Source: Polyangia bacterium (GTDB taxonomy: Bacteria; Myxococcota_A; Polyangia; Polyangiales; JAUICN01). Taken from it: a DNA stretch of 38,791 nt. Below the pieces are notes generated by a model that had not been told where the DNA came from, ran no database searches, and worked only from the letters and a program-made list of their open reading frames with translations. The stretch lies in NCBI GenBank assembly GCA_030427835.1, contig JAUICN010000018.1, positions 1 through 38,791 on the forward strand, written 5' to 3'. Positions 1 to 38,791 of the stretch are shown here, piece after piece. Position 1 is the first letter of the stretch. Every line of letters starts with the position of its first letter. The position numbers and the translations under genes were made by a program.

Positions 1-160
1 CCATGTATGTGGTGCCGGGAAGGATTTGACGGGGCATTGTCATGACCCCTTATCGGTCACAGCACCCTCCCAGTTGCTTCCTTTTTTCAACCTGGGTCAA
101 ATATGAAAGTCGGCAGAGTCGTATTTCTGGGGTTGTGGCGTGCCAACCTGGGTCGATCTC
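1..160. other. Non-coding left edge with two GACCCAGG-type repeat copies
   Basis: I see no gene in this stretch, which lies downstream of the acyl-CoA dehydrogenase stop codon. It holds two copies of an AACCTGGGTC motif, annotated separately. There is also a short imperfect inverted repeat near 31-49 (GGGGCAT, then ATGACCCC), with no T-run that would make it a convincing terminator. Confidence 0.4.
88..157. repeat. Two direct copies of CAACCTGGGTC(A/G)AT
   Basis: The copies at 88-102 and 144-157 share CAACCTGGGTC, followed by AAAT or GAT, and start 56 bp apart. The reverse complement (TTTGACCCAGGTT) occurs three times in the intergenic region 30131-30247. Multiple GGGTCAA-type repeats are known from the ends of IS21-family elements, so this may be an eroded IS end. 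That assignment is inference: no transposase remains here. Confidence 0.45.
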
Positions 161-1297
161 CTATCTGGAATTAAACAGTGCGTTCATGATGATATGACGC
201 TGAACGTCACTGGCCCCCTCGTAAATGCGCATTGCCCGAATGCTCGTATGTAAATGTGCGACGGTATGATTCCGGTCCAAGCCGCGGGCGCCGTGCAACT
301 GCACGCAGGTATCGATAACTTGCTGAGCGCTCTCGGTCCCTTGCAGTTTGGCCATACTGGACCACGCGATAGGAAGCAGACCTGATGGGCTTTGCCCGCT
401 AGAAGAGGACTCTTTCACAGCACGATCGAGCAGAGCTTCTCCCGTCTCTAGCTGAATGCGAGCATCCACAAGCCGCATCTGGACCAGACGATTGTCACTC
501 AGAACGCGTCCTCCTTGGGTGCGGTTACAACAATAGGTATAAGCCTCATCCCATGCACGACGGGCAAGGCCCATGGCAGCAGCTCCCACAGTCGGTCGGA
601 ACCGAGATAGGGTGCGCAATGCCGACTTCATACCGTCCTCGCACGTGACGATCTGCTCTTCGCAAACCTCAACGTTTGCGAAACGCACTGTGCCCATGGG
701 ATGGGATGCCACCAAGGCTTGCGCCCTACGCTCAACACCAACAATGGACGCAGGAACGACGACCAGGGCAAACCGAGACCCGGGGTCGTCATCCCCCGCC
801 GCGTCAACTTTGGCCAGCACAGTATAGAAATCGGCGGTTGCTCCGTGGGTGAGGTACGTCTTGGTTCCGTTCAATCGCCAACCGCTGGCGGTGCGCGCCA
901 GTGTGGTTTCGATTCCCCGCAGGTCACTCCCTGCGTTGAGCTCGGTGAGTGCAAAGGAACCCACAGTCTCCCCAGAACGTGCCTGGGAAATGCATTTTTC
1001 GACGGGAGCATGCGATGATCCGTGGAGCCCATCCGTCGAAAGCCCTTGCATCACCCACGCAAGATCCAGTCGTACATCCAACCTACACAAGCCATATCGA
1101 ATCGCGCACCGAGACGACAAATCCCCGCCGGTGGGATCGACCGCGCTTGGCAGTAGCCCCACGTCGGACAACACCGCAAGCGCTTGCTTTGTCGTCAATG
1201 CGGTGCGGTATGGAAACACTGGATCCCACCCCGTTTCCTGGAGCCGCGCACAGAGCTGCTTCAACGTGAGCTCGATCCCATCGGTGGTGCGAATCAT
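161..1297 (-). CDS. Acyl-CoA dehydrogenase family flavoprotein
   Basis: This 378-residue protein belongs to the FAD-dependent acyl-CoA dehydrogenase family, which introduces an alpha,beta double bond into acyl-CoA thioesters. Visible landmarks are the FALTELNAGSD flavin/substrate-binding segment at about residues 118-128, the C-terminal four-helix bundle, and IYEGASDVQ near the C-terminus with the usual catalytic Glu. The frame is open upstream to 1516, but I chose ATG 1297 because it overlaps the crotonase stop as ATGA and the upstream residues are not family-like. It is the last gene of a two-gene unit with the crotonase, and an aryl-CoA-ligase-like gene is divergent. The N-terminal third diverges from textbook fatty-acyl enzymes, so the substrate (fatty, branched or alicyclic/aromatic-derived acyl-CoA) cannot be read from the sequence. 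Confidence 0.85.
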   Translation of the reverse strand: MIRTTDGIELTLKQLCARLQETGWDPVFPYRTALTTKQALAVLSDVGLLPSAVDPTGGDLSSRCAIRYGLCRLDVRLDLAWVMQGLSTDGLHGSSHAPVEKCISQARSGETVGSFALTELNAGSDLRGIETTLARTASGWRLNGTKTYLTHGATADFYTVLAKVDAAGDDDPGSRFALVVVPASIVGVERRAQALVASHPMGTVRFANVEVCEEQIVTCEDGMKSALRTLSRFRPTVGAAAMGLARRAWDEAYTYCCNRTQGGRVLSDNRLVQMRLVDARIQLETGEALLDRAVKESSSSGQSPSGLLPIAWSSMAKLQGTESAQQVIDTCVQLHGARGLDRNHTVAHLHTSIRAMRIYEGASDVQRHIIMNALFNSR

Positions 1298-2121
1298 GGC
1301 ACCCCAACCCCTTTCACGGTGCCCAGGAACCGAGGCACTCGCCCTTCCTGACGGGCGACAAACGCCTCCCCAAAGTCTGGGTGGGTCATGCACCGTGCCT
1401 GGACCTCCGCTTCTTTCTGAAAGGCGTCGTGCAGGGAGAGGGATTGTTCTTCCCTCAACATCCGTTTCGTGAACTGGATGCCTGTCCTGGGCCCATGGGC
1501 CAGCTGAGTCGCCCACCGAAGTGTTTCGTTGGCTATATTCCCACGGGACACGACCTGCTGCACAAAACCCATGGAATAGGCCCGTTCCGCCGTCACAAAC
1601 TCACCCAAAAGCAGCAGCTCCTTGGCGTGGGATTCTCCGACGAGCCTTGGAAGAAGATACGTGGCGCCCATGTCGGCACCACTCAGGCCTACCTGCGGAA
1701 ACAGAAACGCGACGCGCGTGTCATCCGTGGCGATACGCAGGTCCGCGGCCGCGGCAAGTACAGCGCCTGCGCCGCACACTACCCCGTGCAGCGACGCAAT
1801 CACAGGAATGGGGCAGGTGGCAATGGCCTCCACCACATCACAGGTGAGCTGAGTAAAACGCCGAAGCTCGGATGGCTCTGCGCCCACCAACGTTCCAATG
1901 ATGTCCTCCACATCTCCTCCGGAACAAAAACCGCGGTCACCCTCCCCGTAGAGCACCACGGCCCCGAGGTCCTGCCGACGATGAAAGGACTGAAAAACCT
2001 CCAACAGCCTTCGGTAGGCTTCGAAGGTCAGCGCGTTGATACGCTCGGGTCGATTGAGGCCCACCCGGGCGATGCCGTTCTCTTCCTGAACATGGGGATG
2101 ATCCGCCGGAGAAGTGCTCAT
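1294..2121 (-). CDS. Crotonase-superfamily protein (enoyl-CoA hydratase-like) lacking canonical Glu residues
   Basis: This is a 275-residue crotonase-fold CoA enzyme. The oxyanion-hole segments are present: FCSGGD at about 65-70 and HGVVCGAGA at about 112-120. By hand alignment to rat enoyl-CoA hydratase, the Glu144 position is Val121 and the Glu164 position falls on Pro142/Gln143, so both hydration glutamates appear to be absent. Asp150, in SGADMG, sits 13 residues before the conserved PRLVG end, where 4-chlorobenzoyl-CoA dehalogenase has its nucleophilic Asp145. The His and Trp that help that dehalogenase are not evident. Members of an enoyl-CoA-hydratase-like subfamily (mycobacterial EchA12-like) share the DMG motif. 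The ATG has an AGGAA ribosome site 7 nt upstream, and the gene's stop overlaps the dehydrogenase start. The fold is secure but the reaction is open. Confidence 0.85.
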   Translation of the reverse strand: MSTSPADHPHVQEENGIARVGLNRPERINALTFEAYRRLLEVFQSFHRRQDLGAVVLYGEGDRGFCSGGDVEDIIGTLVGAEPSELRRFTQLTCDVVEAIATCPIPVIASLHGVVCGAGAVLAAAADLRIATDDTRVAFLFPQVGLSGADMGATYLLPRLVGESHAKELLLLGEFVTAERAYSMGFVQQVVSRGNIANETLRWATQLAHGPRTGIQFTKRMLREEQSLSLHDAFQKEAEVQARCMTHPDFGEAFVARQEGRVPRFLGTVKGVGVP

Positions 2122-2191
2122 TGAATGTTCCTAGCAACCTTGGTGGGCGTAGGCACCTGGTCGATGGGTTTCGTACGCCCTATTGTTGGGC
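2122..2191. promoter_or_regulatory. Divergent promoter region with inverted repeat
   Basis: These 70 bp separate the crotonase (minus) and ligase (plus) start codons, so both promoters must lie here or overlap the genes. A perfect 7-bp inverted repeat, GGGCGTA at 2145-2151 and TACGCCC at 2174-2180, has arm centres 29 bp apart. It is a plausible operator for a dimeric regulator of this acyl-CoA cluster. No regulator gene is adjacent and I see no strong -35/-10 pair. Confidence 0.35.
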
Positions 2192-3643
2192 ATGTCTGAT
2201 CCTGTGCAATGGGCCCTGGCTGCCGCTGGCCGCTCACACGTGCCGCTGGTCGCTACCGGGGCGTCCCATACGGTGGGTGCCCTGGCACAGCTTCGGGACA
2301 ACTACGTGGAGCAGTGGCACTCTCTCGGAATCGGGGCAGGCACTCGGGTGCAGATATCCCTGCCCGAGGGCCCCCAGTGGGTCGCGTCATGGGCCGCGCT
2401 TTGGAAGCTTGGTGCCGTGATTGCTGCCACGGATCCGGCGAGCACGCCCCGGGCAAATGTTCAGAAACGCTTTGCTCCAAACTTCGTTGTCGACTCCGAC
2501 GGACTGCTGCACTGCAACGGCGCGATGGAACGAATCGGAATCGCGGGAGAGCCCGAAAACCCTTACCTACCCAACCCGGCCACCGTCCTGTGGACAAGCG
2601 GTACCACGGGAGAACCCAAGGGTTACATTCACGGAAGCCGGGGGCTACAGTCCGCCATGGAAGCGCTGCAACAACACCTAGGAATAGCCACCGGGGATCG
2701 CATCCTGTGCGTGGCCCCATGGACGTTTGGGTACGGTCTGGGCATGGGATTTCTTCTGCCCATGATCTCTGGGGCCGCTTCCATTGCACTCACCGATCGC
2801 AAACATGCGTCGGTATGGGTGCGTACCGCAACCGAACAGCAAGCCACGGTTTGGGCGTTGGTGCCTTCGGTGATGGCAAGCCTGCTGCGTTCAGGTATCC
2901 GCGAGCGCTCGCTGCCCCATCCCCCTCGGCTGGTGCTGAGCGCAGGAGAACCCCTACCCCCGGCGTTGGGTCGCGCCTGGGTCCAGGCTTTTCCGGCAAG
3001 CCACCTTGTGGACGGACTGGGAAGCACCGAGCTGTTTCATATCCACCTGGCGAACCCAGTAAGTTCGTTTCAGCCAGGCCGCATTGGCCAACCCCTACGT
3101 GGGTACAACGCTAGGGTTCGAAGGGAGGACGGAACCCTTGCGGCAACAGGGGAGGTGGGGCGCCTCCATATTCACGGCCCAAGCGTCGCCACTGGAGTTT
3201 GGGCGTCTCCTGAACAGATTCACCCCGTTGACCTCGTGGATGGGTCATTTCCGTCCATGGATTTGGCAAGCGTGATGCCTGACGGTTCTTTCCGGCTCCA
3301 TGGGCGCGCCGACGATCAGTTTAAGGTACGGGGCAAGTGGGTACAGCCCACCCGGGTGGAAGCGGCCCTACTCGAACTCCCAGGCATGGTGGAGTGTGCC
3401 GTGGTGGCCGTGGATCGGGGTGATGGCCTCCAGCGCCCCGGTGCGCTCGTGGTCATGGACGACGACATTCCCTGGAACGTCGAGACGCTAGCGTCCCATG
3501 CGCAGAGCCAACTGCAGTCCCACGAGGTACCTGTGGTGTGGGTTCCATCTGAAGCGGTGCCACGGAACTCCCGTGGCAAAATCGATCGCAAGGCAGCGGT
3601 GCAACATTTCTCCAAGGGTACGGAAAACCCCAACGCGGTCTAA
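2192..3643 (+). CDS. Acyl/aryl-CoA ligase (benzoate-CoA ligase-like adenylate-forming enzyme)
   Basis: This 483-residue ANL-superfamily enzyme would activate a carboxylate to acyl-AMP and then to the CoA thioester. Motifs in order are the phosphate loop WTSGTTGEPKG at about 133-143, DGLGSTELFHIHLANP at about 275-290, the hinge/adenine region HGRADDQFKVRGKWVQP near 370-385, and the C-terminal catalytic Lys in SRGKIDRKA near 460. The DGxGSTE(L/M)xHI segment resembles benzoate/2-aminobenzoate-CoA ligases rather than acetyl-CoA synthetases. It is shorter than those enzymes (usually about 520 residues), mainly at the N-terminus. The reading frame also offers TTG at 2183, but ATG 2192 is preferred. 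It is divergent from the crotonase/dehydrogenase pair, and its TAA overlaps the stop of the convergent lipoprotein gene. The substrate is inferred only. Confidence 0.85.
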   Translation: MSDPVQWALAAAGRSHVPLVATGASHTVGALAQLRDNYVEQWHSLGIGAGTRVQISLPEGPQWVASWAALWKLGAVIAATDPASTPRANVQKRFAPNFVVDSDGLLHCNGAMERIGIAGEPENPYLPNPATVLWTSGTTGEPKGYIHGSRGLQSAMEALQQHLGIATGDRILCVAPWTFGYGLGMGFLLPMISGAASIALTDRKHASVWVRTATEQQATVWALVPSVMASLLRSGIRERSLPHPPRLVLSAGEPLPPALGRAWVQAFPASHLVDGLGSTELFHIHLANPVSSFQPGRIGQPLRGYNARVRREDGTLAATGEVGRLHIHGPSVATGVWASPEQIHPVDLVDGSFPSMDLASVMPDGSFRLHGRADDQFKVRGKWVQPTRVEAALLELPGMVECAVVAVDRGDGLQRPGALVVMDDDIPWNVETLASHAQSQLQSHEVPVVWVPSEAVPRNSRGKIDRKAAVQHFSKGTENPNAV

Positions 3644-5238
3644 CAGGGGCAGTTGTAGTTGGGGATGTGGTTTTTCTGAATCACTTTGACCGACTTGGAT
3701 TCGATACTGAATAGGGTGTCGTGGGTCATGAGTTCCGGATTCCCGTCCGAATCCAAATCCATCAACCAGTGGGGAGCATGTTCTCCTGGTGATGTTTCGT
3801 CGGTCAGTGCCTCCCACCGGGGGTTGGCTGTACCGGATTTTAAGCCGTACAGAGCCCAAAAATCCGCACCCCAGGCTGCACAGTCGTCTCCAGAAAACTC
3901 AGAGTGGATCATGATGAAATGGGGCGGAGCCTGTTTGATGGATTGCTCGGTAGATTGCTCGGTAGACTGCTTGGTGAATTGCATCGAAATCGGCACCCAA
4001 GTGCTTCCCTCGCTGCGGTCTGTGCTCCAATCCTCCCCAGTGGCCACCTGGCCCTCCTTCTCGGCCTCGGACTGGATGGTTCGATACCCCTCGGAAGCGC
4101 GGTACTGGGGCAGGACTCGACTGCCGTGGTGTTCATCTTCGGAGTCCAGGTAAAATGTGGGTGTGGGAAGGTCTGTCAGGCGGGCCCACTGGCCTTCTGT
4201 ACATTCCCCAGGTTTTTCCGACGACGGGCGAAGGGGCGCTGCAATCACACGGCCCCCTGGGGAGAGATCCCATACTTCCTGTGCAAGCTCTGCGTCGGAC
4301 AGTCGGTTGTCCTGCCCGCTCCCTTTCTGGGGGTTGCTCGCCGGGAAACGCCTCCACCCTTCCGGATTCAAGAAGATGGCCGTCACGCGCGCGAGTACAA
4401 TGGGCCTTCCGATGCGCGCGCGGCAGCGGTGATTGTGCTTCTCGTAGACATCCACGTGACGGTTCACCAGAGTAGATATCTCGGCGGGAAGATCACGCGC
4501 GCGTTTTCGGGCCGCGGGAACCGTGGACATGCGATCCATCAAAAGGCTTTCACCCTCTGCCCACCCGTCCTTGCACTGATCGGTGAGCATCACGTGGGGC
4601 TCTCCCGCAACGTGGACCACCCACATGAATGCACCCGGGGCCACGTTCCTTCTTGGGTCCTGACGCAATGAGGAATCCATCATTTCCTCGTGACCAATGC
4701 GCCAGGGCCCCTCTGGCTGCTCCCGTAGTAGCCGTATCTGCTTGCGCCCCCTGTCTTGGAAGCGGGGGGACGCCCAAGTCTGTGTAAACCGAACAAGAAT
4801 GGAGCTACCGCCGCGAATCGCCATGGACTCCACGTCGTCGATGGTTACGGTGAATGGGCGCCTGAACATGCCCTTGCGATCCCGAAGCCACTGGGGTCGC
4901 CCCATGCGATAGGTTCTGGATCCCGCGCGTTTTACACCGGAAAATTCCCCGGCGTAGAGGTTTTTGTACGTATCGAAATCCTGGGTGTTCTGCGCGTCTA
5001 CCCAAACCTTGAGCAACGCCGTAGCATCCACAGGTAGAACAAAAGGCTTGGATGGCGCAGCCCCCTTCGAAGGTAATGAAGAGATACCCGTGGAGGTCGT
5101 ACCCAGATCCAATGTCGGGGCAGAGGGTTCTTCTTCTGGCCCCTTCGAATTGCATCCCCCGCAATCGCAGGAGGCAACCCAGCACCACATCCCTGCTATG
5201 GCGCACAAAAGGAACCACCGCCTGCCTAGGAAACCCAT
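3640..5238 (-). CDS. Putative lipoprotein with SnoaL/Cds6-like N-terminal domain
   Basis: This 532-residue protein starts with a lipoprotein signal: basic MGFLGRR, a hydrophobic stretch, then the lipobox VASC near residue 23, followed by a Cys-rich CDCGGC. Residues of about 65-170 look like a SnoaL/NTF2-like domain of the type found at the C-terminus of Cds6-family L,D-transpeptidases (ALLKVWVDAQNTQDFDTY at the start, ending in GPWRIGHEEM). The rest is not recognised. Its end, with DLDSDGNPELM and an extreme C-terminal NYNCPC, recalls VCBS/FG-GAP calcium-binding repeats. I chose ATG 5238 because the signal peptide starts there; a TTG at 5274 just after lipB is possible. A 12-bp in-frame repeat makes a Lys/Gln/Ser/Thr/Glu stretch. 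It is probably cell-envelope attached, with unknown function. Confidence 0.7.
   Translation of the reverse strand: MGFLGRRWFLLCAIAGMWCWVASCDCGGCNSKGPEEEPSAPTLDLGTTSTGISSLPSKGAAPSKPFVLPVDATALLKVWVDAQNTQDFDTYKNLYAGEFSGVKRAGSRTYRMGRPQWLRDRKGMFRRPFTVTIDDVESMAIRGGSSILVRFTQTWASPRFQDRGRKQIRLLREQPEGPWRIGHEEMMDSSLRQDPRRNVAPGAFMWVVHVAGEPHVMLTDQCKDGWAEGESLLMDRMSTVPAARKRARDLPAEISTLVNRHVDVYEKHNHRCRARIGRPIVLARVTAIFLNPEGWRRFPASNPQKGSGQDNRLSDAELAQEVWDLSPGGRVIAAPLRPSSEKPGECTEGQWARLTDLPTPTFYLDSEDEHHGSRVLPQYRASEGYRTIQSEAEKEGQVATGEDWSTDRSEGSTWVPISMQFTKQSTEQSTEQSIKQAPPHFIMIHSEFSGDDCAAWGADFWALYGLKSGTANPRWEALTDETSPGEHAPHWLMDLDSDGNPELMTHDTLFSIESKSVKVIQKNHIPNYNCPC
3941..3988. repeat. Four tandem 12-bp units inside the lipoprotein gene
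   Basis: Units start at 3941, 3953, 3965 and 3977. The first two are identical (GATTGCTCGGTA) and the others diverge. On the minus strand they encode an in-frame KQSTEQSTEQS-type stretch. Confidence 0.8.
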
Positions 5239-5274
5239 CCACTGTTTGTAGAACGCTTGAGACACCTCACGCAA

Positions 5275-6054
5275 CTACGCTGGTGACGCAGGGGCTGGTG
5301 ACGCAGGGGCTGGTGACGCAGGGGCTGGTGACGCAGGGGTTGGTGACACAGGGGTTGGTGACACAGGGGCCACCGAGGAAAGTTCGGTGAGGTCGCCCCA
5401 TGTGAGCTTGGCGTCCAGACGATTTGCCAGGTGCTCGGCGAGCTGCTGGCTGACTTGCTCAAGGGTTGGAACGGGACGCTGTCGGGATTTGCATTCCCAG
5501 GCGAGGGTGGTGACCGCGGGGTTGTCCAGACCACAGGGGATGATCCATTCAAAGGGCTCCAGGTCCGTGCACACATTGAGTGCGAGCCCGTGCATGGTGA
5601 TCCAGCGGCGAAGCCGTACACCCAGCGCGCCTACCTTTCGTTGATGTTCGGGATTCTGAACGTCAGGAACCCATGTGCCTTGTAATCCGTCCGCCCGGTG
5701 GGCGGGTACCCCATAGTGATCGCAGGTGGCGATCATGGTTTCCTCCAGGTCGCGCACATAGCGACGCACGTCCTTGCGTTCGGGCTTGAGGTCGATGATG
5801 GGGTAGGCCACCAACTGGCCAGGACCGTGGTAGGTGACAGATCCACCGCGGCCCACGTCCACCACTTCGATGCCCTTGACCTGATAGAAGGTTCGATCCT
5901 GGGGCAAATGCTCGTCCCGTGTGGACCGCCCGGTGGTGAGTACCGGTGGGTGTTCGAGCAACAACAACAGGTCGCCCACGGAACCCTGGTGGCGAGCTTC
6001 GAGAAGATGTTCCTGTAGGGAATGGGCCGACCTGTAGGGCACCTGTCCTAGCAT
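5275..6054 (-). CDS. lipB: Octanoyl-[acyl carrier protein]:protein N-octanoyltransferase LipB
   Basis: LipB transfers octanoate from acyl carrier protein to lipoyl domains in the cytoplasm, the first step of lipoate synthesis; LipA then inserts sulfur. The family motifs are all present: GGSVTYHGPGQLVAYP, the catalytic Lys in KVGALGVR, HGLALNV, and the catalytic Cys in PCGLDNPAVTTL. ATG 6054 is preferred because an AAGG ribosome site lies just upstream; ATG 6075 is an alternative. At 259 residues it is longer than usual (about 210-230) because of a C-terminal tail of roughly 30 Pro/Ala/Ser residues encoded by a 15-bp tandem array. The lipoprotein gene follows 36 bp downstream. No lipA is seen in the window. 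Confidence 0.93.
   Translation of the reverse strand: MLGQVPYRSAHSLQEHLLEARHQGSVGDLLLLLEHPPVLTTGRSTRDEHLPQDRTFYQVKGIEVVDVGRGGSVTYHGPGQLVAYPIIDLKPERKDVRRYVRDLEETMIATCDHYGVPAHRADGLQGTWVPDVQNPEHQRKVGALGVRLRRWITMHGLALNVCTDLEPFEWIIPCGLDNPAVTTLAWECKSRQRPVPTLEQVSQQLAEHLANRLDAKLTWGDLTELSSVAPVSPTPVSPTPASPAPASPAPASPAPASPA
5281..5370. repeat. Six tandem 15-bp units encoding the LipB C-terminal tail
   Basis: Six head-to-tail copies of TGGTGACGCAGGGGC lie at 5281, 5296, 5311, 5326, 5341 and 5356. The first three are identical, the fourth differs at its last base, and the last two carry CACA for CGCA. They encode ASPAP/TPVSP pentads just before the stop, which lies at the array edge. The near identity suggests recent slippage expansion. 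Confidence 0.95.
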
Positions 6055-6346
6055 GTAGGCCCTTAGACTACGCATGCCGACAACGTAGCATTTTGACCCG
6101 AAAAAGCGCACATTCCGCAAATTCGTTTTTCCACTGCCGAACGTCGGATCGCGTCATTTTTTTTGGGGTGGACAAGTTGTGTACAAATCGTCGGAACAAA
6201 CCATAAATGCAGGGCGTTCTTCCTTTGTGTGCATTTTTTGTTTCCTAGCGATGGCCAGGTGTACGGCACACGGAGCTTGCATCGGCGAACAAATTCGCCA
6301 CAAAGATAGGTCGCAGGACACTGCAAACCCTTGGGGGGGGCTATTG
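6055..6346. promoter_or_regulatory. Divergent intergenic region between lipB and the diguanylate cyclase
   Basis: This stretch of about 290 bp is more AT-rich than its surroundings, with an eight-T run near 6157-6164. It must carry the promoters of lipB and the GGDEF gene. The frame of the GGDEF gene is open back to GTG 6179, but the upstream residues are not domain-like. TGTGTACAAA at 6178-6187 recurs upstream of purQ (15521-15530), which may be chance. I see no convincing -35/-10 pair or RNA structure. Confidence 0.4.
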
Positions 6347-7567
6347 ATGGAACACAACGAGACACGACCGCGGTTGGGAGAACGGGGAAAGCTGGGGGCC
6401 CTGGCCTCATTGGCCACGCACCTGAACCAGGAAGGGTCCCTGTACACCCATCCCAGGGCAGTCCCCCCCAGCCACGACGGCAACCCCACACTTGAAGATA
6501 CGGAGCCCAATCAACTGGGCGACGACCACCGCGTATGGAAGTCCGTCACCGACACCGCGCTGAAGTTGTTACCCGCGGACCACGCATCCCTCCGATTGTG
6601 TCAGCGTGATGGAAGCCTTGCGGTGGTGGCCCGATCCGGTGTGGCTTCCAAGCAACCGGCACCTCGCTTTGCCCGGGGACGGGGCGTGTTGGGTTGGGTC
6701 GCTGAGAACGGGCTTGTGGCCCGGGTGGGAGACATCAAGGATGACCCGCGGTTCGAACCCATCGAGCATGACTTCGTGGTGCACTCCGTGCTTTCCGTTC
6801 CTCTTCGGGTGCATGATCGCACCCTGGGTGTGCTTTCCATGTCGGCGCCCCGAACCCATGCGTTTGAGGCCGAGGACGAACGCATCGCCATGTTGCTCGC
6901 CACCATGGCGGCCCAGGCCTTTCGGATTTGTGAACTGGAAACCCTGGCGGTCACCGACGCCCACACCCGCGCATTCAACCGGCGCTACCTGTTCCCTCGC
7001 ATGCGTGAGGAGATGAGCCGCTGCAAACGGTACGGCGATAGCCTGAGTGTGCTGTTGATGGACCTGGATCACTTCAAGCAAGTCAACGACGTCCACGGCC
7101 ATGCCGCCGGCGACGAGGTCCTGCAGAGTTTTGTGCGCACGGTACAGCAGTGCGTGCGCAGCGTGGATGCCCTCATTCGACGGGGCGGTGAAGAGTTCGT
7201 GCTGGTCATGCCTTCCACCTCCTGGAAGGAAGCCTTCCAGGCCGCAGAGCGCATACGCCGCACCTTCGCCGCCAAGGTCATCCCCCTACCCGAAAGCCTG
7301 GACGCCAGCGGGGGCCTCACCGTCACACAAACGGTCTCCATCGGCGTGGCCCATTGGGACGCCAACGAGACCGCCGAACAACTGGATCAACGGGCCGACG
7401 AAGCCATGTACGAAGCCAAACGCCGGGGCCGCAACAACGTGGTGTTGCATCGGGAGATCATTCCCCAGGACACCGCAAGCACCCCTCCCCTCACCGAAGG
7501 CACCCGCCTGCGCCGTGACTCCGGCTGGGCCACCCCCCCCGAATCCCCCTCCACCCAAGTGGCCTAG
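6347..7567 (+). CDS. GAF-GGDEF diguanylate cyclase
   Basis: This 406-residue soluble signalling protein has a GAF sensor domain (about residues 60-190) followed by a GGDEF domain (about 200-365) that makes cyclic di-GMP from two GTP. The active site is RGGEEF at about 278-283. The metal-binding LLMDLDHFKQVND and the distal SIGVA and ADEAMYEAKRRGRN motifs are intact. RSVD lies five residues before GGEEF, which is the spacing of the allosteric c-di-GMP inhibitory I-site. There is no membrane segment or EAL domain. The C-terminal 40 residues are Pro/Thr-rich. ATG 6347 is preceded by a G-run that can act as ribosome site. The stop is 65 bp from that of the convergent radical SAM gene. The signal sensed is unknown. 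Confidence 0.92.
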   Translation: MEHNETRPRLGERGKLGALASLATHLNQEGSLYTHPRAVPPSHDGNPTLEDTEPNQLGDDHRVWKSVTDTALKLLPADHASLRLCQRDGSLAVVARSGVASKQPAPRFARGRGVLGWVAENGLVARVGDIKDDPRFEPIEHDFVVHSVLSVPLRVHDRTLGVLSMSAPRTHAFEAEDERIAMLLATMAAQAFRICELETLAVTDAHTRAFNRRYLFPRMREEMSRCKRYGDSLSVLLMDLDHFKQVNDVHGHAAGDEVLQSFVRTVQQCVRSVDALIRRGGEEFVLVMPSTSWKEAFQAAERIRRTFAAKVIPLPESLDASGGLTVTQTVSIGVAHWDANETAEQLDQRADEAMYEAKRRGRNNVVLHREIIPQDTASTPPLTEGTRLRRDSGWATPPESPSTQVA

Positions 7568-7632
7568 GTTCGAAGGGGCAAGGCCTCGAAATAGGGTAAC
7601 CCCTCAGGGCCACTCGTCGAACAGCAACTGTT

Positions 7633-10575
7633 CTAGGCTTCGGGACTATTCTGGAGATTGAGCGGCTGGAGGGGGTCGTTGTGTTCGCCGGAGTCGGGGT
7701 GGGTGAAGTAGATGTTGGTGCGGACCAGGGGGCCGATTTGGTGGCGGGTGATTTTTCCCTGGGTGACAGACTCCAGGACTTCACCTGGGCGGGCGGTGCC
7801 GGTGGGATCCATGCGGACGGTCATGGTGACGGGAACGAAATCACCGAGGGCACCTGCGGTGTCCAGGGCCTGGCTTTTATCACCCACGTGAATGTCCTTC
7901 AGGTAGTTGGCCACCTGCACGGTGCGGGTGGCGTCCTTCACCTTTCGGTCGATGGTGTTGGGCTGCTGTGCGCCCCGGGCAATGAGCTGTGCCAGGCTGT
8001 TTTCGTCCAGCTGGGACTCGTGCAGGAACTTCTTGGGAATGCCCGCCACCAGGTCAAGCGTGTTGGCCACGTGGCCCAGGCCCTTCTCGCCAGGTTTGAG
8101 AAAACGGGCGGCCAGGAACTGAATACCCTCCACGGTGGCGCCGTTGAGCTGCGTGAGAATGCGATCCACGTCCTCGGTGGGTAGCCGGTTGTGTTGGAGC
8201 TTCACGTCCACCAATTCGGCCAGGCTTGCGGTGCCCACGGGGAGGGAAAGGCCAAAGGTCATGGCGGGCTTGGGGTGGTAGCCCTGGCTGTAGAATACGG
8301 GGAGCTCCGCACGGCGCAGAATCCGGGGCAGCAGGCGAATGAGATCCAGATGGGAACTGAAGCTCGCTCGACCCAGGCGTGTGTAACGCAGGCGCAGGCG
8401 GATGGGATCGCCCTGATCCCATTGGGGGATGGGATGCTTTTTGGATCCCTTGGGCTTCATGGTCTTGGGCCGCGGTTCTCCTGAAGTTTCTGCCTGCAGT
8501 GCCCCCGGTACTTCTGCTGGGAGCTCCGCGAGCGCCGCCGCGGGTACCGCCGCTGGCAACCCTACGGGTGTTTTCACCGGAACCTCAGCTGGATGGACCC
8601 TGGGCTGTTCGGCACCGAGTTGAACCAGGAAATCCTTTCGCTGGGAGCGCATCTTGCCCATGTCGCAGGCAATGCCGCAGTCGTAACAAACCAGCTTGCG
8701 GGAATCCGCATTCGCTTGGGCCAGGTGGGTGGCGTGCACAAAGTCACCGGCGGCTTTTCCACAGGGGGGGCTTAGGCGGTTGCGCAGGGACTTCTTGTAT
8801 TCCCGGGCCAGGAAGTCTTCCTCTAGGCCCACGTCAATATGATCCCAGGGGAGCCGCGCATCGATGGGGATGGTACCGAGGTAGCGTGCCGGATCTACGT
8901 CGTGCTCGGTGAAGGCGTTGCGCCAAACGTCGAGTTTTAGATGCTCCTGCCAGGAGTCAAAACGCGCGCCGTTTAGGTAGGCGGTTTCCAGCACGTTGGC
9001 CATGGTCCGGTCGCCCCGGGCAAGCACACCCTCGATCCAGGAGCCCTCCGGATTGTGCGTACGTAGCTTGAGCCGTGCCTTGAACCCGCTGTGGTAGACC
9101 TCGTTGCGCAACATGGATTGCTTGGTGCGCACGGTTTCGTGGTCGTCCATGGCACACCACTGGAAGGGCGTGTGGGGCTTGGGTACGTGGGTGCTTACAC
9201 TGACGGTAACGGTGGTGTTGTTCTTCTTGAGGGTGCGTGCCACCTGCAGGGCCCGCGCGCCGGTTTGCACAATGCCGCGCACGTCCTCTTCCTCCTCGGT
9301 GGGCAGGCCTATCATGAAGTAGAGCTTCATTTTCTGCCACCCACGGGAGAACACGCGATGCGCCGTTTCCAGCAGCTGTTCTTCGGTGACGTTCTTGTTC
9401 ACCACGTCGCGCATGCGTTGGGTACCGGCCTCGGGGGCAAAGGTGAGGCCACCGGTATTGGTTTTGCGCAGGTCGTCCAGTACGGCTTCGTCCAGGCCGT
9501 AGGCCCGCAGGGAGGATACGGACAACGAGACCTGCTCCTTTTGTAGGCGCTCCGTCAGCTCACCCACAAGCGGCGCCACGGCACTGTAGTCTGCGGTGGA
9601 AAGTGAAGTCAGCGAAGCTTCGTCGTAGCCGTTGCAGTTGACGGATTGGTCGATGACGTTGAGAATTTGTGCGGGGCTACGTTCGCGCACGGGGCGGTAG
9701 ATCATGCCGGCCTGGCAAAAACGACACCCTTCGGTGCAACCCCGGGCCACTTCCACGGACACACGATCAAATACGGTTTCGGTGACCGCCACCGGGCCGT
9801 CAGAGGGAAACGGGTATTCTTCTAGGTCCTGGACAAACGTGCGCTCCACGGGGAACGGTATGGTGCCGTCACGGGAACCTACCGGCGCGGCCACCACGTG
9901 AAACCCGGTGTCTGCTTGCTCTTCAGTAACGTAGAGAGCCGGAACGTACACACCCTGGATCTGGGACAGGGCGCGGATGCGTTGGGCACGGGGTTGGCCC
10001 CGGGTGTTGGACCAGGAGGTGAGAATGTCTGGGGTGCACTGTTCGCCGTCGCCGATGACAAAGGCATCCACAAAGGGTGCAATGGGTTCGGGGTGGGTGG
10101 CGACCGGACCGCCGCAAAGCACAAGGGGATGGGCGTCGGTTCGATCCGCCGAGCGCAGGGGAATGCCGCCCAGGTCCATCATGAGCAGTACATTGGTGTA
10201 GGTCAGTTCAAACTGCAGCGAGAACCCCACCACGTCGAAATCGGAAAGGGGGCGCCAGGACTCCAGGCTGAGCAGGGGCTGACCGTGCTCCCGGAGGGCC
10301 TGCTCCATGTCAAGCCAGGGGGCATAGGCCCGTTCGGCAAGGAACCGCGGATCCTGGTTGAGCAAGCTGTAGAGAATGCGAAACCCCAGGTGGCTCATGC
10401 CCACCTCGTAGAGGTCCGGGAAGGCCAGGCACATGCGTACATCCACACGGTCCCAGGCCTTGGGCGTGCTGCCCATCTCGCCGCCCACGTACTGGGCCGG
10501 CTTTTTCACCTGTTTAAGGAAAGAGGAGTACGGGTGCTCGTGCACCGAGGGGGTGCTGGGAATGGAGTGGGACAC
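7633..10575 (-). CDS. TIGR03960-family B12-binding radical SAM protein fused to DUF2344
   Basis: This 980-residue two-part protein has an N-terminal cobalamin-binding-like region (about 1-250) and then a radical SAM core with the [4Fe-4S] motif CTEGCRFC (CxxxCxxC, at about 280-290). A Cys cluster, CYDCGIAC, lies near 640. A Pro/Ala-rich linker (about 660-715) leads to a TIGR03936/DUF2344 domain (about 720-940) beginning RLRLRYTRLGRASFSSHLD. The combined architecture is the known TIGR03960 type. I know of no settled reaction; homologues often lie near ribosome or RNase G genes, which is not the case here. The start is GTG 10575, with AGGA about 10 nt upstream. It lies 32 bp downstream of the anti-sigma gene, so it may share that transcript. 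The linker again has pentad periodicity. Confidence 0.9.
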   Translation of the reverse strand: MSHSIPSTPSVHEHPYSSFLKQVKKPAQYVGGEMGSTPKAWDRVDVRMCLAFPDLYEVGMSHLGFRILYSLLNQDPRFLAERAYAPWLDMEQALREHGQPLLSLESWRPLSDFDVVGFSLQFELTYTNVLLMMDLGGIPLRSADRTDAHPLVLCGGPVATHPEPIAPFVDAFVIGDGEQCTPDILTSWSNTRGQPRAQRIRALSQIQGVYVPALYVTEEQADTGFHVVAAPVGSRDGTIPFPVERTFVQDLEEYPFPSDGPVAVTETVFDRVSVEVARGCTEGCRFCQAGMIYRPVRERSPAQILNVIDQSVNCNGYDEASLTSLSTADYSAVAPLVGELTERLQKEQVSLSVSSLRAYGLDEAVLDDLRKTNTGGLTFAPEAGTQRMRDVVNKNVTEEQLLETAHRVFSRGWQKMKLYFMIGLPTEEEEDVRGIVQTGARALQVARTLKKNNTTVTVSVSTHVPKPHTPFQWCAMDDHETVRTKQSMLRNEVYHSGFKARLKLRTHNPEGSWIEGVLARGDRTMANVLETAYLNGARFDSWQEHLKLDVWRNAFTEHDVDPARYLGTIPIDARLPWDHIDVGLEEDFLAREYKKSLRNRLSPPCGKAAGDFVHATHLAQANADSRKLVCYDCGIACDMGKMRSQRKDFLVQLGAEQPRVHPAEVPVKTPVGLPAAVPAAALAELPAEVPGALQAETSGEPRPKTMKPKGSKKHPIPQWDQGDPIRLRLRYTRLGRASFSSHLDLIRLLPRILRRAELPVFYSQGYHPKPAMTFGLSLPVGTASLAELVDVKLQHNRLPTEDVDRILTQLNGATVEGIQFLAARFLKPGEKGLGHVANTLDLVAGIPKKFLHESQLDENSLAQLIARGAQQPNTIDRKVKDATRTVQVANYLKDIHVGDKSQALDTAGALGDFVPVTMTVRMDPTGTARPGEVLESVTQGKITRHQIGPLVRTNIYFTHPDSGEHNDPLQPLNLQNSPEA

Positions 10576-10607
10576 GACCCGGGATCCTGTGACCTAGGCC
10601 GGGGAAG

Positions 10608-11432
10608 TCAAGGACGCCGAAAACGGCCCGATCCTGGGGTACTTCCGTCTCGCCTAGCGTCGCCAATGGGGCCAACAAGCCCGGTCAGTAGGGCCATGGA
10701 CAGAAGAATCGACACATGCCCCAGAGCCAGGTGGGCAAGCCCCGTGGCCGCACACTCGGTGTGCAATACGGCCGCCCCGGCCAACCCGGCCGTGACTCCA
10801 GCAAGCAACAGGGAACCCCCCGAGCCCCCCCGGTGCATCAAACCACCGAGTACAAAAAGCGGAACCGCCGTGACCGCCCCAAGGCCCAGGCACATCCAGG
10901 GGGCGGGATCGGGCATGGCCGCAGGGGCCTGCCCGGGGCTGAGTAGCGCCGTGACTCCGGGCGCGAGTGGGAGAAAAAATGCGAGCGCAAGGGGCACGAA
11001 AAGGGTTCGGGAGGGGGGCCGGATGTACACGCTGCTGCTCTGTCGATGGGCCCAGGCGGCCACCGCCAGGAAGGCCCCCAACCAAACAAGATTGGAGGTT
11101 TGGGCCATATGGGGGCCAAAACCAAAGAGCGCGATGGAAATGGCACCCAGGATCAACCACGACACCCACAGGACTCCCGTACGCAGCCAGGTCGGGTAGC
11201 TCTTCAATTGGGCCCACCCCGCCGCCTCCGAGTCGAGTCGTCCGCAAAGGCTTTGCCAGCCCTGGTCTACTTGCGACGCCTGGTTTACCTGCAACCCGTC
11301 GTCTACGGGGGCGGACCCCAGGGTGGCGCCAACCAAGGCCGCCTTCCATGGGGCAAGCGCTTGCTTTGCCCTATCCTCCTGGCTTGCTTCCAGGGCGGCC
11401 TCCTGGTTCGGGTCTTTGGGTGTGGGGTCCAT
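10608..11432 (-). CDS. NrsF-like (DUF1109) membrane anti-sigma factor
   Basis: This 274-residue protein has a soluble N-terminal part of about 85 residues and six predicted membrane segments (starting near residues 88, 115, 145, 178, 205 and 233). The C-terminal segment TAGLAGAAVLHTEC, followed by spaced His residues, matches the pattern of the NrsF/DUF1109 family, six-span anti-sigma factors first described for Caulobacter SigF. It starts 29 bp after the ECF sigma gene on the same strand, the usual arrangement for a sigma/anti-sigma pair. The N-terminal extension is longer than in typical NrsF (about 210 residues) and contains short VNQASQVDQ-like repeats. I infer that it holds the upstream sigma factor inactive at the inner membrane until a signal arrives. 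Confidence 0.7.
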   Translation of the reverse strand: MDPTPKDPNQEAALEASQEDRAKQALAPWKAALVGATLGSAPVDDGLQVNQASQVDQGWQSLCGRLDSEAAGWAQLKSYPTWLRTGVLWVSWLILGAISIALFGFGPHMAQTSNLVWLGAFLAVAAWAHRQSSSVYIRPPSRTLFVPLALAFFLPLAPGVTALLSPGQAPAAMPDPAPWMCLGLGAVTAVPLFVLGGLMHRGGSGGSLLLAGVTAGLAGAAVLHTECAATGLAHLALGHVSILLSMALLTGLVGPIGDARRDGSTPGSGRFRRP

Positions 11433-11461
11433 GTACGTCGATGGGGTCCAGTTCGGCGGAT

Positions 11462-12118
11462 CTAGCTGGGCTCGTTTGCGGGTCTGCCAAGGGGTACGGC
11501 ACCCGTGGGGTTTTGGTTTCGTTCCGTGGTGGGGATGGGTGCAGAATCGGCCAACAGCTCCCGTAGGCGCAGGTAGCCCCGATGGGCGCGAACCTTTACC
11601 GCGGACACGGAGGCACCCGCGATTGTGGCCACCTCAGGAAAGGGCAGCTCTTCCAACCAATGGAGTTCGATGACCTGACGTTGGTTCTCCGGCAGGCGAG
11701 CAATGGCACGCCGCACGAGCACCGCCTGCTCATCCCGGGTGCGATCATCGGCGTCCACGGATGGATCCTGCCTGCCGTCCAACTCCAGGGGTGCCTCGGG
11801 CCTACGGTACCGTTTGCGAAAGTACTCCCGGCGGAGGTTGAAGGCGATGGTGTAAATCCAGGGGCGAAGTGCGGCACCCTGCCGAAAATCGAAACGGGCC
11901 CGGTGCAGCTGCAAGAATGTCTGCTGCACGATTTCGTGCACATCCTCCACCGAACGCACATCGCGCTTGATGGAGGCCCAAAGCCTGGGTGCGTACCGAT
12001 CGTAGATACGTTTGAAGGCCGCTGGATCCCCGTCGCAATAGGCGCGCATGAGGGCCTCGTCGGTGGGTTCAGGGGCAGGCACGGCCAGGGTTATAGGCGG
12101 GCATGGATCAGACGCCAC
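11462..12118 (-). CDS. ECF-type RNA polymerase sigma factor
   Basis: This 218-residue sigma-70-family protein has only regions 2 and 4. Region 2 (about 30-100) includes AFKRIYDRYAPRLW and the -10-recognising RPWIYTIAFNLRREYFR. Region 4 (about 140-190) has LPENQRQVIELHW and the helix-turn-helix SVSAVKVRAHRGYLRLRELL. The start is GTG 12118; the 5' end faces proB, whose start lies 82 bp away on the other strand. The next gene downstream is an NrsF-like membrane anti-sigma, so this factor probably controls an envelope or oxidative-stress regulon and its own operon. The final 30 residues are Pro/Asn-rich and not conserved. Confidence 0.93.
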   Translation of the reverse strand: MASDPCPPITLAVPAPEPTDEALMRAYCDGDPAAFKRIYDRYAPRLWASIKRDVRSVEDVHEIVQQTFLQLHRARFDFRQGAALRPWIYTIAFNLRREYFRKRYRRPEAPLELDGRQDPSVDADDRTRDEQAVLVRRAIARLPENQRQVIELHWLEELPFPEVATIAGASVSAVKVRAHRGYLRLRELLADSAPIPTTERNQNPTGAVPLGRPANEPS

Positions 12119-12200
12119 AGAAAGAGGTCAGGGACAGGGTGAAAGCCTCGGGGCGCAGACGCCCTTGAACGATGGCTTCCCATGGTATGGTGGCGGGGTG

Positions 12201-13334
12201 ATGAAACGTTCAGGTGAAACCCGGGCCCGGCAGAGCCTGAAGGAAAGCCGCAAGGTGGTGGTGAAGGTGGGAAGTCGGGCCCTTGCCTCCTCCCCCAACC
12301 GAATTCGTGATCTTTCAGGCCAACTGGAGCAGGTTCGAAAATCCGGACGACAGGTGGTGCTCGTGTCTTCAGGGGCGGTACGCATGGGAATGGCCCGGTT
12401 TGGCATGGAGACGCGCCCCAATACCATGCCTGAACTGCAGGCGGTGGCCGCCGCCGGCCAATCCTGGTTGATGCGCGCCTACGAAGACGCCCTCTCCTGC
12501 CCGGTGGCCCAGGTGCTGCTGACCCATTCGGATTTGCAGGATCGGGAACGGTACCTCAATGCCCGGGCCGCCATAGACGCGGCACTGGCCCTGGATGCGT
12601 TGCCCATCGTGAACGAAAACGACGTGGTGAGCGTGGAGGAAATGCGTTTTGGCGACAACGACCAGCTGGCGGCCATGTTGGCCACCCTCGTGGGGGCGGA
12701 TCTTCTGATCCTGCTGACGGATGTGAAGGGCCTTCTGGATGGGGACGGCAATGTAGTCTCCATGGTGCGTACGGGCGAAGAGGAGGATCAGGAATCGGTG
12801 CAACAATGGTTGCGCCCGGTCACCAGTGACGGCGGCCTCGGGGGCATGGCCTCCAAGGTGGACGCCGCGCGGCAAGCTTCCATGCATGGGATCCCGGTGG
12901 TGATTGCATCGGCAGGGGAACCCACCGTGCTGTCGAAGGTATTGGATGGGGAGGACGTGGGAACCCTGTTCTTACCCGAGGGGACCCCCCTTGCGAGTCG
13001 CAAACATTGGATCGCGTACACGCTTAAGATGCGAGGCACCCTCTTTGTGGACGACGGCGCCGTACGTGCGTTGACAGAAAACGGAACAAGCCTGCTTCCC
13101 GTGGGCGTTCGTTCGGTCAGCGGTGATTTTGACTCCGGGGATCCGGTGAGTATTGCGGACCTGGGTGGCCGGGAAATCGCCCGTGGACTTGCCCGGTACA
13201 GCACACGGGATGTGGCGCGGTTGGCCGGCGCACACTCGGACGAAATCGAACTGCGCATCGGCTACTTTGGTGGATCCGAAGTGGTGCACAGGGATGATTT
13301 GGTCATGTTCTCGCCCCAGGACCTGGGGGCCTAG
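12201..13334 (+). CDS. proB: Glutamate 5-kinase
   Basis: ProB phosphorylates glutamate to gamma-glutamyl phosphate, the first and feedback-controlled step of proline synthesis. The 377-residue protein has the amino-acid-kinase fold with KVVVKVGSRAL at the start, NENDVVSVEEMRFGDND and ADLLILLTDVKGL in the middle, and GGLGGMASKVDAAR. A C-terminal PUA domain occupies about 275-370. Its length matches E. coli ProB (367). I chose ATG 12201 because it begins just before the kinase domain and follows GGCGGGG; the frame is open from 12048. The prepilin peptidase gene begins 4 nt after its stop, so the two are probably co-transcribed though functionally unrelated. proA is not in the window. Confidence 0.95.
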   Translation: MKRSGETRARQSLKESRKVVVKVGSRALASSPNRIRDLSGQLEQVRKSGRQVVLVSSGAVRMGMARFGMETRPNTMPELQAVAAAGQSWLMRAYEDALSCPVAQVLLTHSDLQDRERYLNARAAIDAALALDALPIVNENDVVSVEEMRFGDNDQLAAMLATLVGADLLILLTDVKGLLDGDGNVVSMVRTGEEEDQESVQQWLRPVTSDGGLGGMASKVDAARQASMHGIPVVIASAGEPTVLSKVLDGEDVGTLFLPEGTPLASRKHWIAYTLKMRGTLFVDDGAVRALTENGTSLLPVGVRSVSGDFDSGDPVSIADLGGREIARGLARYSTRDVARLAGAHSDEIELRIGYFGGSEVVHRDDLVMFSPQDLGA

Positions 13335-13338
13335 CCCC

Positions 13339-14262
13339 GTGATCGACCCCCGGTGGGTATGGGTGTTGGCCGGCCTGCTCGGAGCGCTTTTTGGAAGCTT
13401 TTGGAATGTGGCCATCCACCGCTGGCCCCGGGGCCTGTCGGTGTTGCATCCCTCGCGCAGCCACTGCCCCGGTTGTGGCGAAATGATCGCGGCGCGGCAC
13501 AACGTGCCCGTACTTTCCTACGTGTTGCTTCGAGGTCGATCCGCCTGTTGCGACACCCCCATTTCTTCCCGCTACCCTGTGGTGGAACTTCTGGGGATGG
13601 TGTTGGCGGTGGCCCTGGTGCGAACCTTTGCCATCTCTCACCCGGGAGAACTGGGCGAGGCAACAGTCACGGCAACCGGTCTACAGGCGGCGGCCGTCCT
13701 GTTTGTGTTTGTGGGCGGACTGGTGATTGCCACCTTTGTGGATCTGCAATGGATGCGTATTCCGGACGGGGTGACCCTGCCCGGTACCGCCCTGGGGCTT
13801 TGCATTGCAAGCCTGCGTTTCGAGGAGGGTTGGTTTGAGCACACGCCACTTCAGGATGTGGAGTTGCCAGACCTGTTGGTGGGCGCCGGCGCCGGATTCC
13901 TGTGGGTGCAGGTGGTGTTTGTGTGGCTCTACGAACGGGTACTCGGCCGAAGGGGCATGGGCGAAGGAGATGCAAAACTGCTGATGTTCATCGGCATCTT
14001 TGTGGGGTGGCGGGGCGTATTGTTTTCCCTGGTGGCGGGATCGGTGCAGGGCCTCTTGGGTGCCGTGCTGATGTTCCGCGGTAAAAGCGGCCAGGGAACG
14101 CAACAGGCGGAAACACAACAGGCGGGCGGCAAGCCGACTGTGGGCACACCCATGGGCACGCGCCGGGTTCCATTTGGGCCGTTCCTGTCCCTTTCGGCCC
14201 TGGAGTACCTGTTCTTTGCGGATTGGATCCATCAGGGCATGGAACACCTGTTCGGCTTCTAG
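13339..14262 (+). CDS. pilD: Type IV prepilin peptidase / N-methyltransferase (A24 family)
   Basis: This 308-residue inner-membrane aspartic peptidase would cleave and N-methylate type IV pilins and type II secretion pseudopilins. The N-terminal GALFGSFWNVAIHRWPRG motif and the first zinc pair CPGC are present; the second Cys pair reads ACC instead of the usual CxxC. Both catalytic aspartates are visible, in FVDLQWMRIPD and GMGEGDAKLL. About seven to eight membrane segments can be traced. The start is GTG 13339, four bases after the proB stop. Between the last two segments a hydrophilic loop contains a duplicated TQQA unit from a 15-bp repeat. No pilin or secretion genes are nearby, so pilD as a symbol is by function, not context. 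Confidence 0.88.
   Translation: MIDPRWVWVLAGLLGALFGSFWNVAIHRWPRGLSVLHPSRSHCPGCGEMIAARHNVPVLSYVLLRGRSACCDTPISSRYPVVELLGMVLAVALVRTFAISHPGELGEATVTATGLQAAAVLFVFVGGLVIATFVDLQWMRIPDGVTLPGTALGLCIASLRFEEGWFEHTPLQDVELPDLLVGAGAGFLWVQVVFVWLYERVLGRRGMGEGDAKLLMFIGIFVGWRGVLFSLVAGSVQGLLGAVLMFRGKSGQGTQQAETQQAGGKPTVGTPMGTRRVPFGPFLSLSALEYLFFADWIHQGMEHLFGF
14098..14127. repeat. Two tandem 15-bp units in the prepilin peptidase loop
   Basis: ACGCAACAGGCGGAA at 14098-14112 is followed by ACACAACAGGCGGGC at 14113-14127, encoding TQQAE then TQQAG in a cytoplasmic-type hydrophilic loop. Twelve of 15 bases match. Confidence 0.75.
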
Positions 14263-14283
14263 ACCGTGGTGCCAAATAGGCTT

Positions 14284-15495
14284 CTAGCGCTTGTTGCCCT
14301 GGCGGGTCCCGGGGTATTCGGAGCGGCGGTGCTGTGCATCCAGGTGGGGGCCCTTCAGAGTCACCAGGGAACGGCGAGGAGGATCGGGGATGGGTGCGTT
14401 GTCGTCCAATTGCTTGATCTCTTCTTCGATCCAGGCCTCGGGCGGCCGTAGCGTGCGGGCTTCGTGAACCGGGTTGTTGGACGCAGTCACATCATCCCAA
14501 CCGTCTTCGTCCCGTGTTTCCATGGAGTGCCCGCCGAGTTGCTCGGAAGCCCGCTCGTGCTCGTGATCAAAACGACGACGCAGGGTGGCCAGTCGTTCCC
14601 CGTAGCGTGCAGGGTTTTCCATGGCGAGACGTTCGTAAATACGAATGGCCTGATGTACGAAGCCTTCCTCCACCAACAGCTGCGCCTGGATCTCCGGCGA
14701 TCCAATGGCGGTCTCCGTGTCCTCACCCATGGCCCTAGGGGGTTCACTTGACTGGATCGGAGGCAGGGAAAGCTCGGCTAGATCCATGGTGGACACCACG
14801 GCCTTGCCATCCAGAATGTCCTTCAGGGCTTGCAGCACCTTGTGACGTTGGACTACCCAGGGGGCGGGGGGCCGGGTCACGGCCGCACGCAGATCGAAGA
14901 TGTGCAGGGCCAAATCCAGATCTCCTCCGCGGAGTCGTTCGTCCGCCTCACGCAACTGGGGATCCACATCGGTGGGAACGGGAGCCAACAGGCAGCCCAG
15001 GAGGCGCGCGGTTTCTTCGATCCTTGGGTCCCTGGGCGGGGGCGGCACCTCACTGGGGAGGAACGGCCCGTGGGAGAGGGCCTCCAACAGGATTTGGGCC
15101 TCCCCAAAGGCTCCCCCCTGGATGAACGCGCGTACGAGGGGAAAGTCGATGGTGAAGGGGGCCGGGCGCCCAGGGCTTGTGAGTGTTCCACCGTCATGGG
15201 AGTGGGGTTCAACCGATTCGCGCGACACCGGTTCGCGCGACACCGGGCCGGCCGGGTTCGGGCCGGGCGGGTTCGGGCTGGCCGGGTTCGGGCTAGGGAG
15301 ACTCGAACTGGGGAGGGCTGTGGTTTGTTCCCCGGAGAAGGAGCGTAGGGCGTCCAGCAGGGCCCGGGCGATGTCGTCTGCGGGGTTGCGGCGTAGGGAG
15401 GCCTCCAAAAAAGCCCGTGCCAGGGTCGGATGCCCCTGCCGTACAAGGGATCGAGCGATCTGGTCGGTGGGGGGGATGGGTACAGCCGAGTTCAT
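14284..15495 (-). CDS. Uncharacterised helical-repeat-like protein with Pro-rich spacer
   Basis: I do not recognise a family for this 403-residue protein. The N-terminal 50 residues (IARSLVRQGHPTLARAFLEA) and the segments around 120-150 and 255-290 (LVEEGFVHQAIRIYERLAME) look like tetratricopeptide-type helical pairs. Residues of about 60-95 are a Pro/Asn/Ser/Gly-rich spacer encoded by 15-bp tandem repeats. There is no signal peptide or membrane segment, so it is probably cytoplasmic. The C-terminal 100 residues are charged and look disordered. ATG 15495 is preferred over ATG 15519; neither has a clear ribosome site. It is convergent with the prepilin peptidase (21 bp between stops) and divergent from purQ. 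Confidence 0.6.
   Translation of the reverse strand: MNSAVPIPPTDQIARSLVRQGHPTLARAFLEASLRRNPADDIARALLDALRSFSGEQTTALPSSSLPSPNPASPNPPGPNPAGPVSREPVSRESVEPHSHDGGTLTSPGRPAPFTIDFPLVRAFIQGGAFGEAQILLEALSHGPFLPSEVPPPPRDPRIEETARLLGCLLAPVPTDVDPQLREADERLRGGDLDLALHIFDLRAAVTRPPAPWVVQRHKVLQALKDILDGKAVVSTMDLAELSLPPIQSSEPPRAMGEDTETAIGSPEIQAQLLVEEGFVHQAIRIYERLAMENPARYGERLATLRRRFDHEHERASEQLGGHSMETRDEDGWDDVTASNNPVHEARTLRPPEAWIEEEIKQLDDNAPIPDPPRRSLVTLKGPHLDAQHRRSEYPGTRQGNKR
15215..15319. repeat. Seven degenerate 15-bp units (Pro/Asn/Gly/Ser pentads)
   Basis: Units start every 15 bp from 15215. Two copies of G(A/G)TTCGCGCGACACC are followed by three of GGGC(C/T)GG(C/G)CGGGTTC and two weaker ones. On the minus strand they encode SPNPA, SPNPP, GPNPA, GPVSR and EPVSR pentads in the 403-aa protein. 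The array contains two sub-families, as if two expansions had abutted. Confidence 0.85.
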
Positions 15496-15602
15496 GGAAA
15501 CCAACTTGAACGCTACCATCTGTGTACAAAGTGCTCGAGATTTCGGCGGAGACGCGTTGCCTTGGGAGCGGTTCGAGCTACATGCGGCGGGTCTTTTAGG
15601 GA

Positions 15603-15610
15603 GAAGGTTC
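15603..15610 (+). promoter_or_regulatory. Ribosome binding site that supports the purQ TTG start
   Basis: GGGAGAAGG (ending at about 15608) lies 4-5 nt before TTG 15612. This strong Shine-Dalgarno match, and the fact that the PurQ N-terminus [11 protein letters not shown] begins immediately, decide the start in favour of TTG. Confidence 0.6.
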
Positions 15611-15611
15611 T

Positions 15612-16313
15612 TTGCGGGTTGCCGTCATTCAGTTTCCGGGCTCCAACGCCGATTTTGATGCTCTGCATGCGCTGACAAGCGTGATGGGGGCCCAGGCACA
15701 CTACGTGTTTTACCGGGAGCCGGACCTGGGCCCCGTGGACGCGGTGGTGATCCCAGGGGGGTTTTCCTTCGGGGATTACCTTCGGGCCGGTGCCCTGGCG
15801 CGGTTTAGCCCCGTCATCGGTGCCGTGGAGAAGTTTGCCCGGGCCGGTGGCCCGGTGCTTGGGATCTGCAACGGCTTTCAGGTGCTTACGGAAATGGGCC
15901 TGTTGCCCGGTGCCCTGGCAAAGAACGCCCACCAACGGTTTGAATGCCGCTCCGTGTTCACCCGGGTGGAAGGTACGGGCATCCTGGACCGCACCCTGGC
16001 CAGGGGAGACGTGCTGCGCTTGCCCGTCGCCCACGCCGATGGCCGCTACATGTGTGACGAGGCCACCCGGTCGGTGTTGGAGGGCGAGGGGCGTGTGGCA
16101 CTTCGGTACTGCACCGAAGACGGAGCGGACGCCACCTCCTACCCGGACAACCCCAATGGATCCATGGGAGCGATTGCGGGCATCTACAACGAACAACGCA
16201 ACGTGCTTGGCATGATGCCCCACCCGGAGCGGGCCTGTGAGACGTTGCTTGGCAACGATCAGGGGCGCCGGGTATTGGAGGCATTGCTCGGCTACCGAAA
16301 GGGATCGGCATGA
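15612..16313 (+). CDS. purQ: Phosphoribosylformylglycinamidine synthase, glutaminase subunit
   Basis: PurQ releases ammonia from glutamine for the fourth step of purine synthesis (FGAR to FGAM), working with PurL and PurS. The 233-residue class I glutamine amidotransferase has the nucleophile Cys in [10 protein letters not shown] (about residue 93) and the His-Glu of the triad in PHPERA near 205. It begins with TTG after a strong ribosome site. The purL ATG overlaps its stop (ATGA), so the two are translationally coupled. The short upstream gap to the divergent 403-aa gene (116 bp) leaves no room for purS, which often precedes purQ. Confidence 0.96.
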
Positions 16314-18649
16314 CGGCGGCAACTTCAGGGAATGGATCTGCGGGTGAGACGAACTTTGCCGGGGACCGTCAGGTGAACGAGGCCCTGGCCCGGGAGATGG
16401 GCTTGAGCGCGGAGGAATGGGCGCGAACGCTCGAAACCCTCGGGCGCCTGCCGACCTACACCGAGCTTGGCGTGGTGAGCGTCATGTGGTCGGAGCACTG
16501 TTCCTACAAATCCTCACGCAAGCACCTGGCGCGGTTGCCCACCGAGGGCCCCCAGGTGGTGCAGGGCCCAGGAGAAAACGCGGGCGCCGTGGACCTGGGT
16601 GACGGTTGGTGTGCGGTGTTCAAGATGGAATCCCACAACCACCCCTCCTACATTGAACCGTTCCAGGGTGCGGCCACGGGCGTGGGCGGGATCCTGCGCG
16701 ACGTGTTCACCATGGGCGCACGCCCGGTGGCGTCCCTGAACTCCCTGCGGTTTGGGCGGCCGGACCATCCGAAAACCCCAGAGCTACTGCGGGGTGTGGT
16801 GGCGGGCATTGCCCACTACGGCAACTGCATCGGTGTCCCCATGGTGGGGGGTGAGCTGCAGTTTGATCCGAGCTACGACGGCAACATTTTGGTCAACGCG
16901 TTTACGGTGGGGCTTTCCCGCCAGGACGGCCTGTTCTTTGGCAAGGCCACGGGCGTGGGTAACTCGGTGTTGTACGTGGGTGCACGCACGGGTCGTGACG
17001 GCATCCATGGCGCCACCATGGCCTCAGCAGAATTCTCGGACGATGTGGAACAACAGTTGCCGACCGTGCAGGTGGGGGACCCCTTTATGGAGAAGCTTCT
17101 GCTCGAGGGTTGCCTGGAGATTTTTGCTTCTGACTGCCTGGAAGGCGTGCAGGACATGGGCGCCGCGGGGCTCACGTCCTCGTCGGTGGAAATGGCGGAC
17201 CGGGGTGGCACGGGGATCCGCCTGAACATGGATGCCATTCCCCGGCGGACCCGCGCGCTCACGCCCTACGAAATGCTGCTTTCCGAATCCCAGGAGCGCA
17301 TGCTCATGGTGGCCAAACCCGGCCGGGAGCAGGAAGTGCTCGACATCTGTGAGAAATGGCAGCTGGATGCCTGCGTCATCGGCGAAGTGACCGACACGGG
17401 CAGGTTTGAGTGTGTGGCCACACCCGGCTTGGATCCCTTTTCAGGATCTGAAACAAACCACAAGGCGACCCAGCAAACGGTGGTGGACCTTCCCATTGCG
17501 TTGTTGACCTCTGCCGCACCCAAGTACGACCGCCCGCACACCCTCGCGAGCACCACCCGTGCACCGCGGCCCGCGCCGGCCGATGCGGCTGCCCCTGAAA
17601 GCTACCTTCTGGATTTGTTGGCCAGCCCCAATGTGGGTAGCCGGGCCTGGGTGTGGCACCAGTACGATCACATCGTGCGGGACGGCACCGTGCTGGGCCC
17701 GGAGCAATCGGATGCGGCCGTGATTCGCCTGTTTTGTGGTGAGGGGCCGGACGCGCCGCGGAAGTACATTGCGATTTCCGCGGACTGCGATGGCCGAAAG
17801 GTGGCCCTGCACCCCAGGCAGGGGGCCGCCATGGCCGTGGCCGAATGCACGCGCAACGTGGTATGCTCGGGAGCCAAGCCCCTTGGCCTCACGGATTGCC
17901 TGAACTTTGGCAACCCCGAAAACCCATGGGTCATGGGCCAGTTCAAGGAGGCCATTGAGGGTCTGGCCGAGGCCTGTCTTGCCCTGGATGCCCCCGTGGT
18001 CTCCGGCAACGTGTCGCTCTACAACGACACCAACGGCGCACCCATCCTCCCCACACCCACAGTGGCCGTGGTGGGCCAACTGGAAGATGTGTCCCATCGC
18101 CTCACCCTAGGCTTTCAGTCCACGGGCGATTCCATCGCTCTTTTGGGCGGAGGCGCGCGCACCCTGGAGGGATCCGAATGGTGGGCCCAACATGGGGATG
18201 CCGAAAAGAACGCCGATGCCCACAAGGAGAATGGCACCTGGGTGGACCTGGGGTTCGACCTGGAGCTGGAAACACGACTGCAGAACCTGGTGCTTCAGGC
18301 CGCACGCACGCAGCTTCTACGGAGCGCACACGATGTGAGCACAGGTGGCATGGCCGTGTGCCTAGCGGAATGTTGTGAGGCCGGTGGGCTGGGCGCAGAA
18401 GTGACCCTCCCTGGTCAGAGTGACGCCCTGACCCGATGGTACGGAGAGGACCCTTCCCGCGTTGTGGTTTCCACGGACGCCACCAAGCGCGCGGCCCTGG
18501 AGAGCCTGGCAAAGGAACACAACGTGCCCCTCACCTGGATCGGAACCGTGGGTGGCGACGCCCTTTCCCTGGATGGAACCGCCGCGGTTTCCCTAGGGGA
18601 TATTGCGCGGGCCCGCGCCAGCGCGTTGACCTCCATCGTGGGCGTGTAG
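16310..18649 (+). CDS. purL: Phosphoribosylformylglycinamidine synthase, synthetase subunit (small type)
   Basis: PurL uses ATP and ammonia delivered by PurQ to convert FGAR to FGAM. At 779 residues it is the small Bacillus-type PurL, without a fused glutaminase, a form that works as a PurL-PurS-PurQ complex. Hallmarks are [13 protein letters not shown] with the catalytic His (about residues 59-71), MESHNHPS, the first ATP-binding half up to about 400, and the second half with [12 protein letters not shown] (about 565-576). The start overlaps the purQ stop. The last codons and the stop lie in the first unit of a four-copy 17-bp repeat that runs on to the convergent globin stop. A purS gene must be sought elsewhere in the genome. 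Confidence 0.96.
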
Positions 18650-18701
18650 ACATCGTACGCGTGTAGACATCGTGGGCGTGTAGGCATCGTACGCTTTTAG
18701 C
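18634..18701. repeat. Four tandem 17-bp units spanning the purL and globin stop codons
   Basis: Units at 18634, 18651, 18668 and 18685 read CATCGT(GG/AC)GCGTGTAG(A/G), the last ending CTTTTAGC. Units 1 and 3 carry GG, units 2 and 4 carry AC, hinting at duplication of a two-unit block. The purL TAG is in unit 1 and the globin stop in unit 4. The period is not a multiple of three, so the extra units are outside the purL frame. No hairpin or T-run typical of a terminator is evident. Confidence 0.9.
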
Positions 18702-19050
18702 GCCCAAGAATTTGGGGCCGCAGGGATTCGATGTGCGCGCGCCAGGCGTCCTGGATGTGCTCGGGCACCCCGTGGGCGTGCCACAGGTCTGAAAGGATCT
18801 TGGTGCGGCGGTTGAACTGCCCGGTGTTGATCCGGTGCACGCGGTGGGCCTGGCCCAGGGGGCGGCCGGTGTATTCGACGTTGGCCCCGAGCAACCGTGC
18901 CGCGTGTTCGAACTCTTTCTCCCTGAGGTGCTCGAGATCCGTGTTGCGAAACATGAAACCGATCATGGGATCCCGCGCCACACGATCCACGAAACTGCGA
19001 ACGATGGATTCCAGGACTTCACGTCCACCAAGCTCGTCGAAGAGGGTCAC
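18697..19050 (-). CDS. Truncated haemoglobin (group 1-like)
   Basis: This 117-residue 2/2-fold globin matches truncated haemoglobins: LFDELGGREVLESIVRSF at the N-terminus and a heme-binding region ending RINTGQFNRR. Lining up by hand with Mycobacterium TrHbN, the proximal F8 His is His69 (in GQAHRVH), B10 is Val21 instead of the usual Tyr, and E7 is His41. Such proteins bind O2, NO or other ligands and often take part in NO detoxification or redox sensing. The Val at B10 would remove the Tyr hydrogen bond that stabilises bound O2, so ligand chemistry may differ; this is inference. It follows smc by 20 bp on the same strand and is probably co-transcribed. Confidence 0.88.
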   Translation of the reverse strand: MTLFDELGGREVLESIVRSFVDRVARDPMIGFMFRNTDLEHLREKEFEHAARLLGANVEYTGRPLGQAHRVHRINTGQFNRRTKILSDLWHAHGVPEHIQDAWRAHIESLRPQILGR

Positions 19051-19070
19051 GGGATCATCCTATGTAAACG

Positions 19071-22000
19071 CTACGCTACGGCGGCGGCGAAGTCGTCCTG
19101 CTCGTCCAGGGGCATGGGAGGCGGCTCGATGGTTTCCTTCGGGGCCCGACGATCGCCCGTGGAGGACTGCCTGGGGCTTTCCCTGGGCTCCCCATCACGT
19201 TGCTCCTTGTCCTTCCCCTGCAGCTCCACGGAGACCAGCTTGGAGATTCCAGGGGTGTCCATGGTGACGCCGTACAGCACGTCGGCGGCTTCCATGGTGC
19301 GCTTGGAATGGGTGATGAGAATGAACTGGGACCGTTCGGTCATCTGCTGCACCGCATCGGCAAAGCGGCCCACGTTGGCCTCATCCAAGGGAGCGTCCAC
19401 CTCATCCAGCAAGCAGAAGGGGCTGGGCTTGTACTGGAAAATCGCAAAGACCAGGGAGACCGCGGTGAGCGCTTTTTCTCCGCCGCTCATGAGCTCCAGG
19501 GACCCTAGCCTCTTGCCAGGCGGCTGGGCCACAATCTCGATTCCGGATTCGAGTAGATCGTTTGGGTCGGTGAGCTTGAGCTCCGCCTTTCCGCCACCAA
19601 ACATGGCCGGGAAGGTTTTCTTGAACCGTTCATTGACCGCCTCAAAGGCCTCCTTGAAGAGCCTGCGACTTTCCCTGTTCATCTTGCGAATGGCGCTCTC
19701 CAGTTGGGACAGGGCCTCTTCCAGATCCGTCTCCTGACTCTTGAGGTAGTCGTAGCGGCCCTTCTTCTCTTCGTATTCCTGGACGGCCGTTAGGTTAATC
19801 TCCCCCATGCGTTCAATGAGGCGGTTGAGTTCCTTGACCCGGCTCTGGATTTCGCCGTCCGGCGAGGGACGGTTGTGATGATCGATGAGCTCGTGGCGCA
19901 GGTCGGTGCGGTAACGCTCCTCCACGTGCTCGAGCAAATGGTTGAGCTCCAGGTTGAGCTCACGCTCCTGGAGTGTGAGGGTTTGCTCGTCCTTCTGGGT
20001 TTGCTCTAGCTCCTGGCGTTGCTGCTTGAGCCCGGCTTCCTTTTCCGTGAGCGCCACACGCAGGGCATCGTACTCGGCGCGGAGGGCCTCCAGAACGTCC
20101 TTGGCCTGAACTGCAGCGCTTACCGCGGTCTGCTGTTGCTCCTGCAGGGCGTCCCGTCGCTCCGTGTGTTGCCCAAAGGCCTGTTTGCCTTCCGCGATGG
20201 CCTGTTCGTTGCGCTCGTGACGGTGGGTGAGTTCTTGGATGGAGGCGCTGAGGCGACTGTGGGTGCCCTGTTCGGCCTGGAGTCGTTCGCTCACCTTGGC
20301 GGAACGGACACGGAGGTCGGACACTTCCTTGGCCTGGGTTTCCGCGGCGGCCGTTCGCTCCGCAAGCACCGCCTGCAGCTCCCCAAGCTTGACGGTGGAT
20401 TCTTCCAACTCGGCCGTGAGCCGTTGCAGGGTTCCCTGGGCAGACTCGTGTTCCTGATCCTCGGTGCGCATGCGTGCGCGTACCTGTTCCACCTGTTCCG
20501 CTGCGCGGGCGATTTGCTGTTCGGTGGAGTGAATTTCCTGCTCGAACTTGCGCATCTCCCCCTCGGTTTTCACCACGGAGAGTTCGTTCTGATGGGCCTC
20601 GCCCCGGGCGGATTCCAGGGTGGCCTGCAGTTCTGCGGTGCGGGTCTTGATGGCGTTGAGGTGTTCCACCGCAGTGGTGAGTTCACCGTCCAACTGGGCC
20701 ACCTGGGTGTGCAGCTCCCGGATCTCGTGTTTGATTTGCAGATGATGGGAACCCCCATCGGTGGCCTGGCCCACGGTGACGATGCCACGGGTGTCCACGG
20801 ATTCTCCCGCAGGGGTCACAAAGTTGGCAGCCAGGGCATGGGAGCCACGTTCCCCCGCGAGACGACGGGCGGTTTCCAGGTCGTCCACAAGCCAGGTGTG
20901 TTGCAATAGCGCGTGCACCCAGGGACGGTCCTGCTCGGAACACCGGACCTTGTCCACCAGGGGGCCCAGTACGCCCGATTCCTGGTTCAGGTCGCCATCG
21001 TGGGAAGCGTGGCCTGTGGAACGCTGGATTAGGGAAGCACGCCCCCATCCGTTTTCCCGCAGGGCTTGCACGGCATGGGCCATGCCCTGATCGTTGACGG
21101 CCACCACGCATTCCAGGGCGGGGCCCAGGGCCGCGGCCAGGGCGGAGGTCCATTCCGGGTCGCAATCCACCAAATCGGATACCGTCCCCTGGAGCTGGGA
21201 AGCACCATCCCCTGGAGCTCCATCTGTTGGAGAATCTCCTCCGGGGGCAGCCCCCTCGGATCCTTGCGCCAACAGGTGACGTACTCCCTCACCGCTGCCC
21301 TCACGGCGTTCGGCCACCTCTTCCAGGGAGCGCAGGCGGGATCGGGCCGTGGCCACCTGTTCACGGAGGCGCTCCACCTCGGCCTCCGCGGCGGGAACTT
21401 GCCCCCGGGTTTCCCGGAGTTGGATGTCCATTTCCTCCACCTGCTCGGCGGAGGTGACCTTGCCCTCGGTCAGGGCATGTAGGCGAACCTCTGCGGCGGA
21501 TTGCTTGCCTTGCAGTTCCTGCACCTGGGCACGGGCCTGCTCCTGCTGGCGTTCCAGTTGCTCAATCTGGGCACTCTGGTCCCGGCGCTTTTCGGCAAAG
21601 CCCTCCACAAGGGCTTCGGTGCGTGCCCGTTGGGATTGCCCTTCCGACACCTGCCGCTGCCAACCGGAAACCTCCTGGGAGCATTGGTCCGCGGCGGTTC
21701 GCCGCTCGCCGTGGCGGGACTGGGCCTGCTCAAGCTGGGCGATGAGATCGGTGGACTCCCCTTCGCTGGCGGCCACAAGACGGGAGAGTTGGTCGCGCTC
21801 GACGGTGAGCTGTTCCTTCTGGCGCGCCAGGTCCGCTTTTTCCTGTTCGAGGCGCGCTTCGTTGCGTTCGATTTGGGAGAGCTGTTCGCTCAACAGGGTC
21901 ACTTCGTTTTCAAGGCGTGTGACTTCTGCGTCCAACTCAAAGGCTTGCTGCTGGGCCGTCTCGACCCCGGTCTCCTTGGTGCGCGTGGCGGCCCGGTCGT

Positions 22001-22820
22001 GTTCCAGGTGCGCTTCGGCGGTCTGCAGGCCGTGGCGTTGGTCCGTGAGCGCCTGGGCCACCTCGGTCAGGGCCTGGGTGCAACGGTTGTGTTGGGTGGT
22101 GAGATCCAACCAGCGATGGGAGGCGATGTGCAGCTCGTGGTCCCGGAGTTCACCCCGGTAGCGCTTGTACCGCTCGGCCTTCTGGGACTGGCGCTGAAGG
22201 GAGGCCAGGGACTTCTCGATCTCGCCGATGATGTCGCTCACCCGCAGAAGATTCTGCCGGGTTTGATCCATCTTTCGTTCCGCGGCCTTCTTACGGGACT
22301 TGAACTTCGTGACCCCGGCAGCTTCCTCGATGAGATGGCGGCGATCCTGGGGCTTAGAGGAAACGATGTAGCCGATGCGGCCCTGCTCGATGATGGAGTA
22401 GGCACGCTTGCCCACACCCGTGCCAAGGAAGAGGTTGGTCACGTCCATGAGGCGAACGGGCGTGTGGTTGATTTGGTATTCGCTGCCGCCGGACCGATCC
22501 ACTTTTCGGGTGACCGTGATTTCGGCGTAGTCGCGGTACTCTGGGGGGGTAAGGCCGTCTTCGTTGTCAAAGGTGATGGAGACCTCGGCAAAATCCATGG
22601 GCCCGCGGGCCTCGGAGCCGTTGAAGATCACGTCGTCCATGGACTTGCCGCGGAGGTTCTTGGCGGACTGCTCACCCATGACCCAACGGATGGCGTCCAC
22701 GATGTTGGATTTTCCGCAACCGTTGGGGCCCACCACCCCAGTCACCTGATGGTCAAACATCATGACCGATCGATCCACGAAGGACTTGAACCCACACACC
22801 TCAAGTTTCTTCAGTCTCAT
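19071..22820 (-). CDS. smc: Chromosome segregation SMC protein
   Basis: This 1249-residue SMC ATPase would act with ScpA/ScpB in chromosome compaction and segregation. Walker A GPNGCGKSN lies at about 32-40. Two long coiled coils flank the hinge (about 540-690), and the head C-half carries the signature MSGGEKALTAVSLVFA (about 1110) and Walker B FCLLDEVDAPLDE (about 1135). I chose ATG 22820 (MRLKKLEVCGFKSF) because it has AGGGAG just upstream; the frame runs open to 22877 through a repeat-derived Gly-rich stretch that is not part of the family. An insertion rich in Gly/Ala/Pro/Asp precedes the hinge, near residues 520-545. scpA and scpB are not here. The globin gene follows directly. Confidence 0.97.
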   Translation of the reverse strand: MRLKKLEVCGFKSFVDRSVMMFDHQVTGVVGPNGCGKSNIVDAIRWVMGEQSAKNLRGKSMDDVIFNGSEARGPMDFAEVSITFDNEDGLTPPEYRDYAEITVTRKVDRSGGSEYQINHTPVRLMDVTNLFLGTGVGKRAYSIIEQGRIGYIVSSKPQDRRHLIEEAAGVTKFKSRKKAAERKMDQTRQNLLRVSDIIGEIEKSLASLQRQSQKAERYKRYRGELRDHELHIASHRWLDLTTQHNRCTQALTEVAQALTDQRHGLQTAEAHLEHDRAATRTKETGVETAQQQAFELDAEVTRLENEVTLLSEQLSQIERNEARLEQEKADLARQKEQLTVERDQLSRLVAASEGESTDLIAQLEQAQSRHGERRTAADQCSQEVSGWQRQVSEGQSQRARTEALVEGFAEKRRDQSAQIEQLERQQEQARAQVQELQGKQSAAEVRLHALTEGKVTSAEQVEEMDIQLRETRGQVPAAEAEVERLREQVATARSRLRSLEEVAERREGSGEGVRHLLAQGSEGAAPGGDSPTDGAPGDGASQLQGTVSDLVDCDPEWTSALAAALGPALECVVAVNDQGMAHAVQALRENGWGRASLIQRSTGHASHDGDLNQESGVLGPLVDKVRCSEQDRPWVHALLQHTWLVDDLETARRLAGERGSHALAANFVTPAGESVDTRGIVTVGQATDGGSHHLQIKHEIRELHTQVAQLDGELTTAVEHLNAIKTRTAELQATLESARGEAHQNELSVVKTEGEMRKFEQEIHSTEQQIARAAEQVEQVRARMRTEDQEHESAQGTLQRLTAELEESTVKLGELQAVLAERTAAAETQAKEVSDLRVRSAKVSERLQAEQGTHSRLSASIQELTHRHERNEQAIAEGKQAFGQHTERRDALQEQQQTAVSAAVQAKDVLEALRAEYDALRVALTEKEAGLKQQRQELEQTQKDEQTLTLQERELNLELNHLLEHVEERYRTDLRHELIDHHNRPSPDGEIQSRVKELNRLIERMGEINLTAVQEYEEKKGRYDYLKSQETDLEEALSQLESAIRKMNRESRRLFKEAFEAVNERFKKTFPAMFGGGKAELKLTDPNDLLESGIEIVAQPPGKRLGSLELMSGGEKALTAVSLVFAIFQYKPSPFCLLDEVDAPLDEANVGRFADAVQQMTERSQFILITHSKRTMEAADVLYGVTMDTPGISKLVSVELQGKDKEQRDGEPRESPRQSSTGDRRAPKETIEPPPMPLDEQDDFAAAVA

Positions 22821-23026
22821 GTGAACTCCCTCTCGTGCCCCTTCGGCCCCACCATTGTCCGCTCCACCAGTGTCCACTCCAGAACCATCGACACTGCCGT
22901 CCGCCTAAATCTGCTGCTCCATCGGGCCCTAGAACCGGCCCCACAGCGCCCACTGGCCTATCACTGGCCCACCGGGATTGCAATGGGACACGTCCAGGGA
23001 TGGGGCTTTCACCCGAATGACCACCA
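22821..23026. other. Gap upstream of smc
   Basis: These 206 bp between the small lipoprotein gene and smc hold the smc ribosome site and two tandem 15-bp units. The gap breaks the otherwise overlapping gene run, so smc may have its own promoter here. I see no clear promoter boxes or terminator. Confidence 0.35.
22851..22880. repeat. Two tandem 15-bp units upstream of smc
   Basis: ACCATTGTCCGCTCC (22851-22865) and ACCAGTGTCCACTCC (22866-22880) differ at two positions. They lie about 30-60 bp before the smc ATG and would encode GGAD-type residues only if smc started at 22877, which I think unlikely. Confidence 0.75.
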
Positions 23027-23674
23027 CTACATATTGTGGTTATTCACCTCTAGGGACATGTCGCAGCGGGCCAGCTCCAGATCGGCATGGCGAAAACGGG
23101 GGGTTTGTACACTGAGTACGGAGACCGCACGCAGCTGACCCTGGGATTCCAAAAACCAGCCCTCCACCCAGCCCCCGGCCGGTTGCTGGCCCGATAGGCT
23201 TCCCACCAGGAGGATTCGGTCCAGGACCCAGGTGTTTTCACGGAGCCCCCGGTGGGTGCCCGCGGGCTCCCGGTGGTAGCCCTGCAGGCACAGGCGTTGC
23301 AGCTCAAAGCGGGACCAGGCCAGGCGCGTGGTTTCGTTCCAGGGAATGCGGGCAGGATCCCTACGGGCGGACAATTGGGTGGCCATTTCGTCGGTGAGGG
23401 ACCGGCGGAGATCCCCGTCCGGGATCCAAAGATCTTCCATGTTGTTGTGTTGCAGGGAGCTCAAAAGGCCATGCCCAAGGGCAACGGCCATGGCGCGGGG
23501 ATCCGACTCCTGCACCCTTGAGGCCGGTGTTTTGGGGCGGGGCTCGGTGGATCCGCAGCCCTGGACCAGAGCGATCAGCGCCACGATCGTTGGGGCCCAC
23601 GGCCACAGGAAACCCCTTGATAGACCACCGGCAAAAGAACCCATGCCCGGACTGTGACACGGGGCGGTGTTCAT
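23027..23674 (-). CDS. Small putative lipoprotein of unknown function
   Basis: This 215-residue protein has a lipoprotein-type N-terminus: a hydrophobic stretch WPWAPTIVALIALVQGC ending in the lipobox VQGC (Cys near residue 40 from ATG 23674, near 30 from ATG 23644). The mature part has no domain that I recognise. It contains QRLCLQGYHREPAG and WVEGWFLESQGQLRAV, the latter like a small beta-rich module. ATG 23674 overlaps the stop of the SurA-like gene as ATGA, which argues for coupling; ATG 23644 gives a more standard signal length. Being co-transcribed with a SurA-N-like exported protein, it may help outer-membrane assembly or anchoring. That is inference. Confidence 0.65.
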   Translation of the reverse strand: MNTAPCHSPGMGSFAGGLSRGFLWPWAPTIVALIALVQGCGSTEPRPKTPASRVQESDPRAMAVALGHGLLSSLQHNNMEDLWIPDGDLRRSLTDEMATQLSARRDPARIPWNETTRLAWSRFELQRLCLQGYHREPAGTHRGLRENTWVLDRILLVGSLSGQQPAGGWVEGWFLESQGQLRAVSVLSVQTPRFRHADLELARCDMSLEVNNHNM

Positions 23675-24450
23675 TCCCAGACCCTGTCGGGGGCGACCCA
23701 GATTCGCGCCCGGGAACGCAATACCTCAAACCAACGGCGTACCACGGAGGTGCGCATGTCCTGGCGGAGCCAACGCTCGAAGTCGGGCCGTACCTGCTCG
23801 AGCGTCTGACCCACGAAGGGGTGCTCGCCCCGATCGAAGGCCCGGTCCACCTCCGCTCGACTCAGGGAGGTGCTCCCCTCTAGATTGGATTCAAGAAAGG
23901 CCTCCACCCGGGCGGCGTGGAGCCACAGACGCTCCAGCTCCCCCGGCGTGACCCCCAGACGTTGCACCATGACTTGCACTGCCTCGGGGCCCCCGGCCCG
24001 TTGCTCGAGCCGACGCTTCTGGGCCTGTTTCTGGCGTTCGGTGGGTTCGGGGGCACGGGTGCGCCGTGCCTCCAGGTCGATCAGAGCCTCCCCCACCATC
24101 TGGGTCAGCATGGCCTTCTTTGTGAGTCGGGAAGGACGGGCACTGGAACCAGTACCGGTACCGGTACCGGGGTGTTGCTGCCCGGATTCCATGTGCACCC
24201 GAAGCTCCACGTCTGAGATCAGAATCACGTATTCCTGGGTGTCGCTTTGGTTCAGGGCCACCCGGGCGGCGATTCCGTCCACGGAGGGCTCCGTGTTCCC
24301 GGGACTGGCTACCCTAGGGCTTTCCAAACCAGGTGTGACGGGCTGTGCGGCGGTGATCGTTGCAAACCAAAATACGCCCGTGACCATCCACAACCGATGG
24401 AACGGAATGGGGCACGGGCACGCCCGCAAAGGGTGACGTAACCTACTCAC
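23671..24450 (-). CDS. Exported SurA N-terminal-domain-like protein without a PPIase domain
   Basis: The 259-residue protein has a signal-type N-terminus (basic SRLRHPLR, then hydrophobic WMVTGVFWFATITAAQ with likely cleavage after TAA or AQ). The mature part resembles the helical N-terminal chaperone domain of SurA: ISDVELRVHM, an MVGEALIDLEARR helix, LGVTPGELERLWLHAARVEAFL, and a late helix ending FEVLRSRARIWV. No parvulin PPIase domain follows. I chose GTG 24450, which overlaps the UPF0158 stop by 8 nt; ATG 24387 inside the signal is a weaker choice. A short GTGTGTG stretch arises from a CCGGTA hexamer repeat near 24150-24172. It is probably a periplasmic folding factor, inferred from fold similarity only. 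Confidence 0.65.
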   Translation of the reverse strand: MSRLRHPLRACPCPIPFHRLWMVTGVFWFATITAAQPVTPGLESPRVASPGNTEPSVDGIAARVALNQSDTQEYVILISDVELRVHMESGQQHPGTGTGTGSSARPSRLTKKAMLTQMVGEALIDLEARRTRAPEPTERQKQAQKRRLEQRAGGPEAVQVMVQRLGVTPGELERLWLHAARVEAFLESNLEGSTSLSRAEVDRAFDRGEHPFVGQTLEQVRPDFERWLRQDMRTSVVRRWFEVLRSRARIWVAPDRVWE

Positions 24451-25207
24451 CCTGCACGATGCGCTTTTGGTGGAGGGCTTCCACAAACACCGCAAGGCTT
24501 TCCAGGTCAGATCCCTCCAGGGAGGGCATGTGTTCGGCGATCTTCCCGCGCAGGTAGTCTTCTCGGCTCTGGGCCGGCGGTTCTTGTACGTGCCCCTTCG
24601 CGCGCACTTCATCCGCGGAGGGAACCGTCCATTCGGGGCGGTCGACGGCTTCGATGCCGTGGGCTTCCAACCAGGCGGCCATGCAGGCGCGCAAGCGCTC
24701 GGAGCGAAAGGTAAACCAGCGTTCCCTATCGAGGGGAAAGTTCATGAGGGCGTCCTTGAACCTGCGAAAGGCACCCTTGCCGTCAATGGCGCTGCCCAGG
24801 GCCCGGCGGAGATTGATCTCGTCCACGGAGGCGATGAACCGCTCCATCCAACGGTACTGTTCCCGTGAGGAGACCGGATCGATGCGCAGGTAGGTGGCAT
24901 CGGCCATCACTCGTGTGTGCATTTGCGGGTCTGCCACTCCGTCCACAATGCGAATCACTTCCCCCGTGTGGGTGTGCAGGTAGCTGTGGATCTCGTGGGC
25001 GTTGTTCTCAAAGGCGTCCTCCAGGGCCTCCCAGGACACGGGCACCTTTCGTGGGCCAAGGGCGGTGGACGGCGCTGGGGTGGACGACGCTGGGGTAGAC
25101 GACGCTGGCGCGGCGCCATCGGAGGGGGCAGCCACCGCCGGAGCGGTGCTCAGGGGTGCGGCACCGGTGGGCACAGAACGCAGGGGAGTATCTTTACGGT
25201 CGGTCAT
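24443..25207 (-). CDS. UPF0158 family protein
   Basis: This 254-residue protein has an N-terminal Ala/Pro/Ser/Thr-rich segment of about 55 residues followed by a UPF0158 domain (about 55-230). Recognisable pieces are [12 protein letters not shown], the HTGEVIRI strand, [19 protein letters not shown] and [15 protein letters not shown] with WFTFRSERL. The family has no established function. ATG 25207 overlaps the glpK stop as ATGA. The N-terminal low-complexity part contains [15 protein letters not shown], encoded by the 15-bp repeat. No signal peptide or membrane span is seen, so it should be cytoplasmic. The gene sits between glpK and the SurA-like gene in an overlapping chain. Confidence 0.82.
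25059..25118. repeat. About four 15-bp units in the UPF0158 gene N-terminal segment
   Basis: The best copies are GCTGGGGTGGACGAC (25074-25088) and GCTGGGGTAGACGAC (25089-25103), flanked by one weaker unit on each side. They encode ASSTP pentads on the minus strand. Confidence 0.85.
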
Positions 25208-26757
25208 GGTGTTTCCTGTTGGGAGAAAGTATGGACGGCACCCACGGCTCGCTTCCAGTCCTTGGTCCACTTTTTTCGGGATTGGGAGTCGATTTGTGGC
25301 TCAAAGGTGCGTTCGATGCGGTGGGTGGCCACAATGGCCTGCCTGTCTGGGAAAACCCCCACCGTCAGGCCCGCAAGGTAGGCGGCGCCAAGGGCGGTGG
25401 TTTCCACCTGGGCCGGACGGTCCACCGGGGCCCCAAGAAAGTCCGCCTGCATTTGCATCAGGAGGTTGTTTTTTGCGGCGCCCCCATCCACCCGGAGCCG
25501 GCCAATGGTCATTGGATTGGCGTTTGATGGAATGGCGTCCTTCTGGGACATGTCCTGGGCGGCGGCGGTGGCCAAATCCACCACTTGCAAAGCCAGGCTC
25601 TCCAGGGTGGCCCGGGCCACATGGGCACGGGAACTGCCACGGGTAAGGCCCAACAGGGCACCCCGCGCGTGGGGGTTCCAGTGGGGTGCGCCCAAACCCG
25701 CAAAGGCCGGTACCAGCATGACCCCTTCGGAGCTTTCCACGGAGGCCGCAAGCGCTTCCACCTCGGGGGAGGATTGGATGATCCCCAGTTCGTCGCGCAG
25801 CCACTGTACCGCGGCTCCCGCAATGAACGCACTGCCCTCCAGGGCGTACTCGGTCACACCACCCACCGACCAGGCCACGGTGGAGATGAGCCCAGCGTTG
25901 GACACCACGGGCTCGGTGCCGGTGTTCACCAGTAGAAAGGCACCCGTGCCGTAGGTGCACTTCCCATCCCCGGGTTCAAAACAGGTTTGTCCAAAAAGGG
26001 CGGATTGCTGATCGCCGGCAATGGCGGCGATGGGGATGCCGTCGGGGAGCACACCCACCCCTCGGGTGGTGCCGTAGACCTCCGCGCTGGACCGCACTTC
26101 AGGAAGCACCGACAGGGGCACGTTTAGGAGCTCCGCCATGGAGGGATCCCAGGCGCCCCCAGGCAGGTTGAACAACAGGGTGCGGGAGGCGTTGGACGGG
26201 TCGGTCACGTGCTGGGTGCCGCCCGTGAGTTTGTGCACAAGCCAACTGTCGATGGTGCCGAATGCAAGGGTGCCGGCCCGGGCGCGAAGACCGGCCACGT
26301 TGTCGAGCAACCAGGTGAGTTTGGTGCCGCTGAAGTACGGGTCCAGGGGAAGGCCGGTACGGGCGCGCACTTCGTCGGCATGCCCCTGGGCGCGCAGGGC
26401 CTCGCAAAGGGGGGCCGTCCGGCGGTCCTGCCACACCAGGGCCCGGTGCACGGGTACACCTGTGACCCGATCCCAGAGCACGGTGGTCTCCCGCTGATTG
26501 GTGATGCCAATGCCCTGGCAGGCCTTTGGATTCAGGTGGGAAAGGCCCTCAAAAAGCCTGTCGATGGCGGCGCACATGCTCTGCCAAATCTCTTCGGGGT
26601 CGTGCTCCACCCAGCCAGGCCTGGGGAAGTGTTGGGGGAACTCCACATTGGCTCTCCCGAGCACGCGCCCATCTGTGGAGAGCGCAAGGGCCGTGCTGCC
26701 GGTCGTGCCCTGATCCAGTGCAAGTAGGTATTCCGTGGCCCTGGGATCCACCGCCAT
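25204..26757 (-). CDS. glpK: Glycerol kinase
   Basis: GlpK phosphorylates glycerol to sn-glycerol 3-phosphate with ATP in the cytoplasm. The 517-residue FGGY-family protein has [11 protein letters not shown] at the N-terminus, [11 protein letters not shown] with the glycerol-binding Arg-Glu, [15 protein letters not shown] (FGGY signature 1 with the substrate Tyr), [11 protein letters not shown] with the catalytic Asp, and [18 protein letters not shown] (signature 2). The first loop has Thr where many GlpKs have Arg (TTGST versus TTSSR). The length is normal (about 500). ATG 26757 is 3 nt after the stop of the 689-aa gene, and its own stop overlaps the UPF0158 start. No glpF or glpD is nearby, so its place in this operon is not explained by glycerol metabolism. 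Confidence 0.96.
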
Positions 26758-26760
26758 GGG

Positions 26761-28830
26761 CTAGCGACCTTTTTGGCGATGGGGCCCAGAATCACGGGAC
26801 CCAGAACGAGAGGACGCAGAATGAGGGGATCCAGGGTGGTGGGGCGTTAGCAGGGCGCGCACCCTGTGATGGGGGCGGTCCTGAGGTGGGCGCTGAGCCA
26901 GCGGGGGCGAACCCCCTGCACAGGTGGGAGAACTACGGTAGGTAGGATCCCTCTCCAGGGCCACGTTTTTGCGATGACGGGCCGCACCCCCACGCCCCAT
27001 GGATTCGAGAAGGGTCGCCGCACGGTGAAGGCAACGGGCGGAGGCGGTCGGGTCTCCCACGGACCACCAGAGATCGGCCACACGATCAAAGCGGGACACC
27101 GCGCGCACCGTGAGGTCGCGCCGGGCATCGAGTTCTGCCAGCTCTTGCAGCACCTCGGGGTCGTCGGCGTTCCAATCCAGCACGGTCATCAGCATGCGTT
27201 CGGCCGCCTCGAAATCGCCCAGGTCCTGGAGGGCGCGAGAGGCGCGCCAGGCCACGGCGGTCCGTGTGGCGGGGTCGTCACTTTCCTGGAGTTGCCGCTC
27301 GGCCACCTGCCGAATGTGGCTTGCGGAACGTTGGGCAATGGCTTCCTCCAGCATGGTCAGGTGCTGCGGGTCCACGTGATTGCGCACCACAGATGCCCGT
27401 TGCAACAGGTAACGCGCCCGGGCGGGGTCGTCGGAACGGGTGACTTGCGCGGCCTGTTGAAGGGCCCAGGAGGCAAGCTCCGTGACCGTTTCCACCCGGG
27501 CGTAACGCAGGGCTCGGGTGGCGAACTCCACACTTGCATCGGGGGCTCCCTGGACTGCGCGGTGGTGGGCCTGGTGGGTGCGTACACATTCGGTGAGGGC
27601 CCGGGCGTGGGGATCCTGACGGAGCCGTGGCTCGAGCTGCTTCCACAGGGGGTGAAAACGGTGGGAAGGATCCACAAGGAGGGATGCGGCAAGGCGCGCC
27701 CACCTTGGGTCCGCCGACGGGGCCAGGGTGGAAGCCCGTGACCGGGAAGGTGGAGCAAAGACTTCGCTTGCCTCGTGCAATGCACGCTGCCCCTCGCCCC
27801 CGAGCGCCAGCGCGCATACGGATTGGGTCTGACGGGCCGCTTCGAGGATATCGAATTCTGCCAGGTCGTCGCTGGGGTGGAAGCGCCCGAGCTGCACCCG
27901 CACCAGGGGGCCTGAAGGGGTGGGTTGCACGTCCAACCGCAGGCCCACACCCTGGGTGCGGGGCAACCGCCAACCGCGACATACCAACGCTTCCTTCCAC
28001 AGGGGGGCAAGCACGTTGCCGTGCTCCCACACACCCTTGGACCCACGCCAGGTCCAACCGAGGCATTTGGCTACCTGGCCCATGCGTTCCCAGGGGGTTG
28101 CGCCAGATCCGGTAGACCCATTGTGGGCAGAGTCGCTGCGGTTGGGGACAGTGCGGTTCGCTGGGGTACCTGATGATGGGGCACCTGATGAATGAACGCC
28201 GGCGGAATGAACGCCGGCGAAATGAACACCGCGCGCCACGGGGGATCGAACGTGGTCGGGGCGGATCCACAGGCCGCGACCCTCCGCCAGGATGTCCGCC
28301 TGGAGCGCGAGGGGGCCCATGGCGTCGCTCAACCCCAGCTCCCAACGGTGGCCTTCCACATGGACGCACCGATGGATTTTCAGGTCTTCCCTGGACTGAC
28401 CAGCTTGGGGCTGACCAGCTTGGGGCAGACCAGTTTGGGGCTGTCGAGCTTGGGGCCGTCCAGCTTGGAGACCGTCGGAAGGGGCGGAACCGTTGCCAAG
28501 AAACGGAAGTAGCTGACCAGGATCGATTTCGTAGGTGGCCGACTCCACGTTGGTACGGACCGTGCGAAAGCGTTGAATGTCACCGCCGGTATTGAGGGGA
28601 AATTGGATTTTGCCGATGGAAAGCGTGAGCTCGGTCAATCGACCCAGGGGAAGATCCAGGGGTTGGCCCAGGGACAGCAGGCCCTGCCCGGCCTGGGCGC
28701 GAAACTGCAAAGGGAGTGCGGGGCGAGCGCGCTCTTCGGAACCGGGAAGTTCGTGTTCACCGGTGTGGGTGCCCTGCCCCAACAGCTGGGGAGCTCCCCC
28801 AAAACGCCCCTTTACTTCGCCTTCCGCCAT
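26761..28830 (-). CDS. Large uncharacterised helical-repeat protein with several tandem-repeat linkers
   Basis: I cannot assign a family to this 689-residue protein. Residues 1-110 are mixed beta-type (LTELTLSIGKIQF). Around 115-150 and 195-235 are low-complexity pentads (GQPQA, GVHSA types) from 15-bp arrays. From about 370 on, the protein is alpha-helical with TPR-like pairs (TELASWALQQAAQV, ARYLLQRASVVRNHV, SRALQDLGDFEAAERML, ASARCLHRAATLLESMG). The last 60 residues are basic and Ser/Pro/His-rich. No signal peptide or membrane segment is visible. The N-terminal region compares weakly in style with the neighbouring 398-aa TPR protein encoded 56 bp upstream, suggesting a pair acting together. 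glpK follows after 3 nt. Confidence 0.6.
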   Translation of the reverse strand: MAEGEVKGRFGGAPQLLGQGTHTGEHELPGSEERARPALPLQFRAQAGQGLLSLGQPLDLPLGRLTELTLSIGKIQFPLNTGGDIQRFRTVRTNVESATYEIDPGQLLPFLGNGSAPSDGLQAGRPQARQPQTGLPQAGQPQAGQSREDLKIHRCVHVEGHRWELGLSDAMGPLALQADILAEGRGLWIRPDHVRSPVARGVHFAGVHSAGVHSSGAPSSGTPANRTVPNRSDSAHNGSTGSGATPWERMGQVAKCLGWTWRGSKGVWEHGNVLAPLWKEALVCRGWRLPRTQGVGLRLDVQPTPSGPLVRVQLGRFHPSDDLAEFDILEAARQTQSVCALALGGEGQRALHEASEVFAPPSRSRASTLAPSADPRWARLAASLLVDPSHRFHPLWKQLEPRLRQDPHARALTECVRTHQAHHRAVQGAPDASVEFATRALRYARVETVTELASWALQQAAQVTRSDDPARARYLLQRASVVRNHVDPQHLTMLEEAIAQRSASHIRQVAERQLQESDDPATRTAVAWRASRALQDLGDFEAAERMLMTVLDWNADDPEVLQELAELDARRDLTVRAVSRFDRVADLWWSVGDPTASARCLHRAATLLESMGRGGAARHRKNVALERDPTYRSSPTCAGGSPPLAQRPPQDRPHHRVRALLTPHHPGSPHSASSRSGSRDSGPHRQKGR
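26782..26841. repeat. Four degenerate 15-bp units at the 3' end of the 689-aa gene
   Basis: Units start at 26782, 26797, 26812 and 26827 and share GG(A/G)(C/T)CCAGAA-like cores. They encode a Ser/Gly/Arg/Asp-rich C-terminal tail. Confidence 0.65.
28163..28237. repeat. Five degenerate 15-bp units in the 689-aa gene
   Basis: Units start at 28163, 28178, 28193, 28208 and 28223. The first two share GGGG(T/C)ACCTGATGA, and the third and fourth share TGAACGCCGGCG with small changes. On the minus strand they encode VHFAG, VHSAG, VHSSG, APSSG and TPANR pentads. Confidence 0.85.
28396..28470. repeat. Five 15-bp units in the 689-aa gene
   Basis: CTGACCAGCTTGGGG at 28396 and 28411 are identical; the copies at 28426, 28441 and 28456 differ by two to four bases. 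On the minus strand they encode LQAGR, PQARQ, PQTGL and PQAGQ-type pentads. Confidence 0.9.
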
Positions 28831-28886
28831 GGACCGGACACCCTACCAGGGATCCGTGGATTGGGGTAGTTTGCCCCGGTCCAGGG

Positions 28887-30083
28887 TCAGGTGGGCGAGG
28901 GCCTGCTTTTGGGCCGGTGGGTCTCGATCACCGTCGGCGGGTCCACTTCCACGGGGTGAGCACCCCGGAACTCGGCCCAGGGAAGACCAAGGGTGTCCTT
29001 AAGGGACGTCATGAGGGCCTGCTCGTCGGGGCTCATGCCCCCCCTGTCGCTGGGGCGGACCGCGTGGCTCTGCACCTCTTCCATGCAGGCCATGGCGGCC
29101 ACGTGGCGATCGGTGGCGTGGAAGGATTTTGCAAGGTGAAAGAGGGCCTGGCGGCGCGGGTGACCGAGGCTCAGCGCACGCCGAAAGTAACCAATGGCCT
29201 CCCCGTGTCGCCCATGGCCCGAGGTGAGTTCGCCGAGCTCGTGAAAGAACTCCGCACCCGCACCCGTGGTGGAGGCGATTTGAACAGCCACCCGCATGGC
29301 ATCGAGGGATTCCTGAATACGGTCCAGTTGGTTGAGCGCGCGTGCCAGGGATCGGAGCCCGCCCAATATCAAACCTGTGGCACTGGGAGGAAGTTGCTCC
29401 AGCTGGTGGCTACGGACCAACATGAGCCCCACGTTGGGCAGGGTTTGAAGTTTCGCCACCACCGAGGCGTGATCGCCCCGTGCAAGATCCAGCTGAGCGG
29501 AGGTGATGGCCTCCAGATCGAGCGTGGGCTCCGGGGTTTGCCAATGCTGCAACTGCCCCTTGAGGCAATCCTGTACCAGCGTGCGAAAATCCGTGAGCCG
29601 TAGATGCTCCGACATTTCGCCCGAACGGACCAACACACGGGGGGCATCCTCCGGGGTGGCGCAGAGCGTTTCCACCGACAGACCAAAGGACACCGACAGG
29701 CGAACGAAGGGCTCCCCCAACCACTCCACCGCGCGCTCCACCCCCTCGGGCACACCCCTGTCCGGCGGGCTTGGAAACCGATCCTCGTGGGTTTCCGCCA
29801 AGAATGCCTGCACAAGCCGCTGACGAAACTCCTGGGCGCTAAACCGCTGCACCTTTTGCTTGGGATCCGCATGTTGCGGCAACGTGAAATGCACGGCGGA
29901 TGCACGGCTCGTGCGGGGCTCCACATCCACCGACACAATCTCGGCCCCCGCCATGGCCGACAGGGCCACAAACGGCGCCCCCAACAGGTCACAAAGCCGC
30001 CCAAACTCCTCGGTAGGCAAAAGCTCATCCAACCAGCGCACTGCCGGGTGCTCGAGCAATGAAATATCCTGACCCCCGTTCAC
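28887..30083 (-). CDS. Uncharacterised TPR-like protein
   Basis: This 398-residue cytoplasmic-looking protein has an N-terminal half that I do not recognise (LLGAPFVALSAMAGAEIVSVDVEP at about 33-56; two beta-rich blocks with VEWLGEPFVRLSVSFG near 120-135). A C-terminal half of helical repeats (about 185-345) includes GLRSLARALNQLDRIQESLDAMRVA, a canonical TPR GRHGEAIGYFRRALSLG, and ALFHLAKSFHATDRHVAAMACMEE. The start is GTG 30083, which overlaps the stop of a 50-codon frame (GTGA). It is the first sizeable gene of the long minus-strand run ending with smc and the globin gene. TPRs suggest protein-protein scaffolding; the partner could be the 689-aa protein encoded next. Confidence 0.65.
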   Translation of the reverse strand: MNGGQDISLLEHPAVRWLDELLPTEEFGRLCDLLGAPFVALSAMAGAEIVSVDVEPRTSRASAVHFTLPQHADPKQKVQRFSAQEFRQRLVQAFLAETHEDRFPSPPDRGVPEGVERAVEWLGEPFVRLSVSFGLSVETLCATPEDAPRVLVRSGEMSEHLRLTDFRTLVQDCLKGQLQHWQTPEPTLDLEAITSAQLDLARGDHASVVAKLQTLPNVGLMLVRSHQLEQLPPSATGLILGGLRSLARALNQLDRIQESLDAMRVAVQIASTTGAGAEFFHELGELTSGHGRHGEAIGYFRRALSLGHPRRQALFHLAKSFHATDRHVAAMACMEEVQSHAVRPSDRGGMSPDEQALMTSLKDTLGLPWAEFRGAHPVEVDPPTVIETHRPKSRPSPT

Positions 30084-30232
30084 CGCAGCAGAGTACCACG
30101 AACCGCCCCGCCCCCGTCACCCATTGCCGATTCGACCCAGGTTCGATTTCGCACTCGACCCAGGGTCGTTTTGGCACTGCAGACTTCAATGATCTCAATC
30201 ACTTTCCCGAGTGTGGCCCAGAAATCCTCCAT
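30080..30232 (-). CDS. Possible 50-residue leader ORF coupled to the TPR gene
   Basis: The frame starts ATG GAG GAT, encodes MEDFWATLGKVIEIIEV followed by a basic stretch, and stops at TGA 30080-30082, overlapping the GTG start of the TPR gene. That overlap is what coupling would look like. However, it runs through two copies of the GACCCAGG repeat, has no clear ribosome site, and matches no family that I know. It may be a relic of a mobile element rather than a gene. Confidence 0.2.
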   Translation of the reverse strand: MEDFWATLGKVIEIIEVCSAKTTLGRVRNRTWVESAMGDGGGAVRGTLLR

Positions 30233-30247
30233 TTGACCCAGGTTGCG
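30131..30247. repeat. Three direct copies of (T/C)TCGACCCAGG-type motif
   Basis: The copies are TTCGACCCAGGTTCGA (30131-30146), CTCGACCCAGGGTCG (30154-30168) and TTTGACCCAGGTTGCG (30232-30247). They are the reverse complement of the two copies at 88-157. A shorter AGGTCAAATTTT lies at 30290-30301 in the other orientation. The flanking DNA is clearly more AT-rich than the genes around it. This may be an eroded IS21-type end or a dispersed protein-binding site. Confidence 0.5.
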
Positions 30248-30450
30248 GCCGAGATCGGGGGGATCTGTGCAGAATTTTGTGTTTCTACTTAGGTCAAATT
30301 TTAAATATTAGAGCAGTTTCCTTGAAATGATTGACAATTCCAACGAAAATTCGACCGCCACAGCCCAGGAGCAGGAGCAGGAGCAGGGAGTACGGTAGAC
30401 ACATTAGGGCCGACCGGACTGAATGCAACGGCGGTGTCTCCGCGCGAGTT
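30248..30450. other. AT-rich intergenic stretch downstream of pheA
   Basis: No convincing gene is visible here. The stretch includes a TTGACA-like hexamer near 30331, without a good -10 partner, and an imperfect GGAGCA hexamer run (30368-30388). On the minus strand the run makes a short Leu-run frame (30294-30404) that looks like a lipoprotein signal with LLGC, but it has no ribosome site and no mature domain, so I do not call it a gene. Confidence 0.4.
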
Positions 30451-31314
30451 CTACGGAGTGCGTAGGGTTTTGGAGGGGTAGGAGCCGAGCACCCGCAGCC
30501 AGCTGGCACGGGATTGGAGCTCTTCCATGGCCTGGGCGGTGTCCGGGTCGGCCACATTGCCCTCAAAATCCAGGTAGAAGATGTACTCCCAGGGCTGGCC
30601 CCGTCGTGGCCGGGACTCCAGCTTGGTCAGGTTGATGCGGTGGTCGTGAAACACCCCGAGGCACTTGAGCAACGCGCCTTCCTCATGTTTGGTGGAGAGC
30701 GCAAGGGAGGTCTTGCAGGGGGTGTCGAGGGAAAAGGTCTGGGGCTCACGGGTCACAATGACCATGCGCGTGTGGTTGTTGGGGGCATCGGCCACATCCT
30801 CTTCCAATAGGGTCAGCCCAAGTCGATCGGCGGCGATGGCACTACCAATGGCCGCCGCGCCGCCTCCTTGCTTCTTTACCTGCTCTAGCGCTGCGGTGGT
30901 GCTCGACGTGGCTTCCGCCCGCGCAGGCTTGAGTCGCTCCAGGAGGGCGCCGCATTGGGCCAGGGCCTGGGGGTGGGAGTACACCACAGAAATATCCGCA
31001 TGCGCGAGCGGGCGCGCCGCCACTAGGCAATGACGCACGGGTTGGAGTTCTTCCCCCACAATCGAGAGACTGGACTGGGCTAATAGATCGTAGGCGTCGT
31101 TGATGGACCCGGCGGTGGTGTTTTCAATGGGCAGCACACAATGGGTGGCACGGCCCTGCCCTACCGCGTCGAGCAGAGCACGGAAGGAGGTCAACCCCTC
31201 GAAACGGGTACCACCCGGCTCACCTTGAAAAAAACGGGTGGCGGCCAAATGGCTGTAGGAGGCCTGGGCCCCCAGGTACACAACGTGCGTTGGCGTTTTG
31301 AGGCTTTCACCCAT
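30451..31314 (-). CDS. pheA: Prephenate dehydratase
   Basis: PheA converts prephenate to phenylpyruvate, committing flux to phenylalanine. The 287-residue protein has a dehydratase domain (about 10-190; YLGAQASYSHLAA, LPIENTTAGSINDAYDLL) and a C-terminal ACT domain (about 200-280) for phenylalanine feedback with LGVFHDHRINLTKLESRP, where ESRP is the ligand-binding motif. There is no chorismate mutase domain, so this is the monofunctional type. ATG 31314 is only 25 bp from the divergent hydrolase-OsmC start, so the promoters must overlap each other's genes. No aromatic biosynthesis neighbours are present. Confidence 0.95.
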   Translation of the reverse strand: MGESLKTPTHVVYLGAQASYSHLAATRFFQGEPGGTRFEGLTSFRALLDAVGQGRATHCVLPIENTTAGSINDAYDLLAQSSLSIVGEELQPVRHCLVAARPLAHADISVVYSHPQALAQCGALLERLKPARAEATSSTTAALEQVKKQGGGAAAIGSAIAADRLGLTLLEEDVADAPNNHTRMVIVTREPQTFSLDTPCKTSLALSTKHEEGALLKCLGVFHDHRINLTKLESRPRRGQPWEYIFYLDFEGNVADPDTAQAMEELQSRASWLRVLGSYPSKTLRTP

Positions 31315-31339
31315 GGAGTTCGGACACTAGCATAGGGAG

Positions 31340-32599
31340 ATGCAACAATCGGTTACCTTCCAGGGCACACAGGGGCAACTTTCGGGAATCCTCCACCAAC
31401 CGGCAGGAGCAGCTCGGGCCACCGCTGTGTTTGCACACTGCTTCACGTGCTCCAAGGAGATGAAAGCCGCGACGCACATTGCCCGCTCCCTTGAGGACCA
31501 GGGGATTGCCACGTTGCGGTTCGACTTCACGGGCTTGGGGGAAAGCGAAGGGGAGTTCGCTGCCAGCAACTTCTCTTCCAACGTGGAGGACTTGGTACTG
31601 GCTTCGGGGTTTCTGCGAGAACAGGTGGCCGCGCCCAAAATCCTGGTGGGTCACAGCCTTGGGGGTGCCGCAGTGTTGGCTGCCGCCCACAGGGTGCCCG
31701 AATGCGAAGCCGTGGCCACCGTGGGAGCCCCCTTTGACCCAGCCCACGTGAGCCACCTGATTCAATCCAAGGATGGGCAGGATGGCGCCAAGGAATGGAC
31801 CGCCACCATTGCGGGCCGCGAGTTCAGGGTGCAACGGCAGTTCGTGGAGGACCTGGAAAAACAATCTCCTGAGGCCTGCGCAAGTGGGCTCGGTCGGGCG
31901 CTGTTGGTGTTCCATTCGCCCCAGGACGAGATTGTGGGTGTGGAGAACGCACGCCAAATCTACGAAGCCGCACGGCACCCCAAAAGCTTTGTGAGCTTAG
32001 ACGGGGCAGACCACCTCCTGCGGCGTGCCGCCGATGCCAAATACGTGGGCACTGTGCTTGCCGCCTGGGCCACACGGTACGTTTCATTGGGCCCCTCTGC
32101 CGCCACCCCACGTGTTGCATCACCCCAGGGCGCAGCGCAGACCGTACCCACAGGTGCATCCGATCTCAGCAAGGGCGACGTGCTTGTGTCGGGCGGTACC
32201 GAACGCTTTCGACAACAGGTGCTTACCGACCGGCACCGGTGGGTGGCCGACGAACCTGAATCCGTGGGCGGTGAGGATTGCGGCCCCGACCCCTACGAAA
32301 TGTTTCTGGCCGCACTCGGCGCCTGCACCAACATGACCCTACGCATGTACGCCGACCGAAAAAAGATTCCACTGACCGCCGTCAGCACCCAGTTGCGCCA
32401 CCGCAAGGTGCACGCCAAGGATTGTGACGCATGTGAAAGCACCGGTGGCATGATCGACGAAATCGACCGGGAGATTGAACTCAAGGGCGACTTTGACGAC
32501 ACCACCCGCGCCCGGCTCATGGAAATCGCCGACCGCTGCCCCGTCCACCGCACCCTGACTTCCGAAACCAGGATTCGAACAGGGGAAAAGCTCGACTAG
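31340..32599 (+). CDS. Bifunctional alpha/beta hydrolase - OsmC family protein
   Basis: This 419-residue fusion joins a serine alpha/beta hydrolase (about 1-250; nucleophile elbow VGHSLGG near 103-109) to an OsmC/Ohr-type peroxiredoxin domain (about 275-415). The OsmC part carries both expected redox cysteines, in LGACTNMTLRM (about 330) and DRCPVHRTL (about 400). An extra KDCDACES motif lies between them. This fusion is a known architecture. OsmC domains reduce organic hydroperoxides through thiols, and the hydrolase may supply or remove acyl groups, but the combined role is not established. The start ATG 31340 is very close to AGGGAG, an unusually short spacing. pheA is divergent 25 bp away, and the HD-domain gene follows after 121 bp. 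Confidence 0.9.
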   Translation: MQQSVTFQGTQGQLSGILHQPAGAARATAVFAHCFTCSKEMKAATHIARSLEDQGIATLRFDFTGLGESEGEFAASNFSSNVEDLVLASGFLREQVAAPKILVGHSLGGAAVLAAAHRVPECEAVATVGAPFDPAHVSHLIQSKDGQDGAKEWTATIAGREFRVQRQFVEDLEKQSPEACASGLGRALLVFHSPQDEIVGVENARQIYEAARHPKSFVSLDGADHLLRRAADAKYVGTVLAAWATRYVSLGPSAATPRVASPQGAAQTVPTGASDLSKGDVLVSGGTERFRQQVLTDRHRWVADEPESVGGEDCGPDPYEMFLAALGACTNMTLRMYADRKKIPLTAVSTQLRHRKVHAKDCDACESTGGMIDEIDREIELKGDFDDTTRARLMEIADRCPVHRTLTSETRIRTGEKLD

Positions 32600-32720
32600 G
32601 CCTGCTTGCACCGAGCCTCCCCACAGGGGGCTTGCGGGATTGGGGGAAAGCCGTAACCTTGGCGGCTCGGGATTTTGATGCGTTGGTTGATGACGTGCTG
32701 AAATTACGTAGGTTTTTGCC

Positions 32721-33755
32721 ATGTCTTCCACTCCGCCCAATGCTGAATCCGCTCCCAACGCACCGGAGGTGCCCTCCATGACTCTCCTGGAGGGGGGGCT
32801 TGATCAGGCACCCTCACCGGATCCCCAATCGGACGACACCCAGTCGGACCAGGCGGCGGTGCTAGCGATATTGCAACACGCCGTGGAAGTTTCCCGGGAT
32901 GCAGAAGCCGAGTCTCCCCGCAGGGGTGAAATCCACAAACTCCCCGCGGCGGTGTGGCGCGAGGTGCCACTTGGAACCATTCGTGAATACATGGACGCCC
33001 TGCTTGTGGGTAAGAACCCGGAGCCCGCGTTGGATGTGGTGCAGATGTCGGGAATGCTTGCGGCCTGGATGCCCGAGGTGGATTCCATGGTGGGGTTCGG
33101 GGATGGGGAGTGGCGTCACAAGGATGTGTGGAAGCACACCAAGCAAGTGGTACGCCAATCTGTGCCGCGCATTGAGGTGCGTTGGGGCTCGCTTTTGCAC
33201 GATATTGGCAAGCCACGCACACGGTCCATGGACAGCCGTGGCGAGGTGCATTTTCACGGCCACGCCGAGGTGGGGGCCGCCATGTTTCGCAAGCGTATGA
33301 GCAAACGGCTGGGCTTTGATGAAGCGCTGCACGAGCGCATTCATTTTTTGATTCTCTACCACCTGCGGGCCAGCCACTACGACGGCACCTGGACGGACGC
33401 TGCCGTGCGAAGGTTTTCAAAGGAAATGGGTGATGGTCTCAAGGATCTGTTGGATCTGAGCCGCGCCGACATCACCACCAAACGCCCCCACAAACGAAAA
33501 CGGGGGCTGCGGCAAATCAGTGAGCTTGCGGCGCGTATTCGAAAAATCGAAACGGAAGACTCCAAGCCCCAAGCCCTGCCCAAGGGCCTGGGCACCGCCA
33601 TCATGGAGCGGTTCGACATGCCTGGATCCAAACGCCTGGGCGACCTGATGAAAGAGCTCAAGGCACGGGCCGAACAGGGCACCCTACCCATGGGCGCCCA
33701 CCCTGAAACCTACCTGGCCTACCTCCAAGAAAACCGAGAAGAATTCGGCCTCTAG
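32721..33755 (+). CDS. HD-domain protein related to the C-terminal part of tRNA nucleotidyltransferases
   Basis: This 344-residue protein begins with about 45 Pro/Ser/Gln-rich residues. It continues with a helical segment (VVQMSGMLAAWMPEVDSMVGF) and an HD phosphohydrolase core (about 135-240): HKDVWKHTKQVV, LLHDIGKPRTRS with the HD pair, HFHGHAEVGA and HFLILYHLRASHYDGTWTDAAVRRF. That order matches the HD region that follows the polymerase domain in bacterial CCA-adding enzymes, but the nucleotidyltransferase head is absent here. It could be a stand-alone phosphohydrolase acting on nucleotides or RNA ends. AGG about 8 nt before ATG 32721 supports the start. No obvious partner gene lies next to it. 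Confidence 0.8.
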   Translation: MSSTPPNAESAPNAPEVPSMTLLEGGLDQAPSPDPQSDDTQSDQAAVLAILQHAVEVSRDAEAESPRRGEIHKLPAAVWREVPLGTIREYMDALLVGKNPEPALDVVQMSGMLAAWMPEVDSMVGFGDGEWRHKDVWKHTKQVVRQSVPRIEVRWGSLLHDIGKPRTRSMDSRGEVHFHGHAEVGAAMFRKRMSKRLGFDEALHERIHFLILYHLRASHYDGTWTDAAVRRFSKEMGDGLKDLLDLSRADITTKRPHKRKRGLRQISELAARIRKIETEDSKPQALPKGLGTAIMERFDMPGSKRLGDLMKELKARAEQGTLPMGAHPETYLAYLQENREEFGL

Positions 33756-33768
33756 ACCCCTGGTCGCT

Positions 33769-34056
33769 CTAGCGTGTAAACCAGTACCCAGGTTTGCGGC
33801 TGAAATGGGCAATGGCAATGATTTGTATTTGCGCCTGTGCTACCCGATACACCACCGCGTAGGGGAATCGTCGCAGCATGTACCTTCGGGTGCCATGCAT
33901 GTAACTAGGCCAACGTTCGGGTTGCTTCTTGATTTCGGTGATGGCGACAGACAATGCTTCGTCGAAATCCAGGGCAAGTTCTAGATAACGAAGAGCGTAG
34001 CGCGCACGTGTCTCTTCCGCCTCGGTAACGGCCTCTTCGAGAAAGGTAACTTTCAT
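33769..34056 (-). CDS. RelE/ParE-family toxin
   Basis: This 95-residue toxin of the RelE/ParE superfamily shows the plasmid-stabilisation pattern: N-terminal VTFLEEAVTEAEETRARYAL, then GTRRYMLRRFPYAVVYRV and the C-terminal IIAIAHFSRKPGYW. ParE-type members poison DNA gyrase and RelE-type members cut mRNA; which applies here is not clear, but the ending AHFSRKPGYW is the ParE-like form. Its ATG overlaps the antitoxin stop as ATGA, so the antitoxin is made first. It is convergent with the HD gene (13 bp between stops). Confidence 0.88.
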   Translation of the reverse strand: MKVTFLEEAVTEAEETRARYALRYLELALDFDEALSVAITEIKKQPERWPSYMHGTRRYMLRRFPYAVVYRVAQAQIQIIAIAHFSRKPGYWFTR

Positions 34057-34241
34057 TTAGCGGCGCGAAGTCGGCGAAAGAAGTCTTCTTCTGAAACCAT
34101 CTTTGCTTTCCCGTCATCAAGCTTCTTCATACGACGTTGAATCTCAGCAGACCAAGCAAGTTCCAGCTCGTTTGGATCCTGCTCACTAGGGTCCAAAGGG
34201 CCAAGGTCCGGGATCGGCGACGCTTTCTCGGGATCGGACAT
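34053..34241 (-). CDS. Antitoxin of TIGR02574 (putative addiction module component) type
   Basis: This 62-residue acidic protein has the pattern ELAWSAEIQRRMKKLDDGKAKMVSEEDFFRRL, typical of TIGR02574 antitoxins that pair with ParE-like toxins. It lacks a recognisable DNA-binding domain in this short form. It overlaps the toxin start by four bases. The pair lies downstream of ftsZ on the same strand after 100 bp, so read-through from ftsZ is possible. Confidence 0.85.
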   Translation of the reverse strand: MSDPEKASPIPDLGPLDPSEQDPNELELAWSAEIQRRMKKLDDGKAKMVSEEDFFRRLRAAK

Positions 34242-34341
34242 TAGGGTCAGTCTACTACAATTGGCCGTGTCTTGCTACGGGACGTTGACCAAGAGACGCG
34301 CTCTCCCCCTACGAGATCGGTTTGATCTTTCTGATCGACCC

Positions 34342-35652
34342 TCAGGATTTGCGGCTGGTGCTGTTGTTGCCTGAGCTGCGGCGCAGGTAGGCGGGAATGT
34401 CGAGTACGGCTTCGTCGTGCATGGCGCTGGCGCCAAACGCCCGGGAGCCGGGGGCTTCCTGGGCGGGTGCGCTTGGGCGACGTGCAGGCTCTTCTGCCTG
34501 TGCAGAGATGGCGGGGTAGCTGGACCTGCGTGGGGCCTCGGGGGCGCTCACACTACCTGCAGAGGTTGCGCTTGCGCTGTTCCCTGAGCCAAAAGCGGAA
34601 CCAGAAATGGAACTCCTCGGTCGGGCACCCGTGTTCGAATAGGAATGGGCCTGACGCGCACGGGCCACATGCATTTCCTGATCGCTGGGCATGTCAAACC
34701 CGGTGGCAATGACAGTAACCTTCACGGTGTCGGTCATGTCCGGATCGGTCACCACACCGAAGATGATGTTGGCATCCTCATGGGCCTCCTGTTGAACCAG
34801 GGTGGCGGCTTCATTGATTTCCCGCAGGCGAATGTCCGGGCCCGCCGTGAAGTTCAGGAGAATGCCCATGGCCCCCTCCACACTAATGTCATCCAGAAGC
34901 GGCGAGTTGATGGCCATTTGAGCGGCCTCAAGGGCACGGTTTTCACCCCGCGCAACGCCGGTACCCATTAGGGCACGACCGGTGCTGCTCATGATGGTCT
35001 TCACGTCCGCAAAGTCCACGTTGATCATGCCCGCGTTCACGATCAGATCGCTGATGCCCCGCACGGCCTGCACAAGCACATCATCGGCCCGTTGGAAGGC
35101 CTCGAGCAAACTCAAGTCCTCGGAATCCAGGTCCACAAGCTTCTGGTTCGGAATGGTAATGATGGTGTCCACCGACTCCACAAGCTCACGGATGCCCTGC
35201 TCGGCGTTGCGGTAACGCTTGCGCCCCTCGAAAAGAAACGGACGGGTCACCACGCCGACGGTCAGGGCGCCGTGGTCCCGGGCAATCTGGGCGATGATGG
35301 GAGCGGCACCGGTGCCGGTTCCCCCACCCATGCCAGCGGTAATGAACACCATATCGGCGCCGTGCACGGCCTCGGTAATGCGTTGCACGTCTTCCAGGGC
35401 GGATTTACGCCCGAACTCAGGGTTGCCACCCGCGCCGAGGCCCTTGGCCACGTTGCCGCCCAGCTGGACTTTTTGATGGGCAAGGCTGGTTTCAAGGGCC
35501 TGTGCGTCGGTGTTCGCGGCGATGAACTCCACACCCTCAAGACCACTTGTGACCATGGTGTTCAGGGCGTTGCCACCGCCGCCACCCACACCGATGACCT
35601 TGATATTGGCCTGTAGTTCCTGAGTTTCCGCGAAATCGATTGAAATGCCCAT
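34342..35652 (-). CDS. ftsZ: Cell division GTPase FtsZ
   Basis: FtsZ polymerises into the division ring at midcell. The 436-residue protein has the GTP-binding tubulin signature GGGTGTGAAP, the synergy-loop NVDFADVKTIM, a Ser/Ala/Pro-rich C-linker (about 320-410) and the conserved C-terminal peptide DIPAYLRR, which binds FtsA and other partners. I chose ATG 35652 because GGAAGG lies upstream and family similarity begins there; the frame stays open to 35706. ftsA is 130 bp upstream. The linker is longer than in E. coli FtsZ (about 383 residues in total). The toxin-antitoxin pair follows. Confidence 0.98.
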   Translation of the reverse strand: MGISIDFAETQELQANIKVIGVGGGGGNALNTMVTSGLEGVEFIAANTDAQALETSLAHQKVQLGGNVAKGLGAGGNPEFGRKSALEDVQRITEAVHGADMVFITAGMGGGTGTGAAPIIAQIARDHGALTVGVVTRPFLFEGRKRYRNAEQGIRELVESVDTIITIPNQKLVDLDSEDLSLLEAFQRADDVLVQAVRGISDLIVNAGMINVDFADVKTIMSSTGRALMGTGVARGENRALEAAQMAINSPLLDDISVEGAMGILLNFTAGPDIRLREINEAATLVQQEAHEDANIIFGVVTDPDMTDTVKVTVIATGFDMPSDQEMHVARARQAHSYSNTGARPRSSISGSAFGSGNSASATSAGSVSAPEAPRRSSYPAISAQAEEPARRPSAPAQEAPGSRAFGASAMHDEAVLDIPAYLRRSSGNNSTSRKS

Positions 35653-35761
35653 GCAACCTTCCTTATCCACTCTGGCAACCGGTGACCCGGCGCCTTTTGT
35701 TCCCACAGCCCTGAAAGAACCTGCGGGAGTCTAAACCAGTTTTGCTCTCTCCACACCCACT

Positions 35762-35777
35762 GTTTTCGCAAGAAAAC
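35762..35777 (-). promoter_or_regulatory. Perfect hairpin in the ftsA-ftsZ gap
   Basis: GTTTTC-GCAA-GAAAAC forms a 6-bp perfect stem with a 4-base loop, about 6 bp downstream of the ftsA stop and 110 bp before ftsZ. As the stem is A/T-rich and no T-run follows on the minus strand, it looks more like a processing or binding site than a terminator. Confidence 0.3.
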
Positions 35778-35782
35778 GCGCC

Positions 35783-37018
35783 CTAAAACACTTCCCTAAA
35801 CCACTGCCCCAATTTGGAGCCAATGCCTTCGCCGTTACGCACGTGCACACGGGGATCAAAGTGCACTTCCTGGGACTGCTGCAGCCGCTCGGAACCGTAC
35901 TTAATGAGGCCCACCCCCGTGGCGTAGGCCGGGCTTCGCACCACATCGATAAGCCCGCCAATGCCCGTGGGCATGCCACGCCGAACGGGAAGGCCACATA
36001 CCTGTTCCGCAAGCTCTGGCATCCCCTCAAGTAGGGTGGCTCCACCCGTGATGACAATGCCAGCGGCCAACATGTCGGCATAACCTGTTTCCTCAATCAC
36101 GTGCTTGCAGGCCGCGAACACTTCCTCGGCCCGGGGCTCAAGGATGTCGCACAGCTCCTGGCGGCGCAGGGTCCGCGGGGGGCGCCCGCCCACGGAGGGG
36201 ACTTCGATGGTCTCCTCTTCATCCACCATGTGGGTCGACGCACAGCCGTACTTGACCTTGATGCGTTCGGCCTCTGCCATGGGGGTGCGCACGCCGGTGG
36301 CCACGTCATTGGTGAAGTTCAACCCACCGATGGGAATGGAGCTTGTGTGCACCACCGCCCCCTCCACGTAAATGACCACATCCGACGTACCGCCCCCGAT
36401 ATCGATGAGCGCCACGCCGATTTCGCGCTCGTCCTCCGAAAGCACCGCCTGGGCGCTGGCCAGGGGTTGAAGCACCACCTCCGCCACGTGCAAGTCGCAG
36501 CGCTCGGCGCACTTGATGATGTTTTGAATGCTTGGCACCGCGGCGGTCACCAGATGCACCCGGGCTTCCAACCGCACGCCGCTCATGCCCACGGGTTCGC
36601 GAATCCCGTCCTGCTCGTCCACCACATATTCCTGGGGGAGCACATGGATCACCTGCCGGTCCCCGGGCAGCGGAATGGCCTTGGCCTGCTCCAGCACCCG
36701 GTGCACATCTTCCCTGGAAACCTCTCGGGTGGAAATGGCGGCTACGCCCTCCTTATTCATACCCCGCACGTGGCTGCCGGCGATGCCCGCGTAGACCGTA
36801 CCGATTTCCACACCGGCCATGGTCTCGGCCTGCTCGATGGAGGCTCGAATGGCCTGCACCGTGGACTCAATGTTGACCACAACTCCCTTTTTGAGGCCCT
36901 TGGAAGGTACGGAGCCAATCCCGATGATATCGAGCCCATCCTCGGTACGCTCCGCCACGATGGCGCAGACCTTGGTGGTTCCCAAATCGAGACCGGCGAT
37001 GATTTCTGTCTGGTTCAT
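35783..37018 (-). CDS. ftsA: Cell division protein FtsA
   Basis: FtsA is an actin-like ATPase that anchors FtsZ to the inner membrane. The 411-residue protein has phosphate-1 loop AGLDLGTTKVCAIV, the FtsA-specific 1C domain (about 85-165), phosphate-2 DIGGGTSDVVIY, adenosine loop ITGGATLLEGM, and a C-terminal amphipathic helix GIGSKLGQWFREVF that would bind the membrane. The start ATG 37018 is well placed, though no strong ribosome site precedes it. Unusually, no ftsQ, ddl or mur genes lie upstream; a divergent acyltransferase gene does, 304 bp away, so ftsA-ftsZ appears to be detached from the usual dcw cluster. Confidence 0.98.
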   Translation of the reverse strand: MNQTEIIAGLDLGTTKVCAIVAERTEDGLDIIGIGSVPSKGLKKGVVVNIESTVQAIRASIEQAETMAGVEIGTVYAGIAGSHVRGMNKEGVAAISTREVSREDVHRVLEQAKAIPLPGDRQVIHVLPQEYVVDEQDGIREPVGMSGVRLEARVHLVTAAVPSIQNIIKCAERCDLHVAEVVLQPLASAQAVLSEDEREIGVALIDIGGGTSDVVIYVEGAVVHTSSIPIGGLNFTNDVATGVRTPMAEAERIKVKYGCASTHMVDEEETIEVPSVGGRPPRTLRRQELCDILEPRAEEVFAACKHVIEETGYADMLAAGIVITGGATLLEGMPELAEQVCGLPVRRGMPTGIGGLIDVVRSPAYATGVGLIKYGSERLQQSQEVHFDPRVHVRNGEGIGSKLGQWFREVF

Positions 37019-37322
37019 GACTGCTTGGGCTCGCGTGGTGCGGGGCGGTGGTTGGGGGAAAACAAGAGCTGAGGGGGCAAATAGGGCAAATGGGAAAGGG
37101 GACTTCGGGCAGACCGTACGGGTGGCTCAACGCCTGTACGGCCGTTCATCGGTACACCTGTTCATGGGTGTTGCCCCCAAGAGATACACCCGGCAGATCC
37201 ACAAACCAAGTTTGAAGCAAGAAATTTGCAATTTTTTGCCGCCCAAGGGTGCGTTTTAGGTCGCTTTTGGGGCCACTGCTCGACCGGAAGGCAATTTCAA
37301 ACCATCTTTCGTCGTTGCTGCC
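37019..37322. promoter_or_regulatory. Divergent intergenic region between ftsA and the acyltransferase
   Basis: These roughly 300 bp should carry the ftsAZ promoter. The region holds an imperfect inverted repeat CCGTACGG (37116-37123) and CTGTACGG (37136-37143), a direct GGGCAAAT(A)GGGCAAAT repeat near 37076-37093, and an AT-rich patch near 37215-37242. I see no clear -35/-10 pair and no gene. Confidence 0.35.
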
Positions 37323-38657
37323 ATGGCTGTTTCTTCCACCGCAACCCCTGAACAGGCAGGCATGGCCTCGTCCAAATCCCCCGCCAATTCGCGTGGATGG
37401 TTGGGTTGGAACGGGAAAGCGTTTCGCCCCCTGGGCGCGACCGGTGTTGCGGTCGCCCAGGGCCGCTGGAGGGCGCTGGATTGGTTTCGCTTCCTCGCCG
37501 TATTGCTGATGGTCCAGGGGCACACCTTCTACGTGGTACTGGATGACAGCATACGGGGGCTCGAGTGGTACCGCTGGCACAGCTACGTGCACGGCTACAC
37601 GGCGCCCATGTTCATGTTCGCCTCGGGCCTGGCCTTTGGGATCACCACGTTTCGCAAATGGGAAAGCCATTCGCGTTGGGGCAAAGCCCTGTACAAACGG
37701 CTGGAGCGGTACCTGATGATCATTGCCATCGGATATTTGCTGCATCTGCCCTCCTACAGCTTTCACGAACTCGCCAACGCGCCACAACGGGTGCTCCACA
37801 ACTTCTTCAAGGTGGATGCCTTGCAGAATATCGGGGTGACGCTCCTTGTATGCGAGTTGGCCGTTTGGGGGCTCAAGAAGCGTGGAAGGTTTGTGGCCTT
37901 CTGTGCCGCGGCGGCAGTCACTCTTGTGCTTTTGGCTCCCGCACTTTGGGCATGGGATGCAATCGCGCACCTCCCCCTGGGCCTTGCGGCCTACGTCAAT
38001 GATCAAACCCGATCCATCTTTCCCCTGGCTCCCTGGGCGGGTTTCATCTTTGCGGGAATCGTGGTCTCCTACGGGCTGCATCAGGCCGGGCGCTTTGGGC
38101 GGCTGTCGGATTCTGTTCCTCGACTTGTGGCCGCCTCGGGCATGTGCCTGCTCGGCACCCTTCTAGCGCAGAATCTGGATTGGAGCTTTCTTGGGACCCA
38201 CAGCTTTTGGAAAACCGGGCCCATGTTCTTCGTTTGGAGATTGGGCGTGGTGCTCCTACTGCTCGCGGCCCTGTGCGCCTTTGAGCGGGTGCTCCCGCAG
38301 ATGGGTTCATCGGCCAAACAGGTCAAAGGGGTCACGCAGCCACAGCGGGGTTGGCCGTGGACCGTACAAGTCCTGGGCCAAGAAACACTTGTGATCTACG
38401 TCGTGCACCTGCTGGTCCTCTACGGCTCACCGCTCAACCCCAGTATCCACCTACACGTCGGACGCACCCAGGACCTATTGTCTTCGATTCTGATCTTCCT
38501 TTCCCTCTTCTGCGGCCTGATCCTGTTCACCCTGGGCTGGCACCACTTCAAAACACAAAAACCGAAACTCTTCCAAACCTTTCGCTGGACCCTCACCACC
38601 GCACTCGCCCTCTACATCCTCACCAGCAGCCTCGGCCTCTTCGCCCTCACCACCTAG
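37323..38657 (+). CDS. Multi-span membrane acyltransferase (DUF1624 / acyltransferase-3-like)
   Basis: This 444-residue polytopic membrane protein has about 10 membrane segments after a 45-residue polar N-terminus. RALDWFRFLAVLLMVQGHTFYVV, followed by HGYTAPMFMFASGLAFGI, is the characteristic start of the heparan-alpha-glucosaminide acetyltransferase-like/DUF1624 group and related acyltransferases, with a His in the first segment. Such enzymes carry acyl groups across the inner membrane onto envelope sugars; the acceptor here is unknown. ATG 37323 is used; ATG 37362 is possible and has AGGCAGG upstream. An IS3-type element begins 26 bp beyond the stop. Confidence 0.7.
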   Translation: MAVSSTATPEQAGMASSKSPANSRGWLGWNGKAFRPLGATGVAVAQGRWRALDWFRFLAVLLMVQGHTFYVVLDDSIRGLEWYRWHSYVHGYTAPMFMFASGLAFGITTFRKWESHSRWGKALYKRLERYLMIIAIGYLLHLPSYSFHELANAPQRVLHNFFKVDALQNIGVTLLVCELAVWGLKKRGRFVAFCAAAAVTLVLLAPALWAWDAIAHLPLGLAAYVNDQTRSIFPLAPWAGFIFAGIVVSYGLHQAGRFGRLSDSVPRLVAASGMCLLGTLLAQNLDWSFLGTHSFWKTGPMFFVWRLGVVLLLLAALCAFERVLPQMGSSAKQVKGVTQPQRGWPWTVQVLGQETLVIYVVHLLVLYGSPLNPSIHLHVGRTQDLLSSILIFLSLFCGLILFTLGWHHFKTQKPKLFQTFRWTLTTALALYILTSSLGLFALTT

Positions 38658-38683
38658 CCCCGACCTGTCCCTCGCAGCACTTT

Positions 38684-38708
38684 TGGAGTGGTCCCGAAAA
38701 AATGGACA
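38684..38708. repeat. Putative terminal inverted repeat of an IS3-family element
   Basis: TGGAGTGGTCCCGAAAAAAT and the following GGACA resemble the TG-starting terminal repeats of IS3-family elements. It lies just outside the transposase stop. The partner repeat is beyond the window, so the boundary is provisional. Confidence 0.55.
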
Positions 38709-38715
38709 GTTGAAG

Positions 38716-38791
38716 TTAAGCAGCAAGTCCTAAGTTTTGGTAGTAAGAGTTTTCAAAATCGACAGGGCTGAGATAGCCCAATGTGGAATGC
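38716..38791 (-). CDS. IS3-family transposase OrfB, C-terminal fragment
   Basis: The last 24 codons are visible and read HSTLGYLSPVDFENSYYQ and then NLGLAA before TAA. The H(S/T)(S/T)LGYLSPxxFE pattern is the standard C-terminal end of the DDE integrase core of IS3-family (IS2/IS3/IS51-like) transposases. The gene continues past the right edge of the window. Whether the element is intact cannot be judged. Confidence 0.85.
   Translation of the reverse strand, partial: HSTLGYLSPVDFENSYYQNLGLAA

Follow-up and report, generated by a model that had tools for sequence, protein, structure and literature searches.

Which reaction does a crotonase-fold enzyme catalyze when both glutamates of an enoyl-CoA hydratase are replaced and a single aspartate is left in its active site? 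The question arises at one end of a contig from a Polyangia bacterium. The contig was analyzed whole, and all 38,791 bases of it are the window of this study (contig C4). The minus-strand open reading frame at positions 1294 to 2121 (275 aa) codes for a full-length crotonase, which matches Pfam ECH_1 at 1.6e-45. The genes around it are as follows.

161 to 1297, minus strand: acyl-CoA dehydrogenase, 378 aa; the RIYEGASD motif is kept, with the usual catalytic Glu
1294 to 2121, minus strand: Asp-type crotonase (PRK08258-like), 275 aa; Asp150, Val121, Pro142 and Phe141
2122 to 2182, no strand: short intergenic region, the gap between the divergent crotonase and ligase genes
2183 to 3643, plus strand: AMP-forming acyl-CoA ligase, divergently oriented; TIGR02262 199 bits, below the cut-off of 375

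The stop codon of the crotonase gene and the start codon of the acyl-CoA dehydrogenase gene overlap as ATGA. Therefore, the coupling of these two genes, part of the original prediction for this locus, is real. The acyl-CoA dehydrogenase gene ends 160 bases from the contig edge. Judged by its sequence, the ligase is related to the benzoate- and aminobenzoate-CoA ligases, and a 2-aminobenzoate-CoA ligase activity is putative.

We aligned the crotonase with rat enoyl-CoA hydratase, 4-chlorobenzoyl-CoA dehalogenase and dienoyl-CoA isomerase, each letter-for-letter identical to its PDB chain; the same alignment also took in PaaG, 3g64 and part of E. coli MenB. Val121 falls at the position of rat Glu144, and Pro142 at that of Glu164. 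These are the replacements that the original prediction had read from a hand alignment. An enoyl-CoA hydratase is recognized by Glu144 and Glu164 together, and the window crotonase has Val121 and Pro142 in their place. Asp150 lies opposite Asp145 of the dehalogenase at an identical distance from the conserved Gly162, also as predicted. Among the known catalytic positions, Asp150 is the sole candidate acid-base group in the alignment. One additional residue (VGLSGADMG) precedes the aspartate in the window clade relative to the dehalogenase, PaaG and the dienoyl isomerase, a feature that had previously been missed. An AlphaFold2 model built with 42 aligned relatives has a confident crotonase fold (pLDDT 88.4, pTM 0.88) in which a helix begins at Asp150. 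Gly69 and Ala118 align with Gln61 and Ala105 of PaaG. A combination of the Val121/Pro142/Asp150 type is absent from six other crotonases of the same genome.

These residues are conserved. Across 82 clade sequences, one of them the window protein, Asp150, Met151 and Gly152 are invariant, and 79 of the 82 have Val at position 121. Because this set was found partly through a motif spanning the Asp site, we examined 24 further relatives obtained by HMM or tblastn, a few of which share contigs with loci of the first set. All 24 have Asp150 and Phe141. Position 121 is Val or Ile in every one of them, and position 142 is Pro, Thr or Asn, never Glu. The residue pattern is more than chance. The clade is found in Gemmatimonadota, Planctomycetota, Myxococcota, Acidobacteriota, Pseudomonadota and Deinococcota, often beside pathway genes. 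The observation of an Asp crotonase at this locus is thus real, conserved and explainable.

The best NCBIfam model for the protein is PRK08258 (NF006107), at 314.8 bits (315.6 bits by genome search); the next family scores 149, 165 bits lower. The curated cut-off of PRK08258 is 330 bits, so the window protein is formally outside the family by about 15 bits, whereas relatives within the conserved gene cluster score 392 to 500 bits, above that cut-off. In a tree, one clade joins the window protein, PRK08258-type relatives and 3g64 with support of 97/98; the tree is small (22 rows) and its deep forks are weak, and we used this node alone. 3g64 is a Streptomyces coelicolor protein of PRK08258, named 'enoyl-CoA hydratase family protein'. 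It matches the window crotonase over the full length at 46% identity and shares the GAGAV and VGL(S/A)G.DMG motifs. On these scores and this node, the window crotonase is a divergent member of the PRK08258 clade and not a certified equivalog. The original prediction had suspected an uncharacterized subfamily and called for a tree and a superposition on the dehalogenase. The tree leads to a family that is already catalogued and whose pathway is known, and the part of the suspicion that stands is that its reaction appears unassigned. Superposition of the model gave Z scores of 34.3 for 3g64, 32.9 for PaaG, 32.2 for the dienoyl isomerase and 30.5 for the dehalogenase, which places the dehalogenase somewhat below the other three. 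All four share the fold, and Foldseek/VIA rankings served for fold only. Since the clade is without both hydratase glutamates, its database name 'enoyl-CoA hydratase' is put in question.

To see the company that this crotonase keeps, we fetched 80 relatives and surveyed their flanking genes. RidA is near the crotonase in 74 of the 80, an acyl-CoA dehydrogenase in 68, an SDR in 61 and a creatininase-like hydrolase in 49. The PRK08255 fusion, a flavin monooxygenase joined to an old-yellow-enzyme reductase ('salicylyl-CoA hydroxylase/oxidoreductase'), is near it at 41 loci; kynureninase is nearby at 34 and tryptophan 2,3-dioxygenase at 32. About half of the loci have no fusion within the fetched flank. 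The typical order, on one strand, is hydrolase, SDR, RidA, crotonase, acyl-CoA dehydrogenase, fusion, dioxygenase and kynureninase. Five annotated plasmids, from Ruegeria, Comamonas, Deinococcus, Azospirillum and Pseudochrobactrum, keep an ordered set of fusion, SDR, crotonase and acyl-CoA dehydrogenase genes. All five have a ligase of the AMP-forming or benzoate-CoA kind nearby, all but that of Comamonas have RidA, and most have MarR regulators; Comamonas also has branched-chain ABC transporter genes. Mycetohabitans is an exception, with fewer annotated neighbors around the crotonase. At the Mycetohabitans endofungorum locus (L131:6932-10997), the crotonase is found with a thioesterase and a ligase, and the fusion and acyl-CoA dehydrogenase are missing from the gene table, gaps that suggest unlisted or decayed genes. 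In another fusion (L092:3098-5509), the FAD half reaches 20.3 bits in Pfam (cut-off 22) and the reductase half is clear; this protein may have an altered substrate.

The gene layout of the relatives is that of the aerobic 2-aminobenzoyl-CoA pathway, in which anthranilate (2-aminobenzoate) is degraded in the form of its CoA ester. The abm gene list of Azoarcus evansii reportedly includes a ligase, a monooxygenase/reductase fusion and beta-oxidation type enzymes. The crotonase relatives resemble it in being surrounded by the same three kinds of gene, with RidA in addition. The window genome differs from it: its fusion is unlinked, and neither a cluster RidA nor a kynureninase was detected there. 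One such fusion in Arthrobacter is 50% identical to its Azoarcus counterpart, and a C7H8O4 CoA ester that may be cyclohexanedione-carboxyl-CoA was seen there in anthranilate-grown cells only (PMC3534580).

The fusion of the window genome is on another contig (C5:3173-5380). Its best family is PRK08255 (643.6 bits, below the cut-off of 1078), it is divergent (36%), and it has an internal glycine-rich RGGTQ repeat. Contigs C4 and C5 both begin near pathway genes, and we looked for a join. The first 3 kb of each share no 15-mers, and C5 opens with opposite-strand genes resembling pyridine nucleotide transhydrogenase. Therefore, we claim no physical linkage between the two. Across 38 genomes of the same order, a full-length fusion is present in 19 of 19 genomes with the crotonase versus 1 of 19 without it, often on other contigs (Fisher 1.1e-9, shared descent uncorrected). 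Three crotonase-less genomes that match the reductase half only were not scored as having the full-length fusion. Kynureninase was not detected in the window genome with the TIGR01814 model. This model is a weak detector that gave a cluster kynureninase just 24.8 bits, and so the absence is weaker than it looks. There is no RidA at the window locus, where the contig edge is nearby. A search of the genome detected no cluster-type RidA; its RidA-family matches elsewhere are one strong, apparently generic RidA and a weak match on contig C8 that does not match the cluster RidA.

We conclude that the window protein is probably an Asp-based, non-hydratase crotonase of an aerobic 2-aminobenzoyl-CoA (abm) type pathway. 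Its clade membership, the invariant Asp150, the loss of both hydratase glutamates and the linkage or co-occurrence of the clade with the fusion carry this assignment. Against it stand the score 15 bits under the PRK08258 cut-off, the undetected kynureninase and cluster-type RidA, the divergent and unlinked fusion, and the roughly half of relatives' flanks without a fusion.

In crotonase chemistry, two backbone amides stabilize a thioester enolate. Here, the backbone of Gly69 and Ala118 would form the oxyanion hole that holds the CoA-thioester enolate. The crotonase would act after the monooxygenase step. RidA would turn the amino group of the monooxygenase/reductase product into a ketone, and the resulting substrate would be a non-aromatic beta-keto thioester of the 2,5-dioxocyclohexanecarboxyl-CoA type. 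Asp150 may then activate a water that opens the ring between C1 and C2, as the chemistry and the gene order suggest, and the acyl-CoA dehydrogenase would begin beta-oxidation. We tentatively favor this ring opening between C1 and C2 as the most likely step. To our knowledge, the opening of the ring in the aerobic 2-aminobenzoyl-CoA pathway has no assigned enzyme. The crotonase is ordinary as a gene, and what it points at is this step, apparently unassigned, in a known pathway. As the clade conserves a single acid-base residue at the known positions, a few purified enzymes would suffice for a direct test of the missing step.

BadI and MenB offer a parallel for the C-C chemistry that we propose for a cyclic beta-keto thioester, and the loop has the length seen in MenB. 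However, the MenB aspartate lies two columns earlier than Asp150 in the alignment, so a ring-opening role is without direct residue precedent. The BadI model is not among the best 25 families for the window crotonase. In a bolder form, the clade would be a new crotonase type, an Asp-based, glutamate-free, ring-opening C-C hydrolase that arose independently of BadI and MenB, and the window block would have lost RidA and may use an amino-free substrate. We regard this form as conceivable but somewhat doubtful.

The main rival to ring opening is proton shuttling of the PaaG (1,2-epoxyphenylacetyl-CoA isomerase) type within the same pathway, and it is a real possibility. Asp150 would move a proton between C2 and C4, or convert an enamine to an imine, and leave the ring intact. 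The catalytic Asp136 of PaaG falls exactly in the column of Asp150, where PDB 6sla, a D136N variant, has Asn, and Asp136 is a proton shuttle and proven acid-base residue (PMC7497051). The dienoyl-CoA isomerase also has Asp in this column. Asp150 is thus the counterpart of an acid-base residue known in related isomerases and no sign of a dehalogenase. The window protein has the Asp136 equivalent and no hydratase glutamates, and the Thermus PaaG likewise lacks glutamates at those columns. PaaG is the nearest characterized structure (Z 32.9, 34% identity). RidA, which belongs to a family (Rid) that acts on imines, adjoins the crotonase in relatives. However, PaaG is without the additional loop residue of the clade and belongs to another pathway. 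As an exact family PaaG was rejected (TIGR02280, 142.4 bits versus a cut-off of 345), and it was retained as a mechanistic rival.

The block may instead have been retained for another ortho-substituted benzoyl-CoA without an amino group (e.g., salicylyl-CoA), which is compatible with either a ring-opening or an isomerase mechanism. The missing RidA and kynureninase would then be explained, and the ligase and fusion of the window genome are indeed divergent. However, only 160 bases separate the acyl-CoA dehydrogenase gene from the contig end, so further neighbors may lie beyond it; the genome does have a generic RidA, and anthranilate is obtainable from outside the cell. We consider such a substrate unlikely.

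It is quite improbable that the protein is the ordinary beta-oxidation enoyl-CoA hydratase of its database name, working through Asp150 or water alone. Its annotation and the adjoining acyl-CoA dehydrogenase would agree with that role, and PMC4539516 attributes the later steps of the Azoarcus pathway to beta-oxidation enzymes. However, the relatives examined have neither glutamate at the two columns, and at least one cluster co-encodes a two-glutamate hydratase. The Pseudochrobactrum cluster includes a FadB-like protein with both glutamates intact in its hydratase domain (GGGCE, GLPE), and thus already has an ordinary hydratase of its own. The lost glutamates and this FadB-like hydratase make ordinary hydration unlikely, and the residues and gene context agree with the original prediction on this point and on aryl-CoA chemistry.

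A halobenzoyl-CoA dehalogenase in which Asp150 is the covalent nucleophile, an analogy first suggested by Asp145 and the adjacent aryl-CoA-ligase-like gene, is highly improbable and was rejected, because the Asp column is common to PaaG and the dienoyl isomerase, whose structures fit somewhat better, and because the dehalogenase Trp137 is replaced by Phe141, which is invariant in relatives. The likeness to the dehalogenase (1nzy) lies in the fold and the Asp position, at 22% identity; His90 falls in an alignment gap, and the relatives' context is anthranilate breakdown without any dehalogenation context.

Other features of the window were recorded in passing. It has 13 tandem-repeat arrays, mostly of 15-bp period. 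One of these (5279-5370) is the proline-rich pentapeptide tail of a LipB-like protein (5275-6120, minus strand). In-frame growth of 15-bp repeats may be common in this genome, since the C5 fusion also has an RGGTQ pentapeptide expansion. A radical SAM protein at 7633-10575 combines Radical_SAM_N2 and DUF2344 in one 980-aa chain. The sequence GACCCAGG occurs 9 times in the window versus 3.1 expected, and 1 of 100 shuffles reaches 9. Its sites at 91-98, 147-154, 30134-30164 and 30235-30242 hold two copies just past the acyl-CoA dehydrogenase gene and three near 30.1 to 30.2 kb, and it is also found near the start of C5.
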